Source: Polyangium spumosum
Lineage (GTDB): Bacteria; Myxococcota_A; Polyangia; Polyangiales; Polyangiaceae
Assembly: GCF_009649845.1 (NCBI RefSeq)
Contig: NZ_WJIE01000004.1
Coordinates: 124,001-188,000 of the forward strand
Length of the DNA stretch: 64,000 nt
Reading direction: 5' to 3'
Of this stretch, positions 1-64,000 are shown piece by piece. Within the stretch, counting starts at the first letter, position 1. Each line of letters begins with the position of its first letter. The notes under the pieces are model-generated. The model was not told the DNA's origin. It saw only the letters and a program-made list of their open reading frames with translations, and did not search any database. The position numbers and the translations under genes are program-made.

Positions 1-220
1 TCTCACCTCCCTCCCGTCGGTCTCGAAAAAGAACGGTGGACGTACTAGCAAGGGTCGGGCCAAGCCATCCTCTCCGTGGGAGGAGGCAGATCCTGCGCGT
101 TTCAAGGGCGGTCGAAGGATTGACCGGGGCTGGATGACGGCGGGGGGTTTCACCCATGAAATCCCCGACCGGCGTCGGGTTTTCGTCTTCGCGATCCCGG
201 GCCGCTCGGGCCTCGGGATC
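1..220. other. Intergenic left edge, no gene seen
   Basis: These 220 bases lie downstream of the M16 gene that ends at 221. Reading frames cross the stretch, but none has a recognisable domain, a credible ribosome binding site or a length that stands out from chance in G+C-rich DNA. The only structure noted is the short hairpin at 164-183. Confidence 0.5.
164..183. terminator. Possible bidirectional hairpin terminator
   Basis: CCCGAC at 164-169 pairs with GTCGGG at 174-179 around a 4-base loop. TTTT follows at 180-183 on the plus strand and GATTTC follows on the minus strand. It lies about 40 bases beyond the stop of the minus-strand M16 operon. The stem is only 6 bp, so this is weak evidence. 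Confidence 0.3.
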
Positions 221-1747
221 TCAAGGTCGGGCAGCGGGCGCCGCTGCGGGGAGGGTGCGGATCCGGGCGAAGTTGCGTGTGGGGTCCACGACCTTCACCT
301 CGCCGAACCTTTGCAAGCGTGGGCCCACGTGGGCTGCGTCACCCGCGACCACGATGACGGCGTGGCCGGGGCGCACGTGCTCGGCGAAGGCCTTCGCCGC
401 AGCCTCGGGGGACGCCTGTCGGATCGCCCCGATGCGCTCGTCGAGGGCCTCGTCGGGCAGGTCGCGGGAACCCAGGTCACAAAGTTCGTCGGCGCGCCCT
501 CCGGGCTTGCTCGTGCTCACGGCGCGGGATCCGCCGAGGAAACGCGCGGCCGTCTCCACTTCGGCGGGGCTCGGCGCCTCCTTCGTGAGGGCGCGCAGGT
601 GGTCGAGCAGGGCCGCGAGCGCCTCCCCGGTGCTCTCGTCATTCGTCTTCGCGTAGACGTAAAACGCCGAGGGGCCACCGGCGAACGGCACGATCTCCGC
701 GAACGAGCGCGACACGAGGCCACGTTTGTCGCGTAGATCGGCGCTGAGCCTGCCCGTGACCGGGCCGCCGAGGACCTCGGCCGCGAGCACGAAACCCGGG
801 TAGGTCGGCTCCGACTCTTTCGGGCCGAGCGACCCCACGACGAGCTCGCTTTGCGTGCTGCCGGGCCTGTCGACGAGCGTGATCTTCGTCGACTCCACGG
901 GCATCGGGTCCGTGAAGGAGAGGGGCGGCGGGGTTTTTCCAGACAGCCTTCCGAGGTGCTTCTCCGCGACCTTGCGGGCCTCGTCCGCGGGCACGTCGCC
1001 GGTGATCGCCGCGATCATGTTCTTCGGGACGAAATGGCGTCGGTGGTACTCTCTGCAATCGGCCGGCTTGATCCGCGTGATCTCCTCGGCCGTCGCGTCG
1101 AACGAGGCGTACGGGTGGTGCTCGCTCGGCAGCGCGAAGAGGTCCCGGTGGAGCATCATCAAGGCGCCCCAGGCGCCGTCGGTCCGGGCCTTCTCCGCGG
1201 CCGCCTCGGCGAGCGAGCCCCGGACGCGCTCGATTTCCCTGGGATCGAGGCGCGGACGACCCACCACGGAGGCGAGCACCTCGGCCGCCTCGGCGAGGCG
1301 CGGCGCGGCCACCGAGAGGCCGTACACCACCCGATCCGGGGCCACGTCCACCAGCAAACGCGCGCCGAGTTTGTCGAGGCCGCTGTCCTGCGACGAGGCC
1401 ACGGCACGCGCGCAGACCGCCGCGAGGCCCGTGCGTTCGCCGTCGATCGCCGTGCCCGCGAGCACGGCGACGCGGAGGTGCACGACGGGCACGGCGCGGT
1501 CGAGCAGGCTCACGACCCGCAGGCCATTCTTCAGCTCGACCCAGCTCGTCTTCGGCGCGGAGAACGGCTTCGGCGGGAGCGACGTGGGCGGAGGCTCCTT
1601 CGGCTCGGGGGCCGCCGGCGCCGGCGCCTTCGAATCGGCGACCTTCCCCGGCGCAGGCATACGCGGCGGCGAGGGCGCGACGGTTTGGCCGGAACAACCG
1701 GCGCCGAGGAGGACGGCGAGCGCGAGGACGGACGCGTGTTTCCTCAC
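221..1747 (-). CDS. M16-family peptidase-like lipoprotein, non-catalytic
   Basis: A 508-residue member of the M16 (pitrilysin/processing-peptidase) family, predicted to be a lipoprotein facing the periplasm or outer membrane. The GTG at 1747 was chosen because it gives a type II signal peptide (MRKHASVLALAVLLGAGCSG, acylated Cys18) and overlaps the upstream stop as GTGA. A Pro/Ala/Lys linker follows to about residue 55, then two M16 halves: 'WVELKNGLRVVSLLD' opens the first and 'LRDKRGLVSRSF' marks the second. There is no HxxEH zinc motif in the first half, as expected for the non-catalytic subunit of bacterial M16 pairs. It is translationally coupled to the M16 gene upstream, so the two products probably form a heterodimer. 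Substrate unknown. Confidence 0.85.
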   Translation of the reverse strand: MRKHASVLALAVLLGAGCSGQTVAPSPPRMPAPGKVADSKAPAPAAPEPKEPPPTSLPPKPFSAPKTSWVELKNGLRVVSLLDRAVPVVHLRVAVLAGTAIDGERTGLAAVCARAVASSQDSGLDKLGARLLVDVAPDRVVYGLSVAAPRLAEAAEVLASVVGRPRLDPREIERVRGSLAEAAAEKARTDGAWGALMMLHRDLFALPSEHHPYASFDATAEEITRIKPADCREYHRRHFVPKNMIAAITGDVPADEARKVAEKHLGRLSGKTPPPLSFTDPMPVESTKITLVDRPGSTQSELVVGSLGPKESEPTYPGFVLAAEVLGGPVTGRLSADLRDKRGLVSRSFAEIVPFAGGPSAFYVYAKTNDESTGEALAALLDHLRALTKEAPSPAEVETAARFLGGSRAVSTSKPGGRADELCDLGSRDLPDEALDERIGAIRQASPEAAAKAFAEHVRPGHAVIVVAGDAAHVGPRLQRFGEVKVVDPTRNFARIRTLPAAAPAARP

Positions 1748-3009
1748 GAGCCCTCCGTCGCCGTCGCGCGCGCGAGGTTGCCCTGGGGTGCGGGCTTCGG
1801 CCGCGTCTCGATGACGGTCCTCCGGCTCGGCGCGAGATAACGCGCCGCCGCTTTTTGCACGTCCGCCGGGGTCACGGCGGCGAGCCGCTCGAGCTCGCGC
1901 CCGATCGCCCGCGCGTCCCCGGTCGCGAGCTCGAACATGCCGAGCGCGGAGGCGCGATCTCGGCTCCACGCGAGGCCGAGGACAAACGCCGCCTCGATTC
2001 GCTTTCGCGCCCGGTCCATTTCAGCCTCCGTGGGGGGCGCGCCCGCGAGCTCCGCGAGCGCCGCGTCGATTCGTTTCTCCACCTCCGGCACGGGCGCGTC
2101 CTTTGCGAGTCGCACCTCGATATGGAAGGACCCGGGACCACGGCCGAAAGGCGGGTCGATCGTGGCGCGCGCCTCGGTCGCGAGGGACTCCCCCCGCACG
2201 AGCCGCGTGACGAGCCGCGAGCCCTCGCCGTCGCCGAGGATGCCCTGCGCCAATCGAAGCGCGTCGTGCTCGCGTGTCCCGCTCTTGGGCATGGCAAACG
2301 TATACGAGAGCCCCGGCGCGCGGGCGAGCGTGTCCTCGACGACCTCGCGCCGCTCCGCCGTCTGCTCCTCGGCGGCAGGCGCGGCGAAGGGTTTGGCCTG
2401 GATACGCGGGACATCGTCGAAATACCGGTGCACGAGGGACATGGCCGCGTCGGGATCAAAATCCCCAGCGAGCACGAGGACGGCGGTGTTCGGGCCGAAA
2501 TGGGCGGCGTGGAAGGCGCGGACCGCTGCGGCATCCTTCCGAGCGGCGTCGATCGCGCCCTGGCTCAGGTCGAGGCTCCGCATGCGCTCGGCTTCGAGCC
2601 AGAGGCCGAGGGCGATCTCGTTTTCGGGGACGAGCATCGAGAACGTCATGTGATCGACCGCGCTCTCTGCCGCGACGAACCCGCCGCGGCTCGCGACGAG
2701 GGATTCGAATTCGCCCGCGGCGAGGTTCTTGGTTGCGCCGAACAGGAGGTGCTCGAAGAGGCGGACGAACCCGGCCTGGCCCGGCTGCTCGTCGCGCGCG
2801 CCGACGTCGTAAGTGACCACGAGGGCCACCGTGGGCGAGGCGTGATCCACGTTCATCACGACGCGGAGGCCGTTGTCGAGCGTGGCGCGCTGGATCGCGA
2901 GGCGGAGCGTCGGAGGCGGGTGGTCCTTCGGGGGAGCGGCGAGCGCTCCCGCGGGAGCGGCGAGCAGCGTGAGCGTGACGAGGAGCGAGCGCGGGGAGGG
3001 GAGGCGCAT
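1744..3009 (-). CDS. M16-family peptidase with altered zinc motif
   Basis: A 421-residue exported M16-family protein. The start ATG at 3009 gives a clean Sec signal (MRLPSPRSLLVTLTLLAAPA, cleavage near ALA-AP); a GTG at 3030 would add seven residues. The family signature region reads RLFEHLLFGATKN near residues 82-94, where active enzymes have HxxEH. The first zinc ligand is therefore Arg (codon CGC, one base from CAC), while the second His and the Glu remain. The downstream Glu ligand region ('SLDLSQGAIDAARKD') is also not canonical. The protein may therefore have lost catalysis, leaving the pair with the gene at 221-1747 without an evident active site. It ends in a GTGA overlap with that gene. 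The oxygenase gene upstream stops 41 bases away, so all three may be co-transcribed. Confidence 0.85.
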   Translation of the reverse strand: MRLPSPRSLLVTLTLLAAPAGALAAPPKDHPPPTLRLAIQRATLDNGLRVVMNVDHASPTVALVVTYDVGARDEQPGQAGFVRLFEHLLFGATKNLAAGEFESLVASRGGFVAAESAVDHMTFSMLVPENEIALGLWLEAERMRSLDLSQGAIDAARKDAAAVRAFHAAHFGPNTAVLVLAGDFDPDAAMSLVHRYFDDVPRIQAKPFAAPAAEEQTAERREVVEDTLARAPGLSYTFAMPKSGTREHDALRLAQGILGDGEGSRLVTRLVRGESLATEARATIDPPFGRGPGSFHIEVRLAKDAPVPEVEKRIDAALAELAGAPPTEAEMDRARKRIEAAFVLGLAWSRDRASALGMFELATGDARAIGRELERLAAVTPADVQKAAARYLAPSRRTVIETRPKPAPQGNLARATATEGS

Positions 3010-3050
3010 GGGCGGGTTCGTTCTTACCACGCCCGGGCCTCCGCGGGGAG

Positions 3051-4169
3051 TCAGGCCGTTTCTTGCGGCTCGCCGGCGCGCACGCTCGCGAGCCTGTCGT
3101 AATGGCGGTAGCCGAGCTTCGAGAGGGCCTCGGGCGGCGCGAGGCCGATATCGACGAGCGTCTTGATGTCGTACGTGCCCGCGAGGACCGGCGGCCGATA
3201 GGCCATCATCGCCTCTCGCGTCTGGAACGGGGGCAGCGGGAAGAGGCGCGTATCGGTGTGCACGTGGACGAAATGGGCCATCGAGGTGCGGGCATACCCC
3301 GGGGTCTTCGGCGCGGTGATGACGTGGGGCGTGGCGAGCAGGCGTCCGCCGGTCAGGATCTCGAGCTGCTGGCCGACCTGGGCCACGATGCAGCCTGGCG
3401 GCGCGGTCCCGGGCACGAGCGCGCCTCCGGGGTGGCCCTCGGCGCCGCGGGTCCGCAAGAAGAGCCCGCTGCGATCATCGGGCCGCGCGCATCGATGGCC
3501 ATCCCGATCGAGGAACCAGCCGCCGGGCAGGAGCGTGAGCAGGTTGAAATCGGTATGCTCCTCGCCCCAGAGGACGCCCTGCTCGCATTGTTGTGCGTCG
3601 AGGGGCAGGTATTTGAGGGCGCGCGTGATGTGGGGGGCGCCGCGGGTCACGGAGGCGAACGTCTCGCGCGGCAAGGCGAGCGCGTCGGCACAGGCGCGGA
3701 GGAGCGCGAGGCCGGCCTCGTGCAGGGCGAGCCCGATCGCCTCGTACAACGTGCGGAAGCGTGGTCGATCGTCGGGCCAGACGTTGGGGGGGTGGATCTC
3801 GGGGTAGAGCTCGGCGGCGACGGGATCGACCTCGATGGGTGCGGCGAACCAGCACTCCTTGAAGTCCGGCTGACCGCCGGCGACGACGGCCTTCTCGGTG
3901 TTCGGCGGGGTATACCCGCGCTGGAACCAGAGGTCGGCGCGTGCCCAGCGGCGCTTCTCGGCGTCGGGGAGGGTGGTGAGGGCGAGGAACTCTTCGTAAA
4001 ACGCGTCGAGCGCGGCCGGGTCGATGCCGTGGTTATTCACGTACACGAGCCCGTACCGGCCGAGCCCGCGCTCGATCGCGAGGGCGGCGCGTCGTTCGCG
4101 TTCGGGGTCGCCGGAGGCGACGTCCTGGAGGTCGAGGATGGGGATCGCGTCGTGGAGAGCGCCGGACAT
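3051..4169 (-). CDS. 2-oxoglutarate/Fe(II)-dependent oxygenase, isopenicillin N synthase-like
   Basis: A 372-residue cytoplasmic non-haem iron oxygenase of the isopenicillin-N-synthase/2OG-Fe(II) superfamily. The N-terminal DIOX_N-type region (residues 8-130, 'IPILDLQDV...YGLVYVNNHGID') precedes the double-stranded beta-helix core. The iron ligands are visible as His205 and Asp207 in 'EEHTDFNLLTLL' and His282 in 'LLATPHVI'. The 2-oxoglutarate-binding Arg294-x-Ser296 sits in 'YARTSMAHF'. Length and motif spacing fit the family, so it should be active. The substrate cannot be predicted; homologues hydroxylate or desaturate small molecules and peptides. It is the first gene of a possible operon with the two M16 genes. 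Confidence 0.88.
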   Translation of the reverse strand: MSGALHDAIPILDLQDVASGDPERERRAALAIERGLGRYGLVYVNNHGIDPAALDAFYEEFLALTTLPDAEKRRWARADLWFQRGYTPPNTEKAVVAGGQPDFKECWFAAPIEVDPVAAELYPEIHPPNVWPDDRPRFRTLYEAIGLALHEAGLALLRACADALALPRETFASVTRGAPHITRALKYLPLDAQQCEQGVLWGEEHTDFNLLTLLPGGWFLDRDGHRCARPDDRSGLFLRTRGAEGHPGGALVPGTAPPGCIVAQVGQQLEILTGGRLLATPHVITAPKTPGYARTSMAHFVHVHTDTRLFPLPPFQTREAMMAYRPPVLAGTYDIKTLVDIGLAPPEALSKLGYRHYDRLASVRAGEPQETA

Positions 4170-4248
4170 GGGGGCGGGGACCTACCACGGGTGGGGGAGG
4201 GGAGGCAACGGGGTGTTCGGCGCGGGCGAACGGTAGGGAGGAGGCGGC

Positions 4249-5112
4249 TCACATGGCGCAGAGGCCGTTCGTGCAGAGGTTGGTGTAGCAGTCGGCGGGT
4301 AAGGTGCAGGGTTCACCGACGTTTTTCACGCAGGTTTTGGTGCCGTTCATGTCGGGATCGGCGCAGCGTGTGGTCGCGCATTCAGTGTTGAGCGTGCAGA
4401 GTTGCTCGAAAGCCTTGAGGCAATTTCCGAAGTTGCACGCCTCCCCCTCGGCAGCGAGACATGCCTCCCCCATGCCATAGCTCGGATCCTCGCCGTATTT
4501 ATCAATAAAGGTGCAGTCTCCGACGAGCTCCGCGTACACACACGTGACGCAAGGACCATCACACGCTGTGCCGCAGCACACGCCGTCCGTGCAGAACGTC
4601 GTCGCGCAATCGGTATTCGTTAGGCAAGCCTTCCCCTGCGCGCATGGCTGGCAATGCGTTCCGCCGCAATCTGCGTCCGTCTCGTCGCCGTTCTTTATAC
4701 CATCATCGCAGCTATTGCATTTGTTCTCGAAGCAATAACCATCTACGCCGCAATGTTGATTGACCAGGCACTCGACACATTGCCCCGCGCCGTCGCAGAG
4801 ACCCGCCGCACATAGCTCGCCTGCTGTCTTCGCCGTGCAGATGCTCGGCGCGCCGACATTGTTTGTGCAGGTGTAGCAGACCTCCACCACGCACGACGTG
4901 CAGCCATCGCCGTCGACGTCGTTCCCATCGTCACAACCCTCACCCGGGTCGACGACGCCATCGCCGCATGTTTGAGCGGCGCCACCCGAACCACCAGCGC
5001 CCGCGGAGTCCGCAAGCTCGTAATCATCAAGTCCGAGAATCTCGCCACAGCCGACCGCGAGCAGCGCGACCGCTGCCACGGAGCCGCAGATTCGTAGATA
5101 AGCGCCCTTCAC
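4249..5112 (-). CDS. Cysteine-rich lipoprotein (CGDG/CDDGN repeat), paralogue 1
   Basis: A 287-residue surface lipoprotein. The GTG start at 5112 has GGAGG about 14 bases upstream and gives a signal peptide ending in lipobox AVGC (Cys22). The mature part has a short Gly/Ala linker, the myxobacterial cysteine-rich motif 'CGDGVVDPGEGCDDGNDVDG' near residue 49, then many CxxxxC-type disulfide candidates to the end ('DADCGGTHCQPCAQGKACL', 'TTFCTDGVCCGTACDGPC'). It aligns over its length with the next gene (5231-6097), so the two are tandem duplicates. Its third positions look distinctly less G/C-biased than its sister's. No catalytic motif is visible; a structural or binding role at the cell surface is likely. 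Confidence 0.82.
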   Translation of the reverse strand: MKGAYLRICGSVAAVALLAVGCGEILGLDDYELADSAGAGGSGGAAQTCGDGVVDPGEGCDDGNDVDGDGCTSCVVEVCYTCTNNVGAPSICTAKTAGELCAAGLCDGAGQCVECLVNQHCGVDGYCFENKCNSCDDGIKNGDETDADCGGTHCQPCAQGKACLTNTDCATTFCTDGVCCGTACDGPCVTCVYAELVGDCTFIDKYGEDPSYGMGEACLAAEGEACNFGNCLKAFEQLCTLNTECATTRCADPDMNGTKTCVKNVGEPCTLPADCYTNLCTNGLCAM

Positions 5113-5230
5113 CAGAACGTCAAAGCCTCCGGGCGGAGGCTACCCGAGGTTCAGGTGGACGTGAAGGGCTTCGAGGGGCTCGCAGGACAGGAAGGGAACG
5201 CGGGGGCCCGCAGGAGCCCCCGCGATCGGT
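5113..5230. other. Short intergenic spacer between tandem paralogues
   Basis: This 118-base spacer separates the two cysteine-rich lipoprotein genes. Apart from the GGAGG upstream of the GTG at 5112, I see no promoter or hairpin that stands out. Confidence 0.4.
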
Positions 5231-6097
5231 TCACATGGCGGCGCAAGCGCCATCCATGCAATTGTTGCTCGCGCACTCACTGCTCGCGGAGCAGGGCTCG
5301 CCGTCATCCTTCACGCAGGTCTTTGTCCCGTCCATGTCGGGATCTTTGCAGTTGATGGTCGCGCACTCGGGGTTGTTCACGCAGGTCTGGCCCACGGCTT
5401 TTCCGCAGACCCCGCCGCCCGAGCACTCTTCGCCCTCGGCGGCGAGGCACGCCTCACCCACTCCGTAGCTCGGGTCTTCGGCATACTCGGGGATGGCGCT
5501 GCACTCCCCGACGGCATTGGCCAGGTTGCAAGCGAAACATGCGCCGTCGCATACGTCGTCACAGCAAACCCCATCCGTGCAGAACGTCGTCGCACAATCC
5601 GCCCCCGCGACGCACGTCTTCCCCTGCTCGCACGCCCCGCAAGTCGCACCACCACAATCGACGTCCGATTCGTCGCCGTTCTTGATGGTATCGTTACACG
5701 CCGCGCACGCGCCCTCGAAGCAGTACCCGTCCCCGCACTGCGTATTGTCCAGGCACTCGACGCACTGCCCCGCAGAGGTGCAGACCTTCGTCTCTTCACA
5801 CGTCTCGCCCTCGGCCTTCGCCGTACACGCGCTCGGCGAGCTCGCGTCACACGTGAAGCACGCATCCACCGCGCACGCCGAGCACCCATCCCCGTCCGTG
5901 TTGTTCCCGTCGTCGCACGTCTCCCCCATGTCGACGACGCCATCGCCGCAGCTCGACGCCATGCCACCCGAGCCGCCGCTGCCCGCGCCGCCCGTCACGT
6001 CCGGCGGCAACGGCGCGTCGTCGGGACAACCCCCGAGCGCCGCCATCAGCGCGCCGAGGGTCAAAGCCAAGGTCATCGATGATCCGTACCGATTCAT
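5231..6097 (-). CDS. Cysteine-rich lipoprotein (CGDG/CDDGN repeat), paralogue 2
   Basis: A 288-residue lipoprotein, tandem paralogue of the gene at 4249-5112. The ATG at 6097 was preferred over a TTG four codons upstream because GGA lies 7 bases before it. The signal peptide ends in a Cys near residue 24 ('MAALGGC'), followed by the linker 'GGAGSGGSGG'. The repeat 'CGDGVVDMGETCDDGNNTDG' is followed by the same series of cysteine pairs as the sister gene, including 'TTFCTDGVCCDDVCDGAC' and 'CLAAEGEECSGGGVCGKA'. Most cysteines are conserved between the two copies, so they were probably fixed by disulfide bonding. No enzyme motif is visible. Likely a cell-surface or outer-membrane protein of unknown role. 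Confidence 0.83.
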   Translation of the reverse strand: MNRYGSSMTLALTLGALMAALGGCPDDAPLPPDVTGGAGSGGSGGMASSCGDGVVDMGETCDDGNNTDGDGCSACAVDACFTCDASSPSACTAKAEGETCEETKVCTSAGQCVECLDNTQCGDGYCFEGACAACNDTIKNGDESDVDCGGATCGACEQGKTCVAGADCATTFCTDGVCCDDVCDGACFACNLANAVGECSAIPEYAEDPSYGVGEACLAAEGEECSGGGVCGKAVGQTCVNNPECATINCKDPDMDGTKTCVKDDGEPCSASSECASNNCMDGACAAM

Positions 6098-6139
6098 TGG
6101 AGATTCCAACCTCTCGTTCGTCGGGGCGTCCGCCCTCGA

Positions 6140-7351
6140 TCAGAAGCTACCCTTCACCAGGACACCACCCGGCGTCACGTGGAAGGACGCAGAAGGCTGC
6201 GATTTCTTGCCCGTGAACGCGTAGACCGCCGTGCCCGCGCCGACGACCCCCGCGCCGATCAAGGTCACGAGCGCCGTGGTCCCGAGCGCCGCGCTCGTGC
6301 TCTGCGCGTCCCGGAAATCCGTCACGCATTGCGGGTTCGTTTTGACACACCGGTTCGCCTCCCAGGTGTCATAACTGCCCGAGTCGACGACCGAATATCC
6401 AATGAACGTCCCGAGGCTCACGAGCGCGAGGGCGCCCGCGACGCCCGCGCCCGCCAGGATGATCACCTTGTTCCGCGCCGGCGCCGGGGGCGGCGGGGGC
6501 GGCGGCGGCGGCTTCACCGCGACGGGCTCCGGCGGGGGCGTGAGCACCAGCGAGACCGTGCTCTCCGCGCCGGGGGCCGCCGCGAGGTCCTGCTTCGCCT
6601 CGGGCGCCCCCTCCTTGCGCGCCGTGATCGTGTGCGCGCCGGGCTCCACGAAGACCGCGCCCGCGAGCGGCGACGTCCCGACCGGCTTGCCGTCGACCTG
6701 CACCTCGGCGCCCTCGACGTCGATGTTCACGATCACCGTGCCGACCTTGGCCTTCGCCTCGGCGAACATCTTTTCGGCCGCCTGACGGTCCTCGGGCTTC
6801 GCCGCCTGGCCCTCCCGGAGGAAATACGCGAGGTGCTCGGCCGCGTCGCGTGGCTTCCCGAGCTGCATCTCCGAGCGAGCCAGGGCCAGCGCGATCTCCG
6901 GGCTCGGCTTGATCCGGTAGGCCGCATCCAGCGCCTCGCGGGCCTTGTCGTGCTGCCCGGCCTTCTGCGCCCGCGTGCCCTCCTCGAACTTCTTGGCCGC
7001 TTCCTTCTGCGGATCGGCGGCCTCCGCCCCGGCCGGCGCCTTCGCGTCCGTCGGCGCAGCGGGCGGCGCTGCCGGTGCCTTCGTGTCCGCCGGGGGCGCA
7101 GCCGGAGCCGCGGCGGGCGGCGCGGTCGGCGCCGCGGCCGGCGCCGCCGGGGCCTTTGCGGCCGGCGGAGCCGCGGCCGGCGCCGCTGGCTTCGCAGGCA
7201 ATGCCCCGCCCGCCTTTTGCGCGTCCGCAGCCGCGGGAGACGTCACGCTCGCAAGTGCTGCCGCGAGCCCGAGCGCGGCCCACGCCGCGCGACCCTGTTT
7301 CCAAGTGCGCCGAACCTCACCGTTCGGCCGAACCAACCATCGTCGTTCCAT
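6140..7351 (-). CDS. PEGA-domain protein with Ala/Pro-rich region and membrane segments
   Basis: A 403-residue exported protein. A long N-terminal region ends in a signal-like segment ('AAWAALGLAAALASVTSPAA'). An Ala/Pro/Lys low-complexity stretch follows (about residues 45-110), then a TPR-like helical region ('KKFEEGTRAQKAGQHDKARE', 'PSPEIALALARSEMQLGKPR'). A PEGA domain spans about residues 195-265 ('GTVIVNIDVEGAEVQVDGKP', 'VEPGAHTITARKEG'). A polyproline run precedes two hydrophobic segments near the C-terminus (about 290-315 and 350-375). PEGA domains are typical of surface or scaffolding proteins in myxobacteria and often occur near Ser/Thr kinases, as here with the gene at 7510-9066. 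The only ATG of this frame near the signal was used as the start. Confidence 0.82.
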   Translation of the reverse strand: MERRWLVRPNGEVRRTWKQGRAAWAALGLAAALASVTSPAAADAQKAGGALPAKPAAPAAAPPAAKAPAAPAAAPTAPPAAAPAAPPADTKAPAAPPAAPTDAKAPAGAEAADPQKEAAKKFEEGTRAQKAGQHDKAREALDAAYRIKPSPEIALALARSEMQLGKPRDAAEHLAYFLREGQAAKPEDRQAAEKMFAEAKAKVGTVIVNIDVEGAEVQVDGKPVGTSPLAGAVFVEPGAHTITARKEGAPEAKQDLAAAPGAESTVSLVLTPPPEPVAVKPPPPPPPPPAPARNKVIILAGAGVAGALALVSLGTFIGYSVVDSGSYDTWEANRCVKTNPQCVTDFRDAQSTSAALGTTALVTLIGAGVVGAGTAVYAFTGKKSQPSASFHVTPGGVLVKGSF

Positions 7352-7509
7352 GCGCCAGCATTGAAACGCACCCCCAGGCCGTTCACAAGAAAAAAGGTGC
7401 GCCCCTTCCGTGCCGCAGGCTTCCGTCCCCGTTGGGCTCTTCCGCCGCCTCGTTTCATGACAGAAGAATATTTTGGTGCTGGTTTGTCAGCCCGTATCGT
7501 TCTCGTCAT

Positions 7510-9066
7510 TCAGCGCGCCCGCCGCTCCTCGCGCCGCGCCGCCCGGAGGGCCGCCTCTTCCTCGGCGATCGCCGCGAGCTCCGCGCTCTCCTCGGCCTCC
7601 CGCGCGCTCGCCTCGGCCTCCCGCGTGGCCTCCTTGATCCGCTTCCCCGGAGCCGCGAAGCGCATCCGGTCTCCGCCGCGCTTCTTCGCGAGCTTCTCCA
7701 GCCGGATCGCCTCCCGCAGGCGCGCCTCCGCTTCCTCCTCGGGCGTCGGATCCACCGGGAAGAGGTACTTCACCACGTGCGCGGCGAGCCCGACGCCCCA
7801 GCCGAGCACCGGGAAAAACCAGAATTCGCCCCCCACCGTCACCATGTCGAGCAGGAAAAAGAACACGCTGAAGACGCCCCACATCGCCGCGTGTCGCTCG
7901 AGCTTCTGCTTCTGCCGCGCCCGCCTCGGCGTCATCCCCGCCTCCGGGGCCGGAGCCGCCGCCAAAGGCGCCGCATCCAGCGCGGGCCGGAGCGCCACGA
8001 GCGCCGCGCGTAGCTCCCCCTCCTCGATCCCGACCTCACGCGCCGCCGCCGCGAGATCCGTGTACGCGTACTTGCGACCCTCCGCCTCCGCCTGCGCCTT
8101 GCGCTCCAGCGCGAGCGCGATCGCCTGCCCGAGCTCCTGCGTGGAGTAACGCCCCGCCGTGATCGCGCCCGGCGAAGGCCGCGAAAGGGCGGCCGGCTCG
8201 GCCTTCGGCCCCTTCGTGTCGCCCTCCTCCGCGAGCGGCTCGAGCAGCTCGACGACGTCGTCCATCGACCCGTACCGCTCCGCCGGGCTACGCGAGAGCG
8301 CGCGGCCGAAGACCTCCCGGAGCGCCGCGGGCACGCCCTCGGCCTGCATCTTCCGCGGCGGCTCCGACATCATCGCCGCCACCGTCGAGAGCGCGTCGTG
8401 CGCGTCCCACGGCCTCGTCCCCTCGCAGAGCTCGTAGCCGAGCACCGCCCAGGAGAACTGGTCCGTCCGCCCGTCCGCCGCCTTCCCGCGCACCTGCTCG
8501 GGCGCCATGTACATCGGCGTCCCGCTCACGCCGCCCTTCGTGGCGAGCGACGGCGCGTTTGGCTTCGCCGTCGGCCCTGCGGGATCCACGGGCGCCGCGC
8601 TCCGCCGCGCGATGCCGAAGTCGAGCACCTTCACCCGCCCGTCCCGCCGCACCATGACGTTCTCCGGCTTGATGTCCCGGTGCACGATCCCCGCCCGATG
8701 CGCGGCCGCGAGCGCGCGGGCCACGTCGACGAGCCAGCGGATCTTGCGCCCCACGGGCACGCTCGGGTCGCCGACGTAGGCGCGCAGCGTCTCGCCTTCC
8801 ACGAGCTCCATCGCGATGAAGGGCTCTCCCTCCCACGCGCCCACGTCGTAGATGGCGATCGCGTTCGGGTGATCGAGCGCCGCGACGGCCCGCGCCTCGC
8901 GCAGCGCCCGCGCCGACGCCTCCTCGTCGCCGGCCGCGATCGTCTTCAAGGCGACCTTCCGGTCGAGCTTCTGGTCGTGGGCTCGATACACGACGCCCAT
9001 GCCGCCCTCGCCGAGCACGGCCTCGATCACGAAGCGATCCGCCACCAGGTCGGAAGCTCTCAACAT
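7510..9066 (-). CDS. Ser/Thr protein kinase with C-terminal 2TM domain
   Basis: A 518-residue Hanks-type kinase. All main motifs are present: Gly loop GEGGMG (19-24), catalytic Lys41 in 'KVALKTI', HRDIKPENVM near 127, DFG in 'LDFGIARR' and the activation-segment end 'GTPMYMAPEQVRG'. The kinase domain ends near residue 270. A linker leads to a helical region ('YSTQELGQAIALALERKAQA'), a pair of membrane segments about residues 392-434 ('MWGVFSVFFFLLDMVTVGGE'), and a charged coiled-coil tail rich in Glu, Ala and Arg. The kinase domain should be cytoplasmic. The ATG at 9066 is used because it precedes the conserved kinase N-terminus directly; longer versions of the frame are low-complexity. It is divergent from the ferritin-like gene, and its substrates are unknown. 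Confidence 0.92.
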   Translation of the reverse strand: MLRASDLVADRFVIEAVLGEGGMGVVYRAHDQKLDRKVALKTIAAGDEEASARALREARAVAALDHPNAIAIYDVGAWEGEPFIAMELVEGETLRAYVGDPSVPVGRKIRWLVDVARALAAAHRAGIVHRDIKPENVMVRRDGRVKVLDFGIARRSAAPVDPAGPTAKPNAPSLATKGGVSGTPMYMAPEQVRGKAADGRTDQFSWAVLGYELCEGTRPWDAHDALSTVAAMMSEPPRKMQAEGVPAALREVFGRALSRSPAERYGSMDDVVELLEPLAEEGDTKGPKAEPAALSRPSPGAITAGRYSTQELGQAIALALERKAQAEAEGRKYAYTDLAAAAREVGIEEGELRAALVALRPALDAAPLAAAPAPEAGMTPRRARQKQKLERHAAMWGVFSVFFFLLDMVTVGGEFWFFPVLGWGVGLAAHVVKYLFPVDPTPEEEAEARLREAIRLEKLAKKRGGDRMRFAAPGKRIKEATREAEASAREAEESAELAAIAEEEAALRAARREERRAR

Positions 9067-9148
9067 ACGGCGCGCGAGGGTAGCGCTCGACGACGCCGCG
9101 CGCGAGCTTTCGAAGCGACGTGAGCGTGCGCAAGATCGTCGCGTCTTC

Positions 9149-9173
9149 CTGTCTTCCTTTGCCGCGAAGACAG
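9149..9173. promoter_or_regulatory. Perfect 8-bp inverted repeat in a divergent promoter region
   Basis: CTGTCTTC (9149-9156) and GAAGACAG (9166-9173) are exact reverse complements separated by 9 bases. They lie in the 148-base gap between the divergent kinase and ferritin-like lipoprotein genes, 42 bases before the latter's start. The size fits an operator for a dimeric regulator, or a weak hairpin. No partner regulator is encoded nearby. Confidence 0.35.
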
Positions 9174-9214
9174 CCGTACGATCGGGCCCTCTGCTCCACC
9201 GAGGAGGAACTCTC

Positions 9215-10744
9215 ATGCATGATCGACTTGCCTTTCTTTCGTTGCGCCTCTCCCTCTTTGCGGCCCTCGGCCTCTCGGCCGTCGCCTGCGGATCGACCGT
9301 GGAAAACGGCGGCCAGGGAGGGCAAGGTGGCGCGGGCACGGGCGCGAGCACGAGCGCGACCTCGAGCCAGGGTGGCTTCGGCGGGTGGTCCGGCTGCGCG
9401 GGCGCGACGCCCGTCCTGCTCGCGGACGGCTCGGACAGCGGCTACGTGAAGTGCGACGACGGCACCATCCACCGCGAGGTGGCCGTCGCCTGCGATACCA
9501 CGATCGACGCGCCCGCCTGCGAGGGCACCGAGCCGTCGAAGTCGTGCACGACCGACGCCGATTGCACGGCCAAGCCCCACGGCAAATGCATCCACCAGGA
9601 CCCGGCCTTCGAGAACCCCGAGCCCTCCTGCGGCTGCGTGTACGCCTGCGCGAACGACGCCGAGTGCGGCGAGGACGCCGTCTGCGTCTGCCCCGGCGTC
9701 GTGAACAATGGCGTCGCCTGGTCCCGCTGCTCGGCCGTGGCGAAATGCGCGACCGACGCGGATTGCCCGAGCGGCGAGTGTGGCATCACCTCCTTCAACG
9801 ACGGCTGCTTCCAGCAGATCGGCCTCGCTTGCCGCACGGCGGACGACGCCTGCCGCGTCGACGCCGATTGCATGGACGGGGCCGCCTGCGCCGCGCTCCC
9901 GTACAGCACGACCGGCGAGCCCGGCACCTTCAACTGCGAGACGCAAAACTGCGCGATCGGCCGCCCCTTGCTCGTCGCCGGCGCGGCCCGCACCGCGCCC
10001 GCCGCGGCTCGCGTCGACTGGATCCTCGCCGAGATCACGCCCGACGTGGCGTCGCTCGATCCGGCCGTCCGGCGCGCCCTCGCCGACGCGTGGACCGAGA
10101 TCGCCGCGCTCGAGCACGCGTCCGTCGCGAGCTTCGCCCGCTTCACGCTCCAGCTCATGGCCCTCGGCGCGCCGCCCGAGCTGCTCTTCGCCGCGCAGAC
10201 CGCCGCTGCCGACGAGGTCGAGCACGCCCGCGTCGGGTATGCCCTGGCGAGCCGTTATGCCGATCGCCCGATCGGCCCTGCGAAGCTCGATCTTTCGGGC
10301 GTCCCCCTCGAGACCGACCTGCGCGCCGTCCTCGGCTCCCTCATCGAAGAGGCCTGCGTGGGCGAGACGATCGGCGCCGCCGAGGCGCTCGCGCTCGCGG
10401 GGCTCGTGCAAGATCCGGCGCTCCGCGAGGTCCACGCGCGTATCGCCGAGGACGAGCAGCGCCACGCCGAGCTCGCCTGGAAGACCTTGCGATTCCTGCT
10501 CGAAGGCGCCGACGAGGACACGCGAAGCTTCGCTCGCGCCACGTTCGACCGGGCGATCGAGGCCTCGAGCGTGGACCCGTCTTTCCGGCGCGCCGTCGTG
10601 GCCGAGGAGGTCGGGCTCCTCTCTGCCAAGCAAATCGGCGCCCTTCGCCGCCAGGTTTTGCGTGACGTCGTGCGTCCTTGCGCCGACGCGCTCCTCGCGC
10701 CTGCCGCGGCGAAGGCGGTCTCGGCGCGCCTCCAGGCCTGCTGA
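9215..10744 (+). CDS. Cysteine-rich lipoprotein fused to a ferritin-like diiron domain
   Basis: A 509-residue lipoprotein. The ATG at 9215 follows GAGGAGGAA (9201-9209) and begins a signal peptide with Cys at 'LSAVACGST'. A Gly/Ser linker ('NGGQGGQGGAGTGASTSATS') leads to a disulfide-rich region (about residues 60-250) with motifs such as 'CTTDADCTAKPHGKC' and 'CATDADCPSGECG'. The C-terminal 230 residues form a helical ferritin-like domain. Its metal-ligand pattern is 'ALEHASVASF' (near 300), 'DEVEHARVG' (near 334), 'EEACVGETIG' (near 380) and 'DEQRHAELAW' (near 413), i.e. paired E and ExxH motifs of a diiron four-helix bundle. An exported ferritin-like domain could oxidise or bind iron in the periplasm or at the cell surface. 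Its exact reaction is unknown. Confidence 0.83.
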   Translation: MHDRLAFLSLRLSLFAALGLSAVACGSTVENGGQGGQGGAGTGASTSATSSQGGFGGWSGCAGATPVLLADGSDSGYVKCDDGTIHREVAVACDTTIDAPACEGTEPSKSCTTDADCTAKPHGKCIHQDPAFENPEPSCGCVYACANDAECGEDAVCVCPGVVNNGVAWSRCSAVAKCATDADCPSGECGITSFNDGCFQQIGLACRTADDACRVDADCMDGAACAALPYSTTGEPGTFNCETQNCAIGRPLLVAGAARTAPAAARVDWILAEITPDVASLDPAVRRALADAWTEIAALEHASVASFARFTLQLMALGAPPELLFAAQTAAADEVEHARVGYALASRYADRPIGPAKLDLSGVPLETDLRAVLGSLIEEACVGETIGAAEALALAGLVQDPALREVHARIAEDEQRHAELAWKTLRFLLEGADEDTRSFARATFDRAIEASSVDPSFRRAVVAEEVGLLSAKQIGALRRQVLRDVVRPCADALLAPAAAKAVSARLQAC

Positions 10745-10826
10745 GCACTTCGCTTCCCACCCTTTGCGTCTCCGCAATTGTCCTTGACATGGGCGAGCGG
10801 AATCCGGTCTCTTGGGTTCTGCTCGC

Positions 10827-11876
10827 ATGTCTCGCCGTGTCCGCGCACCGGTGGTCCTCGGCGGCCTCGCGCTCGTCGCGACGGCGGTCGGGTACATGTC
10901 GCTGGGCGCGCGTTCTGCGCCCACGGCCTCGGCCGCCGCGCCCGTCGAGCCCGCGCCCGCGCCCGCGCCTGCGCCGCTCGACGTGGCCGAGCCCGCGCCC
11001 GCGCCCACGCCCGCGCCTCTCGCGCCTGCGCCTGCGAAGCCGGCCGAGCGCGCCGACGCCCATTTTGATCGTTCCTGGCGCGCCCCGCTCGCCGGCGGGC
11101 TCTTGATGTTCCCGCCCTCCTGGTCGTCGGAGGACGGCGCGTACGACCTCGTCCTGCACCTCAACGGCAACACGGACCTCGTCGAGGAGAACTACGGATT
11201 CGCGGGCGTGAACGCGGTCGTGGCGATCCTGAACCTCGGCGTCGGCTCGGGCGTCTACGAGGATCGGTTCGCCGACCCGGCGGGCCTGCGGCTCATTTTA
11301 TCCCGCGCGCAAAGCGTGATGGTGGCGCGTGGATTGAAGAACGCCCGCCTTCGCCGCATCGGGCTCTCGGCCTGGAGCTCGGGGTATGGCGGGATCATCA
11401 AGATCCTCCTGCACGAGGAGTTCTTCGATCGAATCAGCGCGATCGTGCTCGTCGACTCCATTCACTGTGGATACGATCCCCACACGAAGGAGCTGAAGCG
11501 CGACCAGATCGAGCCGACGAAGCGCTTCGCGAAGAAGGCCGTGGAGGGCAAGGCGCTGCTCACCATCGTGCACTCGGAGATCGAGACGTACGGCTACCAC
11601 AACGCGCACCGCACGACCGATTTCGTGTTGCAATCGGTGGGCGCCTCGCGGACGCCGACCACGGTCTGGCAGCCCTTGCCGAACGTGCCCGCGATGAAAC
11701 ACGTCGTCCCGAACGCGTACATGAAGCCACTCGAGCCGCTCACCGAGGCGCACGAGGGGGAGCTCCACGTGCGAGGGTACGGCGGCACGGGGCCTTATAC
11801 GCACATGCTGCACCTGATTCAGTTCTCGACGACGGCGCTGCCGGATCTCGTGAAGTTCTGGGGGCGGCACCATTAA
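10827..11876 (+). CDS. Exported alpha/beta-hydrolase-like protein
   Basis: A 349-residue protein. The ATG at 10827 (MSRRVRAPVVLGGLALVATA) gives an uncleaved or Sec-type N-terminal segment, followed by an Ala/Pro repeat tract (about residues 35-80, 'PAPAPAPAPLDVAEPAPAP'). The folded part starts near residue 85 ('FDRSWRAPLAGGLLMFPPSW'). 'LVLHLNGNTDLVEENYGF' and 'RIGLSAWSSGYGGIIKIL' resemble the oxyanion strand and nucleophile elbow of alpha/beta hydrolases, with 'SSGYGG' in place of a textbook GxSxG. 'AIVLVDSIHCGY' fits the acid strand, and 'THMLHLIQF' could supply the His. A possible promoter TTGACA lies at 10784-10789. It may be an esterase or a cell-envelope hydrolase. Confidence 0.68.
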   Translation: MSRRVRAPVVLGGLALVATAVGYMSLGARSAPTASAAAPVEPAPAPAPAPLDVAEPAPAPTPAPLAPAPAKPAERADAHFDRSWRAPLAGGLLMFPPSWSSEDGAYDLVLHLNGNTDLVEENYGFAGVNAVVAILNLGVGSGVYEDRFADPAGLRLILSRAQSVMVARGLKNARLRRIGLSAWSSGYGGIIKILLHEEFFDRISAIVLVDSIHCGYDPHTKELKRDQIEPTKRFAKKAVEGKALLTIVHSEIETYGYHNAHRTTDFVLQSVGASRTPTTVWQPLPNVPAMKHVVPNAYMKPLEPLTEAHEGELHVRGYGGTGPYTHMLHLIQFSTTALPDLVKFWGRHH

Positions 11877-11949
11877 AAGACGATCCTCGTGAGCCCTCCG
11901 GCTCGTTTCTTCTTGTCGCCCAGCCGATCGACCCGCGACTCTGTACTCC

Positions 11950-12927
11950 ATGCAAACCATGACGAAACGCCGCTCGGCCATGCTGGGCGTGCTGGTGCTG
12001 GGCTTTGGTGGGGCCACGATGATGGGTGCGTGCGGGCCGCCCCTCGATCCGGGGCCTCTCGATGCGTGCGCGACTCTCCCCGAAGCCCCGACCGAGACGT
12101 CGACCGAATGCGCGGAGCCCACGCTCGAGCCGTGCATGCTGTACCGCATCCCGCTCCTGGGAAACCCGACGGAGAACGGCGCGCTGCGGAGCAAGTACAT
12201 CGCCGCGTTCGGCAGCGCTTGTTACATGTCCGTGGGCCCCATCCCCACGTTCAACTGCTTCTACGAGACGTGGGAGGCCGCGTGCGCCGATGCCGTGAAG
12301 ATCGGCAAGGTGTCGGGCAATGCGGAGTACGACGAGGGCTACGAGTGTCAGCCCGTCGGCAACGGTGACTACACGCTGCAAGTTGGTCCGGATCCCGCGA
12401 TCAAGATTCCGATCACCTACGAGGACGCGCCGCTCCAGTCGTCGCTCATCGAGATCAAGACCGTCCCGACGGAGGTGAACGGTCCGTATCGGAACCTGGT
12501 CGAGGTGACGCCCGTCGAGCCTGGCAAACGCTTCGACTGCACGAGCGGCCAGGTCGGCGCCGACGGCAAGACCATGAGCCAGAAGAAGTGGGCCCTCGAG
12601 GTCAACCGCAAGGCGCACGGCGGGAAGATTCACTCCGATCTCGCGGGCTACACGTGGCCTTGCGAGGATGAGAACTGCAAGCCGACGACGTGCACCGAGC
12701 CGGAGCTCCTCAATGAGCCACCAAAGGACCCCAAGGTCTATGACCCCTACGCAGCGCAGGTGCACCACGTGGTGCCCAGGAAGGACCCGCGCGGTTGCCG
12801 GTGGGGCACGAATGCATACAAGAACGCGGCCGTCATCTCGTGGAAACTCAACCTGCATCTCACGAACAAGCCTCCGCCGATCAAAGAGGTGACGCTGATC
12901 AACAAGGTCCCGCCGTACACGCCCTGA
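11950..12927 (+). CDS. Lipoprotein with C-terminal HNH-type nuclease domain, candidate transferred toxin
   Basis: A 325-residue lipoprotein (start ATG 11950; a second ATG at 11959 is also possible). The signal peptide ends in lipobox MGAC. The mature N-terminal part (about residues 30-250) has scattered cysteines and no recognised family. The C-terminus carries an HNH/AHH-like signature: 'AQVHHVVPRKDP' (His272-His273), then 'GTNAYKNAAVISWKLNLHLTN' in which Asn288, Asn292, Asn301 and His303 sit where HNH nucleases have their N and second H. A nuclease on a lipoprotein is the architecture of SitA toxins, which Myxococcus transfers between siblings by outer-membrane exchange. The gene 65 bases downstream would be the immunity partner. 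The toxin role is inferred and the nuclease call rests on motif reading only. Confidence 0.7.
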   Translation: MQTMTKRRSAMLGVLVLGFGGATMMGACGPPLDPGPLDACATLPEAPTETSTECAEPTLEPCMLYRIPLLGNPTENGALRSKYIAAFGSACYMSVGPIPTFNCFYETWEAACADAVKIGKVSGNAEYDEGYECQPVGNGDYTLQVGPDPAIKIPITYEDAPLQSSLIEIKTVPTEVNGPYRNLVEVTPVEPGKRFDCTSGQVGADGKTMSQKKWALEVNRKAHGGKIHSDLAGYTWPCEDENCKPTTCTEPELLNEPPKDPKVYDPYAAQVHHVVPRKDPRGCRWGTNAYKNAAVISWKLNLHLTNKPPPIKEVTLINKVPPYTP

Positions 12928-12957
12928 CGCGGCCGGCGGACGCAGGCGACGCGACCG

Positions 12958-12986
12958 TTGACGCCGCGACAAACGAGGTCTAGGCG
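12958..12986 (+). promoter_or_regulatory. Candidate promoter for the partner of the HNH lipoprotein
   Basis: TTGACG (12958-12963) is followed after 17 bases by TAGGCG (12981-12986), just before the ATG at 12993. An own promoter would let the putative immunity gene be expressed independently of the toxin gene. The -10 match is modest, and a start this close to the ATG would make the transcript nearly leaderless. Confidence 0.35.
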
Positions 12987-12992
12987 AAGCCG

Positions 12993-13805
12993 ATGCTCGA
13001 ACGGGTCACCCGCCGCCTCGGACGCCTCGTCTTCGACCGAGACGCCATCGTGCGCGCCGCGTTGCGCGCATACGTCGAAACCCACCTCGAGGAGATCTCG
13101 CGCTTTTGGTATCCAGCCTCCGACTGCATGGCCTGGACAGGCGACCTCCAGCGGGGCGCCGTCTATAACGCCGACGGAGAAGGAAACTACGAGGTTGTGG
13201 CCTGGAACGAGGCAGGCGTCGTGGGCCTCGCGTACGAACTCGGGTGCGGGCCCATCGAGCAGCTCGGCCTCTCGCTCGACGCGGTGACCCGCGGCCCGGA
13301 CGACGTGCGCGGGGCCGTGCCGGGGCTGCCCGCCGAGCTCGAGTCCGCGTTCGTGATGGCCGTCGGTTGGCTCGCCACGGGAGAGGCGAGAGACGATGAT
13401 GTGGTGTATGGGGAGAAGCTGGCCGGCGTGGGCTTCTGGCTTCACGGCGATCACGGGGGAGGCACGCTCTTCGACGATCTGGCGCCCCACGGCGCCGTCC
13501 GCCTCGCCGCGTGGGGCTTGCTCCACAATGGGCGCCTTTTGCCGCTGTCTTGTGAGTCGTATCGTCCACGCCCCGGGTGGATCGTGACGTACCACAACCG
13601 CCCCGAAGACGCCCCCGCCCACGCGGTCATCGACGCGGTGGTCGATCGGAGGCTGAAGGGCCCCACGGAGTTCACGCCCGCCGAGCTCGAGACCCTCCTT
13701 CGCCCCACGCCCAAGCCGGATCAGGTGCTCGCCATCCAGCGCAGGCTTCAAAAGGTCGGCATCACCTGGCCCGGCTCGCCCGAGATCCCCGAGAAGCCGA
13801 CCTGA
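12993..13805 (+). CDS. Cytoplasmic protein of unknown family, candidate immunity partner
   Basis: A 270-residue soluble protein with no signal peptide or membrane segment. It starts 65 bases after the HNH lipoprotein gene on the same strand. Nothing catalytic is evident. It is acidic and Trp/Gly-rich, with motifs such as 'YEVVAWNEAGVVGLAYELG' and 'GVGFWLHGDHGGGTLFDD', a pattern reminiscent of the beta-rich immunity or carbohydrate-binding folds found beside polymorphic toxins. I do not recognise the family. The role of immunity protein is inferred only from the position after a nuclease lipoprotein. A strong hairpin begins right at its stop codon (13806-13836). Confidence 0.6.
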   Translation: MLERVTRRLGRLVFDRDAIVRAALRAYVETHLEEISRFWYPASDCMAWTGDLQRGAVYNADGEGNYEVVAWNEAGVVGLAYELGCGPIEQLGLSLDAVTRGPDDVRGAVPGLPAELESAFVMAVGWLATGEARDDDVVYGEKLAGVGFWLHGDHGGGTLFDDLAPHGAVRLAAWGLLHNGRLLPLSCESYRPRPGWIVTYHNRPEDAPAHAVIDAVVDRRLKGPTEFTPAELETLLRPTPKPDQVLAIQRRLQKVGITWPGSPEIPEKPT

Positions 13806-13836
13806 CGGGCCCACCTCGGAACGAGGGCGGGGCCCG
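13806..13836 (+). terminator. Two-part hairpin directly after the stop codon
   Basis: CGGGCCC (13806-13812) pairs with GGGCCCG (13830-13836). Inside it, CCTCG (13814-13818) pairs with CGAGG (13822-13826) around a GAA loop. There is no T-run, so it may be a processing or stabilising element rather than an intrinsic terminator. Confidence 0.4.
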
Positions 13837-13904
13837 CGTGGACGTGGTCCTCGACCACGCGAGCGTCGCCCGCGGCCAGTCCGACGATCCTTGAAACGTC
13901 GTCG

Positions 13905-14219
13905 ACGTCGCCTGCGACGGGTCCCGCGTCAGCCGCGACGACGCCAGAGTCACCTCCAACCACGTCGGAGTCACCTCCACCCACGCCGGAGTCACCTCCA
14001 ACCACGTCGGAGTCAGCCACGACGACTCCGTAGTCAACTCCACCCACGCTGGAGCCACCCGCAACGACGCCGGAGTCGTCTCGACCCACGCCGGAGCCAC
14101 CCGCAACGACGCCGCCGTCGTCTCGACCCACGTCGGCGTCACCTCCACCCACGCTGGAGTCACCTGCGACGACTCCGCCGTCGTCTCGACCCACGCCGGA
14201 GTCAGCCGACGCGTCGAAA
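13905..14219. repeat. Minisatellite of 15 units of 21 bp
   Basis: About fifteen diverged 21-bp units run head to tail from 13905 to 14219; the best unit cores read GAGTCACCTCCACCCACG or GAGTCACCTCCAACCACG. Unit boundaries fall every 21 bases from 13947 (13968, 13989, 14010 and so on to 14199). Because 21 is a multiple of three, several frames stay open, giving Trp-Val-Glu or Gly-Asp-Ser heptads on the minus strand. None has a ribosome binding site or a recognisable protein around it, so I regard the array as non-coding. It lies 100 bases after the candidate immunity gene and within the 544-base gap before the gene at 14350. Confidence 0.85.
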
Positions 14220-14254
14220 CCCTGCTTACCGTGGAGCCCCGCAACTTCCCGTCG

Positions 14255-14282
14255 TTGACAGAATTTTCCAGGGACTTAAAGG
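14255..14282 (+). promoter_or_regulatory. Candidate sigma-70-type promoter
   Basis: TTGACA (14255-14260), a 16-base spacer that is unusually A/T-rich for this window, and TAAAGG (14277-14282) precede the ATG at 14350 by about 67 bases. It is one of the better -35/-10 pairs seen here. Confidence 0.45.
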
Positions 14283-14349
14283 TGTGTGCTCATTCGCATC
14301 ACCCGCGCGTCAATGGGGCGCGCGAGGTGCCGCAAAGAGGGACGGATCC

Positions 14350-14868
14350 ATGAACAACGGACCCAAGGCGCTTTATAACGGCCCGACCACCTGCGACATC
14401 ACGGACATCAAGGACCACGTCGTCGATCTGCCCGAGGGCGAGATGCAGCATCGCCGATTCGAAAAAGAGGGCATCGCCGACGTCCTCGTCGAGCTCGCGA
14501 AGGCCAAGACCGGCGCGCTCACGCAGGCCGGCGTCGCCTTCGAGGTCGTCGAGCGTATCGAGATGCGCTCCGCGAGGCTCGCGGTCATCCGGAAAAAGAA
14601 GGCCGAAGCAAAGAAGCTCTACGAGGTCCTCGACGAGACCGAGGCCAACGAGGAGGACGCCCGCGAGGGTGATATCGCCCTCGTCGCCAGGACCGCGCAG
14701 ACGGCCTCCAAACACGTGGATCCGTCACTCGCGGCCCTCTTCGAGAAGACGATGAAGTATTACTCCCAGATCGGCGACAAGGCCGCCGCGACGCGCCGCA
14801 GGAACCTGAAGGCCGCCGCCGAAGCCGCCGCGCGCACCGCCGACAAGGCGAACGCCGACCCGAGCTGA
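14350..14868 (+). CDS. Small helical protein of unknown function
   Basis: A 172-residue cytoplasmic protein. The ATG at 14350 follows an AAAGAGGGACGG stretch that serves as the ribosome binding site. There is no signal peptide, membrane segment or known motif. The composition is rich in Lys, Glu and Ala, and the sequence looks almost wholly alpha-helical. One likely coiled coil is around residues 70-105 ('IRKKKAEAKKLYEVLDETEA') and a basic Ala-rich helix ends the protein ('RRRNLKAAAEAAARTADKAN'). It stands alone, preceded by its own promoter candidate at 14255-14282. I do not recognise it. Confidence 0.7.
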   Translation: MNNGPKALYNGPTTCDITDIKDHVVDLPEGEMQHRRFEKEGIADVLVELAKAKTGALTQAGVAFEVVERIEMRSARLAVIRKKKAEAKKLYEVLDETEANEEDAREGDIALVARTAQTASKHVDPSLAALFEKTMKYYSQIGDKAAATRRRNLKAAAEAAARTADKANADPS

Positions 14869-14897
14869 GCTCCCCCCCCCGAATCAGCCCCGCCCCA

Positions 14898-15560
14898 TCA
14901 TTCCCCAGAAACGCGAGCCAGCACGAGCGGCAGCAGGTCCTCGGGTTTCGATAACCAGTGCGACGGCTCCGACGGGGCGAGGTCTGCCCGCGTCATCGGG
15001 CCCCAGAGCGCGGCGCCCGTCGCGACCCCGGCGCTCCTGCCGGCGTGCATGTCGTGCAGGCTGTCGCCCACGAAGAGCGCCTCGCCCGGCCGCGATCCGA
15101 GCCGCGCGAGGGCAAGATCCACCGGCTCCTTGTGGGGCTTCGGGTTCGTCACGTCGTCCGAGCAGACGAGCACCTCGAAGGCGTCGGCGAGCCCCGCGAC
15201 CTCGAGCCCGCGCTTCGTGCTGTGCCGGTTCTTGCTGGTCACGATGGCGACCTTCACGCCCGCCCCGGCGAGCGCGCGGACACTCTCGACAGCCCCAGGG
15301 TAGGGCCGCACGCAAGCGTCGTGGTGCATGAGGTTGTACGCCCGGTACGTCTCGATCATCGCGAGCACCACCTCGGGATCGTCCGAATAACCGGCGAGCT
15401 GCGTCCGCAGGGGCGTGCCGACGCCGCGGAGGAGCACGTCGTCCGCGCACGGAGGCAAGCCGTGCGCGGCGAAGGTGTGGTGGTAGCTGTCGAGGATCAA
15501 GCGGATCGAGTCGATCAGCGTGCCGTCGAGATCAAACAAAACCGTCGTGTATCGCCGCAT
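14898..15560 (-). CDS. HAD-superfamily phosphatase, phosphoglycolate phosphatase-like
   Basis: A 220-residue cytoplasmic haloacid dehalogenase-type hydrolase. The ATG at 15560 sits just before the conserved motif I 'VLFDLDGTLIDS' (nucleophile Asp at the first D). Motif II is 'VAIVTSKN' (Thr), motif III the Lys in 'NPKPHKEPV', and motif IV 'ALFVGDSLHDM' with the acidic pair. The helical cap between residues 16 and 85 places it in the PGP/PpaX group, which act on 2-phosphoglycolate, pyrophosphate or similar small phosphates. The substrate cannot be fixed from sequence. It is convergent with the gene at 14350. Confidence 0.88.
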   Translation of the reverse strand: MRRYTTVLFDLDGTLIDSIRLILDSYHHTFAAHGLPPCADDVLLRGVGTPLRTQLAGYSDDPEVVLAMIETYRAYNLMHHDACVRPYPGAVESVRALAGAGVKVAIVTSKNRHSTKRGLEVAGLADAFEVLVCSDDVTNPKPHKEPVDLALARLGSRPGEALFVGDSLHDMHAGRSAGVATGAALWGPMTRADLAPSEPSHWLSKPEDLLPLVLARVSGE

Positions 15561-15697
15561 GGGAGCCGCGTCATTACCACGTCCCCGCCCAGGCGCACGC
15601 GGCGCCGCGCACCGGAGAGGAGTCCCCGAGATTTCGGGGAACTCGGCCGGCCCAGCCGTGTCCTTGCCGCACCGCCCAGAAAACCGAGGCAAATTCG

Positions 15698-17866
15698 ATG
15701 CTTTCGACTTCCCGCCAATTTTCCGCCATTGTCGCGACGGCGCTGCTCCTGACGAGCGGGCACGCCGTGGCGCAGCCCGTCGCGCCCAAGCCGCCCCTGC
15801 CCCTCAAGACCGTGCGCCTCTACGAGTCGGGGGTCGGGTACTTCGAGCGATCGGGCCGCGTCGGCCGGGACGCCGGGCTCGCGTTGCCCGTGCCGGTCTC
15901 GCACCTCGACGACGCGCTGAAGACACTCGTGGTGCTGGGGACCGACGGGAAGACGAGCGTGGCGGGTATCGAGTTCGCGAGCAGCATCAGCGTGGAGAAG
16001 GGAAGGGCGCTCGCAGGTTTGCCCGAGGGATCGGGCGCGATCACGCACGCGAGCCTGCTGCGAAGCCTGAAGGGCGGCGGCATCGAGCTGCGCACGGCGC
16101 GCGAGGCGGTGAAGGGAAAACTCGTCGACGTGCTCGACCCGGACGACGGCGAGCCGGGCCCGTGTATGCCCGTGGCCGCGAGCGGAGCCGGGAAAAACCA
16201 GGGGGACGGCGCGCCGGCCCCGTGTGTGCCGCGAAAAGAGACGACGTTGCTCGTGTTGACCACGGAGGCCGAGATCCGGACGTTTTTCCTGTCCGACGTG
16301 GTCGGCGTCAAACCCACGGATCCCTCCCTCGCGGCGCGGCTCGGCGCGAGCGCGTCGGTGTCGTCGCCACAAGGCGCGTCGGCGCGCAGGGATCTGCGGG
16401 TGCTCGCGGAGAGCGCGTCCGACGTGACGATCGGCTACGTGGCGGAGGCGCCGGTGTGGCGCTCGACGTACCGGATGGTGCTGCGCGACAAGGAGCAACG
16501 CGGCACGCTGCAAGGCTGGGCGCTCGTGCACAACGACACCGACGAGGCGTGGCAGAAGGTCAAGATCGAGCTCGTCAACGGCCGCCCCGACTCGTTCCTC
16601 TATCCCCTCGCGGCCCCGCGTTACACGCGCCGCGAGCTCGTCCAGCCGAGCGAGCCACTCTCCACGATCCCGCAGCTCGTCCTGCAGACCGCGGACGCGA
16701 TGTGGAGCGAGATGATCGGCGACACGTTCGGCGTCGGCGGGCTCGGCCTCTCGGGGGTAGGTTATGGCGGCGGCGGGCGCGGGGAAGGGATCGGGCTCGG
16801 ATCGATCGGCACGATCGGGCACGGGAGCGGCACGGGAGCAGGCCGCGGCGGCCCGGATTCGAGCACGGTGCTCTCCGTGGGGGACCTCGCGCAGATCGCC
16901 GAGGCCGAGGGCGTGGAGGCGGGCGCGCTCTTCCGATACTCGATGCCCGCGCCGATCGATCTGCGGGCGCACGGCTCGGCGCTCGTTCCTTTCCTCCAGC
17001 AATCGATCTCGGCGCGGCGGATCGTGTGGTTCTCCCGCGCGGGCGAGGTGGGCAGGAGCGCGGCGCGAATCAAGAACGACACGAAGCAGACCTTGCCCGC
17101 GGGCCCCATCTCGTTCTTCGCAGACGGCGGCTTCGCAGGCGAGGCGCAGATCGATCGACTGAAGCCCACCGAGAGCCGGTTCATCGCGTTCGGCGAGGAC
17201 ATCGACGTCGAGATCACGGAGAACGGCCGGATGACCACGGACGAGGTGCAGCTCGTCGAGGTCCACGGCGATCACCTCGTCGAGCATTTCATCCGGCACC
17301 ACCGCAACGATTACACGATCGAGAACCGGAGCGGCGGAGCGCGGACGCTCTTCCTGAACCTCGACCTCGTACGCAACGCGACAGTGAGCGGCGCCGACGA
17401 GCTCGATTTTGATGTCACCTCGAACAAGCCACTCGTGGTCTTCGCGAGCGAGCCACGCTCGAAGAAGGTCCGACGTATCGAGGCCGACGAGGGGCTGTCG
17501 CGCCGAACGGCGATCGAGAAGCTCACGCCCGTATCCATCCGGGCAATCGCGGCAGCGCCAAAGCTGCCCGCAGCGCAACGAGCGGCACTCGAGGAGGCAG
17601 CCGCGCACCTCATGGACGCCGAGGCGCGCGAGAGCCTCTTGCCGAAGCGAAGGGCGGACCTCGACGAGCTCGTCCAGGATCTCTATCGGCTGCGAGGTTA
17701 CCTCGCCGCGACACGAGGGAAAAACGACGCGGAGAAATTCACGGCGCAGATCCTGGAGAAGGAGGCCCGGGTGAAGGAGCTGCGCACGCGGATCGCGGGC
17801 CTCGGGACCGAGGTGGAGGGGTATCGCGCGCGGTCGCGGGCGGCGCTCGGGAAGCTGCGGAAATGA
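15698..17866 (+). CDS. DUF4139-family exported protein
   Basis: A 722-residue protein with a Sec signal (MLSTSRQFSAIVATALLLTS, cleavage near VAQ). The region 'LKTVRLYESGVGYFERSGRV' opens the N-terminal DUF4140-like part. The DUF4139 hallmark is visible in 'APVWRSTYRMVL' and 'LQGWALVHNDTDEAWQKVKI' (about residues 249-289). A glycine-rich insertion lies near residues 345-385 ('GLGLSGVGYGGGGRGEGIGL'), as seen in myxobacterial members. The C-terminal 120 residues are helical and charged, probably coiled coil ('KEARVKELRTRIAGLGTEVE'). The family is widespread and exported, sometimes called mucoidy-inhibitor A-like, with no agreed biochemical role. It ends one base before the convergent 2H-like gene. 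Confidence 0.85.
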   Translation: MLSTSRQFSAIVATALLLTSGHAVAQPVAPKPPLPLKTVRLYESGVGYFERSGRVGRDAGLALPVPVSHLDDALKTLVVLGTDGKTSVAGIEFASSISVEKGRALAGLPEGSGAITHASLLRSLKGGGIELRTAREAVKGKLVDVLDPDDGEPGPCMPVAASGAGKNQGDGAPAPCVPRKETTLLVLTTEAEIRTFFLSDVVGVKPTDPSLAARLGASASVSSPQGASARRDLRVLAESASDVTIGYVAEAPVWRSTYRMVLRDKEQRGTLQGWALVHNDTDEAWQKVKIELVNGRPDSFLYPLAAPRYTRRELVQPSEPLSTIPQLVLQTADAMWSEMIGDTFGVGGLGLSGVGYGGGGRGEGIGLGSIGTIGHGSGTGAGRGGPDSSTVLSVGDLAQIAEAEGVEAGALFRYSMPAPIDLRAHGSALVPFLQQSISARRIVWFSRAGEVGRSAARIKNDTKQTLPAGPISFFADGGFAGEAQIDRLKPTESRFIAFGEDIDVEITENGRMTTDEVQLVEVHGDHLVEHFIRHHRNDYTIENRSGGARTLFLNLDLVRNATVSGADELDFDVTSNKPLVVFASEPRSKKVRRIEADEGLSRRTAIEKLTPVSIRAIAAAPKLPAAQRAALEEAAAHLMDAEARESLLPKRRADLDELVQDLYRLRGYLAATRGKNDAEKFTAQILEKEARVKELRTRIAGLGTEVEGYRARSRAALGKLRK

Positions 17867-17867
17867 A

Positions 17868-18314
17868 TCACGCGCCGAGGGGCTCGTCCCGGCTCGACGC
17901 CCACGTGTGCTCGAGCCGCGCGAGGAGCAGGGGCCCTCGGATCCGCTCGAACCCCGCGCAGAGCAGGTCGTTCGCCGTGGCCGGCTCGGTGAGCCCGTCC
18001 GTGGCGACGGTCACGTGCGGAATGGCATTCTCGGTAAAACCCCTCTCGACGAGCGTGCCGTCCGCGAGGAGGAGGCCCACGACGACGGCCTCGACGCCGC
18101 CGTCCTGCCGACGCGCGTAGCCCGTGACCTCGAGGGTGAAGGCGCGGCCGAGGTCGCTCTCGGTGAAGGGAGGCGGGAGGTCGGCCGGGTCCTTCGTGCC
18201 ATACCGGACGGTGCAATGGTGGGCGATCGGGCGGGGCAAGGTGCAGAAGCGCCGCCGGAGGATCTCGGCAGAGGACGGATCGAGGATGAGCGCGAAATAC
18301 CCGTCGGGGTGCAT
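17868..18314 (-). CDS. Small 2H-phosphoesterase-like protein
   Basis: A 148-residue cytoplasmic protein. It has two His-x-Thr-Val motifs 67 residues apart: 'HHCTVRYG' (His33, Thr35) and 'PHVTVATDG' (His100, Thr102). This paired HxTx pattern and spacing define the 2H phosphoesterase fold (RNA 2',3'-cyclic phosphodiesterases and 2'-5' RNA ligase-like enzymes). The alternating strand pattern around each motif also fits. The ATG at 18314 places the first strand ('GYFALILD') at the N-terminus as usual. It is the third gene of a minus-strand series after the ECF sigma factor and its coupled partner (26-base gap). A role in RNA-end or cyclic-nucleotide processing is an inference from the motif pair. 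Confidence 0.68.
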   Translation of the reverse strand: MHPDGYFALILDPSSAEILRRRFCTLPRPIAHHCTVRYGTKDPADLPPPFTESDLGRAFTLEVTGYARRQDGGVEAVVVGLLLADGTLVERGFTENAIPHVTVATDGLTEPATANDLLCAGFERIRGPLLLARLEHTWASSRDEPLGA

Positions 18315-18340
18315 GGTCCGAGGAGAGTAGGGGAAAAAAA

Positions 18341-18886
18341 CTAACGCCCGCTGCGGAGCCTGTCCAGAAGGACGCAGGCGAGGCGGCGGAGCTTTTGCCA
18401 CAAGGAGGGAGGGACGGGGGCGGAGGCGTCGAGCGGCGCGGGTGGCCGCGGCTCGGCCGTGTCCGCGGCCCAGGCGACGAGGTTGTCCCGCAACGCCGCG
18501 GGCGCGGTCGTTTCCTCGGGCGCGAGCGCTTCGAGGACGGCGTCGATCTCTGGGGCGTGTGCATCGGCCGTGTCGTCTGCCCAGGCGACGAGCCTCTCGC
18601 GTAGCGCATCCGGCGCGCGCCCGTCGGGTTCGGGCGCGAGGGCCGAGAGCACCGAACGCAGGATGGGATCGGAGGTCGATTCCGGCGCGCTCGGGGCGCT
18701 CGGGGCGCGCGTGGGCAGCACGAACGGCACGGGCATCGGGCGCGGCGGACGTGCCTTCGGGCCCGCCTTGGCTGCGGCCTCGGGGACGTCGTTGCGCGGG
18801 CGGACGAAGAGCGTGATGAGCTTCGCGAACCCCTTCTTGGGCGCGGGCGCCGTGGCCTCCCGCTTCCTCGCTTGCGAGCGCTTCAT
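18341..18886 (-). CDS. Sigma-coupled protein with a duplicated motif, unknown function
   Basis: A 181-residue protein that begins inside the sigma-factor stop (ATGA, 18886-18883), so it is translationally coupled to it. The N-terminus is basic and Ala/Pro-rich. Two tandem copies of a roughly 34-residue acidic unit follow at residues 73-108 and 112-145. Both contain 'ALAPE', then 'ALRERLVAWADDTA' or 'ALRDNLVAWAADTA'. A basic C-terminal helix ends the protein ('LWQKLRRLACVLLDRLRSGR'). There is no transmembrane segment and no zinc-finger HxxxCxxC motif, so it is not a classical ECF anti-sigma factor. Position and coupling suggest it modulates the sigma factor. I do not recognise the family. Confidence 0.68.
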   Translation of the reverse strand: MKRSQARKREATAPAPKKGFAKLITLFVRPRNDVPEAAAKAGPKARPPRPMPVPFVLPTRAPSAPSAPESTSDPILRSVLSALAPEPDGRAPDALRERLVAWADDTADAHAPEIDAVLEALAPEETTAPAALRDNLVAWAADTAEPRPPAPLDASAPVPPSLWQKLRRLACVLLDRLRSGR

Positions 18887-19506
18887 ACCTCGCTCCCGGA
18901 CAGGTCGCCTTCGCCCTGCTCGGGCCTCGGCGCGAGGGCGGCGAACGCGAAGCCGAGCTTGAGCTGCATCTTCTCGATCAGGCGGGAGATCCGCGATTTC
19001 ACGGTGCCGAGCGGGATGGAGAGCGTGTGCGCGATGTCCTGGTAGCTGAGCCCCTCGCGGAAACGGAGCAGGAGGAGCGCGCGGTCGGTCTCGTTCAGGT
19101 CCTTCACCACGCCGTTCACGCGCTCGGCGCGTTGTTTTTGCTCGATACGGGAGATGGGATCGGCGCTCGCGGGCTCCGTGGCGTCGTCGCCGGAGGCCTG
19201 CTCTTCGAATACCTGGCGGTCGCGCTCGCGCCTGCGCCTTGCGTCGATCGCCTTGCGCACCGCGATCTTGACGACCCAGGCTTGCTTGTCCTCGAGCGAC
19301 GCGTCGTACCGGCGCTTGCGTACCGCCACGAGGATCGACACGAACGCCTCCTGGGTCGCGTCGTCGATGTCCGGGCCTGCGCGGAGGACGCCATGGACCC
19401 ACCCGTAGATGAAATCCACGAGCGTGCCCGCCGCCACCCTCTCGCCGCGCGCCGCCGCCTCCAGCAGCTCGACGGTGATGCGGTTCGTCGTTTGTCGCTT
19501 CATCAT
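18883..19506 (-). CDS. ECF-type RNA polymerase sigma factor
   Basis: A 207-residue sigma-70-family (ECF/group 4) factor. Region 2 is seen at about residues 20-90 ('FIYGWVHGVLRAGPDIDDAT', 'QEAFVSILVAVRKRRYDASL', 'AWVVKIAVRKAIDARRRRER'). Region 4 lies near residues 130-185 ('LNETDRALLLLRFREGLSYQ' then 'LSIPLGTVKSRISRLIEKMQ'), with the helix-turn-helix typical of the family. An acidic tail of about 20 residues follows. The start has two adjacent ATGs (19506 and 19503). The next gene overlaps by four bases, and the divergent neighbour is a lipoprotein with toxin-like architecture. No anti-sigma factor of known type is adjacent. Confidence 0.9.
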   Translation of the reverse strand: MMKRQTTNRITVELLEAAARGERVAAGTLVDFIYGWVHGVLRAGPDIDDATQEAFVSILVAVRKRRYDASLEDKQAWVVKIAVRKAIDARRRRERDRQVFEEQASGDDATEPASADPISRIEQKQRAERVNGVVKDLNETDRALLLLRFREGLSYQDIAHTLSIPLGTVKSRISRLIEKMQLKLGFAFAALAPRPEQGEGDLSGSEV

Positions 19507-19643
19507 GAAACGTCTCGGCGTACCACGGACGAGGGTGGCGGATGGTTCCCTCGTTCGTGCGGTGAGACGTGCGAGCCGATTCGAAAGCGGCGTGACACGC
19601 GGTCGCGTTGACAGGCGCTTGGTGTTTCTGCTCCCATCCAGAA

Positions 19644-20375
19644 ATGAGACGTCCGCCTTGGCGCCCCCTCCTCTCCCTGGGCCTCCTCGGTTGCCTGACG
19701 CTCTCGCTCCTGCCCCTTGGCTGCTCGTCGGCCACGATCTACCGCCCTACCGCGCCCGACGACCGCCCGCGCGTGCCTGAATCCACCGCGGAGCGGCTGA
19801 GGGAATGCGTGGATGAGCTCCGCGGCACGATCAAACCCGGACACTACACGCTGGACGCTTCGGTGAAGGTCGACCAGGAAGGGCGCGTGGTGGAGGTGGA
19901 GACGACGGGCCAGCCCAATCCGGACGTGGGCATTTGCATGCGGATTGCCCTGCGAGGGATGACGCTGCCCGCGGATGTCCTCGAACGGCGCATGCTGCGA
20001 ACGTCCGCGTCGGCGGACGGGCGGGCATTGCCGGATCGGGGGGCGATCGGGGAGGTGGTGACCGTCGTCGTGGTCGTCACGGTCGTGTTCACCGAGGTCA
20101 TCATCGAAGCCTTCGCGATCACGGTCGGCGTGGCGGTCACGGCGACGGTCGCGGCGGGGGCGGCGGAGGCGATTCGGAAGAGGAAGGACCCGGGCGTCGC
20201 GAACTGTCGAAAGCGGCTAAATGACTGCCTGGACAGCAATAAGGGCAGCGAACCGGGGAACAACTACAATACAACGCTATGCCCGACGTGTTTCGATCGG
20301 TGTATGGGCAGCGTCGACAAGAAGTGGCCTGAGCGGCTCGACACAGGGCAATCCTGCATCTATCCGGGATTTTGA
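19644..20375 (+). CDS. Lipoprotein with Val-rich segment and cysteine-rich C-terminus, candidate transferred toxin
   Basis: A 243-residue lipoprotein (ATG 19644) with lipobox PLGC. Residues 40-125 hold an AgmX/TonB-C-like region ('YTLDASVKVDQEGRVVEVET', 'VGICMRIALRGMTLP'). A long Val/Ala/Thr-rich hydrophobic stretch follows ('GEVVTVVVVVTVVFTEVIIE' onward, about residues 133-175). The final 60 residues are a compact cysteine module ('CRKRLNDCLDSNKG', 'LCPTCFDRCMGS'). That last part is compositionally different: by hand count about 52% G+C over 20221-20400, against 67% over 20041-20100. A lipoprotein body, a hydrophobic segment and a foreign-looking C-terminal domain fit a modular toxin such as SitA. 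The downstream gene is the candidate immunity partner. Function inferred, not shown. Confidence 0.66.
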   Translation: MRRPPWRPLLSLGLLGCLTLSLLPLGCSSATIYRPTAPDDRPRVPESTAERLRECVDELRGTIKPGHYTLDASVKVDQEGRVVEVETTGQPNPDVGICMRIALRGMTLPADVLERRMLRTSASADGRALPDRGAIGEVVTVVVVVTVVFTEVIIEAFAITVGVAVTATVAAGAAEAIRKRKDPGVANCRKRLNDCLDSNKGSEPGNNYNTTLCPTCFDRCMGSVDKKWPERLDTGQSCIYPGF

Positions 20376-20383
20376 GTGTGAAT

Positions 20384-21484
20384 ATGAAGGACGAAAGAAA
20401 TTGGGACGCAAAGGCGTTCGCCAAGGCGTGCGGCGCTCTCTTGGTCAAGTCGCTGGAACCAAGCCGGAGCTTCGCCGAGGGCGCCCGTGACTTCCGCAAG
20501 CTCGAGGCGGAGTTCCTGGCGCGCGTGGGCGACGACGAGATCGCGGTGCGTGAGATCCCGCGACGCATCGCTGAGTACATCTTGTCGCTCGTCCAAGACA
20601 AGCGTCCTCCCTTCGAGGTTTGCCGCGAGGCGTGGAACGATATGGTTCGGCTCGGCTTCTCGCACATCGACGTCGAGTGCATGAAGTCCTGGCAGTACGC
20701 GGAGTGCTGCGCGTACGACGAGCGGCCCGACGAGGGGCTCGTGGTGCTCGTGCCGCTCATGGCCAAGCTCGAACAGCGGCTCGAGGAAGCGAGGGGAACG
20801 GAGACGAAGGCGGAATATCCCGCGGACTATTACGAATCCTGGATCGAGCGTCTGGGAATCCGCCGGGACGCACTCGAGGCCCAAAAACGCGGCGAGGTCG
20901 TCTCATGGCTGGAGACCCGCCGCGAGGACGAGGCAGCCCCCCCGATCACCCCCGAAGAAGAGCAGGCCGACGCGCTGCTCGACGAGTTCTTGAAAGCGCG
21001 CCGTGCCGTCTTCAAGACCTATGGCAAAACGCGCGATCGGAGCTTCGCCGACGTCGCGGCCGATTACCGACGGGTCGAGGCGGAGTTCGTGGCGCGCGCG
21101 GGCGAAGGCGAGGCGTTCGAGGCGTGTGTGCTCGAGATGAGGGCATGGACCGCGGAGGCGATCCTCATGGCAGCCTGTTCGCTCCGCGCGCCCTTCCAGG
21201 CCTGCCGAGACGCCTGGGACGAGTTCGTCCGCGTGGGCCAGGACAAGAGCTGGATGTATCCAGATATGTACGTGAAGACCTGCCTCGTGAACAACGAGCC
21301 CGACGCGGGGCTCGCCGTGGTCGAGCCGTGGATCGCCGAGATCGAAGCCAAGCTCCAAGCGAGCAAGGAGCCCTTGCGGCCCCCGGGGGAGACCAGCGTG
21401 GAGCTCGAGCGCCAGCTCGAAGAGCTCCTCGAGCTCCGGGACAAGCTCGTGGCCAATCGAAGGGGCGGAGAGCCGGCGACTTGA
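20384..21484 (+). CDS. Internally duplicated cytoplasmic protein, candidate immunity partner
   Basis: A 366-residue soluble helical protein starting at ATG 20384, nine bases after the lipoprotein stop; a TTG at 20372 would overlap that stop. It consists of two homologous halves. Residues 29-137 and 220-328 share 'FRKLEAEFLARVG'/'YRRVEAEFVARAG', 'PPFEVCREAWNDMVRLG'/'APFQACRDAWDEFVRVG' and 'ERPDEGLVVLVPLMAKLEQR'/'NEPDAGLAVVEPWIAEIEAK'. Each half ends in a charged coiled-coil-like helix. No catalytic motif or export signal is visible. Duplication of a small domain is common among immunity proteins of polymorphic toxin loci, and position supports that role, but the family is unknown to me. Confidence 0.65.
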   Translation: MKDERNWDAKAFAKACGALLVKSLEPSRSFAEGARDFRKLEAEFLARVGDDEIAVREIPRRIAEYILSLVQDKRPPFEVCREAWNDMVRLGFSHIDVECMKSWQYAECCAYDERPDEGLVVLVPLMAKLEQRLEEARGTETKAEYPADYYESWIERLGIRRDALEAQKRGEVVSWLETRREDEAAPPITPEEEQADALLDEFLKARRAVFKTYGKTRDRSFADVAADYRRVEAEFVARAGEGEAFEACVLEMRAWTAEAILMAACSLRAPFQACRDAWDEFVRVGQDKSWMYPDMYVKTCLVNNEPDAGLAVVEPWIAEIEAKLQASKEPLRPPGETSVELERQLEELLELRDKLVANRRGGEPAT

Positions 21485-21981
21485 GGGGCGCGACAAGGCC
21501 CGGCGGATCTCGGTCGGTGTGTAACCATCATCACGGCCGACGCGCCTGAAGGTCACCTGCACACGACCCGAAGGTCTCGTGCGCACGACCCGAAGGTCTC
21601 GCGCGACCGTCTCGAAGCCTCGCCCACACGCCTCGAAGGTGAGTGAACGAACCTCAAGGTCTCGCGCGCACGACCCGAAGGTCTCGTGCGCACGACCCGA
21701 AGGTCTCGTGCGACCGTCTCGAAGTCTCGCCCACACGTCTCGAAGGTGAGTGAGCGAACCCCGAAGGTCTCGCGCGATCGACCCGAAGGTCTCGCGCGAT
21801 CGACCCGAAGTCTCGCCCGATCGCCCCGAAGTCTCGCCCGCCCGCCTCGCAGTCGCGCGCAGGCGCCTCCCACCCTGGCGGCCGCCAGGCGGTTTTCCGC
21901 GCCGCCACCCCCGCGTTCCCACAAAACGCCGCGTTTCCCCCTTCCTCGGCCCCGGCACGGCGCTCGCAAAACGGGCGGGCC
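21485..21981. other. Intergenic region dominated by a minisatellite
   Basis: This 497-base gap runs from the duplicated candidate immunity gene to comM. Positions 21545-21865 are the tandem array described separately. The remaining 116 bases before comM are C-rich, and I see no clear promoter in them. Confidence 0.55.
21545..21865. repeat. Minisatellite of about 15 units of 20-23 bp with 107-bp higher-order period
   Basis: Units cluster around the core CCCGAAGGTCTCGTGCG, with variants of 20, 21, 22 and 23 bp. A block of five units (22+22+21+20+22 = 107 bp) starting at 21566 recurs at 21673 with the same order of unit lengths except for a 23-bp last unit, and with few changes, so the array grew partly by duplicating a five-unit block. 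Two units contain the perfect 12-bp palindrome TCGTGCGCACGA (21577-21588 and 21684-21695). Unit lengths that are not multiples of three argue against coding. The array begins 60 bases after the candidate immunity gene and ends about 115 bases before comM. Confidence 0.88.
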
Positions 21982-23526
21982 ATGCAGGCGACCGCGCTGA
22001 CCTTCATCCTCGTCGGCCTCGACGCGTTCCCCGTGCGCGTCGAGGTCGACTCCGGCCGCGGCCCCGCGGCCTTTCAGCTCGTCGGGCTCGCCGAGGCGAG
22101 CGTGCGCGAGAGCCGGGTGCGCGTGCGATCGGCGCTCCTGCAGATCGGCGTCGCCCTCGACGAGCACGTGATCACCGTGAACCTCGCGCCCGCCGATCTA
22201 CGCAAGAGCGGCGGCGCCTTCGATCTGGCGATCGCCATGGCGGTGCTCGGCGCGCTCGGCAAGGTGCCCGCGGCGTCGCTGCGTGGGCTCGCGTTCCTCG
22301 GCGAGCTCTCGCTCACGGGCGCGATCCGGCCCGTACGTGGCGTCTTGCCGGCGCTCCGGGGCGCGGCGACGCGGGGGCTCGGTCGCGCCGTCGTCCCGCG
22401 GCACAACGGCGCCGAGGCGGCGAGCGTGCCAGGCATCGAGGTCCGCACGGCCGAGCACCTCGGCGACGTGGTGTCGGCGCTCGCGGGTGAGGGCGAGCTC
22501 TCCGCGGCAGGCCCGCGCCCGACGCTCTCGAATGTCCTCGCGGACGACGTCGTGGACCTCGCGGAGGTGCGGGGGCAACACGCGGCCCGGCGCGCGCTGG
22601 AGATCGCCGCGGCCGGCGGGCACAACCTCCTGATGATGGGCCCGCCGGGCGCGGGCAAGACCATGCTGGCGCGGCGATTGCCGACGATCTTGCCGCCGCT
22701 CTCGTACGAGGAGGCGCTCGAGGTGACGGCGCTCCATTCGGTCGCCGGCCTCTTGCAGTCGGATCGTGGCCTCACGCAGGCGCGGCCGTTTCGCGCGCCG
22801 CACCACACGGTGAGCCCCGCGGGCCTCGTGGGCGGGGGCGAGCCGATCCGGCCGGGCGAGGTCTCGCTCGCGCACCACGGCTGCCTCTTCCTCGACGAAT
22901 TGCTGGAGTTCAAGCGCAGCGCGCTCGAGGTGCTGCGGCAGCCGCTCGAGGACGGGATCGTCACGATCTGCCGCGCGCAGAGCCGGGTGACGTTCCCGGC
23001 GAGGCCACTCGTCGTCGCCGCGGTGAACCCTTGCCCGTGCGGGTATCACGGGGACGACAAGCGCCCGTGCGCCTGCTCGGCCGAGCGCGTGCGCGTGTAC
23101 CGGGCGCGTCTCTCCGGGCCGCTGCTCGATCGGCTCGACCTGCAGGTGCCGCTGCCGCCCGTGGACGTCTCGCACCTCGGGAGCAAGGAGCGCGGGGAGG
23201 CGAGCGCGGAGGTGCGGCGGCGCGTGATGGCGGCGCGCGAGGTGCAGGTCGCGCGGCGGGCGGCGGGCGAGGTGAGTGTCGCGACGAACGCCGAGCTCGG
23301 GCCGCGGGACGTCGATCGGGTGGCGACGCCGGACGAGGCGGGCCTCTTGATCCTCGGGCGAGCGGTGGAGCGGCTGGGCCTCTCGGCGCGGGCGTACGGC
23401 AAGGTGCTGCGCGTGGCGCGGACGATCGCGGACCTCGACGGCGGCGGGGCCGTGCGGGCGAGCCACGTGGCGGAGGCGATCCAGGCGCGGCTCCTGGATC
23501 GTGGCGCCCTCTGGCGCGCGCGCTGA
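21982..23526 (+). CDS. comM: YifB/ComM family Mg-chelatase-like AAA+ ATPase
   Basis: A 514-residue protein of full family length. The N-terminal ChlI-like domain is residues 20-145 ('VEVDSGRGPAAFQLVGLAEA', 'VTVNLAPADLRKSGGAFDLA' region). The AAA+ core has Walker A 'GPPGAGKTML' near residue 220, Walker B 'GCLFLDELLEF' and the family-specific 'NPCPCGYHGDD' with 'CACSAERVRVYRARLSGPLL'. The C-terminal Mg_chelatase_C region ends 'VAEAIQARLLDRGALW'. In naturally transformable bacteria ComM is a hexameric branch-migration helicase that extends RecA-made recombination joints. Here it lies directly upstream of recA, 74 bases away, and of ssb, consistent with that role. Confidence 0.93.
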   Translation: MQATALTFILVGLDAFPVRVEVDSGRGPAAFQLVGLAEASVRESRVRVRSALLQIGVALDEHVITVNLAPADLRKSGGAFDLAIAMAVLGALGKVPAASLRGLAFLGELSLTGAIRPVRGVLPALRGAATRGLGRAVVPRHNGAEAASVPGIEVRTAEHLGDVVSALAGEGELSAAGPRPTLSNVLADDVVDLAEVRGQHAARRALEIAAAGGHNLLMMGPPGAGKTMLARRLPTILPPLSYEEALEVTALHSVAGLLQSDRGLTQARPFRAPHHTVSPAGLVGGGEPIRPGEVSLAHHGCLFLDELLEFKRSALEVLRQPLEDGIVTICRAQSRVTFPARPLVVAAVNPCPCGYHGDDKRPCACSAERVRVYRARLSGPLLDRLDLQVPLPPVDVSHLGSKERGEASAEVRRRVMAAREVQVARRAAGEVSVATNAELGPRDVDRVATPDEAGLLILGRAVERLGLSARAYGKVLRVARTIADLDGGGAVRASHVAEAIQARLLDRGALWRAR

Positions 23527-23531
23527 ACAGG

Positions 23532-23543
23532 AAAAACGTTTTT
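23532..23543. promoter_or_regulatory. A5-CG-T5 palindrome in the comM-recA spacer
   Basis: AAAAACGTTTTT is a perfect 12-bp palindrome placed 5 bases after the comM stop and 58 bases before the recA start. It sits in one of the most A/T-rich patches of the window and could be part of the recA promoter or a regulator site. No matching second copy was seen. Confidence 0.3.
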
Positions 23544-23600
23544 CTTAGCAACTCTTTTTTGGTGCGGTCGAAGTAACGAGCAAGAAAGGCGGATACGCAG

Positions 23601-24629
<1,029 letters not shown>

Positions 24630-24695
24630 CGCGGGCATTGCGGGAACAACCCATCGGACGACGACGAACGTGACTGGGAAGGAATGGAGGACGAC

Positions 24696-25196
24696 ATGAG
24701 CGACGGCATGAACAGGGTGGTGCTCCTCGGCAACCTCGGCGCGGATCCGGAGCTGCGGTATGCGGGCAGCGGGACGGCGGTCCTGAATTTCCGCATGGCG
24801 ACGAACGAATCGTTCCTCGACCGGAACCGCGAGCTCACGGAGCGGACCGAGTGGCACAGCGTGGTCGTCTTCGGCCCGCGGGCCGAGGGCCTCGCGCGGG
24901 TGCTGGTGAAGGGCTCGTGTGTGCTCGTGGAGGGGACGCTGCGCACGTCGAGCTACGAGAAAGACGGGCAGAAGCGGTACAAGACCGAGGTGCACGCGCG
25001 CGACATCTGCCTGGCGGGCCCCTCGCCGGCGGCGCTGCGGCGCGACGCGGACGACGAGGTCGGGCCGATGGAGATGCCGCTCCCGTCGGAGGAGCCGGCG
25101 TCGCCGCCGGAGCCCGCGCCGCCGGCGCGACCTGCGCGCAAGCGGAACGGCGCGCCGCCGCGCAAGGCGGAGATGCTCGACGAGATCCCGTTCTGA
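24696..25196 (+). CDS. ssb: Single-stranded DNA-binding protein
   Basis: A 166-residue SSB. The ATG at 24696 has GGAGG five bases upstream; an ATG at 24684 would add MEDD. Residues 1-108 are the OB fold ('MNRVVLLGNLGADPELRYAG', 'TEWHSVVVFGPRAEGLARVL', 'GSCVLVEGTLRTSSYEKDGQ'). A Pro/Glu-rich linker leads to the C-terminal tip 'DEIPF', the acidic tail that docks partner proteins such as RecO, PriA and ExoI. The gene follows recA by 66 bases on the same strand. A perfect 12-bp stem-loop stands 23 bases after the stop. Confidence 0.95.
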   Translation: MSDGMNRVVLLGNLGADPELRYAGSGTAVLNFRMATNESFLDRNRELTERTEWHSVVVFGPRAEGLARVLVKGSCVLVEGTLRTSSYEKDGQKRYKTEVHARDICLAGPSPAALRRDADDEVGPMEMPLPSEEPASPPEPAPPARPARKRNGAPPRKAEMLDEIPF

Positions 25197-25219
25197 GGCG
25201 GGAGTCGGCGGCGAAGAGC

Positions 25220-25250
25220 GGTCCGGGACGCACGGGGGGCGTCCCGGACC
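25220..25250 (+). terminator. Perfect 12-bp stem-loop after ssb
   Basis: GGTCCGGGACGC (25220-25231) and GCGTCCCGGACC (25239-25250) are exact reverse complements with a 7-base loop. It lies just beyond the ssb stop and before the next gene's leader. No T-run follows, so it is probably a G+C-rich transcription end or an mRNA-stabilising hairpin. Confidence 0.55.
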
Positions 25251-25300
25251 CCGCACGGCCCTTGTGGCGCAGGGGCCCCCGTGGCAAATGTGGTTCTATC

Positions 25301-26836
25301 ATGGCACCTCGACTTACCGCCGCGCCGATCCTTGCTTTCCTCCTCGTCAACCTGCTCGCGGCCAGCGGCTGCGGCCGATCGTTCCCCGGCACCGGCCAAG
25401 GCGGCGCGGGGGGCGATGGAGGGTTCGCCGGCAATGGCGGGGTCGGCGGGGTCGGCGGGGTCGGCGGGGTCGGCGGGGTCGGCGGGGTCGGCGGTGTGGG
25501 CGGCGTCGGGGGTGTGGGCGGCGTCGGGGGTGTGGGTGGCGTCGGCGGCGTCGGCGGCGTGGGCGGTGTGGGCGGCGTCGGCGGCGGAATGGGCGGCGCC
25601 GGCGGAGCCGTGGCCATTTGTGGCGACGGGATGGTCGACGACGGCGAGGCGTGTGACGACGGCAATCCCGTCAATGGCGACGGCTGCAACGACGATTGTA
25701 TCGTCTCGGGCACGGTGCTCTTCACGCAGAGCCATGGCGTCCCGGGGACGACCGGCGTGGAGCTCACGAGCGTCCGGATGGACAACCAGGGCAACCTCGT
25801 CGTCGGCGGCGTCGTCGGCATGGAGGGCAACCCCGACCATTACGATGGGTTCGTCGCCAAGCTCGATCCGCAAGGCAACGTGATGTGGTACCGGCATGTC
25901 GCGGGCGACGCCGGCCTCGACGACCGCATCTACGGCGTCGCCGTGGGGGCCGGCGGCAACGTCTTCGCGGTCGGCTACGAGACCCTCGGGGACGGGTCGA
26001 CGAACATCATCGCCCGCAAGTACAGCGGAAGCGGCCAGCCGATCTGGTCGCAGAGTTATGACGACGGTGTCGTCGGAAACGACTACGGCTGGGGCATCAC
26101 GCTCCAGGGCGGCAACGTCTTCATCGCCGGGACCCAGACCCACACGAATGGGGGCAACGACTTCCTGGTCATGAAGGTCACGAACCAGGGCGGGCAGTGG
26201 GCGTGGAGTTACCTCCTGGACGGGCCGGCCCAGGGCGGCTGGGACTCGGCCCAGGGAATCGCGGCGAATGGCAATGACATTTACGTCGTCGGTTACGTCA
26301 CGAACGAGGCGGGCACGACCGACGTCGAGGTCGGCCGCTTTCAGGACGTCGGAAACAATCCGAGCTTCTTTTGGTCGCGCAGGTTCAATGGAGCCGCGAA
26401 CGGCGACGATTACGCGATGTCGGTCGCGGTCGCGGTCGACGGCAACATCTACGTCGGCGGCGCCGAGGGCACGAACCCGGGCACGAAGGCCTGGCTGCGC
26501 AAGTACGACATGAATGGCCAGGAGCTCTGGACCCAGACCCATTCGAGCAACGTCCCCGCGGGCTTCGACATCATCTATGGCGTGGCCGCGGACGCGGATG
26601 GCAACGTGATCGCGACGGGCGCCGAGATGACCCCGACCCTCTCGACGGACGTCTGGACCCGGAAGTACGACGCCGCCGGCAAGGAGCTCTGGACCAACGT
26701 GCACAACGGCACGGGGGACGGCGCCGATTATGGCGAGGGGATCACCACGAATGACGCCTCCGAGGTGTTCGTCGTGGGCACCGAGCTCACCGCGGAGCAG
26801 GGCTACACCGCCTGGATCCGCAAGTTCGCCCCCTGA
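25301..26836 (+). CDS. Lipoprotein with (GGV)16 linker and beta-propeller-like repeats
   Basis: A 511-residue surface lipoprotein. The ATG at 25301 begins a signal peptide with lipobox ASGC ('LAASGCGRS'). After 'GGAGGDGG' comes an uninterrupted run of sixteen Gly-Gly-Val triplets. One myxobacterial cysteine repeat follows ('CGDGMVDDGEACDDGNPVNG'). The remaining 370 residues are repeated blocks of about 50-55 residues with 'D..GN..V.G' and 'A.KYD..G...W' elements (for example 'WLRKYDMNGQELWTQTHSSN' and 'WTRKYDAAGKELWTNVHNGT'). These match SBBP/delta-60 type beta-propeller repeats. Likely a surface-displayed binding protein with a flexible stalk. Confidence 0.85.
   Translation: MAPRLTAAPILAFLLVNLLAASGCGRSFPGTGQGGAGGDGGFAGNGGVGGVGGVGGVGGVGGVGGVGGVGGVGGVGGVGGVGGVGGVGGVGGVGGGMGGAGGAVAICGDGMVDDGEACDDGNPVNGDGCNDDCIVSGTVLFTQSHGVPGTTGVELTSVRMDNQGNLVVGGVVGMEGNPDHYDGFVAKLDPQGNVMWYRHVAGDAGLDDRIYGVAVGAGGNVFAVGYETLGDGSTNIIARKYSGSGQPIWSQSYDDGVVGNDYGWGITLQGGNVFIAGTQTHTNGGNDFLVMKVTNQGGQWAWSYLLDGPAQGGWDSAQGIAANGNDIYVVGYVTNEAGTTDVEVGRFQDVGNNPSFFWSRRFNGAANGDDYAMSVAVAVDGNIYVGGAEGTNPGTKAWLRKYDMNGQELWTQTHSSNVPAGFDIIYGVAADADGNVIATGAEMTPTLSTDVWTRKYDAAGKELWTNVHNGTGDGADYGEGITTNDASEVFVVGTELTAEQGYTAWIRKFAP
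25436..25579 (+). repeat. In-gene 9-bp tandem repeat, 16 units
   Basis: Six perfect copies of GGCGGGGTC (25436-25489) are followed by ten variants such as GGCGGTGTG, GGGGGTGTG and GGCGGCGTC up to 25579. Each unit encodes Gly-Gly-Val. The perfect copies at the 5' end point to recent slippage, and changes in copy number would leave the frame intact. Confidence 0.95.
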
Positions 26837-26857
26837 AAGAAGAGCACGAGAGACACG

Positions 26858-27853
26858 ATGAAAGCCGTTCTTTGCAAGGCCTTCGGGCCGCCCGAGTCCC
26901 TGGTCGTCGAAGATCTCCCGAGCCCCACGCCCGACGCGGGGCAGGTGGTCGTCGCGGTCCACGCGGCCTCGGTCAATTTTCCGGACCTGCTCGTCATCCA
27001 GGACAAGTACCAGTTCAAGCCGAGCCTGCCCTTCTCGCCGGGCGGCGAGGTCGCCGGGGTCGTCTCGGCGGTCGGGCCCGGCGTGACGTCGCTCGCGGTC
27101 GGTGATCGGGTGGTCGCGTGGGCGCCGTACGGTTGCTTCGCCGAGGAGGTCGCGCTGGGCGAGGGGCAGGTGATCCAGGTGCCGGGCGGGATCGACCTCG
27201 TCACGGCCTCGACGCTGCTCGTGGCCTACGGGACCACGCATCACGCGCTCGTCGACCGCGCGGCGCTCCGGGAGGGCGAGACGCTCGTCGTGCTCGGCGC
27301 GGCGGGTGGCGTCGGCGTCGCCGCGATCGAGATCGGAAAGCTCGTCGGCGCGCGGGTCATCGCCTGCGCCTCGAGCGACGACAAGCTCGAGGTCTGTCGC
27401 GCCCGCGGGGCCGACGAGGTCGTCAACTACAGCCGCGAGGATCTGAAGGCGCGGCTCAAGGCGCTCGCGCCGAATGGCGTCGATGTCGTCTACGATCCGG
27501 TCGGAGGCCCCTTCGCCGAGCCGGCGCTGCGCGCCATGGCCTGGCGAGGCCGCTACCTCGTGGTGGGCTTCGCCGCGGGCGAGATCCCCAAGATTCCGCT
27601 GAACCTCACCCTGCTGAAGGGGTGCTCGGTCGTCGGCGTCTTCTGGGGCTCGTTCACGATGCGCGAGCCCGAGCGGTATCGCGAGGGGCTCGCCGAGCTC
27701 TTCGGCTGGGTGCGCGAGGGCCGGATCAAGCCACACGTCGAGCAGACGTTCCCGCTGGAACAGGCGGGCGCGGCGCTCTCGGCGATGGCCGAGCGGCGCG
27801 TGAAGGGCAAGGTCGTGCTCGTCACCGAGCGCGGAGCCGCCGCCGCGCGCTGA
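26858..27853 (+). CDS. NADPH:quinone oxidoreductase-type zinc-less MDR enzyme
   Basis: A 331-residue medium-chain dehydrogenase/reductase of the quinone-oxidoreductase (QOR) branch. The GroES-like N-terminal domain is residues 1-125 ('MKAVLCKAFGPPESLVVEDL', 'PFSPGGEVAGVVSAVGPGV'). The Rossmann domain carries 'VLGAAGGVGVAAIEIGKLVG' (AAxGGVG NADPH-binding motif) near residue 148. 'DVVYDPVGGPFAEPALRAM' and 'GRYLVVGFAAGEIPKIPLNL' are typical of this branch. The catalytic and structural zinc cysteines of alcohol dehydrogenases are absent. It should reduce quinones or enoyl-type substrates with NADPH in the cytosol. It follows the lipoprotein gene by 21 bases. Confidence 0.92.
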   Translation: MKAVLCKAFGPPESLVVEDLPSPTPDAGQVVVAVHAASVNFPDLLVIQDKYQFKPSLPFSPGGEVAGVVSAVGPGVTSLAVGDRVVAWAPYGCFAEEVALGEGQVIQVPGGIDLVTASTLLVAYGTTHHALVDRAALREGETLVVLGAAGGVGVAAIEIGKLVGARVIACASSDDKLEVCRARGADEVVNYSREDLKARLKALAPNGVDVVYDPVGGPFAEPALRAMAWRGRYLVVGFAAGEIPKIPLNLTLLKGCSVVGVFWGSFTMREPERYREGLAELFGWVREGRIKPHVEQTFPLEQAGAALSAMAERRVKGKVVLVTERGAAAAR

Positions 27854-27897
27854 GCCCCGGTGCACACGAGGCCCTTCTGGCCTACGCTAGCCCTGCC

Positions 27898-29019
27898 ATG
27901 ACGCCGATCGAAGAGCTCGCCGTGCTCCTCCGGCCCGCGGGAGGCGGGCTTTACCTGGTCTCCACGGGGCGCGCCGAGCAGCTCGCCATGCAACGCGCGC
28001 TTTATCGGGTCGAGAGGGACGCCGAGGTCCACGACAAGCACCTCGAGGCGCTCACGCGGATTGCCTCGGCGCGTGTCGTCGTGCTCGGCGTGCCCTCGGA
28101 CGTCGGCGCGGGCTTCCGGCGCGGGGCGAACCTCGGCCCGCAGGCGATCCGGGCGCGCCTGCTCGAGGAGCAGCCCGATTTCCCCGAGCGCGCCGCCGAG
28201 CTCGGCGTGGTCGACATCGGCGACGTCTTCGTCGTCCCGCAGCTCCTCTCGGACGACATGCTGAACGAGGCGCAAAAAGCCGCGTCGCGGCGGGCGCTTT
28301 ACCCGAACGTCCCTCAAGGCCTGGCCGCGCGCCTGCCCGTCTCGCCGCTCTCCATCGCCGAGCGCGCGCTCGACCTCGTGTTCCAGTTGAACCCCGCCGC
28401 CAAACCCTTCGTCATCGGCGGCGATCATTCGACCGCCTGGCCCGTCGCCGCCTCGCTCGCGCGCGCCCGTCCGCCAGCGAAGGAGCGCTGGGGCATCGTG
28501 CAGCCCGACGCGCACACCGATCTCTTGCCCGAGCGCCTCGGGATCCGGATGTGCTTCGCGACCTGGTCGTACCACGCCAACGAGCTCTTCGGGCGCGACG
28601 GGCGGATGGTGCAGGTCGGCACGCGGGCCTCGCGCCACGATCGCGGCCACTGGGAGGAGGGCCTCGGCGTGCGGCAGTTCTGGGCGGAGGAGTGCCTCGC
28701 CAAACCCGAGGCGACGCTCGACGCGCTCGTCGCGCACCTGCGTGACCGGGGCGTGACGGGGGTTTATTTCTCCAATGACATCGACGGCACCGACGCGCGC
28801 TTCGCCGACGCGACGGGCACGCCGGAGCCGGGGGGGCTCGAGCCGGATTTCGTGGTCGAGCTGATCCGGCGCCTGGGGCGCGAGGTGGGGCTCGTCGCGG
28901 GCGACATCATGGAGGTGGCCCCGGTGCTCGGGCCGAGCCCCGAGAGCGAGCGGCAGACGGTGGGGCTCGCGGTGCGGTACCTCGACGAGACGATCCGCGC
29001 GATGCTCGTGACCCGTTGA
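27898..29019 (+). CDS. Arginase/agmatinase-family ureohydrolase
   Basis: A 373-residue cytoplasmic protein of the ureohydrolase superfamily. The binuclear manganese motifs are present: 'VIGGDHSTAWP' (GGDHS) near residue 168, 'VQPDAHTDLLP' (DAHxD) near 200 and 'YFSNDIDGTDARFADATGTP' (DxDxxD) near 296. Arginases have DxDxxDP; here Ala follows the last Asp, so substrate preference may differ from arginine or agmatine. The N-terminal 55 residues are an extension beyond the core, which starts with 'RVVVLGVPSDVGAGFRRGAN'. Start ATG 27898. Likely hydrolyses a guanidino compound to urea. Confidence 0.88.
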   Translation: MTPIEELAVLLRPAGGGLYLVSTGRAEQLAMQRALYRVERDAEVHDKHLEALTRIASARVVVLGVPSDVGAGFRRGANLGPQAIRARLLEEQPDFPERAAELGVVDIGDVFVVPQLLSDDMLNEAQKAASRRALYPNVPQGLAARLPVSPLSIAERALDLVFQLNPAAKPFVIGGDHSTAWPVAASLARARPPAKERWGIVQPDAHTDLLPERLGIRMCFATWSYHANELFGRDGRMVQVGTRASRHDRGHWEEGLGVRQFWAEECLAKPEATLDALVAHLRDRGVTGVYFSNDIDGTDARFADATGTPEPGGLEPDFVVELIRRLGREVGLVAGDIMEVAPVLGPSPESERQTVGLAVRYLDETIRAMLVTR

Positions 29020-29064
29020 CAGCCCTCCTCCGGTGCGGTCTTCTCCCCGATCGCCGGAGGGGCC

Positions 29065-29760
29065 ATGAGTCTTCGCAATACAGGGTTTCGCCCGTTTCCT
29101 CTCGTGATGATGCTCGCCGCGGGGTCGTGGGGGTGCGCGACCCTGCCCAAGACGGGGGTCGAGTCCACGGGCGAGCCGCTGAACGTCGAGGTCCGCACCG
29201 AGACGCACACGTACGTCACGCAGGCGAAGGTCGGCGAGGTGCAGCATCGCGACGCGCGAGGCCGCTACGTCGGCTCGTCGTCGATTTACGAGAACCGGAT
29301 GGGTGCGTACGACATCACGCGCTGGCAGGTTTTTCAGGGCGAGACGCCGATCGACGATCAGGACTTCTTCAACATCGCGGGTGACACGGAGGCGGCGACC
29401 CAGATCGCCACGTACCGCGCCAAGGGCGTGATGATGAACCGCGTCGGGCTCGGGATGGCCATCGGGGGCGGCGCGCTCGCGCTCGCCAGTATCATCCTCG
29501 GGTCCGCGCTCGTCGCGAAGAACGAGTACGGCCTCGAGTCCCGGCCGACGTGGACCACGTGGTCGATGACGGGCGGGCTCATCGTGGGGGCCGTCGGCGG
29601 CAGCCTCGCCCTGGTCGGGAACGCGCGCACGAAACGGAAGCACCCGATCGACGACCCGCAGCGGGCGGCCAACGCCGCGAAGCGGTACAACCAAGCGATC
29701 GGCGAGCAGCCCGAGCCGATCGAGGAAGAGCCACGCCCGCGTCGCAAGCGTCGGCGCTGA
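29065..29760 (+). CDS. Lipoprotein with two membrane segments, unknown function
   Basis: A 231-residue lipoprotein (lipobox 'AAGSWGC' followed by ATLPKTG). Residues 35-110 are polar and strand-rich. Two hydrophobic segments follow at about residues 132-153 ('LGMAIGGGALALASIILGSA') and 170-190 ('MTGGLIVGAVGGSLALVGNA'). The tail is charged ('EEEPRPRRKRRR'). ATG 29065 is preceded by CGGAGGGG. A TTGACA at 29016-29021 overlapping the upstream stop could be a -35 element. A membrane-embedded region in a lipoprotein is unusual and suggests inner-membrane retention. I do not recognise the family. It is convergent with the gene at 29775. Confidence 0.7.
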   Translation: MSLRNTGFRPFPLVMMLAAGSWGCATLPKTGVESTGEPLNVEVRTETHTYVTQAKVGEVQHRDARGRYVGSSSIYENRMGAYDITRWQVFQGETPIDDQDFFNIAGDTEAATQIATYRAKGVMMNRVGLGMAIGGGALALASIILGSALVAKNEYGLESRPTWTTWSMTGGLIVGAVGGSLALVGNARTKRKHPIDDPQRAANAAKRYNQAIGEQPEPIEEEPRPRRKRRR

Positions 29761-29774
29761 CGCCGGCGCGTCGC

Positions 29775-30371
29775 TCAGCCGCAGCCGCCGTCGACGGGTA
29801 GGTCATCGACGTCGAAGGGCTCGCTCATCGGGACCCACGGGGCCTGGGCGTCGAACGTGAGCGAGCCGTGGAGCGAGACGGTGCAGGGGAAGGTGCCTTC
29901 GACGACGAGGGTGCCGGCGCCGGAGATCGCCTCGGCGGAGCTCATCGGGGGCGGGGGAAAACCTCCCGGCGGGGCGCAGTCGCTCGCCTGGTTCGTCACG
30001 TCCGCGTGTGCGACGACCCAGGGGTCCGTGGTGTCGATGGCGATCGACGAGGAAGAGCCGGGCTCGATCCAGAGGCGGAAGCAGACGTTCCGCGTCGGAT
30101 CGGCCTTGAAGATGATGAACCGCGGGACGGCGGTGACCAGGTTCGCCGCGGAGTATTCGCCGCCGCCGCTGCCGCCGTCGCCGCCCGCGCCGCCGCCGCC
30201 CGCGCCGCCGCTCCCGCCCGCGCCGCCGCTTCCGCCGCCGCCGCCGCTCCCGCTCGCGCTTCCGCTTCCGAGGTCCGGGATCGTGACTTCGCCGCCGCAT
30301 GCGAGCAGGGCGAGGGCGAGGAGGGTGTTCGTTGTGACGAGACGCGTGGATCGAAAGGAAGGTAGGCGCAT
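29775..30371 (-). CDS. Lipoprotein with glycine-rich linker, unknown function
   Basis: A 198-residue lipoprotein. ATG 30371 is chosen because GGAGGA lies 7 bases upstream and the signal peptide ends in 'LALLACGG'. A linker of about 40 residues, almost only Gly, Ser and Ala ('GSGSASGSGGGGGSGGAGGS' and on), precedes a small strand-rich domain (about residues 75-198) with four cysteines that could form two disulfides. No enzymatic motif is visible. It is divergent from the large von Willebrand A protein gene with a 63-base gap, so the two may share regulation. Confidence 0.72.
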   Translation of the reverse strand: MRLPSFRSTRLVTTNTLLALALLACGGEVTIPDLGSGSASGSGGGGGSGGAGGSGGAGGGGAGGDGGSGGGEYSAANLVTAVPRFIIFKADPTRNVCFRLWIEPGSSSSIAIDTTDPWVVAHADVTNQASDCAPPGGFPPPPMSSAEAISGAGTLVVEGTFPCTVSLHGSLTFDAQAPWVPMSEPFDVDDLPVDGGCG

Positions 30372-30434
30372 GGAAAGGTCCTCCGGTTGGTCCATGGACA
30401 AAGGGACGCCGCTTCTTTAGATTGTTCTGCTGGT

Positions 30435-33400
30435 ATGTCACGCTTTCCCGCCTTCGCGTGCGCTTTCGCGGCGCTCGCCATCCTCCTCCTCCTTGGCCCG
30501 CGCGCCCTCGCCGCGGACCTGATCCTCGACGGCGGCGCCGCCGGCCCCGCGGTTTGCCCTGATGGCGGCACCCCCGTCGACAGGCTCTGCCAGGTCAACG
30601 CGACACCCGCGCTCAATACCGCCTGTCGTTACGGCGGCGAAAAGACGTTCGGCGTCGTGTCCTTGACGAACGGCGCCCTCGTCTGCGTCGCGCCGTACGA
30701 CGGCGCCAACAAGGCCGACACGGGCAACCTCGTCGTCAAGGCCAACCAGATCACGATCGACGCGACCTCGCGGATCGTCGCGAAGGGCACGGGGTATCGC
30801 GGGCTGCTCTGCAACGACGGCGAGGGGCCCGCCGCGGCGCCGCTGTCCGGCGGGCGCGGCGGCTGCTCGGTGCTCGACTCGGGCGGCGGCGGCGCGCATT
30901 TCGGGCAGGGCGGGCGCGGCACGAAGGACTGCTTCGTCGTGGGATCGGCGACCGCGTGCGAGTTCCCGCAGGAGTGGGAGGAGGACTGCGGAAACCTCAC
31001 GGCGGCCGGCAACGCCTGCGTGGCGGCGAACGATCCAAACAACGCCGTCTGTTACGGCACGACGAACAGCGCGAACGGCGCGGGCGACGGGTTGCCCACG
31101 GTCGCGGGCCAGCCGTTCCGGCACAGCGTCTACGAGATCGAGTTCGGCGCGGCCGGCGGGGACAAGGGTTGCCGCGACGGCTTCGAGGCGGGGCTACGCG
31201 CAGGGCGCGGCGGCGGGCGGATCGTGCTCTTCGCGGCGACGGCGAACCAGGACGGCATGATCGACATCGCCGGCGGCGTGAGCGCCGACGGCAACCGCGG
31301 CTGCTCCGCGGGCAACGACTCGGCCGGCGGCGGCGCGGGTGGCTCGATCCTCATCATCGGCGATCAGGTGAACGTGGCCTCGACCGCGCGCATCAGCGCC
31401 CACGGCGGCCGCGGCGGCGACTCGCAGCCGAAATGCCTGCCCTGCACGACGAACGCCCAGTGCCAGGCCGGGCAGACCTGCCAGGCGGGCCGCTGCGGGC
31501 CCTGCAACTGCACGCCTTGCACCTCGAACGCGCAATGCAACACGCTCCTCGGGCAGACGTGCAAGAACGTCGGCGGTGATCTCGGCTCGGTCTGCGCCGA
31601 CGGGGCGAACCAGTGCACGCCGGTCGATCCGATGGACAACGAGGTCGAGTGCGTGGGCACGCAGAACAACGGCACCTGCGACGATTGCGCGGGCGGCGGC
31701 GGCGGCGGCATCATCAACGTGCAGTCGCGCGTCGGCACGATCCACCCGCAGGCGATCTTCGACGTGCGCGGCGCGAAGGGCGGCATCTGCCCGATCTGCG
31801 CCGGCGAGGCGGGCGGCGGCGCGGGCGAGCTCCAGATCGACAGCGCGTACGTCGGCGAGATCTGCGACGGCTGGGACAACGATTTCGACGGCCAGGTCGA
31901 CGAGGATCTCGGCGTGATCCCCTGCCCGGACGGGAGCATGATCCCGGCCTGCGTGGGCGGCGTCCCGCAGATCTGCTCGTACGACCCGGCGTTGTGCCTG
32001 GTCCCCGCGTCCGACGCGCGGCCGCGCTTCGCGCTCGTCCTCGACACGTCGGGCTCGATGCTGAACGACCTCGCGGGCAACCCGACCTTCGGCGACGGCT
32101 CGGTGGATTTTCCGGGCGTCGATACGGGCAGCGATCCCGACGCGACGGCCGGGAACAATTCGCGCCTGTTCATCGCCAAGGAGGCGCTCACGCAGGTGCT
32201 CAGCGCCTTCCCGGAGAGCGATTACGCGCTCGCCAGGTATTACCAGGACGTCGGCGTCAACCGAAGTTGCCAGTCCGCGGCGAACTTCGAGTGCGCGCAG
32301 AGCTGCTGCTCGTACGACGATCCCTCGGACAACCTCCCGCCGCCGTACCCCTCGGTGTACCCGGGTAACCAGTGTGTGCTCTCGCAGCTCTATCCGGGCG
32401 CGGGCTATCCGAGCAGCGGGACGTTCACGGGGAACATCCCGATCGGCTGGCCGCAGGAGGCGATGGAGATGACGCCGACCTCGGATTGTATCAACTACGC
32501 CGGGTCCTGCGGGCCGCCGCGGCGGGGCGCGCAGGTGCTCGTCGGGTTCAACCAGCCGATCGGCCGTTATTTGCGCTGGCTCGACGGCGTCGAGGACGCG
32601 GACGCGATGTTCGACGCGAGCACGATGGAGGGCAACCACTGCGCGATGGGCAACTGCGAGGTGCGCGGCTCGGGCCCGACGCCGCTCGCCGGCGCGCTCC
32701 AGGCGACGTACGATTACCTCACGCCCGTCGTCACCTGCGACAGCGCCGCGGCGTGCCGCTCGTACGCCGCCATCCTGCTCACGGACGGCGCCGAGAGCTG
32801 CCAGGGCGACCCCCAGGCCGCGGCGGCGGCGCTCTTCGCGGGTGTCCATGGCAAGCCCATCCCGACCTACGTGATCGGCTTCTCCGTGCTCCCGAGCGAG
32901 CAGGCGCAGCTCAACCAGATCGCGGTGGCCGGCGGGACCCAGCAGGCGTTTTTCGTCTCGTCGAAGAGCGAGCTCGCCAATGCGCTGGCGCAGATCATCG
33001 GCCAGAACCAGAAATTCGAGCTCTGCAACGACCTCGACGACGATTGCGACGGCCTCGTCGACGAGGATTTCCCCGAGAAGGGCCAGCCCTGCACCGACGG
33101 CGAGATCGGCGCTTGCCTCGGGCTCGGGACGTACGTCTGCAAGGCCGATGGATCCGGCACCGAGTGCGGGATCGTCGATCCGGGCGCCTCGCCGATGGCC
33201 GAGGTCTGCAACAGCATGGACGACGATTGTGACGGCCTCGTCGACGAGGACGCGATGGGCCTGCCGCTCGATTGCCCGAGCTGCGTCCCTTCGCCCGAGG
33301 TCTGCGACGGGGTCGACAACGACTGCGATTTCAACATCGACGAGGAGCCGGACGTCTCGACGAACCAGCCGATGATCTTCGGCGTGCCTTGCGGCGAGCT

Positions 33401-34022
33401 CACGGCCCCGAACGATCAGGCGCCTTGCCAGCTCGGGACGGTGCTCTGCATCAACGCGATGCCCGTCTGCGTGGGCTTCGTCGGGCCGAAGGAGGAGCTC
33501 TGCAACGGGCTCGACGAGGACTGCGACGGCGTCGGCGACAACATGGCCCCGTGCCCGGGCGACAGCATGTGCATCCAGGCGCAATGCGCGATCCCCTGCA
33601 CGGGCGGCGAGTTCCCCTGTCCGCCGGGCCTCGCGTGTAACGCCGACGGGTATTGCCTCAAGGTCACGTGCGACGACGTGAACTGCGGCCCGGGCCAGGT
33701 CTGCGTGGACGGCGTCTGCCAGGACGCGCCCGACGGAGGCATGGGCGGCAATGGCGGCGATGGCGGCGACGGTGGAAATGGCGGCTCGGCGGGCGCCGGC
33801 GGCGCGGGTGGAAATGGCGGCAATGCCGCGGCCACGACGGGCAGCGGCGGCGCGCCGGACCGGGGCACCTATGGTTTGCCCACGGGCGGCGGCGGCTGCA
33901 CCTGCGGCGTCGCCTCCGACGAACGGCAAAACGCGGGCGTGATCGCGGGCCTCATCGCGCTCTCGTGCGCGGGGCTCGGGCGCCGCCGCGGCGCGCGCGG
34001 GTCGCGCAAGGAGGCGGCATGA
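30435..34022 (+). CDS. Large secreted von Willebrand A / MopE-repeat protein with MYXO-CTERM-like end
   Basis: A 1195-residue surface protein with a Sec signal (MSRFPAFACAFAALAILLLL). Residues 25-480 are a glycine-rich, cysteine-containing region. A MopE-type metal-binding motif ('ICDGWDNDFDGQVDED') is followed by a von Willebrand A domain whose MIDAS reads 'FALVLDTSGSMLN' (DxSGS), about residues 530-860. Three more 'CNDLDDDCDGLVDED'-type repeats, cysteine modules and a Gly/Asn-rich stalk follow. The C-terminus 'GGGCTCGVAS...' plus a hydrophobic helix and 'GRRRGARG' matches the MYXO-CTERM surface-sorting pattern. The stop overlaps the next start (ATGA). Likely an adhesion or matrix protein shown on the outer surface. 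Confidence 0.88.
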   Translation: MSRFPAFACAFAALAILLLLGPRALAADLILDGGAAGPAVCPDGGTPVDRLCQVNATPALNTACRYGGEKTFGVVSLTNGALVCVAPYDGANKADTGNLVVKANQITIDATSRIVAKGTGYRGLLCNDGEGPAAAPLSGGRGGCSVLDSGGGGAHFGQGGRGTKDCFVVGSATACEFPQEWEEDCGNLTAAGNACVAANDPNNAVCYGTTNSANGAGDGLPTVAGQPFRHSVYEIEFGAAGGDKGCRDGFEAGLRAGRGGGRIVLFAATANQDGMIDIAGGVSADGNRGCSAGNDSAGGGAGGSILIIGDQVNVASTARISAHGGRGGDSQPKCLPCTTNAQCQAGQTCQAGRCGPCNCTPCTSNAQCNTLLGQTCKNVGGDLGSVCADGANQCTPVDPMDNEVECVGTQNNGTCDDCAGGGGGGIINVQSRVGTIHPQAIFDVRGAKGGICPICAGEAGGGAGELQIDSAYVGEICDGWDNDFDGQVDEDLGVIPCPDGSMIPACVGGVPQICSYDPALCLVPASDARPRFALVLDTSGSMLNDLAGNPTFGDGSVDFPGVDTGSDPDATAGNNSRLFIAKEALTQVLSAFPESDYALARYYQDVGVNRSCQSAANFECAQSCCSYDDPSDNLPPPYPSVYPGNQCVLSQLYPGAGYPSSGTFTGNIPIGWPQEAMEMTPTSDCINYAGSCGPPRRGAQVLVGFNQPIGRYLRWLDGVEDADAMFDASTMEGNHCAMGNCEVRGSGPTPLAGALQATYDYLTPVVTCDSAAACRSYAAILLTDGAESCQGDPQAAAAALFAGVHGKPIPTYVIGFSVLPSEQAQLNQIAVAGGTQQAFFVSSKSELANALAQIIGQNQKFELCNDLDDDCDGLVDEDFPEKGQPCTDGEIGACLGLGTYVCKADGSGTECGIVDPGASPMAEVCNSMDDDCDGLVDEDAMGLPLDCPSCVPSPEVCDGVDNDCDFNIDEEPDVSTNQPMIFGVPCGELTAPNDQAPCQLGTVLCINAMPVCVGFVGPKEELCNGLDEDCDGVGDNMAPCPGDSMCIQAQCAIPCTGGEFPCPPGLACNADGYCLKVTCDDVNCGPGQVCVDGVCQDAPDGGMGGNGGDGGDGGNGGSAGAGGAGGNGGNAAATTGSGGAPDRGTYGLPTGGGGCTCGVASDERQNAGVIAGLIALSCAGLGRRRGARGSRKEAA

Positions 34023-35461
34023 AATCGGGACGAACGATGCGGCTCGGGCTCTTCGCGGCCCTCCTCCCCGGCATGGCCGCCGTCCTCCTCGGGAGCGGCT
34101 GCGTGGACGACGCGTATTGTTTCTCCGATTGTGGCCCTTCGGCCTCGGGCAGCGGCGCCTCCGGCGGGATGGGCGGCGAGGGCGGCGAGGGCGGCAGCAT
34201 CGGGTTCGGCGGCTTCTCGCAGGTGGGCGGCGGCCCGCCCTGCGAGGCCGACCTGCTCACCGACGTCGAGAACTGCGGCGCCTGCGGCAACAAATGCTTG
34301 CTCGCGAGCGCCTTCCCGCGCTGCGAGCAGGGCGTCTGCGTGGTCGACACCTGCGTCGCCGGCTCCTACGACGTCGACGGGGACCCGAAGAACGGCTGCG
34401 AATACGCCTGCCCCGTGCCCGTGCTCGGCCCGGAGCAATGCAACGGCATCGACGACGATTGCGACGGCAAGGTGGACGCGGCCGATCCGGACCTCGCCGC
34501 GCCGGCGAACCTCTGCACGGTGACGGCCGGGACGCCTTGCGAGGGGACGATGGTCGTCTGCAACGGGTCGTCCGGCTGGTCGTGCGTGTATCCGCCCGAG
34601 GTCGAGGTCGTCTCCGGCTTCGTGCGGATCACCGAGACGCGCTGCGACGGCGTCGACGGCAACTGCGACGGCAGCGTGGACGAGTGGTTCCAGGACCTCG
34701 GCGCCGCCTGCGACGACGGCGGGCTCGGCAAATGCGCCGATGTCGGCGTCGTCGTGTGTGATCCGCAGAACCCGGCCACCACGATCTGCGACCTCTCGGC
34801 CCTGCCCGATGCGCAGCCGCCCACGCCCGAGCAATGCAACGGCGTCGACGACGATTGCGACGGGTTCGTCGACGAAGAGCTCGATCCTGCCGCGTTCGAG
34901 ATGGATCCGATCCCCGGCTCGATCCCGCCCGCCTTCGTGGACCGATACGAGGCCTCGCGGCCGGACGCGACCGCGCAGGTCGCGGGGATCCTCGAGGCCG
35001 TGGCCTGCAGCAAGCCGCTCGTCCTGCCCTGGACCGGTGGCTCGTACGCCGAGGCCGAGGCCGCCTGCGCGGCGCGTGGCCCGGGCTTCCGCCTCTGCTC
35101 GTCCTCCGAACTCGAAGCGGCCTGCGGCGGCCCCGCGAACACGCTTTATCCGTATGGCCCGACGTACGACGCCATGGCTTGCCTCGGCGTGGACAACGCC
35201 GCGGCCATGGGCGTGGCGATCCCGACGGGCAGCCTCGCGGCATGCGTCTCGAGCGCGGGGCCGCGGGATCTCTCGGGCAACGTGACCGAATGGACCCGCA
35301 CGCAGACGAACGTCGCGGCCGCGCCGAACCGGATCTTTCAGCTCCACGGCGGCTCGTGGCTCTCGCCGGCGCTCGGCCTCGCCTGCACGATGGAGCTGCC
35401 GGCGCGCGCGGCCGAAGGCACGTTGCTCCCCAACATCGGCTTCCGCTGCTGCCGGCAATAG
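34019..35461 (+). CDS. Lipoprotein with MopE repeats and FGE-sulfatase-like domain
   Basis: A 480-residue lipoprotein translationally coupled to the von Willebrand A gene. The signal peptide ends 'LLGSGCVDD', and a Gly/Ser linker follows. Cysteine modules and three MopE-type motifs come next ('CNGIDDDCDGKVDAAD', 'CDGVDGNCDGSVDEW', 'CNGVDDDCDGFVDEE'). The C-terminal 170 residues form a formylglycine-generating-enzyme-like (SUMF1) domain: 'RLCSSSELEAACGG', 'DLSGNVTEWTR', 'LHGGSWLSP' and 'IGFRCCRQ'. The copper-binding cysteine pair of true FGE is not evident, so this is probably a C-type-lectin-like binding module. Coupling suggests that it acts with the upstream surface protein. Confidence 0.88.
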   Translation: MKSGRTMRLGLFAALLPGMAAVLLGSGCVDDAYCFSDCGPSASGSGASGGMGGEGGEGGSIGFGGFSQVGGGPPCEADLLTDVENCGACGNKCLLASAFPRCEQGVCVVDTCVAGSYDVDGDPKNGCEYACPVPVLGPEQCNGIDDDCDGKVDAADPDLAAPANLCTVTAGTPCEGTMVVCNGSSGWSCVYPPEVEVVSGFVRITETRCDGVDGNCDGSVDEWFQDLGAACDDGGLGKCADVGVVVCDPQNPATTICDLSALPDAQPPTPEQCNGVDDDCDGFVDEELDPAAFEMDPIPGSIPPAFVDRYEASRPDATAQVAGILEAVACSKPLVLPWTGGSYAEAEAACAARGPGFRLCSSSELEAACGGPANTLYPYGPTYDAMACLGVDNAAAMGVAIPTGSLAACVSSAGPRDLSGNVTEWTRTQTNVAAAPNRIFQLHGGSWLSPALGLACTMELPARAAEGTLLPNIGFRCCRQ

Positions 35462-35495
35462 TTTTTCCTCGCGAACGGGGGTAGAGTCGTCCCTC

Positions 35496-36329
35496 GTGAC
35501 GCCTCTGCCCCCCCTCGCCACCGCGCACCTCTTCCGCGAAGTCTGCTCCGCCCTCCACGATCTGCTCGCCTCGCTCGGCCCGGACGACTGGACGAAGCCG
35601 ACGGTCCACGCGACGCGGGACGTGAAGGACCTCGTGGCGCACCTGCTCGACGGCTCGCTCCGGCGCCTGTCGTTCCAGCGGGACGGGCACGTGATCCCGG
35701 CGCCCGAGATGCGCACGTTCGAGGCGATGGTGGGGTTCGTCCAGCGGCTCAACTCGGAGTGGATGGTGGCGGCGCGCAGGCTCTCGCCGCGCGTGCTCAT
35801 GGAGATGCTCCGCCGCGCCGACGAGGAGGTCGCCGCGCTCTTCGAGGGCCTCGACCCCGAGGGGCCGGCGATCTTCAGCGTGGCGTGGGCCGGCGAGGAG
35901 TGGTCGCAGAACTGGTTCGACGTGGCCCGCGAATACACGGAAAAATGGCATCACCAGCAGCAGATCCGCGACGCCGTGGGCCGGCCGGGCCTCACGGAGC
36001 GTCGTCATCTGCATCCGGTGATCGACACCTTTTTGCGAGGCGCGCCGCACGCCTACCGGGATGTCCCGGCCGCGGACGGGGCGGGGGTCGACCTCGTGAT
36101 CACCGGGGAGGCGGGCGGGACGTGGCAGCTCGCGCGAGCCGCCGATCGCTGGGAGCTCGTGACCACGCGGGAGACGCCGGCCGTGACGACGGTGGAGCTC
36201 GACGCGGACAGCGCGTGGCGGCTCTGGACGAAGGGGCTCGAGCCGGCCGAGGCGCGGGCGCGGGCCGTGGTGCGCGGGGACGAGGCGCTCGCGGCGCCGG
36301 TGTTCCGGATGGTCACGATCATGGCCTGA
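35496..36329 (+). CDS. DinB/maleylpyruvate isomerase N-terminal-type protein
   Basis: A 277-residue cytoplasmic protein. GTG start at 35496. Residues 15-165 match the maleylpyruvate-isomerase N-terminal (DinB-like four-helix) fold: 'LLASLGPDDWTKPTVHATRD', 'VKDLVAHLLDGSLRR' (the motif histidine), then 'EYTEKWHHQQQIRDAVGRPG', which supplies two more metal-binding histidines. The C-terminal 100 residues resemble the partner domain of the family ('SAWRLWTKGLEPAEARARAV'). Such proteins are divalent-metal enzymes, often thiol-dependent isomerases or S-transferases. The cofactor thiol and substrate cannot be read from sequence. A short SDR gene follows on the same strand. Confidence 0.82.
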   Translation: MTPLPPLATAHLFREVCSALHDLLASLGPDDWTKPTVHATRDVKDLVAHLLDGSLRRLSFQRDGHVIPAPEMRTFEAMVGFVQRLNSEWMVAARRLSPRVLMEMLRRADEEVAALFEGLDPEGPAIFSVAWAGEEWSQNWFDVAREYTEKWHHQQQIRDAVGRPGLTERRHLHPVIDTFLRGAPHAYRDVPAADGAGVDLVITGEAGGTWQLARAADRWELVTTRETPAVTTVELDADSAWRLWTKGLEPAEARARAVVRGDEALAAPVFRMVTIMA

Positions 36330-36366
36330 CGTGCATCGGCGGCGTGGTCGTAGTAAGGCCCTCGCC

Positions 36367-37134
36367 ATGCACGTCGCCATCACGGGTGCGTCGGTCGGCA
36401 TCGGGGAGGCCCTGGCGCGCGCGTTCGCTGCGAAGGGCGCGGTCCTGTCGCTCGTCGCGCGGCGCAAGGAGCGGCTCGACGCGATCGCGCGTGAGCTCTC
36501 GGGTCGAGCCTTCCTGCACCAGGCGGACCTCTCCGTCCCGGAGCGCGCGACGGACTGGATCGCGCCGGCCGAGGCGGAGCTCGGGCCGATCGACGTGCTC
36601 GTGAACAACGCGGGCGTGCAGCACATCGAGCCGACCGAGCTCGCCGCGGTCGACGCGGGCGAGATGCTCCTGCGCCTCAACGTGCTGACGCCGCTCCGGC
36701 TCACGCGCGCGGTCTTGCCGGGCATGATGGCGCGGGGGAGCGGGGCGATCGTCGACATCGCGTCGCTGGCGGCGATCACGCCCATGCCGGGCATGTATTA
36801 TTACAATGCCTCGAAGGGCGCGCTGGCGAATGCGTCGGAGGGGCTGCGGGGCGAGCTGCGGGGCACGGGCGTGCACGTGGTCACGGTGTATCCGGGGCCG
36901 GTGGACACGGACATGGGGCGCAAGGGCTACGAGAAGTACGAGCCGACGTTCACGTCGAAGCTCTCGCCGGTCGGCACGGCCGACGAGCTCGCGCGGCTCG
37001 TGGTGCGGGCCGTCGAGCGGAAGAAGGCGCGTGTCGTGTATCCGCGCTCGTATGGCGTGACGCTCCTGTTCCCGCGGATCGCGCGGTGGGTGACGTCGCG
37101 GTTCTCGCCGCCGATCAAGCGGCTGCCGGGCTAG
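36367..37134 (+). CDS. Short-chain dehydrogenase/reductase
   Basis: A 255-residue classical SDR. NAD(P)-binding 'ITGASVGIGEALARAFAAKG' starts at residue 5. 'NNAGVQHIE' and catalytic Ser in 'DIASLAAIT' follow, and Tyr/Lys occur in 'YYYNASKGAL' (YxxxK). Basic residues after the second strand ('ARRKERLDAIA') favour NADP(H). The C-terminal part ends with a hydrophobic and basic stretch ('VTLLFPRIARWVTSRF'), as in DltE/sterol-type SDRs that may touch membranes. ATG 36367 places the Rossmann motif at the usual distance. It starts 37 bases after the DinB-like gene and may be co-transcribed. Substrate unknown. Confidence 0.92.
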   Translation: MHVAITGASVGIGEALARAFAAKGAVLSLVARRKERLDAIARELSGRAFLHQADLSVPERATDWIAPAEAELGPIDVLVNNAGVQHIEPTELAAVDAGEMLLRLNVLTPLRLTRAVLPGMMARGSGAIVDIASLAAITPMPGMYYYNASKGALANASEGLRGELRGTGVHVVTVYPGPVDTDMGRKGYEKYEPTFTSKLSPVGTADELARLVVRAVERKKARVVYPRSYGVTLLFPRIARWVTSRFSPPIKRLPG

Positions 37135-37206
37135 CTCGTGGGGGCGGCGTCCCGGACGAATATCGACTCGTAATCGAATGAAATATCGCCTGTCTGCCGC
37201 GCTGGC

Positions 37207-37237
37207 TTGACAGTCGAATTCGTGCGGTCCATGTAAT
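37207..37237 (+). promoter_or_regulatory. Candidate promoter of the beta-helix gene
   Basis: TTGACA (37207-37212) precedes ATGTAATC, giving ATGTAA at 37231 (18-base spacer) or TGTAAT at 37232-37237 (19-base spacer). The surrounding 150 bases are relatively A/T-rich, and the gene at 37359 follows. Confidence 0.4.
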
Positions 37238-37358
37238 CAGGTCCCCGGTCCATTGTGCTTCATGCGCGTGGAGTCGCGTGAGGCCGAGAGGACTGGTTCC
37301 TTTCTTGACCGCCACTTTCTTTGGGTTCCGCTCCGCGGGGCCCTCGGAGGGCACGCTC

Positions 37359-38975
37359 ATGCCCAGCGATACCCGTATTCGTCTCGTCGATTCGATGGTG
37401 GACCTGAGGAGCCTCACCTGGAAGGACGGGGCCGCCGTCATATTGGCCGGTCACGCCGCCCCCGGCGATGGTGGCGGCGGGATGTTCGTCTGGGACGCAG
37501 ACATCACCACCGCAGACGATGGTGGGACGCTCATCGTCCCGAACGCGATGCCCCGTCAGGGATGCTGGAAGCGCGTCTTCGACAGGTTCGAGTACTCGGT
37601 GAAGTGGTTCGGCGCGCGGGGCGACAACATCGCCGATGATACGATCGCCATTCAAAACACGATCGAGGCCGCCCGGCATGCCGCATCGAACCCGAACACC
37701 GCTGCGTCGGTCCTGTTTCCGCCGGGGGTCTACCGCGTCTCGGACGAGATCAAGGGATACGGCCACCTCACGCTGCGCGGCCCCACCGCGGCAGGCGTGA
37801 ATGGCGTGGCGGCAGCGACGCTGATCACGACGACGGGCTTCGCGGCGAACACCACCGGCTCGAGGGCCGTCATCCGCGCCGCATCACGAAACGTGGACAA
37901 TTACGGTTTCTCGGTGGAGAACCTCGGCATCCGGATCGCCACCACGCGACCGAACGTGATCGGCGTCGATTTTTCGAGCGTCTGGTACGGCGTCGTCCGC
38001 GGCGTCGCGGTGCTGGGAAACATGACGGCATCGCCGCGGCAGCCCATGTCGGTGGGATCGGTCGGCTTCTTGTTCTCCGACGCCGACGGCCTCGACGCGG
38101 ACGGCGCGCCGATCGCCGCCGGACGCGCCTGCTTCACGAACCTCGTCGAGCGCACCAGCGCGGCGGGGGTGACGACCGGTTATCGATTCCTCTCCGCGTA
38201 CGGAAACTCGACCCTGCAGACGGTCACGAGCTTCTGGGTCTCCGATTGCCACACCGGCGTCTGGACGCACAGCATCGGGAACGTGGGCCTGACCTTCCGC
38301 GACGGATATCTCGAAGCACAGGGCGTGCAGCTCTCGGGGCGGAAATCCTTCAAGCACACGGGTGGATACCCGTTCGTCACCCTGATGAACATCCAGGACG
38401 AGTTCTTCGACGCCGGGAGCGATCTCGCGTATGGCAACACGTTCTGCAGCGTCGGATATCGTGGGGAGCCGCCCGCCGCCGGGACCTTCGAGGGCGTGGT
38501 CACGGCCTACAGCCTCCGGCGCATCGTGGTCGGAAACGAGGACGATCCCGGGGCCGGCGAGAGCGAAGCCAAGCCCCTTCGTCCCGGGGTGTACAAGGGC
38601 GCGAGATCGCTCTCTTTCTGGGCCAAGCTCCCCGCGAATACCGAGCTCTCGGACGGGGAGAACGTCTTCACGTATTACTCGCAGATCACCTCGTCGAGCG
38701 AGGCGACGCCGCCGCCCGTGCTGCCGGACCTCTACTTCACCTGTCACGTCAGCCGGGACGGCGGGCTGAAGCGGCCCATCTCCTGGTCGGGGCGGGCAGA
38801 GATGTCCCTGTTCCCGGGGACCTCGACGTGGTTTCTGACGTACCGCCTCTCGTTGTACGTGAATCTGCCGGCGGGCACGACGTTCCAGCTCCCGCAGGAC
38901 CTCGTCTTTTATCTCGAGACGAACCAGACCACGCCCGCGAGCAGTCGAAATCGCAAGGTGAGTGGCAGGGACTGA
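37359..38975 (+). CDS. Pectate-lyase-superfamily / phage tailspike-like beta-helix protein
   Basis: A 538-residue protein. The ATG at 37359 is chosen for the GGAGGG 7 bases upstream; a GTG at 37278 would add 27 residues without a convincing signal peptide. The first 65 residues carry a 'DGGGGMFVWDADITTADDGG' and 'GCWKRVFD' block, known from beta-helix proteins and phage tailspikes. 'VKWFGARGDNIADDTIAIQN' then opens the Pectate_lyase_3 right-handed beta-helix, with repeated short strands to about residue 380. A jelly-roll-like C-terminus ('LPDLYFTCHVSRDGG') follows. No export signal is seen, so a particle-borne or otherwise exported polysaccharide-binding or -cleaving protein is possible. Its base composition is somewhat lower in G+C than its neighbours. 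Confidence 0.8.
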   Translation: MPSDTRIRLVDSMVDLRSLTWKDGAAVILAGHAAPGDGGGGMFVWDADITTADDGGTLIVPNAMPRQGCWKRVFDRFEYSVKWFGARGDNIADDTIAIQNTIEAARHAASNPNTAASVLFPPGVYRVSDEIKGYGHLTLRGPTAAGVNGVAAATLITTTGFAANTTGSRAVIRAASRNVDNYGFSVENLGIRIATTRPNVIGVDFSSVWYGVVRGVAVLGNMTASPRQPMSVGSVGFLFSDADGLDADGAPIAAGRACFTNLVERTSAAGVTTGYRFLSAYGNSTLQTVTSFWVSDCHTGVWTHSIGNVGLTFRDGYLEAQGVQLSGRKSFKHTGGYPFVTLMNIQDEFFDAGSDLAYGNTFCSVGYRGEPPAAGTFEGVVTAYSLRRIVVGNEDDPGAGESEAKPLRPGVYKGARSLSFWAKLPANTELSDGENVFTYYSQITSSSEATPPPVLPDLYFTCHVSRDGGLKRPISWSGRAEMSLFPGTSTWFLTYRLSLYVNLPAGTTFQLPQDLVFYLETNQTTPASSRNRKVSGRD

Positions 38976-39031
38976 GCCGTCGACGGGGCTCGCGAGGTGG
39001 TGACGCCGAAGAAGGGTGTTGACAAACCCGG

Positions 39032-39238
39032 CTAGAAGAACCCGCCCTCGAGCATCGAGGTGAGCAGCTCTTCGTCCTCGGGAGACTTCTCGGCGCCGTC
39101 TCCCTCCTTCGTCTCGGGCGGGGCCGCGGGAGGCGCGGGCGGGGGCTGCCGGAAGTTCGGGCAGCCCTCGGTCGCGCACTCCACCGTCACGATCCCCACG
39201 TAGGTCGCTCGCGCGCCGCAGCGGGGGCAGACGGTCAT
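39032..39238 (-). CDS. Small zinc-ribbon protein
   Basis: A 68-residue protein. It starts in an ATGA overlap with the stop of the acyl-CoA dehydrogenase gene (39238-39235), so it is translated by coupling. Residues 4-27 form a zinc ribbon: 'CPRCGARATYVGIVTVECAT' followed by 'EGCPNF' (CxxC and CxxxxC). The rest is a Pro/Ala linker and an acidic helix ('EDEELLTSMLEGGFF'). Short ribbons like this often act as protein- or nucleic-acid-binding adaptors. No specific role is known to me. Confidence 0.7.
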   Translation of the reverse strand: MTVCPRCGARATYVGIVTVECATEGCPNFRQPPPAPPAAPPETKEGDGAEKSPEDEELLTSMLEGGFF

Positions 39239-40401
39239 CCCTTCGCCTCGTACTCGCTCTGCAGGAGCTTCGCGATCGTGGCGAGCTGCATGTTCGACGT
39301 GCCCTCGTAGATCTTGCCGATCTTCGCGTCGCGGTAGAACTTCTCCGCGGGGTACTCCTTCGTGAAGCCCACGCCGCCGAAGAACTCCACGCACATCGAC
39401 GCCGCGCGCTCGGCGACCTCCGACGAGAACAGCTTCGCCATGGCCGCCTCCTTCACGAAGGGCAGGCCCGCGTCCTTGCGCCGCGCGGCGTTGTAGACCA
39501 TGAGCCGCGCGGCCTCGATCTCCGTCGCGACGCGGGCGTACTGGAACTGCATGCCCTGGAAGCTCGCGATCGACTGGCCGAACTGCTTGCGCTCGCCCAT
39601 GTACCGCATCGCCTGGTCGAAGGCGCCCTGCGCCAGGCCGATCATCTGCGCGCCGATGCCGATGCGGCCCTCGTTCAGCGTCTCGATCGCGATCTTGTAA
39701 CCCTTGCCGACCTCGCCGAGCACGTTCTCCGCGGGGACCTCGCAGTCCTCGAGGACGAGCTCGCACGTGCTCGACGCGCGGATGCCGAGCTTGTTCTCCT
39801 TCTTGCCCACGGAGAAGCCAGGGAAGCCGCGCTCGACCAGGAAGGCCGTGATGCCGCGGTAGCCCTTGCTCGGGTCCACGTTCGCGAGGACCAGGAAGAG
39901 CGAGCTCTCGTTCGCGTTCGTGATCCAGAGCTTGCGACCGTTCAGCACCCAGCGGCCGTCCTTCTGCGTCGCGCGGGCCTGCAGGGCGAAGGCGTCGGAG
40001 CCGCTGCCCGACTCGCTGAGCGCGTACGAGCCGACCCAGTCCTTGCAGAGGCGGGGCAGGTACTTCTCCTTCTGCGCGTCGTTCGCCCAGCGCAGCACAG
40101 CGTTCGCGACGAGCGTGTTCTGCACGTCCACGAGCACGCTCACGCTCGGGTCGACGACGGCGAGCGCCTCGACGGCGAGGATCGCGTTGAAGAAGCTCGA
40201 GCCGGCGCCGCCGTAGTTCTCGGGGATCTCGACGCCCATGAGGCCGAGCTCGAAGAGGGGAGGCAGGAGCGAGGGATCGAGCGCGCCTTTCTCGTCCATC
40301 TCGCTGACGAGCGGCGCGACGCGCTTCTTCGCGAAATCGAGCACCGAGTCGCGGAAGAGCGTCTCCTCCTCGGACAGGTGCGTGAGCGGGGGATGCGACA
40401 C
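39235..40401 (-). CDS. Acyl-CoA dehydrogenase, short/branched-chain type
   Basis: A 388-residue FAD-dependent acyl-CoA dehydrogenase of normal length. The N-terminal helical domain ('RVAPLVSEMDEKGALDPSLL'), middle beta domain ('YALSESGSGSDAFALQARAT', 'WVLNGRKLWITNANESSLFL') and C-terminal helical domain ('RKQFGQSIASFQGMQFQYAR') are all present. The catalytic base is the Glu in 'KIYEGTSNMQLATIA'. The sequence is closest in style to short/branched-chain (2-methylbutyryl) dehydrogenases, which oxidise leucine- or isoleucine-derived acyl-CoAs and pass electrons to ETF. That branch assignment is less sure than the family. It is coupled to the zinc-ribbon gene. Confidence 0.94.
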   Translation of the reverse strand: MSHPPLTHLSEEETLFRDSVLDFAKKRVAPLVSEMDEKGALDPSLLPPLFELGLMGVEIPENYGGAGSSFFNAILAVEALAVVDPSVSVLVDVQNTLVANAVLRWANDAQKEKYLPRLCKDWVGSYALSESGSGSDAFALQARATQKDGRWVLNGRKLWITNANESSLFLVLANVDPSKGYRGITAFLVERGFPGFSVGKKENKLGIRASSTCELVLEDCEVPAENVLGEVGKGYKIAIETLNEGRIGIGAQMIGLAQGAFDQAMRYMGERKQFGQSIASFQGMQFQYARVATEIEAARLMVYNAARRKDAGLPFVKEAAMAKLFSSEVAERAASMCVEFFGGVGFTKEYPAEKFYRDAKIGKIYEGTSNMQLATIAKLLQSEYEAKG

Positions 40402-40476
40402 GTGCGGTCTCCTTGACGGGGTTACGAGGGCGCGGAGTATGGGGTGGCGCGGCTCGTCACGTCAACCCGGCCGGGC

Positions 40477-40992
40477 TCACCATTGCCAGCGCACGCGCAC
40501 CATCGTCCCCGGGGCGAAATGGAAGGCCTTCTGGCCGTTGACGAGGGCGTCCTTCTTCTCGTCGAGCACGGTGACCTCGACGCTCTTGCCCTGCACCCAG
40601 GTCTCGCCGACCTCACCCTCGGCGACGAGCAGCCAGTCGCTCTCGGCGCCGTCCTTGCCGACCACGCGGAAGACCTCGGCCTTGTTGCCCTTCTGCGGGA
40701 CGGTTTGGCTGGTCGCGACGAGGGGCTCGATGAGCAGCTTCTTGCCTGCCTTCAGCTTGACCTTGCCGTGGATCTCGGCCTGGTGGATGACGATCTCGGT
40801 CGTGTACTTGCCGGGCGCGGGCTCGGCCGCAGCCGTGGGCGCGGGCGGAGGAGGCGCGGGCGCGGTCGCGACAGGCGGGGGCGCGACAACCGGCTGCGGC
40901 GGGGGCGGGGGAGGCGGCGCTTGCCCGCTCCCACACGCCACGACGCCCAGCGCGAGCCCGAGGGAAATCGTCATCGAAAACGTACGTTTCAT
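40477..40992 (-). CDS. Proline-rich lipoprotein, unknown function
   Basis: A 171-residue lipoprotein. The ATG at 40992 gives 'MKRTFSMTISLGLALGVVAC' with Cys20 as the lipid site; an ATG at 41001 adds three residues. A Pro/Ala tract of about 35 residues follows ('PPPPPPPQPVVAPPPVATAP'). A small strand-rich domain makes up residues 60-171 ('YTTEIVIHQAEIHGKVKLKA', 'EGEVGETWVQGKSVEVTVLD'). There is no catalytic motif and only one cysteine. The proline tract could span peptidoglycan. I do not recognise the C-terminal domain. Confidence 0.7.
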   Translation of the reverse strand: MKRTFSMTISLGLALGVVACGSGQAPPPPPPPQPVVAPPPVATAPAPPPPAPTAAAEPAPGKYTTEIVIHQAEIHGKVKLKAGKKLLIEPLVATSQTVPQKGNKAEVFRVVGKDGAESDWLLVAEGEVGETWVQGKSVEVTVLDEKKDALVNGQKAFHFAPGTMVRVRWQW

Positions 40993-41122
40993 CGATCGCA
41001 TCCTGCGCCTTCCCGCCCTCGGTCCTTCGTAGCGCAACTCGGGCGGGCGGGGCTAGCAGGATTTCGACCTCGAAAGGGTGACGGAGCGGAAGGTCGGGTG
41101 GGCACGCGCGTGCCCACGTCGA

Positions 41123-41653
41123 TTACTTGGCGCTCGGCCGGATGACGCCGCAGGCGAGCCGCGCGCCGGCTGCGCCCGCGGGATCGGTCTCGTAGTCGTC
41201 TGCGCCGGCGTGCACCACGATGGCCGTGCCGTCGCCCGCGACGAGGCTCGTCGGCCCCTCGCCGAGCGTCACGCCGCGCGCGAACACCTCCACCGTCACG
41301 CGCCCGTTCGCCGGCACGTGGAGGTTCGGCAAATCGCCGAGGTGCGGGCCGGCCTTGCTTTCGAAGCCGTGGGCCGCGCCCGTCGGATTGAAATGGCCTC
41401 CCGCGGCCTCGAAGTTCGGCGTGCAGGCGCCCTTGTCGTGAATGTGAAACCCCTTGGCGCCGGGGGGCAACCCCGCGAGTTCGCCGCGGATGAGCACGCC
41501 GTTCGGCGTCTCCTCGAGCGACACGGTCCCCACGTCCTTTCCCTGGGCGTCGTGGAGCGTGGCCGCGGCCCTCTTCGCCTCGGCGCGCGAAGCGCCTGCG
41601 TGGACGAGCGCCGCCGCGAGCGTCGCGCCGAGCACGAAATGCCGTTCAACCAT
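41123..41653 (-). CDS. sodC: Cu/Zn superoxide dismutase
   Basis: A 176-residue exported Cu/Zn superoxide dismutase. It converts superoxide to oxygen and hydrogen peroxide outside the cytoplasm. A short signal peptide ('LGATLAAALVHAGASRAEA') is followed by the Greek-key barrel. Metal ligands are visible in 'KGFHIHDKGACTP' (two Cu His), 'AAGGHFNPTGAAHG' (bridging His and a Zn His), 'GPHLGDLPN' and 'VVHAGADDYETDPAGAAG' (Cu His and Zn Asp). The disulfide pair is the Cys in 'GACTP' and the one in 'LACGVIRP'. All key residues are present. It is a single gene, divergent from the SGNH hydrolase. Confidence 0.95.
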   Translation of the reverse strand: MVERHFVLGATLAAALVHAGASRAEAKRAAATLHDAQGKDVGTVSLEETPNGVLIRGELAGLPPGAKGFHIHDKGACTPNFEAAGGHFNPTGAAHGFESKAGPHLGDLPNLHVPANGRVTVEVFARGVTLGEGPTSLVAGDGTAIVVHAGADDYETDPAGAAGARLACGVIRPSAK

Positions 41654-41766
41654 GGAAAACCCTCCTCTGGATGTTCGCGGGGAACGTGGGGAGGATTCGA
41701 GGGGGACGGCAAGGGGCCGATCGCGCGTGGCTGAGGCCGCTTTCTCGTGATAAGATCCACGATAGG

Positions 41767-42552
41767 ATGCCGATGCGTTTTCCCCTCGCCGAGAAGCTCC
41801 TTCTCGCCGCTTTTGCCTGCCTTGCCGGCTGCGCGGAGAGCGCCTCCAAGCCGAAGAGCTCGCCCCTCGCGGAGAAGGGCCCCGCGCCCGCGTCCGCCTC
41901 CGCTTCGGCCCCCGATTCCGCTTCGGCCCCCGATTCCCGTCGCGCCTACGTCGTCGCGGCCATCGGCGATTCTCTCACGGATGCCCGCTCCCACGGCGGG
42001 AAATTCCTCGATTACCTGCGCGAGCGTTGCCCCGAGAGCCGATTCGACAATTTTGGCATCGGCGGACAGATGGTGAACCAGATGCACCGGCGCTTCGCGC
42101 GTGACGTGCTCGGCGAGCCTCCGCCCTCGGACAAACCCGCTTACACGCACGTCATCGTCTTCGGCGGCGTGAACGATCTCTACAGCGACGAGACGGCCTT
42201 CCGCACGCCGAAGCTCATCCAGGGCGACCTCGCGGGCATGTACGCCCTCGCCAAAGGGCGCAAGATGCAGGTCGTCGCGATGACCGTCGCGCCCTGGGGT
42301 GGTTTTTCCCGGTACTGGAACGACAAACGCGCCGCGGCCACGGCCCAGGTGAACGACTGGATCCGCGCGCGCAAGCTCGCGGGCGAGGTCGATCACGTGG
42401 TCGACGCCTTCGCGCTGCTCTCGTGTGGCAACCCGAACCGGCTCTGCCCCGAATACGAGGCGCCGTTCAAGGACGGCCTGCATTTCGGCCCGAAGGGGCA
42501 CGAGAAGCTCGGCGAAACGCTCCACCGCGAGGTGTTCGCCGATTGCAGGTAG
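41767..42552 (+). CDS. SGNH/GDSL-family lipoprotein hydrolase
   Basis: A 261-residue lipoprotein. The signal peptide ends 'ACLAGCAES'. A Ser/Ala/Pro linker with a direct repeat ('SASAPDSASAPDS') precedes the SGNH core. Block I is 'VAAIGDSLTDARS' (catalytic Ser), block II 'NFGIGGQMVNQM', block III 'VFGGVNDLYSDE' (GxND) and block V 'KDGLHFGPKGHEKLG' (DxxH). It should be an esterase or deacetylase at the cell envelope. ATG 41767 is used; ATG 41773 is also possible. Confidence 0.9.
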   Translation: MPMRFPLAEKLLLAAFACLAGCAESASKPKSSPLAEKGPAPASASASAPDSASAPDSRRAYVVAAIGDSLTDARSHGGKFLDYLRERCPESRFDNFGIGGQMVNQMHRRFARDVLGEPPPSDKPAYTHVIVFGGVNDLYSDETAFRTPKLIQGDLAGMYALAKGRKMQVVAMTVAPWGGFSRYWNDKRAAATAQVNDWIRARKLAGEVDHVVDAFALLSCGNPNRLCPEYEAPFKDGLHFGPKGHEKLGETLHREVFADCR

Positions 42553-42574
42553 AATCGCGCGCGCTCGCCCGAGC

Positions 42575-43450
42575 CTACGGCGCCTTCACCTCGCGCGCCT
42601 TGCGCCCGACGAGCGCCGCGAGGACGTCGACGTAGCTGATGATGCCGACGATGCGCTCGGACGTGTCGAGCACGCAGAGCGCCATCTGCCGTTCGTCGAG
42701 GATCTTGTCGGCGATCTCGATGACGGAGGCGTCCTGCGGGACCGTCAGCGCGCCCGGCCGCATGACCTCGCTGACCACCTTGCCCTCGACGTCGAGCGCC
42801 GCGTCGTCCCCATTCAGCATGGCAGCCGCGTCGCCGACCGAGGCGCGGAGCTCCCGATCGCCGAACATCCCGACCGCGCGCCCCACCTCGTTGACGACGG
42901 GCAAATGACGTTGCCCCGAGCCGACGAGCACCTGGATGGCCTCGCGGAGCGGCAGATCGCTGCGGATCGTCATCACGCGGCGGTGCATGACGTCGCGCGC
43001 CAGGGGTAGGGGCGTCGGGCCGGCCGCGCCCTTGTGCGCGAGCCGTCCCCGTTCGGCGAGGACGTCGGTGCTCGTCAAGATGCCCACGAGCCTGCCGTCT
43101 TCGAGCACGGGGAGGCAATCGATGCGGCGCGCCGCCATCCGGGCGCTCGCCTCGTCGACGCCCTCGTCCGGCCCGGTCGTCTCGACGGGAGCGGCCATGA
43201 CGTCGCGCACGGGCATGTCGAGCAGGGGACCGTCGGAGACCAACCCGAGGATGTCTCGATCGCCGACGAGGCCGACGAGCGCCTCGCCGCGCATCACGGG
43301 CAGATGGCGAATGCCCCCCTGGGCCATCAACTGCTCGGCGAGGGCCACGCATTCGTGTTCCTGAATGGTCACGACCTTGCGCGTCATGATCTCCCGCACC
43401 CGCGTGCCATGGGAGCGCCTGGGTTGCCTCTGGGTCGTCGCGTCGTTCAT
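42575..43450 (-). CDS. Protein with four CBS domains
   Basis: A 291-residue cytoplasmic protein made of two Bateman modules. CBS1 opens 'VREIMTRKVVTIQEHECVAL', CBS2 'VRDVMAAPVETTGPDEGVDE', CBS3 'ARDVMHRRVMTIRSDLPLRE' and CBS4 'VSEVMRPGALTVPQDASVIE'. Each ends in a 'LVG/VGI..D.L' strand. CBS pairs bind adenosyl ligands such as AMP or ATP and report energy state. With no other domain attached it probably regulates a partner by binding. The quinol nitric oxide reductase gene lies 112 bases upstream on the same strand, so co-regulation with respiration is plausible. ATG 43450. Confidence 0.9.
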   Translation of the reverse strand: MNDATTQRQPRRSHGTRVREIMTRKVVTIQEHECVALAEQLMAQGGIRHLPVMRGEALVGLVGDRDILGLVSDGPLLDMPVRDVMAAPVETTGPDEGVDEASARMAARRIDCLPVLEDGRLVGILTSTDVLAERGRLAHKGAAGPTPLPLARDVMHRRVMTIRSDLPLREAIQVLVGSGQRHLPVVNEVGRAVGMFGDRELRASVGDAAAMLNGDDAALDVEGKVVSEVMRPGALTVPQDASVIEIADKILDERQMALCVLDTSERIVGIISYVDVLAALVGRKAREVKAP

Positions 43451-43562
43451 GGGCGGAGCGAGGTGCAAGGTCCGCGCCGACGCGAGAACGAGCGATTTCG
43501 TGATTGCGGGAGGGGAGGCCGCTGCAGGACCTGCGCGAGGGCGCGCAGGTCCTTCGGGTCTG

Positions 43563-45935
43563 TCAGGACGCGCCGCGCAGCGTGTTCGGCGGCAGGCTCA
43601 TGGGAGGGGCGTCGTCGAGCGGAGGCGGCGGGGTCGAGGTCCCCTCTTTCGGGGCCTCTTGCTTCACGAGCGACCAGCCGGTCACGAGGCCGAGGAGGAA
43701 GTATCCGAGGGCGAGGATCCCCGTGGCGAAGATGGTATCGCCGAGGACACGCGACCACCGGAGCTTCTCCATCACGGGCGTCTGGAGGAACTCGGCCGAG
43801 CGGGCGTACCACATCCCGTGCTCCACGCTGGCGATGGCTTGCATGACGCCGACCGGCAAGAGGCTCACGATCGCCATCAGGCCGAGGCCGATGTTGATGG
43901 CCCAGAACGCGAAGGCGATGACGCCGGTCTTCCAGGCGAACCGCGCGAAGAGGCCGCGGAGGCAGAAGAGCATGAGGCCGATGCCCAGCATGCCGTAGAC
44001 GCCGAAGAGGGCCGTGTGCCCGTGCACGGGCGTCGTGTTCAGCCCCTGCATGTAATAAAGCGCGATCGGGGGGTTGATCATGAAGCCGAAGAGGCCCGCG
44101 CCGACGAGGTTCCAGAACGCCACGGCGACGAAGAAGTAAATGGGCCACTTGTAGCTCTGGACCCAGGGGCGCAGGTGCACGAGCCGCAGGTTGCTGTAGG
44201 CCTCGAACCCGATGAGCGAGAGCGGCACGACCTCGAGCGCGCTGAACACGGCGCCGAGCGCGAGGACGGCGGTGGGCGTGCCCGAGAAGTAGAGGTGGTG
44301 GAACGTGCCGATGACGCCGCCGCTCAGGAAGATGATCGTCGAGAAGAGCACGGCGCGGCTCGCGGCGCGGGGCCTGGCGAGGCCGAGCCGGACGAAGAGG
44401 AAGGCGATGATCACGGTCGCGAAGACCTCGAAGAAGCCCTCGACCCAGAGGTGCACGACCCACCAGCGCCAGTACTCGACCATGGAGAGGTGCGAGTGGC
44501 GGCCCCACATGAGGCCCGCGGCATAAAACATCGCGATGCCGAGGGACGAGAGCAAGAAGAGGCCGACGAGGGGCCGCTGGTCGTCCTTGCGCCGGAGCGC
44601 GGGCATGAGCGCGCGCACCATCAGGACGAGCCAGAGGACGAGGCCCACGAAGAGGAAGATCTGCCAGAACCGGCCGATGTCCGTGTATTCGAGGCCCTGG
44701 TGGCCGAACCAGAAGCTCGCCTCGAGCCCCATGCGCTGCCGCGTCGAATACCAGGTCCCACCCAGGGAGCCGACGACGATGATGAGCAGGCAGACGAAGA
44801 GGAAATTGACGCCGGCGCGCTGGTAGCGCGGTTCGTCGCCGCCCACGGCCGGCGCCATGAAGAGGCCGGTCGCGAGCCAGGTCGTCGCGATCCAGAAGAT
44901 CGCGAGCTGGATGTGCCAGGTCCGCGTGACGGCATAAGGCAGGATCTCCGCGAGCGGGATGCCGTAAAACCCGGTCCCCTCCACGGTGTAATGGGCCGTC
45001 ACGGCCCCGAGGCCGACCTGCAAGATGAAGAGCGCCGCGGCGACCCAGAAATACTTGACCGTGGCCTTCATCGAGGGCGTGGCCTGGAGCTGCAGCAAGG
45101 GATCACGGCCGGGGAGCAGCGACGGAGGTGGCTCCTCTTCGTGTTGCTTCGCCGCGAAATACCATACCATCCCGCCGATGCCGGCGAGCAGCAGGACGAA
45201 GCTCACGATCGACCAGATCACGATCGGCGCGGTCACGCGGTTGCCCACGAGCTCGTCGGGGGGCCAGTTGTTGGTGTAGGTGACGGGCTCGCCCACGCGC
45301 TCGGTCACGCAGGACCACGAGGCCCAGAAGAAGAAGGCGTTCATCATGCGACGCCGCTCGACGTCGGGCACGCTGTTCGTGGGGATCGCGTACGCCTCGC
45401 GCAGCGAGGCGAGCGACGTGTCCGCGCCGAACAGCCCATCGTAATGGCTCGCCGTGGCCTTGATGGCGGCGGCGCGGCGCGACGAGATACGCAGATCCCC
45501 GGTCGCGGGGTCGTACGTGTTCGTGCGGAGCTCGGCCTGCACCATGGCCTGCACGCCGGCGCGTTTCACGGGGTCGAGTGTATCGAAGGCCGCCCCGTGT
45601 TCGGCCCGAGCGATGCTGTCGGCGAGGTGGGTGCTCTCGCGGTGCAGCCAGTCCGCGGACCAATCGGGGGCCTGATAACCGCCGTGCCCCCAGATCGATC
45701 CCACCTCCTGCCCGCCCATGGATTGCCAGACGTTCTGGCCATCCTGGATGTCGCTCTGCGTGTAGAGCACCGCGCCGTCGTCCGCGACGACGCGCGCCGG
45801 CAGCGGAGGCGCTTTTTGATGAATCTGCCACCCGTAGTACCCGAGCACTGCGAAGGACGCCAGGATGACGGTCGCGAGCGTGAGCCACAGCCCTCGGAAC
45901 GGACTCTTTTTTTCAGGTCGTGCAGTCGGCTGCAT
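43563..45935 (-). CDS. norB: Quinol-dependent nitric oxide reductase (qNOR)
   Basis: A 790-residue single-subunit nitric oxide reductase. It reduces two NO to N2O with quinol electrons at the inner membrane. The N-terminal extension after the first helix ('GLWLTLATVILASFAVLGYY') is the soluble cytochrome-c-like domain without a haem motif, as in qNOR. About fourteen membrane helices follow, with haem/copper-oxidase-type ligands: 'TRTWHIQLAIFW', 'VVHLWVEGFFEVFATV' (His plus the FeB-site Glu), 'GTFHHLYFSG' (His-His) and 'TTPVHGHTALFGVYG' (HxH). ATG 45935 has GAGG five bases upstream. In a predatory soil bacterium it probably detoxifies NO or supports low-oxygen respiration. The gene is also called norZ. 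Confidence 0.95.
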   Translation of the reverse strand: MQPTARPEKKSPFRGLWLTLATVILASFAVLGYYGWQIHQKAPPLPARVVADDGAVLYTQSDIQDGQNVWQSMGGQEVGSIWGHGGYQAPDWSADWLHRESTHLADSIARAEHGAAFDTLDPVKRAGVQAMVQAELRTNTYDPATGDLRISSRRAAAIKATASHYDGLFGADTSLASLREAYAIPTNSVPDVERRRMMNAFFFWASWSCVTERVGEPVTYTNNWPPDELVGNRVTAPIVIWSIVSFVLLLAGIGGMVWYFAAKQHEEEPPPSLLPGRDPLLQLQATPSMKATVKYFWVAAALFILQVGLGAVTAHYTVEGTGFYGIPLAEILPYAVTRTWHIQLAIFWIATTWLATGLFMAPAVGGDEPRYQRAGVNFLFVCLLIIVVGSLGGTWYSTRQRMGLEASFWFGHQGLEYTDIGRFWQIFLFVGLVLWLVLMVRALMPALRRKDDQRPLVGLFLLSSLGIAMFYAAGLMWGRHSHLSMVEYWRWWVVHLWVEGFFEVFATVIIAFLFVRLGLARPRAASRAVLFSTIIFLSGGVIGTFHHLYFSGTPTAVLALGAVFSALEVVPLSLIGFEAYSNLRLVHLRPWVQSYKWPIYFFVAVAFWNLVGAGLFGFMINPPIALYYMQGLNTTPVHGHTALFGVYGMLGIGLMLFCLRGLFARFAWKTGVIAFAFWAINIGLGLMAIVSLLPVGVMQAIASVEHGMWYARSAEFLQTPVMEKLRWSRVLGDTIFATGILALGYFLLGLVTGWSLVKQEAPKEGTSTPPPPLDDAPPMSLPPNTLRGAS

Positions 45936-46246
45936 GTTGCCTCGTTCCCTTTCGTAACGGGGCCTCAGAGCAAGGACCGTGCGCGGGCGCGAGCGCAAGG
46001 CATGCATCGAGATCACGTGTGTTGGCGGCGCTCTTCCGCCGGGCGCGCGACGCATCGAACGTGACGCGCACCGCTTGCATGTCCCGTCGCAAGATTTGCG
46101 CGAGGCGTGAGGGGAGGACCGGAATGTGGGCGAGAGCGCAGGCGCGTCGTCGCAGGGCTCCTCCCGGCCTCGCGGACGGGTTCGTTGCTGCAAACCAGGC
46201 CCCCATGGCCTAGGATTCGCCCCCCTCGCCCCGGAGCGTTCTCCTC
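45936..46246. other. Divergent intergenic region, no clear signal
   Basis: This 311-base gap separates norB (minus) and the amidase gene (plus) and should hold both promoters. I could not find a convincing FNR- or NsrR-type palindrome. A weak CTTGC-N10-GCAAG dyad lies at 46074-46093. Open frames crossing the gap have no supporting features. Confidence 0.4.
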
Positions 46247-47935
46247 ATGACGTACGATCTCAAGACCGCCCATGCCCCCCGCATGACCGGCCTCGCGCTC
46301 GAAGCCGCAGCGCTCGCCCTCGAAAACCCGGCCACGGGGCACCTCATCGGGCAGAAGCTCCTGAAGGACCTCGGCATCCTGGATCTCCGGGTCACCGCCC
46401 TCCACGAGGCGCCCTCCGTCGCGCCGGACCTGCCGCGCCCCGCGAGCCTCACGGCCCAGGCCGCGCCGCCCCCGGACCTCGATGCCCTCGCGCGTTTGGC
46501 CCCGAAAACAACCGGATTCGCCTTCGAGTCGGCCGCGGACTTCGTCGCCGCCTACCGCGAAGGCCGCTCCGATCCGGTGAAGGTCGCCGAGCGTTTCCTC
46601 GAAGCCGCCCAGCGCCTCGACGGCGGCGAGCGTCCGCTCCGGGTGTTCATCGAGCGAAATGCCGATCGCCTGCTCGCCGCCGCGCGGGAGTCCCGCGAGC
46701 GATATCGCAGCGGCGCGCCGAGAGGCCCGCTCGACGGCGTCCCCGTCTCGATCAAGGACGAGCTCGACGTCGAGGGATATCACACCACCGTGGGCACGCG
46801 GATCTTCCGGGACCGGGCCGGCGAGGACGCCACCACGGTCCGCCGCCTGCGCGAGGCCGGCGCGTTGATCCTCGGCAAGGTCAACATGCACGAGATCGGC
46901 ATCGACACCTCGGGGTTCAATGCCCACCACGGCACCCCGACGAACCCTTATGCGCCGGGCCATTACACCGGCGGATCGTCGAGCGGCTCGGGCGCCAGCG
47001 TGGCGGCGGGGTTTTGCCCCATTTCCCTGGGCGCCGACGGCGGCGGCTCGATCCGCATCCCGGCCGCGCTCTGCGGCGTCGTCGGGCTCAAGGCCACCTG
47101 GAGCCGCATCAGCGAGCACGGCGCCTTTCCCCTGTGCGCGAGCGTCGGCCACGTCGGCCCCCTCGGCGCCACGGTGCGCGACGTCGCGCTCGCGTATGCC
47201 CTCATCGCCGGCCCCGATCCCAGGGATCCGAATTCGCTCCATCAGCCCCCGCCCCACCTCGAAGGCCTCGGCCGGGACGACCTCGAGGGCGTGCGGATCG
47301 GCGTCTACCGCCCCTGGTTCGAGCATGCCACGCCCGAGATCGTCCGCGCCGCCGAGGGCGCGCTCGACATCTTCCGCGCCCGGGGCGCGCGTGTCGTCGA
47401 GGTCGAGATCCCCGAGCTCGACCGCGCCCGCGTCGCGCAGGGCATCACCATTCTCTGCGAGATGGCCTCGTGCATGGCGCGATACGACGCCGAGCACCGG
47501 CGATCGTTCAGCCTCGGCGTGCGGATCAACCTGGCGATCGGTCGAGCGCTCACGGGCGTCGATTACGTGCAATCCCAGAAGGTGCGCGCCCGTTTTTCCC
47601 GGCACCTCGCCCGCGTGTTCGAGGCCGTGGACGTCCTCGTCACGCCGACGACCGCGCTCACGGCGCCGCGTATCGCCGAGGACGTGCTCCCGCGCGGCGA
47701 GAGCAACCTCGATGTGACGAGCGGGCTCATGCGGTTCGTGTTTCCTGCCAACCTCACCGGCAACCCGGCGATCAGCGTGCCCGGCGGGTATGGCGCGAGC
47801 GGGCACCCGATCGGCATTCAGCTCATGGGGCGCCCCTGGGAGGAGCACCTCCTCTTGCGGATGGGCGAGGTGCTCGAGCGAGCCGTCCCGCGGAGGGCGC
47901 CGTCGATCCACGTGCGGCTGCTCGACGGGGCCTGA
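46247..47935 (+). CDS. Amidase-signature-family hydrolase
   Basis: A 562-residue amidase-signature protein. The catalytic Ser-cisSer-Lys triad is visible: Lys in 'GVPVSIKDELDVEGYHTTVG' and the serines in 'YTGGSSSGSGASVAAG' with 'LGADGGGSIRIPAALCGVVG'. The C-terminal 'ANLTGNPAISVPGGYGASGH' and 'GIQLMGRPWEEHLLLRMGEV' are typical. The first 85 residues are an extra N-terminal region before the amidase core. There is no signal peptide, so it acts in the cytoplasm on an amide such as a carboxamide or aminoacyl compound. The ABC permease gene starts six bases after its stop with GAGGAG overlapping the stop, so the three genes form an operon. Confidence 0.92.
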   Translation: MTYDLKTAHAPRMTGLALEAAALALENPATGHLIGQKLLKDLGILDLRVTALHEAPSVAPDLPRPASLTAQAAPPPDLDALARLAPKTTGFAFESAADFVAAYREGRSDPVKVAERFLEAAQRLDGGERPLRVFIERNADRLLAAARESRERYRSGAPRGPLDGVPVSIKDELDVEGYHTTVGTRIFRDRAGEDATTVRRLREAGALILGKVNMHEIGIDTSGFNAHHGTPTNPYAPGHYTGGSSSGSGASVAAGFCPISLGADGGGSIRIPAALCGVVGLKATWSRISEHGAFPLCASVGHVGPLGATVRDVALAYALIAGPDPRDPNSLHQPPPHLEGLGRDDLEGVRIGVYRPWFEHATPEIVRAAEGALDIFRARGARVVEVEIPELDRARVAQGITILCEMASCMARYDAEHRRSFSLGVRINLAIGRALTGVDYVQSQKVRARFSRHLARVFEAVDVLVTPTTALTAPRIAEDVLPRGESNLDVTSGLMRFVFPANLTGNPAISVPGGYGASGHPIGIQLMGRPWEEHLLLRMGEVLERAVPRRAPSIHVRLLDGA

Positions 47936-47941
47936 GGAGCC

Positions 47942-49162
47942 GTGGAGCCCGCCCCGCTGCCGCGCTCGCGCCCTCGCCTCGGGCCGCTGCTCTTCCTCGC
48001 ACGCAAGAGCCTGCTCGGGAGCCGCTTCACGTTCGCCCTGCTCGTCGTCGCCGTCGCCGCGGGCGCGGGGTTCCAGATCCCCAACACGGCGAACCTCGCC
48101 GGCTTCAGCGAGGCCCTGCTCGAAGAGGAGCTCCGTCACGGGCCCGGCGACGTGCGCGTCGAGCCCCGGGACGGGCGCCCCTTCGAGGACGGCGCAGCCG
48201 CCGCCGCGCGGGTCGCCGAGGCCGCCGAGACGGGCGTCCGCGCCAGCATCCCGGTCCTCGTCCTGCCCGGCGCCGTCGGCAAGGGCGGGCGGTTCCACAA
48301 CGCGCTCGCCTACGGCTACGATTTCCCCGGCGATCCCGCGGTCCGACCGTTCCACCTCTCGGAGGGCGAGCTACTCGCGCGTGGCGACACGAAGGGCGTC
48401 GTCCTCGGCAGCTCGCTCGCCACGCGGCTCGGCGTGAAGGTCGGCGACACGGTCGACCTGCGCGTGATCCTCGGCGGACCACCCGCCGCCGCCGCCGATC
48501 CGACGGCCACCTCCCTCATGACCGTCCGCGGCATCGCCTCGGGCAGCGCCGGCGCCTACCGCAGCGTCTTCCTCGACCGCGCCTCCCTCGCCGAGCGTAC
48601 GGGCGCGCCCGCCGTGGCCTCCGCCGTGCACCTCCACCTCGACGACCACTTCGCCGCCGCGGCCCTCGCCCCGCGCCTCGAAGCCCGCCTCCCCGAGGCT
48701 CGCGCCGTCGACTGGCAAAAGGACGACCCCTTCGTCACGAACTACCTCGCCGCCAACCGGACCATCAACAGCCTCTCCTACGCCATGGTCGTCGCGGCGA
48801 TCACCATCCCGGTCTGGGCCCTCTTCCACATCCACGTCCTCGGCCGGCGCCGCGAGATCGGCATCCTCGCCGCCCTCGGCTTCTCGCGCCGCGAGGTCTT
48901 TGGCCTCTTCTTGCTCCAGGCCCTCGTCGTCGCCCTCGCCGGGCTCACGGCGGGCGCCGCGCTCGGCTACGGGATGCTGCTCTATTTCCAGGCCCACCCC
49001 ATCTTCTCGTGGGAGGCGCTCGTGGTTCGTCCCGTCATCACGGCTGCCGTCCTCGCCGGGCCCTGCCTCGTGGTCCTCGCCACCACCTTGCTCGCCGGCA
49101 GCGTCCCGGCCTTCCGCGCGGCCCGGACCGACCCGGCGCCCGTCCTGCGCAGGATCGACTGA
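47942..49162 (+). CDS. FtsX/MacB-type ABC transporter permease
   Basis: A 406-residue membrane protein. GTG start at 47942, with the ribosome binding site inside the amidase stop. One N-terminal helix ('FTFALLVVAVAAGAGFQI') is followed by a large periplasmic MacB-like domain (about residues 45-275, including 'GVVLGSSLATRLGVKVGDTV'). Three C-terminal helices complete the FtsX fold ('SYAMVVAAITIPVWALFHIH', 'LFLLQALVVALAGLTAGAAL', 'ITAAVLAGPCLVVLATTLLA'). The coupling segment reads 'GRRREIGILAALGFSRREVF'. It pairs with the ATPase encoded next (TGATG overlap). Type VII ABC systems like this act as mechanotransducers or export lipoproteins and small molecules. Confidence 0.92.
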   Translation: MEPAPLPRSRPRLGPLLFLARKSLLGSRFTFALLVVAVAAGAGFQIPNTANLAGFSEALLEEELRHGPGDVRVEPRDGRPFEDGAAAAARVAEAAETGVRASIPVLVLPGAVGKGGRFHNALAYGYDFPGDPAVRPFHLSEGELLARGDTKGVVLGSSLATRLGVKVGDTVDLRVILGGPPAAAADPTATSLMTVRGIASGSAGAYRSVFLDRASLAERTGAPAVASAVHLHLDDHFAAAALAPRLEARLPEARAVDWQKDDPFVTNYLAANRTINSLSYAMVVAAITIPVWALFHIHVLGRRREIGILAALGFSRREVFGLFLLQALVVALAGLTAGAALGYGMLLYFQAHPIFSWEALVVRPVITAAVLAGPCLVVLATTLLAGSVPAFRAARTDPAPVLRRID

Positions 49163-49815
49163 TGGGCGAGGTCCTCCGCTGCGAGAGCCTCGTGCGTCGC
49201 CTCGGCGATCGTGACGTCGTCCGCGGCGCCTCGCTCGACCTCGACGAAGCCGTGTCCGTCGCGCTCGTGGGCCCGAGCGGCTGCGGCAAGACCACCTTCC
49301 TCCAGATGATCGGCCTGCTCGATCGGCCCACCGCCGGCCGCGTCGTCCTCGCCGGTCACGACGCCTGGTCCCTCGCGGACGACGTACGCGCCGAGCTGCG
49401 CCTCGCCTGGATCGGCTTCGTGTTTCAGCAGAACAACCTCGTCGCGAGCCTCAGCGCGCGAGAGAACGTGGCGCTGCCTGCGTGGCGCCTCGGCTCCTCG
49501 CGCCGCGAGGCGGAGCGTGCGGCCGACGCGCTGCTCGAGCGGTTTGGCCTCGCCGCGCGGCGTGACGCGCCTCCGGGCGAGCTCTCCGTGGGCGAGGCGC
49601 AACGCGTGGCCATCGCCCGCGCCCTCGTCAACCGCCCGCGCCTCGTGCTCGCCGACGAGCCGACGGGCAGCCTCGACAGCGCCTCCGCGGACGTCGTGAT
49701 GGACGCGCTCGCCGCGGCCTCGGCCCTCGGCGCGGCGCTGCTCATGGTCACGCACGATCCGCGGATCGCGGCGCGAGCCCAGCGGACCGTCGAGATGCGC
49801 GACGGGCGGCTCTGA
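49162..49815 (+). CDS. ABC transporter ATP-binding protein, LolD/MacB-like
   Basis: A 217-residue ABC ATPase. Walker A 'GPSGCGKTTFLQMIGLLDRP' starts near residue 38. The Q-loop is in 'IGFVFQQNNLVASLSARENV', the signature region is 'LSVGEAQRVAIARALVNRPR', Walker B 'LVLADEPTGSLDS' and the H-loop 'MVTHDPRIAARA'. The signature begins LSVGE rather than LSGGE, a tolerated change. It powers the FtsX-type permease encoded just before it. The last 68 bases overlap the 3' end of the convergent acyltransferase gene. Confidence 0.94.
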   Translation: MGEVLRCESLVRRLGDRDVVRGASLDLDEAVSVALVGPSGCGKTTFLQMIGLLDRPTAGRVVLAGHDAWSLADDVRAELRLAWIGFVFQQNNLVASLSARENVALPAWRLGSSRREAERAADALLERFGLAARRDAPPGELSVGEAQRVAIARALVNRPRLVLADEPTGSLDSASADVVMDALAAASALGAALLMVTHDPRIAARAQRTVEMRDGRL

Positions 49816-50848
49816 GGAGCACGAACGAGCCCAGACAAACCGCCCCCGTGATCGTCACCACGCCCGCGTACTTCAAGGGCCCCGGCCACGCGAGCCGCGA
49901 CGCTGCGATCTGCAGGAGGACCACGAGCGGCAGGTGCGTGACGTACGTGAAGTACGACGCGTCGGCGAGCCTGCGGACGAGCGGCCGCTCGCGGGTCACG
50001 AGCCGCCCCGAGGTGCCCAGAAAAACCGCCACGGAGACACACGAGAACGCCGCGCTCGTGACGAGCGCCCACGCGGGCGCGCGCGCCGGGGCGCCCTCCG
50101 CGGTGCTCGCGACGAGCGCCGGGACGAGCGACGCGAGCAACACGAGCGCGAGCCCCAGGAGCCACGGGAGCTTCTGGGCATACACCTCGAGCCCCTCCGG
50201 ATCGAGCAGCCAGCCCCAGACGAAAAACACCACGAAATAGGCTGCGATCGAGGGTTCGACGAGGAACGAGAGGGGCGTGTCGAGCTGGAGTTTGCCCGCG
50301 GCGAGCAGCACCAGGGAGACCGGGACGATCGCGAGGCCTGGTAACACGAGCGGCCATCGGAGCGGGCGCCGCGGCAGCACGGCGGCGAGCGTCGAGAGCA
50401 AGAGCAGGTAGTAAAGGAACCAGAGGTGCGCGAGCGTGACGGGTAGCTCCGAGGCGCGCAGCGCCGGCACCTGGTTGCCCACGGCGGCGCGGCCTTCGAG
50501 CGCGCGCCCGTGGTCCCAGAGCGCGTTCATCGCCGCGGAGACGGGCACGAGCGCGGCGAGCAGCGGCGCGAGCACGCGGACCGCCCGCTCGCGCGCAAAC
50601 CCCCGCAGGCCGCCGCGGAGCACGATCCGGCGCGAGACCATGCCCGACAGGAGGAAAAACACCGGCATCAGGAACGCGCGGCCCACCCACACCACGAAAT
50701 CCGCGGCGAGGTGGGTCGAGTGGTCCTTGATCGCCCAGCCGATCGGCGTCTCCAGGAACGAGAGCAGGCCGTGCAGGAGGACCACGAGCGCCGTCGCGAA
50801 GGCGCGCGCGCCGTCGAGCGCGTGGATCCGCCGCTCCTCGTGGATCAT
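49748..50848 (-). CDS. Acyltransferase-3-family membrane protein
   Basis: A 366-residue integral membrane acyltransferase (AT3 family), which O-acylates polysaccharides, lipids or other envelope substrates. The family start 'RRIHALDGARAFATALVVLL' with a conserved Arg/His region is present. 'FLMPVFFLLSGMVSRRIVLR' and 'HLWFLYYLLLLSTLAAVLPR' are typical AT3 helices. About ten helices are expected. The start ATG at 50848 overlaps the upstream stop as ATGA, so it is coupled to the unknown gene at 50845-51822. The 3' end runs into the convergent ABC ATPase gene by 68 bases. Confidence 0.9.
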   Translation of the reverse strand: MIHEERRIHALDGARAFATALVVLLHGLLSFLETPIGWAIKDHSTHLAADFVVWVGRAFLMPVFFLLSGMVSRRIVLRGGLRGFARERAVRVLAPLLAALVPVSAAMNALWDHGRALEGRAAVGNQVPALRASELPVTLAHLWFLYYLLLLSTLAAVLPRRPLRWPLVLPGLAIVPVSLVLLAAGKLQLDTPLSFLVEPSIAAYFVVFFVWGWLLDPEGLEVYAQKLPWLLGLALVLLASLVPALVASTAEGAPARAPAWALVTSAAFSCVSVAVFLGTSGRLVTRERPLVRRLADASYFTYVTHLPLVVLLQIAASRLAWPGPLKYAGVVTITGAVCLGSFVLLRAARRASRRSAGLAPRSADRA

Positions 50849-51822
50849 CCGCCACGCGCCGCCGCGGGCCGCTCGGCGTGCTCGCAGAGCAGCCCGCCGA
50901 GCATGTGAAACTCGAGGTACGCCCGCGCGACGTCGATCGCGCCATCCATCCTCGCGCTCTTCGCGCCGAGCCCGATCTCGCCTTCGCCTTTGCGGAACCG
51001 GAACGCGAGCGTCTCGCCTGCGCGGAGACCACGCGTCATCACCGGCTCGAGCAGCGGCTCCTGGTCGAGCCCGAACAGGAACAGATCCCGCTGCACGATC
51101 GAGGACAGTTTGTCCGAGAGCGCCGTGAGCGAGAGCTCCCACGCGCCCTCTTGCAGCATCGCGGCGACCGAGCCGCGCTCGATGAGCTCCGCGTTCGCGC
51201 CGTCGAGGGACCGCAGCTCCGCGCGCACCAGCATCCACGCGAGCCCGAGCGCGCCGAAGCCGAGCGAGAGATCCGCGACGCGATAACCTCTCCGATGGGG
51301 ACTTTGCAGCGAGCCGCGTGTGTTGTCGCGCTTCGCCATGAGCGCCTTCACCACGCGGTGCGTGATCGAAGGCTCTCGCACGAGCGCGAGCGCGCGCTCC
51401 TTCGTGTAGACCGTCTCGGCCCGCGGCCCTCCCTCGATGATGACGTCGAACGGCTCGAAGACGGCGCTCGCGAGGGGCTCCTGCGTGCGCAGGTGCCGGT
51501 GCAGATCGAGCGAGAGCGTGTCGCCCTTCTTGAAGACCTCGAGGTGGATCGCGATCGGCGAGCTCGATCCGCTCCGGGTCTCGCCGTCGGCGAGGAACTC
51601 GAGGTCCACGATCAGCGTCTTTTCCGGGTAACGCCGCGTGTTTGTCACCGTGATGCGGCGCGACCTCCGATCGATCGTCACCTCGCTGTCGTCGTTCTCC
51701 AGCGCGAGCCGGTTGCTCTCGTTCGGGCCGCGGCTGCCGACGCCCGCGAGTGGACAAACGACGCGCCCGCCGAAATAACGTACGCCGCGTCTCCGATGGG
51801 TCTCGATGTCAGGAAACATCAT
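50845..51822 (-). CDS. Unknown protein coupled to an acyltransferase
   Basis: A 325-residue protein, start ATG 51822 or 51819. There is no signal peptide. Residues 40-125 are strand-rich ('SEVTIDRRSRRITVTNTRRY', 'SPIAIHLEVFKKGDTLSLDL'). A central hydrophobic segment ('VADLSLGFGALGLAWMLVRA', about residues 182-201) may be a membrane or buried helix. The C-terminal part ('RDLFLFGLDQEPLLEPVMTR', 'AGETLAFRFRKGEGEIGLGA') is again strand-rich. It precedes the acyltransferase gene with a 4-base overlap, suggesting a joint role in envelope modification. I do not recognise the family. Confidence 0.65.
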   Translation of the reverse strand: MMFPDIETHRRRGVRYFGGRVVCPLAGVGSRGPNESNRLALENDDSEVTIDRRSRRITVTNTRRYPEKTLIVDLEFLADGETRSGSSSPIAIHLEVFKKGDTLSLDLHRHLRTQEPLASAVFEPFDVIIEGGPRAETVYTKERALALVREPSITHRVVKALMAKRDNTRGSLQSPHRRGYRVADLSLGFGALGLAWMLVRAELRSLDGANAELIERGSVAAMLQEGAWELSLTALSDKLSSIVQRDLFLFGLDQEPLLEPVMTRGLRAGETLAFRFRKGEGEIGLGAKSARMDGAIDVARAYLEFHMLGGLLCEHAERPAAARGG

Positions 51823-52035
51823 TGATGGTCCGGCTGGAATGATGCCGCGAACGCGTCAGGAATCGGGCAAAAAAGCATAACGCACCAGGTCGAAGTGCGC
51901 TCGTGTGAGATTTCCAACGAATAAATCGGCGACGAGCTGTTGACGTTGCTTGTGGGCTGGCTGAGATCGCCTGTACTCTTTTCGAGTTCCGTGGCGCCAT
52001 GTTGCGCCACCACAAACTCGAGAGAGGAGCCCTTC

Positions 52036-52380
52036 ATGGCCTATCGCACGAATACTCCGGAGCTTTACGAAGGCAGGCACTACGGCGAGAGCGAGCAGTG
52101 CGTCGCGCTCGTCAAGTACGCCTGCGGCGCGCCGCACACCTCGGCCTGGAGGAAGGGCGCTCTCGTGCTCGGGAACGCGGCCCTTCAGCCCGGCACGGCG
52201 ATCGCGTGCGGCTGGGTGGACGACCGTTACATGAGCTTCGCGCGTGGCAACCACGCGGCGATCTACCTCGGCCAGTTCGGCAACACGATCGAGGTCGTCG
52301 ACCAGTGGTCCGGCTCCCCGGCGCGTCGTCGCTACAAGACGCACAAGCCCGAGAAGGCGTACTACGTCATCGAAGGCTGA
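52036..52380 (+). CDS. BPSL0067-like small NlpC/CHAP-type amidase candidate
   Basis: A 114-residue protein without signal peptide; ATG 52036 follows GAGAGGAG. The pattern matches the BPSL0067 family, papain-like cysteine amidases related to NlpC/P60 and to type VI amidase effectors. The catalytic Cys is in 'ESEQCVALVKYACGAP', the His in 'FARGNHAAIYLGQFG' and a third polar position in 'IEVVDQWSGSPARRR'. 'LGNAALQPGTAIACGW' is the conserved strand before the His motif. Such enzymes cut peptidoglycan peptides. No immunity gene or secretion gene is adjacent, and the gene has its own strong terminator. Function inferred from motif order. Confidence 0.75.
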   Translation: MAYRTNTPELYEGRHYGESEQCVALVKYACGAPHTSAWRKGALVLGNAALQPGTAIACGWVDDRYMSFARGNHAAIYLGQFGNTIEVVDQWSGSPARRRYKTHKPEKAYYVIEG

Positions 52381-52401
52381 TCCCGGCCCTTCGTGAAGGC
52401 G

Positions 52402-52445
52402 AAAGCCCGCCCCTGCGGAGACGCAGGGAGCGGGCTTTTCGTTTT
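52402..52445 (+). terminator. Rho-independent terminator
   Basis: A strong hairpin with arms AAAGCCCGCCCCTGCG and CGCAGGGAGCGGGCTTT, one mismatch or bulge, around a four-base loop (52402-52439), followed by the T-rich stretch TTTTCGTTTT. It stands 22 bases after the small amidase gene and 14 bases before the stop of the convergent amine oxidase, so it could serve both strands. It is the clearest terminator in the window. Confidence 0.9.
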
Positions 52446-52458
52446 GGGGGACGAGCGC

Positions 52459-53928
52459 TCAGCTCTTCTTCAGGATCTCGCTCGCGGCGCGCTTGCCGCT
52501 CTCGATCGCGCCCTGCATCCAGCCGGCCCAGATCGAGGTGTGCTCGCCGGCGAAATGAATGCGGCCCTCGACGCGGGGGATGACCGCCATCATCCACCAC
52601 TGGCCCGGCAGGATCGCCGTCCACGCGCCCTTCACCCACGGATCCTGCGCCCAGACCTTCTGGTGGAACGAGGACTTCTCGGCCTCGATCTCCGGGAAAA
52701 ACTTCGCGATCTCGGCCTGCATGAACGCCTCGCGTTCGGCCTCGGGCACGGCGCCGAACGCGTCGGCATTCTCGTTCTGGGTGTACGCCACGAGGATGCC
52801 CGTGTCGCCGGTCTGGGTGTTCGTCAGATCCCAGACGCGCTCGGCCCTCGTGTCCGACTTGACGAGCTTGAGCCCGCCGAGCTCGCCGAGCGGATCGTTC
52901 TTCCAGAATCGCGTCTTCGTCTGGAACGTGCCGCGCGCCGCGGTCATCATGTAAAGCTCGTCGATCGCCTTCTGCTTGTCGTCGGGCAGCGCCGGCGAGA
53001 ACGTGACGTCGCGCAGGGGCGGGAAGGGGATCGCGCAGACGAGGTAATCGGCCTCGTACGTCTCCGTCGTGCCCTTCGCGTCGACGGTGACCGTGACCTT
53101 CGTGTCGTCCTGCGAGATCGATTTCACGACCTTCTCGAACAGGATCTTGCCGTCGAGCTTCTCGAGGAGCTTCTGCACGATGAGGTCGTTGCCGCCCTCG
53201 ACGTGGTAGGTGAGGTTCCAGTCTTGGTCCGCGACCTCGAGCGCCATCCACGCGAGGGCGCCGATCTTGTGGACCTCGGAGCCGTTGTCCGACGCGTAGA
53301 GCGGGAGGAAGGCGTCGGTCGCGCCCTGGTCCTTGAGGTAATCGATCATCGTCTTGCCGTCCCATTGATCGACGACGCCGGGGAGCGGGAACGATCCGTC
53401 GCGCGGATTGCCGAATTTCTCGAAATTGGCCGCGATGTACGTCGACCACATGCCGAGGCCCTCCATGGCCTCCTCGGCCGAGAGGCCGTCGATCGGCCAC
53501 GGCGTGCCCTCCGCGTGCACGAATCGGTTGCCCCCCAGGTAATACAGCGGCGTGCCGTCCTGGAACTCGACGAGCTTCAGGCCGAACTCCTCGGCGTACG
53601 CGATCGTGAGATCGTGCACGTCGGGGATGCGTGTCGCCCCGAGCTCGGCATACTGGCCGTTCTCGAACGCGCGGTGCGTCTGGACGCGGCCGCCGGCGCT
53701 GGCCTGCGCCTCCAGCACGGTGACGTCCCATCCCTGCTTCGAGAGATCGTAGGCCGCCGTGAGCCCCGCGAGGCCACCCCCCAGCACGAGCGCCTTCTTC
53801 GACGATGCAGGCGGATTGTTCGGCGGTTGTCCGTCGTCCGGCCCGCAGCCCGGCAGGTACACGGCGACGCCGGCGACAGAGAGGAGCTCGAGGAAGCGAC
53901 GGCGATCGAACCTGGTCTTGCTTTTCAT
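52459..53928 (-). CDS. Tat-exported flavin amine oxidase (lipoprotein)
   Basis: A 489-residue FAD-dependent amine oxidase of the monoamine/polyamine-oxidase family. The ATG at 53928 follows AGAGGTCCAC. The N-terminus has a twin-arginine motif ('FDRRRFLELLSVAGVAVYLP') and a lipobox Cys ('YLPGC'), so the folded, FAD-loaded protein is probably exported and lipid-anchored. The FAD-binding motif is 'ALVLGGGLAGLTAAYDLSKQ', then 'VLEAQASAGGRVQTHR' (GGR motif). The C-terminal FAD contact is 'IHFAGEHTSIWAGWMQGAIE'. It should oxidise an amine or amino acid to aldehyde or imine with release of peroxide. Substrate unknown. Convergent with the small amidase gene. Confidence 0.92.
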   Translation of the reverse strand: MKSKTRFDRRRFLELLSVAGVAVYLPGCGPDDGQPPNNPPASSKKALVLGGGLAGLTAAYDLSKQGWDVTVLEAQASAGGRVQTHRAFENGQYAELGATRIPDVHDLTIAYAEEFGLKLVEFQDGTPLYYLGGNRFVHAEGTPWPIDGLSAEEAMEGLGMWSTYIAANFEKFGNPRDGSFPLPGVVDQWDGKTMIDYLKDQGATDAFLPLYASDNGSEVHKIGALAWMALEVADQDWNLTYHVEGGNDLIVQKLLEKLDGKILFEKVVKSISQDDTKVTVTVDAKGTTETYEADYLVCAIPFPPLRDVTFSPALPDDKQKAIDELYMMTAARGTFQTKTRFWKNDPLGELGGLKLVKSDTRAERVWDLTNTQTGDTGILVAYTQNENADAFGAVPEAEREAFMQAEIAKFFPEIEAEKSSFHQKVWAQDPWVKGAWTAILPGQWWMMAVIPRVEGRIHFAGEHTSIWAGWMQGAIESGKRAASEILKKS

Positions 53929-54068
53929 GTGGACCTCTTCGCGCTGCGCCTCGTCCGCGCCGAGGCAGCGCCTCCTCCCCCATGCCCGATTCCCGTCCCT
54001 GCCGCAATCGGGCTGGCACGGTATCCGCGTGTCCCGCCGCACCCGTATGTGCACAAATTTTCTGCAAT

Positions 54069-54097
54069 ATTGTACTCAATCAAACCAGTCGCGCGAA
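54069..54097 (-). promoter_or_regulatory. Candidate promoter of the amine oxidase gene
   Basis: On the minus strand TACAAT (54074-54069) follows TTCGCG (54097-54092) after 17 bases. The patch around 54050-54085 is strikingly A/T-rich for this window. It would give a leader of about 140 bases to the ATG at 53928. Confidence 0.4.
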
Positions 54098-54130
54098 AGT
54101 GGTTTTCCTTCTCACCAGAGGGCGAAGGGA

Positions 54131-54159
54131 TTGACGCGGGCGTGCGTCTCGGCTTACGC
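54131..54159 (+). promoter_or_regulatory. Candidate promoter of the cupin gene
   Basis: TTGACG (54131-54136), a 17-base spacer and TTACGC (54154-54159) stand just before the ATG at 54168. The leader would be only a few bases long. Confidence 0.35.
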
Positions 54160-54167
54160 CCCTTGGT

Positions 54168-54530
54168 ATGCCGACCTTCATCGAGAAGCCGAGCCGCATC
54201 GAGGCGGCGGGGAACAAGCCGAAGATCATTGACGAGTACGTCGGGCGGGTGAACACGCGCACCGAGAGCGCGAGCGTGGCCCACATGCGCAGCCCCGGGG
54301 GCTGGGTCGAGCCGGGCCAGCGCCCGGCGTTCGACGAGTTCACGGTCGTGCTACGAGGGACGCTCCACGTCGAATACGAGGGCGGAGCGCTCGACGTGCG
54401 CGCGGGTCAGGCGATCATCACGCACAAGGGAGAATGGGTCCGCTACAGCACGCCCGGGGAGGAGGGCGCGGAGTACATCGCGGTCTGCCTGCCGGCGTTC
54501 TCGCCCCAGACCGTGAACCGCGACGCCTGA
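54168..54530 (+). CDS. Cupin-domain protein
   Basis: A 120-residue single-domain cupin. The double-stranded beta-helix spans about residues 35-105 ('GWVEPGQRPAFDEFTVVLRG', 'TLHVEYEGGALDVRAGQAII', 'EWVRYSTPGEEGAEYIAVCL'). Cupin motif 1 normally has two His and a Glu; here Glu ('FDEFTVVLRG') is kept but the first His positions are not obvious. Motif 2 has 'THKGEWVRY' with one His. Metal binding is therefore uncertain. Small cupins of this type bind or isomerise sugars and small molecules. It is divergent from the amine oxidase gene. Confidence 0.8.
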   Translation: MPTFIEKPSRIEAAGNKPKIIDEYVGRVNTRTESASVAHMRSPGGWVEPGQRPAFDEFTVVLRGTLHVEYEGGALDVRAGQAIITHKGEWVRYSTPGEEGAEYIAVCLPAFSPQTVNRDA

Positions 54531-54544
54531 TCGGCGCGTTTTTT
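54513..54544 (+). terminator. Weak terminator between convergent genes
   Basis: An imperfect G+C hairpin around the cupin stop (CGCGACGCC opposite CGGCGCG) is followed by TTTTTT at 54539-54544, where the convergent lipoprotein gene ends. The position and T-run support it; the stem is imperfect. Confidence 0.35.
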
Positions 54545-55236
54545 CAGGGCGAAGGCGCGGGGATCACGAGATCGACCGCGCCGCGCGGGGCAATCTCGTA
54601 CCTCTCGAAGTATTGCTGGACGAGCCCCGTGATCTCGACCTCGGCGCCCACGGTGAGCTTCGTGGTGTCAATGAGGGGCTTGTCGCCCTGCAGGCACACG
54701 AAAATCTGGATCTCGCCGGAGCCGTCGTCCACGGACGCCCTGACGCCCACGAATTGCTCCTGGACGAGGTCCTTGGACACTTTCCCCTTGACGCGGACGA
54801 GCTGGCCCTCGGTCGACTCGCCGACGTCGCCGGCCGTGACGTCCTTCGGCATGACCTCCTTCACGCCGCCGAGGACCTGGGGCCCGGTCGCGTTGGTGAC
54901 GAGCACGGTCTGCTTCGAGACCTGCGTCACCTGACCGATCACGCGGACCTGGGATCCGATGAGGATGTTCACCGGGTCGAGGAGGCTCACGTAGATGCCG
55001 CCGGTATCGTCCTGGATCGCAAAGCCGAAGTCGCCGGTGGCGCTGAAGTACGTGCCCGACGGGACGCTGACGAAGCCCTCGATCTGCGTGTATTCATTCG
55101 CGGGCAGGGCGCGGGCTTCCGCGATGGTGACGAGCTCCGGGGGAGGGAGCTCCGTCCCTTTCTGGAATTCGTCGGGGCCGCAGCCGGCGAGGAGCGCGGC
55201 GAGGGGAAAAGCGAGGAGGAGAGCGCGGTGAGACAT
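54544..55236 (-). CDS. OB-fold-type lipoprotein
   Basis: A 230-residue lipoprotein with signal peptide 'ALLLAFPLAALLAGC'. The mature protein seems to hold two OB-fold modules. The first is about residues 45-125 ('YTQIEGFVSVPSGTYFSATG', 'FGFAIQDDTGGIYVSLLDPV', 'GSQVRVIGQVTQVSKQTVLV'). The second is about residues 135-225 ('GQLVRVKGKVSKDLVQEQFV', 'VDDGSGEIQIFVCLQGD'). The 'QDDTGGIYV' and 'VDDGSGEIQIFV' pair are the same strand-turn in each copy. Such YhcR/DUF5689-like modules occur in secreted nucleases and nucleotidases, but no nuclease domain is attached here. A periplasmic binding role is likely. Confidence 0.8.
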   Translation of the reverse strand: MSHRALLLAFPLAALLAGCGPDEFQKGTELPPPELVTIAEARALPANEYTQIEGFVSVPSGTYFSATGDFGFAIQDDTGGIYVSLLDPVNILIGSQVRVIGQVTQVSKQTVLVTNATGPQVLGGVKEVMPKDVTAGDVGESTEGQLVRVKGKVSKDLVQEQFVGVRASVDDGSGEIQIFVCLQGDKPLIDTTKLTVGAEVEITGLVQQYFERYEIAPRGAVDLVIPAPSP

Positions 55237-55280
55237 CCGGTGGATCTACCGCGGCCGGGTCGTCCGGCGCAAGGCGCCGC

Positions 55281-55952
55281 TCACGGATCGACGGGGCAGC
55301 GGGGCGCGGTGTATTCGCCGCTCGGATCGGCCTCCCAGATCCCGCCCGTGAGCACGACCCGGAAATGCACCTCGTTCTCGTCGATCGAGAGGATCTCCAG
55401 CGTCCCCGACCCGAGCGAGCCGCCGCCATACGAGCAATCTTCGTTCGACACCGGCGGCTGGTGGAGGTCGCCGGTCTCGGACATGTAGCTGTAAGCGAGC
55501 AGCTCGGGGCTCTCGAGATCGTAGACGCCGACCTGCTGCAAGGCCGGGGGGAGCGCGATGCTGAGATGCCAATGGCCGCCGCAGCCGATGTCCGTGGTGG
55601 GCGCGTTGCAGGTGGCGCCGAGATCCGAGACGCGGAGGAAGAGGTCGTCCGGATTCAGATTGCCATCACCGCCGGAGCTCGAGCTGCTGCCGCTGGGATC
55701 GTTGTTTTGCCAGTACTCGTCCCAGAGGACGTCGAGCTGCGCGCGGGTGAGCGCGACGGCGGGGTATTCCATGCCGCTGCCGCTGCCGCCCGTGCCGCCG
55801 CCGCCCGTGCCGCCGCTATTACCATTGCTGTTGTTATTGCCGTTGCCCTTGGCGCTCTCCGGATCACCGCCGCCCTCGGCGACGACGTAGTTGCCGCACG
55901 CGGCGGCGAAGAGGACGGAGAGAAGCAAGAGGGGAAGGCGCTTGATGTTCAT
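55281..55952 (-). CDS. Lipoprotein with Asn/Gly-rich linker, unknown function
   Basis: A 223-residue lipoprotein; ATG 55952 gives 'MNIKRLPLLLLSVLFAAACG' with Cys19 as the lipid site. A linker rich in Asn, Gly and Ser follows ('GNGNNNSNGNSGGTGGGGTG'), then a globular part with at least four cysteines. It includes 'DLGATCNAPTTDIGCGGHWH' and 'HLSIALPPALQQVGVYDLES'. A Ser-rich run ('DPSGSSSSSGGDGNL') lies in the middle. The Cys/His cluster 'CGGHWH' might bind a metal, but no family is recognised. It lies upstream of the OB-fold lipoprotein gene on the same strand, with a 44-base gap, so the two may be co-transcribed. Confidence 0.7.
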   Translation of the reverse strand: MNIKRLPLLLLSVLFAAACGNYVVAEGGGDPESAKGNGNNNSNGNSGGTGGGGTGGSGSGMEYPAVALTRAQLDVLWDEYWQNNDPSGSSSSSGGDGNLNPDDLFLRVSDLGATCNAPTTDIGCGGHWHLSIALPPALQQVGVYDLESPELLAYSYMSETGDLHQPPVSNEDCSYGGGSLGSGTLEILSIDENEVHFRVVLTGGIWEADPSGEYTAPRCPVDP

Positions 55953-56064
55953 GCCCGTCACTCAGGCACGTTCTGGGCCAAGACAAAATCGGCCTGATTT
56001 CGCGACATCCGATGAGACTGTGCCAGTTGTGCCGGCACTTGTGTGTCGCGATGGGCCGAGTGTG

Positions 56065-56472
56065 TCAGCCTCCCGTCTTCTCGCGGGGCATGAAGTCGAG
56101 CGAGGCCGAGTTGATGCAGTACCGCATTCCGGTCGGAGGCGGGCCGTCGAGGAAGACGTGGCCGAGGTGGGCGTCGCATTTCGCGCAGCGGACCTCGGTG
56201 CGCGACATGCCGTGGCTCGTGTCTTCGAGCTCCTTGACGAGGTCCTTCGAGATCGGGGCCCAATAGCTCGGCCAGCCGCTGCCGGAGTCGTATTTCGTCG
56301 TGGAGTCGAAGAGCGGCGCGCCGCAGCAGACGCAGACGTAGCGCCCGTCGTCCTTGTGGTTCCAGTACTTGCCCGTGAACGCCCGCTCGGTGCCGCCGCA
56401 TCGGCTGACGCGGTATTGCTCGGGGGAGAGGCGCTCGCGGAAGGGATCCTCGCGCTCGGGTTGGCTCGCCAT
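56065..56472 (-). CDS. msrB: Peptide-methionine (R)-S-oxide reductase MsrB
   Basis: A 135-residue cytoplasmic MsrB that repairs methionine-R-sulfoxide in proteins. ATG 56472 follows GGAGGACC. The SelR domain is complete: '[20 protein letters not shown]', zinc pairs '[11 protein letters not shown]' and '[12 protein letters not shown]', substrate motif '[11 protein letters not shown]' and catalytic '[11 protein letters not shown]'. The resolving cysteine is in '[10 protein letters not shown]'. Length and motif order are normal for the zinc-binding class. It stands alone between a lipoprotein gene and the divergent Uma2 gene. Confidence 0.95.
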
Positions 56473-56610
56473 GAAAGGTCCTCCGCCGCGCATCCTAGCG
56501 CGAGGCCGGGTGATGTTCGAGCCCCGACGCACGAGCACGACGGAGGAGCGCTTGACGGGCCTCGGGGGAGGCGGTAGCGGCTAGGAGGACCCTGCGGGGG
56601 AGGAGACGCC

Positions 56611-57231
56611 ATGGCCGCCAAGATGCCTCTCGTGACCGAGGACGAGTACGTCGAGCTCGAACGCAAGAGCCCGACGAAACACGAGTATTGCCGCGGCGTG
56701 ATCACGGCGATGGCCGGCGGATCCGCGCGGCACAACGCGATCTGCGCGAACATGATCGGCCTCCTCTTCGGCGCGTTGCGAGGAGGGCCGTGCGCCGTCC
56801 TGACCAGTGATCAACGCGTCTACGTCGAGGCGACGGGCCTCTACACCTACCTCGACGCGGTCGTCGTCTGCGGCGCGCCCCGGTTTCACCCGAAGTACCG
56901 CGAGAACCTCCTGAACCCGCGGGTCATCGTGGAGGTCCTCTCGCCCTCGACGGCGCGGCACGATCAGACGTCGAAGTTCGCGCATTATCGCATGATCCCC
57001 TCGCTCGACGAGTACGTCCTCGTGTACCAGGACGAACGGCGGATCGAGCATTTCAAGAAGCTCCCGACGGGGCAGTGGTTGCTCACCGAGCGCGCGGGGG
57101 ACGAGGGCAGCGTCGAGCTGCCCGCGCTCGGCTGCACGATCCAGCTCGCCGATGTGTATGCGGGCGTCGATCGATTCGCGCCGGAGCAGGATGGCCAGGG
57201 GAACGAGCCACCTTCCGCCCCGGAATCCTGA
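56611..57231 (+). CDS. Uma2-family PD-(D/E)XK endonuclease-like protein
   Basis: A 206-residue Uma2 (DUF820) protein. The nuclease-like core reads 'TYLDAVVVCGAPRF' (Asp), 'NPRVIVEVLSPSTARHDQTS' (Glu) and 'KFAHYRMIPSLDEYVLVYQD' (Lys), the usual D-ExV-K order. N-terminal 'MPLVTEDEYVELERKSPTKH' and 'EYCRGVITAMAGGSARHNAI' are family hallmarks. The protein is complete. Uma2 genes are numerous in cyanobacteria and myxobacteria, and their targets are unknown. The next gene starts one base after its stop, so the pair is co-transcribed. Confidence 0.9.
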   Translation: MAAKMPLVTEDEYVELERKSPTKHEYCRGVITAMAGGSARHNAICANMIGLLFGALRGGPCAVLTSDQRVYVEATGLYTYLDAVVVCGAPRFHPKYRENLLNPRVIVEVLSPSTARHDQTSKFAHYRMIPSLDEYVLVYQDERRIEHFKKLPTGQWLLTERAGDEGSVELPALGCTIQLADVYAGVDRFAPEQDGQGNEPPSAPES

Positions 57232-57232
57232 C

Positions 57233-59155
57233 ATGCGCCGCGCGAAATACCCTCCGACCGCACCCGCGCTCGTCCAGGCGACCCTCGCCCTCACCCTCCT
57301 CGCCTGCGATACGCCCCGCGAGCCTTCGCGTTCGCCCGCGCCCTCGCCTCCGCCGAAGGTCGCATCGCAGAAGCCCACCCCCGCGCCGCCGCCCGGCGCC
57401 ACGCTCCCGCCGGGCGTGCGCGCCGAGGTGCAAGGAAAAACCGGTATCGTGCGGGTCGTCGAGCAGGACGGCTTTCGCCTGCTCACCATCGACGACACCG
57501 TTCACGCCGCCCATTTCGTCGGCCCCGGGGACGCGCCGCTCGCCGCGTACGATCCGCTCGTCTCGATCCTCGTATCCGCGCGGCACGAGCACCCCGGGCA
57601 CGCGCTCGTCATCGGCCTCGGCTCGGGCGCGACGGCGGCGGAGCTCGCGTCGGTCGGGTTCGAGGTCGAGGTCGCCGAGGAGGATCCCGCCGTGATCGAC
57701 GTCGCGCGCCGCTTCTTCGATTACCAGGGTCACGCCGAGGTGATCGACGGCCTCGAGAAGGTGCGCCATTGCGGGTGTGAATACGATCTCATCCTGGTCG
57801 ACGCCTTCGCGGGCCACGACCTGCCGCCCTCGTTCCTCGACGCCAATGCGATGTTCAACTTCGGCCTGCACCTCCCGCCGCAGGGGGTCCTCGCTGTGCG
57901 GCTTCTCGGCTCGCCCCGCGACGACGCCGTCGTGGCCGCCGTGCGCGCGTTTGCGGGCGCGTTCAAGCATGTGAGGCTCTACGGCACGGGCGCGGCGGAC
58001 GAGCCGCAGAACCTCTACCTCCTCCTCTCCCACACGCCGCTGCGCCTCTTCGACGAAGACCTCGGGCTCGCCTTCCCGCTGCCGCTGCCCGCCCCCGAGG
58101 CGGCGCCGGCCGCCCGGACGTCGCGCGCCGAGGCCCGGAGGGACGTCGCGCTCGGCCGCATGGAACGGCGGGCCTCGCTCGTGGGCTACCTCGTGCGCGG
58201 CGAGGACGGCTCGTTTTGCCTCGACCTGCCGCACTGGGAAATGGGCGCGCGCCGGTTCGTCCTGACGGGGAGCGAGGCCACGAGCCTCGCCAAACTCCTG
58301 CCGACGAAGGTCGATTTTCCGACGCAGGGAGACCTGAGCACCGACGGCGACGTCTCCGGGACCTTGCATTCGCTGCTCGGCGGCGGCGGCGTGAAGCTCT
58401 CCACCGTGCGGTTCTCCCCCGTCGTGGTGGCCGTCGAGGGCAAGCTGTCGCGCCGCAAACCCGAGACGTCGGGGGATCCGCGGGACGTCCCGCGCGGCGC
58501 ATTCAACCCGGGCGCCTTCATGGCCAGCGCGAAGAAGATCACGGCCAATGCGCAGGGCGAGCTCCTCGTGGAGAAGGTGCACCTCACGCTGACGACGGCC
58601 GAGTGGCGCGTCTTCCGGCAGAAGACCTTGAAGCCGCTCGCCGCGCGCGCGGCGGCGGCGCTGGCGAAGGCCGATTTCGTGGCGGCCGAGAAGGACATCC
58701 GCGGCATGCTCGACGCGCTCGACCAGCGATTCGGCCGCTTCGCCCCGCGGATGGTCACGTACGACGAGCTCGCGACCCTGCTCCGCGTGCTCGTCCCGCC
58801 GGCCTCCGGCGCCGACGAGGACCCCGCGGCGCGGGCCGAGGCGTGCAACGACGCGCGGAGACGTTATCGAATCGGGTACGGCGGGCCGGCCTGGCCGACC
58901 GAGGGCGAGCGGCGGGAGGTGTCGCGGATGCTCGTCGCGCTCTTCGAATGCGCGGCGAAGAACTACGAGCAGGCGGCGGGGAAATCGCCGTCCTCCCCGC
59001 GCGAACGGGCGCTCGCGCGGAGCCTCGTCGAGCTCTTCGAAGACGCGGGCTGGGACGAGTTCGACGACAAGAAACGGGAGGCGCTCGCGAAGCGGGCGGA
59101 GGAGCTCCGGAAGAAATGGCCCCTCGAGCCGGAGCCCCCTCCTATTCCTCGATGA
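57233..59155 (+). CDS. Spermidine-synthase-like lipoprotein with long C-terminal region
   Basis: A 640-residue protein. ATG 57233 begins a signal peptide with lipobox 'LTLLAC', followed by a Pro-rich linker. Residues 65-280 form a class I methyltransferase fold in its spermidine-synthase version: 'HALVIGLGSGATAAELASVG' (SAM-type glycine motif), 'VEVAEEDPAVIDVARRFFDY', 'YDLILVDAFAGHDLPPSFLD'. The remaining 350 residues have no recognised family. They hold a His/Glu-poor strand-rich part and a helical C-terminus ending in charged coiled coil ('DDKKREALAKRAEELRKKWP'). A SAM-type fold outside the cytoplasm would lack cofactor, so it is probably a structural or binding version. It overlaps the end of hmgA by 14 bases. 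Confidence 0.8.
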   Translation: MRRAKYPPTAPALVQATLALTLLACDTPREPSRSPAPSPPPKVASQKPTPAPPPGATLPPGVRAEVQGKTGIVRVVEQDGFRLLTIDDTVHAAHFVGPGDAPLAAYDPLVSILVSARHEHPGHALVIGLGSGATAAELASVGFEVEVAEEDPAVIDVARRFFDYQGHAEVIDGLEKVRHCGCEYDLILVDAFAGHDLPPSFLDANAMFNFGLHLPPQGVLAVRLLGSPRDDAVVAAVRAFAGAFKHVRLYGTGAADEPQNLYLLLSHTPLRLFDEDLGLAFPLPLPAPEAAPAARTSRAEARRDVALGRMERRASLVGYLVRGEDGSFCLDLPHWEMGARRFVLTGSEATSLAKLLPTKVDFPTQGDLSTDGDVSGTLHSLLGGGGVKLSTVRFSPVVVAVEGKLSRRKPETSGDPRDVPRGAFNPGAFMASAKKITANAQGELLVEKVHLTLTTAEWRVFRQKTLKPLAARAAAALAKADFVAAEKDIRGMLDALDQRFGRFAPRMVTYDELATLLRVLVPPASGADEDPAARAEACNDARRRYRIGYGGPAWPTEGERREVSRMLVALFECAAKNYEQAAGKSPSSPRERALARSLVELFEDAGWDEFDDKKREALAKRAEELRKKWPLEPEPPPIPR

Positions 59156-60302
59156 AGCTCTCCTGATACCCCGGATCCTCCGCGCCGAGCGTGGCCTCCG
59201 TCGGCAGCAGGGGTTCGAACGTGTCGATCATGACCGCGAGCTCGCTCGTCTCCTTCGTGCCGATGCTGGCCTCGTACGAGCCCGGGTGCGGGCCGTGCGG
59301 GATGCCCGCCGGGTGGTGCGAGATGCTGCCCGGACCGACGCCCCGGCGCGAGGTGAAGTTGCCGCGGCAATAAAAGATGAACTCGTCGCAGTCGTACGAC
59401 GAATGCGGGTACGGGCAGGGGATCGCCTGCGGGTGGAAATCGACCATCCGCGGCACGAAGCTGCAGACGAGCGCGCCGCGCGCCGCGAAGGTGCCGTGCC
59501 AGTCGGGCGGCAGGTGCACGAGCCCGGCGCGGGGCTGGAAGTTCAGGATCGGGAAGACGAACGGATACACCGTGCCGTCCCAGCCCACGACGTCGAGCGG
59601 CGAATGCGCCATCGAGAAGCCGTGGAAGCCTCCGTCGCGCTTGACGACGAGCTTGCGGATGCCCTCGTCCATCGGCCCGACGAAGGAGGGCTTCTTGAAG
59701 TCGCGGTGGCTGAACGGCGCGTCCATGCGGAGCTGGCCGACGTCGTTGCGCCATTGCTTCGGGAGGTGGATCCCGCCCATGGCCTCGATGCAGAGCCACG
59801 ATTGCAGCCCCGCGTCGGGGATGAAGCGGTAGAACAGGCCCCGCGGCACGTAGACGTAATCGTCCTTCTCGTACCGGAGGTCGCCGAGCATCGTGCGCAG
59901 CATGCCGCTGCCCTCGAACACGAAAAAGAGCTCGTCGGCGTCGGCGTTCGAGAAATAGACGGGATCGGGCGCGTCCGGCCGGGCGATGCCGAGGACGACG
60001 TCGCCGTTGTAGAGCAGAGGGACGCGCCCGTCGATCTGCGGGCCGCTCGGGGTCGGGACCGAGGTCGATCGATAATGGCGCTTCGCCAGGGGGCGCTGCG
60101 GGGCCGGCGTGGGCAACGAGAAGCCGTGCTCGGCGGGCGTGAGGCGGTGCTCGTGGGGGCGCCGCTCGTGATACGCGATGGTGTAGGGCCCGTCGAACCC
60201 GCGGCGCGTCAGGCACTCCTCCCAGCGGAGCGCGCCCTTCGCGTCGCGGAGCACCGTGTGGTGCTTCGGCGGCAGTTCCCCGAAGGCGAGGCGCTCGATC
60301 AT
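59142..60302 (-). CDS. hmgA: Homogentisate 1,2-dioxygenase
   Basis: A 386-residue cupin-type homogentisate dioxygenase. It opens the aromatic ring of homogentisate to maleylacetoacetate with Fe(II) and O2. Conserved regions are 'LLYNGDVVLGIARPDAPDPV', 'SNADADELFFVFEGSGMLRT', 'PRGLFYRFIPDAG' and the iron-site segment near 'FIFYCRGNFTSRRGVGPGSI' then 'SHHPAGIPHGPHPGSYEASI' (His-rich). This is the compact bacterial form, shorter than the eukaryotic enzyme. Its ATG overlaps the hppD stop by four bases. It is the last gene of the fahA-maiA-hppD-hmgA operon, and its 3' end overlaps the convergent lipoprotein gene. Confidence 0.93.
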   Translation of the reverse strand: MIERLAFGELPPKHHTVLRDAKGALRWEECLTRRGFDGPYTIAYHERRPHEHRLTPAEHGFSLPTPAPQRPLAKRHYRSTSVPTPSGPQIDGRVPLLYNGDVVLGIARPDAPDPVYFSNADADELFFVFEGSGMLRTMLGDLRYEKDDYVYVPRGLFYRFIPDAGLQSWLCIEAMGGIHLPKQWRNDVGQLRMDAPFSHRDFKKPSFVGPMDEGIRKLVVKRDGGFHGFSMAHSPLDVVGWDGTVYPFVFPILNFQPRAGLVHLPPDWHGTFAARGALVCSFVPRMVDFHPQAIPCPYPHSSYDCDEFIFYCRGNFTSRRGVGPGSISHHPAGIPHGPHPGSYEASIGTKETSELAVMIDTFEPLLPTEATLGAEDPGYQESFIEE

Positions 60303-61453
60303 CCGATCTTGCCCTCCGTCTTTTGCTGCCGCTCGATGCTCTCGAAGAGCGCGCGGAAGTTGCCGCCGCCGAAGCCGCGATCCCCCTTGCGCTGGATGAT
60401 CTCGTAGAAGAACGGCCCGGCCTCCGGATCCCCGTGCGTCCCGGCGGACTCCTTGAGGAAGATCTGGAGCAGGTATTTGCCCTCGCCCTCGCCGTCGACC
60501 AGGATCTCGAGATCACGCAGCACGTTGATGTCCTCGTCGATGCGCTGGACGCCGAGTGTTTGCAGGCGCTGCGGCAGCGCGTCGTAATACGAGCCGGGCG
60601 TCGGCATGAATTGGATGCCGCGCTCGCGCATGCTCCTCACGCAGGAGAGGATGTCCGCCGCCGCGAGCGCCGCGTGCTGCACGCCGTCGCCGCGGTGCTC
60701 CTCGTTGAAGATGTTGATCTGCGAGCTCTTGAAATACGGCCGGTACGGCTCGTTGTTCGCGAACTTCACGCCCGAGTGCGGGTCCCACATGACGGCCGAG
60801 CGCAGCCCGGAGCCGTGATCCGCGCCCTTCTTCACGTCCTCGGTGTGGAACTGGATCTCCCAGAACCGCTCGAACCCGAGCACGTGCTCCATCCAGAGCA
60901 GCGCGGGCGCCATCGTCTGGAAGTTCGACGTGATGTGATCAAAATGCGTGAAGCCGAGCGTGTTCTTGCCGCCGCGCGGCGCGTCGTAATGCACCGCGCC
61001 CGGGAAGAGCTTGCGGTACCCCTTGCGCTCGATGAAGCGGAACGTCGTGTCGCCGAAGGGCGTCGTGATCGAGAACGAGGCGAACTCACCGCCGTCCTCC
61101 TTCACGCGGGTGATCTCGTCGATCGGGGTGCCGCCGCGCGCGTCGAGCACGCGGAAGGCGCGCTCGATGTCCTCGACCTCGAAGATCAACGTGCCGACGC
61201 CGTCCGGGTGCTTGCGCAGGTACCGCCACGCTCGCCCGCCCTCGCCGAGCGGCTGCGAGCACATGACGATGCAGTCCCCGGCGCGGAAGACGACCGAGCG
61301 CTGCCGCGCGGCCTCCTCGAGCTCGGGGCTCGACTGCGCGATCTCCTCGAAATCGAGCTTCTCCGTGTAGAACTTCCGGCTCCGCTCGAGGTCGCGGACG
61401 TAGTAGTGCAGCGCCTCGAGACGCTTGATTCCGACGGACTCCGCTTTCGTCAT
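60299..61453 (-). CDS. hppD: 4-hydroxyphenylpyruvate dioxygenase
   Basis: A 384-residue enzyme of the vicinal-oxygen-chelate fold, converting 4-hydroxyphenylpyruvate to homogentisate. The two VOC domains are 'RLEALHYYVRDLERSRKFYT' (N-terminal) and 'TLGFTHFDHITSNFQTMAPA' (C-terminal). The iron ligands are the His in 'THFDHIT', the His in 'GDGVQHAALAAADI' and the Glu in 'GPFFYEIIQRKGDRGFGGGN'. The ending 'GNFRALFESIERQQ' is characteristic. Its stop overlaps the hmgA start as ATGA. It begins 15 bases after the maiA stop. Confidence 0.95.
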   Translation of the reverse strand: MTKAESVGIKRLEALHYYVRDLERSRKFYTEKLDFEEIAQSSPELEEAARQRSVVFRAGDCIVMCSQPLGEGGRAWRYLRKHPDGVGTLIFEVEDIERAFRVLDARGGTPIDEITRVKEDGGEFASFSITTPFGDTTFRFIERKGYRKLFPGAVHYDAPRGGKNTLGFTHFDHITSNFQTMAPALLWMEHVLGFERFWEIQFHTEDVKKGADHGSGLRSAVMWDPHSGVKFANNEPYRPYFKSSQINIFNEEHRGDGVQHAALAAADILSCVRSMRERGIQFMPTPGSYYDALPQRLQTLGVQRIDEDINVLRDLEILVDGEGEGKYLLQIFLKESAGTHGDPEAGPFFYEIIQRKGDRGFGGGNFRALFESIERQQKTEGKIG

Positions 61454-61468
61454 GTTCCGATTCCTCTT

Positions 61469-62113
61469 TCAAGCTCCGGCGTCGATCTGCCGATCCGGAT
61501 GAGCGGCCTGGAAGGCCGGTAGCGACGCGGCTTGCTCCTCGATGCGCACGAGCAAGGGGAACGGGGAGAGGTCCACGCCGAAGCGCCGCGCTGCATAAAG
61601 CTGGGGCACGAGGCACACGTCCGCCACCGTGGGCGCGTCTCCGACGGAGAATCGTCCATGGACGGGCTCGGCGAGCGCCTGGTACGCGGTGAGGCCCTTC
61701 TCGATGAAGCGCCGGGCGAACGCGAGCTCGTCCGCGCCGAACTCGGCCTTCACGAGCTTGAGCACCGAGGTGTTCTGGAAGGGCTGGATGCCCGAGTTGA
61801 TGATCTCCGCGAGCTGCCGCGCCCGCGCGCGGAGGAAGCTGTCCGTGGGCAGGAGCCGGGGCTCCGGGTGGCGCTCCTCCAGCCACTCGATGATGGCCAG
61901 CGATTGCCCGAGCTCGTGCACCACGCCGCCCTCCTCGACCTCCAGCGTGGGCACCTGGGCCATGGGGTTCTTCGCGCGGTAGTCGTCCCCGTACTGTTCA
62001 CCGCCGTTCTTGAGGAGGTGCACGGGGACGTTCTCGAAAGAGATTCCTTTGAGGTGCAAGGCGATCCGCGCGCGATAACTCGCGGAGCTGCGCCAGTAGC
62101 CGTAGAGCTTCAT
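61469..62113 (-). CDS. maiA: Maleylacetoacetate isomerase (zeta-class GST)
   Basis: A 214-residue glutathione-S-transferase-fold isomerase, converting maleylacetoacetate to fumarylacetoacetate. The zeta-class hallmark 'YWRSSASYRARIALHLKGI' has the active-site Ser-Ser. 'NPMAQVPTLEVEEGGVVHEL' and 'QSLAIIEWLEERHPEPRLLP' are the glutathione-binding elements. The helical C-terminal domain ends 'FQAAHPDRQIDA'. ATG 62113 overlaps the fahA stop by four bases. If the cell lacks glutathione, another thiol may serve. Confidence 0.94.
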   Translation of the reverse strand: MKLYGYWRSSASYRARIALHLKGISFENVPVHLLKNGGEQYGDDYRAKNPMAQVPTLEVEEGGVVHELGQSLAIIEWLEERHPEPRLLPTDSFLRARARQLAEIINSGIQPFQNTSVLKLVKAEFGADELAFARRFIEKGLTAYQALAEPVHGRFSVGDAPTVADVCLVPQLYAARRFGVDLSPFPLLVRIEEQAASLPAFQAAHPDRQIDAGA

Positions 62114-63087
62114 GGAGAGACCACCTTCTGCTCGATGCGTCCGAAAATATCGAGCCCGTCCTCGCCGCGCATCTCGATGGCGATGGTGTCGCCGGGCTTC
62201 ATGAATGGCGTCTTCGGGGCGCCCTCGTCGATCGTCTCGATCATGCGGCGCTCGGCGAGGCAGCTTATGCCCCGCGCGCGGTCCACGTTGGAGACCGTGC
62301 CGCTGCCGAGGATCGTGCCGGCGCCGAAGGCGCGGGTCTTCGTGATGTGCTCGACGAGGTCGAAGAATGAGAAGTGCATCTCCGGCCCGGCCTCGGGATC
62401 CCCGATGAGCGCGCCGTTGTACGTCGAGACGAGCTTCAGGTGCACGCGGCCGTCCCGGAACGACGCGCCGAGCTCGTCGGGCGTGACCGCGAACGGCGAA
62501 AACGCGGTCGCGGGCTTCGATTGAAAGAAGCCGAACCCCTTCGCGAGCTCGCCGGGCACGAGGTTCCGCAGGGTGACGTCGTTCGCGAGGCAAAGGAGGC
62601 GCACGTGACGGTGCGCGTCTTCCTTTTTCGTGCCGAGCGGCACGTCGCCGAGGATGACGCAGATCTCGGCCTCGAAATCGAGGCCCCAGCGCGCGTCGTG
62701 CAGGACGATGTCCTCGCGCGGGCCGAGCAGCACGGAGGAGCCGCCCTGGTAGACGAGCGGATCGGTGCGCAGCGTCTCGGGTGGCTCGGCGCCGCGGGCC
62801 TTGCGGACGAGGATGATGTGATTGATGTACGCCGAGCCGTCGACCCACTCGTAAGCGCGCGGCAGGGGCGGCGCGAGCTTCTGCGGATCGAGCGGCTCGC
62901 CCGGGATCTCGCCGCGCTCGAGGCGCGAGGCGAGGTCCCGCAGGCGCGGCTCGCTCTCGTCCCAGCGATCGAGCGCGGCCTGCATCGTGGGGAACTCCGC
63001 CGGTGCAGGGGTGAACACGGCGCCGTCGCGCCTCACGACGACGAGCGTGCCGTCCCTTCCCGGTCCTCGTAGGCTCGCGAGCTTCAT
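62110..63087 (-). CDS. fahA: Fumarylacetoacetate hydrolase
   Basis: A 325-residue hydrolase that cleaves fumarylacetoacetate to fumarate and acetoacetate, the last step of tyrosine breakdown. The metal site is visible in 'GLDFEAEICVILGDVPLGTK' (Glu-x-Glu and Asp). 'CLANDVTLRNLVPGELAKGF', 'SKPATAFSPFAVTPDELG', 'FGAGTILGSGTVSNVD' and 'FMKPGDTIAIEMRGEDG' are typical of the FAH family. ATG 63087 is the first gene of the minus-strand operon. Its promoter must lie in the 98-base gap to the divergent beta-lactamase-like gene; I see no clear -35/-10 there. Confidence 0.94.
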   Translation of the reverse strand: MKLASLRGPGRDGTLVVVRRDGAVFTPAPAEFPTMQAALDRWDESEPRLRDLASRLERGEIPGEPLDPQKLAPPLPRAYEWVDGSAYINHIILVRKARGAEPPETLRTDPLVYQGGSSVLLGPREDIVLHDARWGLDFEAEICVILGDVPLGTKKEDAHRHVRLLCLANDVTLRNLVPGELAKGFGFFQSKPATAFSPFAVTPDELGASFRDGRVHLKLVSTYNGALIGDPEAGPEMHFSFFDLVEHITKTRAFGAGTILGSGTVSNVDRARGISCLAERRMIETIDEGAPKTPFMKPGDTIAIEMRGEDGLDIFGRIEQKVVSP

Positions 63088-63185
63088 GCGCGCGTCCGGT
63101 AGCACGAAGGGGGAGGAAGGTTCAACCCCGGAGGCGCTCGCGTCGAGGCCGACGGTCGGGCTATCGCTGCGCGCGCGAGGCGTTT

Positions 63186-64000
63186 ATGCTCCCGCGCGTG
63201 TTGCGCCGCTCCGCGATCCTGCTCGCCGCCCTCCTGACCTCGGCCTGTGCGTCCGCGCCGGAGCGCCGGCCCGACAACCCCCCGCCGCCACCACCCGCCG
63301 AGGCGCCGCCGCCGGCGCGTGTGGATCCGCTCGCCGGGATCGACGCGTACGCGGCGGAGACGCTCGCGGCCTGGAAGGCGCCGGGGCTGGCGATCGCCGT
63401 CGTGCGTGGCGACGAGACGGGAGGTGAGGTCGCGTTCGCCCGTGGCTACGGGACGCGTGAGCTCGACGGCGCCGCGCCGGTCGACGCGCACACGCGTTTC
63501 CCCGTCGCGTCGCTCACGAAGACCTTCACCGCCGCGGCCGTCGGCGCGCTCGTCGACGAAGGCAAGTTCGCCTGGGACGACCCGCTCAAGCGTCACTTCC
63601 CCGGCTTTTGCGTGAAGGACCCGCACGTCGCGGTCGCGCTCACGCTCCGGGACGTGCTCGCGCACCGGAGCGGGCTCGAGGATCGGGCGGACCTGCTCTG
63701 GATCGGCACCGGCTTCGATCGTCGCGAGGTGATCCGCCACCTCTGCCAGGTGGGCCAGGCGGCGCCGCTCCGCACGCAGTTCAGCTACAGCAACGTGCTT
63801 TATGCCGTGGCCGGCGAGTTCACGGCGCGCGCGAGCGGGCTCTCGTGGGAGGAGCTCGTGAAGTCCCGCCTGCTCGATCCGGCCGGGATGGGCGAGAGTG
63901 GCTTCGGCGCGCCCGCGCCGGGCGGCGAGAACACGGCGCGCCCCCACGCCGAGCGGGACGGCGTCCTCGTGCCCATCGCGCCGCGCGACGTCACCAACAT
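63186..64000 (+). CDS. Serine beta-lactamase/esterase-family lipoprotein, 3' end outside window
   Basis: The first 271 codons of a class C beta-lactamase-family (penicillin-binding-protein-like) serine hydrolase; the frame is still open at the window edge. ATG 63186 gives a signal peptide with lipobox 'LLTSACASA' and a Pro-rich linker. The catalytic motif SxxK is 'FPVASLTKTFTAAAVGALVD' (Ser-Leu-Thr-Lys), and the second motif YxN is 'FSYSNVLYAVAGEF'. The third motif (H/KxG) would lie beyond the edge. Such proteins hydrolyse beta-lactams, D-amino peptides or esters at the cell envelope. It is divergent from fahA. Confidence 0.9.
   Translation, partial: MLPRVLRRSAILLAALLTSACASAPERRPDNPPPPPPAEAPPPARVDPLAGIDAYAAETLAAWKAPGLAIAVVRGDETGGEVAFARGYGTRELDGAAPVDAHTRFPVASLTKTFTAAAVGALVDEGKFAWDDPLKRHFPGFCVKDPHVAVALTLRDVLAHRSGLEDRADLLWIGTGFDRREVIRHLCQVGQAAPLRTQFSYSNVLYAVAGEFTARASGLSWEELVKSRLLDPAGMGESGFGAPAPGGENTARPHAERDGVLVPIAPRDVTN

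Follow-up and report, generated by a model that had tools for sequence, protein, structure and literature searches.

The tandem array described here lies in the window, that is, the whole 64,000-nucleotide stretch of Polyangium spumosum DNA that was analysed, and occupies the 497-bp gap between an ORF of 370 aa and comM/yifB, both on the + strand. The features of this locus are as follows.

20372..21484, + strand: upstream ORF, 370 aa, without a Pfam match at E 0.01
21545..21865, no strand: tandem array of 15 units of 20-23 bp, consensus approximately CCCGAAGGTCTCGCGCGCACGA
21545..21651, no strand: first 107-bp block, units 1-5
21652..21758, no strand: block of units 6-10, the second of 107 bp; its units match those of the first block at a mean identity of 0.916
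21759..21865, no strand: third five-unit set, diverged, also 107 bp
21577..21588, no strand: palindrome TCGTGCGCACGA, first copy
21684..21695, no strand: palindrome TCGTGCGCACGA, second copy, one 107-bp step later
21982..23526, + strand: comM/yifB, Mg chelatase-like AAA ATPase, 514 aa (TIGR00368, 534.8 bits)

TRF resolved the array at a period of 22 (12.5 copies, 21548-21815) and at a period of 107 (2.8 copies, 87% matches, 21548-21849). The scores of 169 and 450, respectively, indicate head-to-tail copies beyond chance, and the array is a minisatellite in the sense used here (a tandem array of 10-60 bp units), in a host species represented by one genome. In the autocorrelation over lags 5-199, lag 107 was the highest (0.72), followed by lags 193 (0.66), 86 (0.53), and 22 (0.50). 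The 107-bp copies at 21540-21646 and 21647-21753 are 91% identical without gaps, and a third copy, 86 bp further on, shows 68% identity. When cut at the repeat core, the units measure 22, 22, 21, 21, and 21 bp in each of the first two sets and 23, 22, 20, 21, and 21 bp in the last. Compared in order, the units of sets 1 and 2 have a mean identity of 0.916, whereas random five-versus-five pairings of the 15 units averaged 0.714 and reached at least the observed value in only 1 of 20,000 draws. A sequence-only reading of this DNA had proposed an array with a 107-bp super-repeat of five units, to be given up if the 107-bp similarity was no greater than that between any two sets of five units. TRF, autocorrelation, and unit alignment confirm the super-repeat at that place, and the comparison of unit sets comes out clearly in its favour. 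The five-unit order it gave also stands, and the deviation of its unit lengths by one or two bases follows from the free choice of cut point. The 12-bp palindrome that it saw in two units was recovered as TCGTGCGCACGA, and its suggestion of stepwise growth by block duplication is consistent with the 91% identity of the successive blocks.

The distance from the end of the array to the ATG of comM (21982) is 116 bp, in line with the approximately 115 bp given earlier. No array was detected by TRF in the 1000 bp upstream of comM in any of five congeners, two of which have just a two-copy repeat there (TRF scores of 54 and 62). A conserved role of the array in comM expression was therefore rejected. 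A coding role was set aside as well: the ORFs crossing the array in several frames continue antisense through the neighbouring genes, and we take them as probable products of chance in GC-rich DNA. A repeat search of 21300-22100 found no pair of inverted-repeat ends at the two borders of the array, and the sole long inverted pair in this interval (21535-21555 and 21998-22018) has one arm within comM. Separately, a palindrome, CTGGCGGCCGCCAG, precedes the start of comM by 106-108 bp, both in the window (21875-21888) and in all five congeners. It is kept regardless of what stands further upstream and is perhaps an operator of comM. In two congeners, G004 (L271 and L253) and G002 (L272 and L248), the gene itself is interrupted close to the Walker A codons, the halves lying approximately 97 kb apart in G004, and a large integrated island within comM of these congeners is likely.

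The DNA of the window array matches 24 places in its own genome, and that of a sister array matches 31. The family comprises 16 noncoding arrays in this genome, counted as those mapped in 17 fetched regions, minus L072 and L074 (both located in CDS-like DNA), plus the window array. The exact unit-core pattern had no match among 84,980 genomes, a set from which the record of the host was possibly left out; weak relatives of the array, one or two each, occurred in three of the five congeners and none in the other two. The family is thus dispersed, nearly species-specific, and satellite-like. As a side observation, the arrays at L058, L060, and L061 are flanked by related DNA (0.5-1.4 kb at 82-88% identity), and the copying of some arrays therefore included a flank.

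The window family belongs to a wider class with periods at multiples of approximately 21.3 bp, which is two helical turns. The background was surveyed in 40 stretches (797 kb), hand-placed approximately 130 kb apart, with some moved or omitted where they came close to stretches retrieved before. Among arrays with a TRF score of at least 80, a period of this kind was found in 11 of 17 noncoding and 10 of 50 coding arrays, whereas by chance 15% of all period values between 10 and 150 would qualify as such multiples. Arrays of the class lie mostly in the noncoding DNA of the genome and cover 0.8% of the sampled bases and 3.0% of the sampled noncoding bases, the latter figure being approximate because the census was a non-random sample and coding DNA was masked by a crude ORF rule. 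For 10 of the 11 noncoding class arrays, the best-scoring period was a super-repeat of 42-86 bp, and the 107-bp order is therefore a habit of the class. The earlier view that such higher-order structure is unusual for a bacterial intergenic array thus fails in the host genome, where super-repeats are the rule for such arrays. For comparison, only four arrays reached a TRF score of 80 in 728 kb from other phyla. A second noncoding array in the window (13928-14208), between predicted genes, has a 21-bp beat, super-repeats of 84 and 105 bp, and an unrelated unit.

Several sister arrays are split in two by inserts of 3-5 kb, which start with GGT, finish with ACC, and encode an IS1-related transposase. 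Elements of the IS1 family have ends starting with GGT and duplicate 8-9 bp of their target. All three transposases searched matched PF03400 above its cut-off (26.4, 30.0, and 36.2 versus 24.1 bits), and all three fell below the cut-off of the NCBIfam IS1 transposase model NF033558 (50.6-64.5 versus 100 bits). Judged from these profile scores, the host transposases are a divergent branch of the IS1 family. Residues D118, D188, and E254, which we take to be catalytic, are invariant in 8 of 8 transposases. A predicted model matched DDE enzymes weakly in fold (ISCth4 best, E 1e-4, TM 0.28), and the transposase profile had no sequence match among solved structures up to E 1. A protein search detected 17 IS1-related copies in the host genome, an assembly of 61 contigs, and every one of them has GGT ends and an exact 8-bp target duplication. 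The elements at L060-L064, L067, and L073 (3-5 kb) also carry passenger ORFs. A passenger protein of 129-157 aa is common to six of eight elements (one was tested and had no Pfam match), and sigma-70-like proteins are encoded by the elements in L061 and L063. Two of the three arrays with shared flanks carry different elements at the same unit site.

Sixteen of the 17 copies lie inside arrays, with periods of 21-22, 42-43, 63-65, 84-87, 106, or 127 bp, and the occupied arrays carry several different unit sequences. Eight insertions are found in seven arrays of the window family, and eight more in five arrays with other units (three in L092, two in L093, and the remainder in L094, L095, and L096). 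Elements are stacked three deep in L092 and two deep in L093 and L064. The exception, L097, is inserted in an inverted repeat, as seen by eye. Reduced to loci, the 17 copies represent 13, of which 12 are arrays (binomial 6e-18 against the 3.0% noncoding background). The list of 17 came from the protein search, and 8 of its members had first been met via arrays; of the nine others, eight are also in arrays. Occupancy of the window family (7 of 16) exceeds that of the other arrays (5 of an estimated total of 132, projected from the 11 found in the 797-kb sample; Fisher 3e-5). The association between arrays and insertions is well supported, and the window array, itself free of insertions, belongs to the family of arrays that is hit most. 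We found no common hairpin at the targets. In 120-base empty sites, folding z was at or below -2 on at least one strand in only 3 of 17 (L095, L096, and L067) and mostly near 0. Hairpins were thus rejected as a general target feature, and they may be relevant for palindromic targets.

The pattern extends to related genomes. In two strains of Sorangium cellulosum, nine of 10 delimited copies are in arrays of 22, 42-44, or 86 bp. Eleven of 17 rows were fetched here, the other six being fragments; L275 could not be delimited and adjoins 42-43-bp arrays, and L281 was scored as a miss, since only 22 bp of contig follow the element, even though its left flank resembles the repeat of L278. Across other Polyangium and nearby genera (27 loci), 7 of 15 delimited copies are in arrays: 4 of 5 in G002 (P. 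fumosum), 2 of 3 in G004, 1 of 2 in G005, 0 of 2 in G003, and 0 of 1 each in G001, G008, and G015. The other 12 loci were undelimited or scored below 19, owing to contig ends or the lack of a matching duplication; L232, whose 9-bp duplication is doubtful, was retained and counted as a miss, and four weak fragments from this search were left out. Among the eight non-array copies, L222, L223, and L234 sit at one point beside a REP-like palindrome, L236, L229, and L240 are at sites palindromic by eye, and L232 and L239 are not. The REP-like palindrome, GATGAACTGCGCNATGCGCAGTTCATC, occurs across G000-G005, where each Polyangium genome has tens to hundreds of matches (61 in the host genome and 221-671 in congeners, on both strands and with many places counted twice). 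Outside the family, only 1 of 49 delimited relatives is in an array (L160, period 145 and 71). These 49 remained from 80 relatives after removal of 26 undelimited copies and, from the 54 delimited ones, of five from Polyangium or Sorangium; L138-L147, which partly duplicate loci of G001, G002, and G005, and L142-L144 and L148, which duplicate Sorangium loci, were not added to the Polyangium and Sorangium counts above.

All 17 host transposases carry a clamp-type motif (QLDLF, QLSLF, QMDLF, or similar, often two) in a C-terminal tail. The motif was found in 22 of 27 transposases of the wider set (one, L238, weak and far from the end) and in 9 of 11 from Sorangium. The five of the 27 that have no motif are one Polyangium copy (L229), two in G015, and L242 and L243, both of which run to a contig end. 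No such motif follows the matched core in any of 69 relatives outside the family. In the predicted model, tail residues 349-420 have pLDDT almost wholly below 50, i.e., they are unstructured. As passages of PMC5371812 and PMC4549789 describe, proteins binding the bacterial clamp share the consensus QL(S/D)LF, transposases from nine insertion sequence families and TnsE of Tn7 have motifs of this type, and TnsE favours replicating DNA. From the motif we infer that the tail of the IS1-related transposases would bind the replication clamp. The copies of G001 and G003 have the tail, yet none is in an array, and the tail is therefore not sufficient for array use.

Explanations that give the arrays a more passive part were weighed against these data. 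Elements could insert widely, without seeking arrays, and persist only where repeats are intergenic and dispensable, as the mostly noncoding location of the class and the occupation of other dispersed repeats in congeners would allow. However, arrays make up 3.0% of sampled noncoding bases and hold 16 of 17 copies. A 21-multiple array lies within 4 kb of 30% of sampled positions and of 16 of 17 IS1-related copies, but of only 2 of 11 other transposases (PF00665 and PF01609 matches, with IS1-related ones removed). Moreover, in some families, separate arrays have their target duplications at one and the same phase of the unit, and we regard such survivorship as improbable. Insertion in arrays could instead reflect a plain preference for a CG-rich, roughly symmetrical site of approximately 12-40 bp, of which the arrays just supply many copies. 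In keeping with this, the 8-mer CGCCCACG or its complement was duplicated within the same unit by five insertions in four window-family arrays, and a profile trained without the tested family put the true phase at rank 1 of 21 for 14 of 31 sites. The profile fits families a, b, c, L219, and L230, but fails in d, e, and L220, which are arrays too, and in non-array sites. Furthermore, noncoding positions with a profile score of at least 10 number 30 in arrays versus 132 outside (38 versus 1266 in all DNA); sequence alone would therefore put most insertions outside arrays, and as a full account we find it unlikely.

A third possibility invokes the host: a nucleoid protein might coat the arrays with two-turn spacing and capture the transposon, by analogy with H-NS-bound DNA, which captures transposons in Acinetobacter and E. 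coli according to PMC11335895. A period of approximately 21.3 bp would place every unit on one helix face, and arrays of unlike sequence do serve as targets; that same diversity speaks against a sequence-specific binder, which would not fit all arrays. We know of no array-coating nucleoid protein of this kind in the host, and consider the idea improbable.

The profile also points to places in the window array at which an element could land, led by 21814, 21610, and 21621. The TCGTGCGCACGA palindromes are absent from the twelve top-scoring vacant places in the window. The following are of interest.

21621..21628, no strand: CGCCCACA, differing by one base from CGCCCACG, the 8-mer that insertions in sister arrays have duplicated; unoccupied, with a profile score of 9.1
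21728..21735, no strand: CGCCCACA at the corresponding position of the next block; unoccupied, with a profile score of 7.1
21814..21821, no strand: CGCCCGAT, top-scoring vacant place within 21400-22000; profile score 12.8, unoccupied

Three known systems resemble parts of this picture. Passages of PMC1525189 describe insertion sequences that target REP palindromes (ISPsy8, ISPa11, ISPpu9, ISPpu10, ISRm22, and others). Like the host elements, they insert into intergenic repeats scattered over the genome, at a set position within the repeat, and the three G001 and G003 copies beside the REP-like palindrome behave likewise, unlike those of the host genome (16 of 17 in arrays). According to these passages, REP-targeting elements use one palindromic target and belong to families IS3, IS110, IS4, IS256, and IS5, whereas the Polyangium elements use tandem arrays of several different units and an IS1-related transposase. 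BrickBuilt of Porphyromonas gingivalis, a 23-bp minisatellite inside a MITE, is described in PMC4596501. It occurs approximately 19 times per genome and shares with the window family a dispersed intergenic distribution, a unit of approximately two helical turns, and confinement, or nearly so, to one species. BrickBuilt has a leader, a tail, and inverted-repeat ends and is itself considered mobile, whereas the window array has no paired ends and the Polyangium arrays receive other elements. Tn7 TnsE and insertion sequences with QLxLF motifs likewise have a short clamp-type motif near the C-terminus, sometimes two (passages of PMC5371812 and PMC4549789); those passages are silent on tandem arrays as targets. 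Among the matches listed for open-licence PMC literature (ISfinder, subscription papers, and preprints being outside this scope), we met neither insertion sequences targeting tandem arrays in myxobacteria nor a report of these arrays. Thus, as far as the passages cited go, REP-aimed insertion sequences and a dispersed bacterial minisatellite are already known, and tandem-array targeting across unit sequences, not met among those open-licence matches, may be new.

Taken together, we think it probable that arrays of the 21.3-bp class are the main landing site of the Polyangium and Sorangium IS1-related transposons, reached via a disturbance of replication and the clamp tail. The arrays would arise and turn over through slippage and block duplication, a process suggested by the observed block identities. 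They may disturb replication through pausing, slippage, and clamps left behind, and the C-terminal QL[D/S]LF-type tail could then tie the transposase to the replication clamp at the arrays; capture by a host protein coating the arrays would be an alternative at this step. The local CG-rich sequence would then fix the cut at a favoured unit phase. Array use with local phase, possibly through the replication clamp, is perhaps the mechanism, and we infer that the array itself is in some respect recognised by the transposon. What results is a stacking of transposons within noncoding arrays, a pattern suggestive of landing pads away from genes; as a counterpoint, copies landing in genes may have been lost by selection. 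For the host, the arrays would serve as safe docking sites. A bolder version, which we offer only tentatively and hold to be rather doubtful, is that this clade recognises tandem repetition itself, as a two-turn beat or an array-induced replication state, whatever the unit, helped by an acquired clamp-binding tail, and that the host keeps regenerating the arrays as docking sites.

These results bear on the standing question of how transposons choose harmless sites. They offer a natural experiment, a clade that inserts almost only in arrays sharing spacing and not sequence, with a tail that is missing in outside relatives. It thereby becomes testable whether the transposase responds to periodicity, to a bound protein, or to a replication state, and a first biological context is gained for the numerous arrays of 21-bp period in these large genomes.
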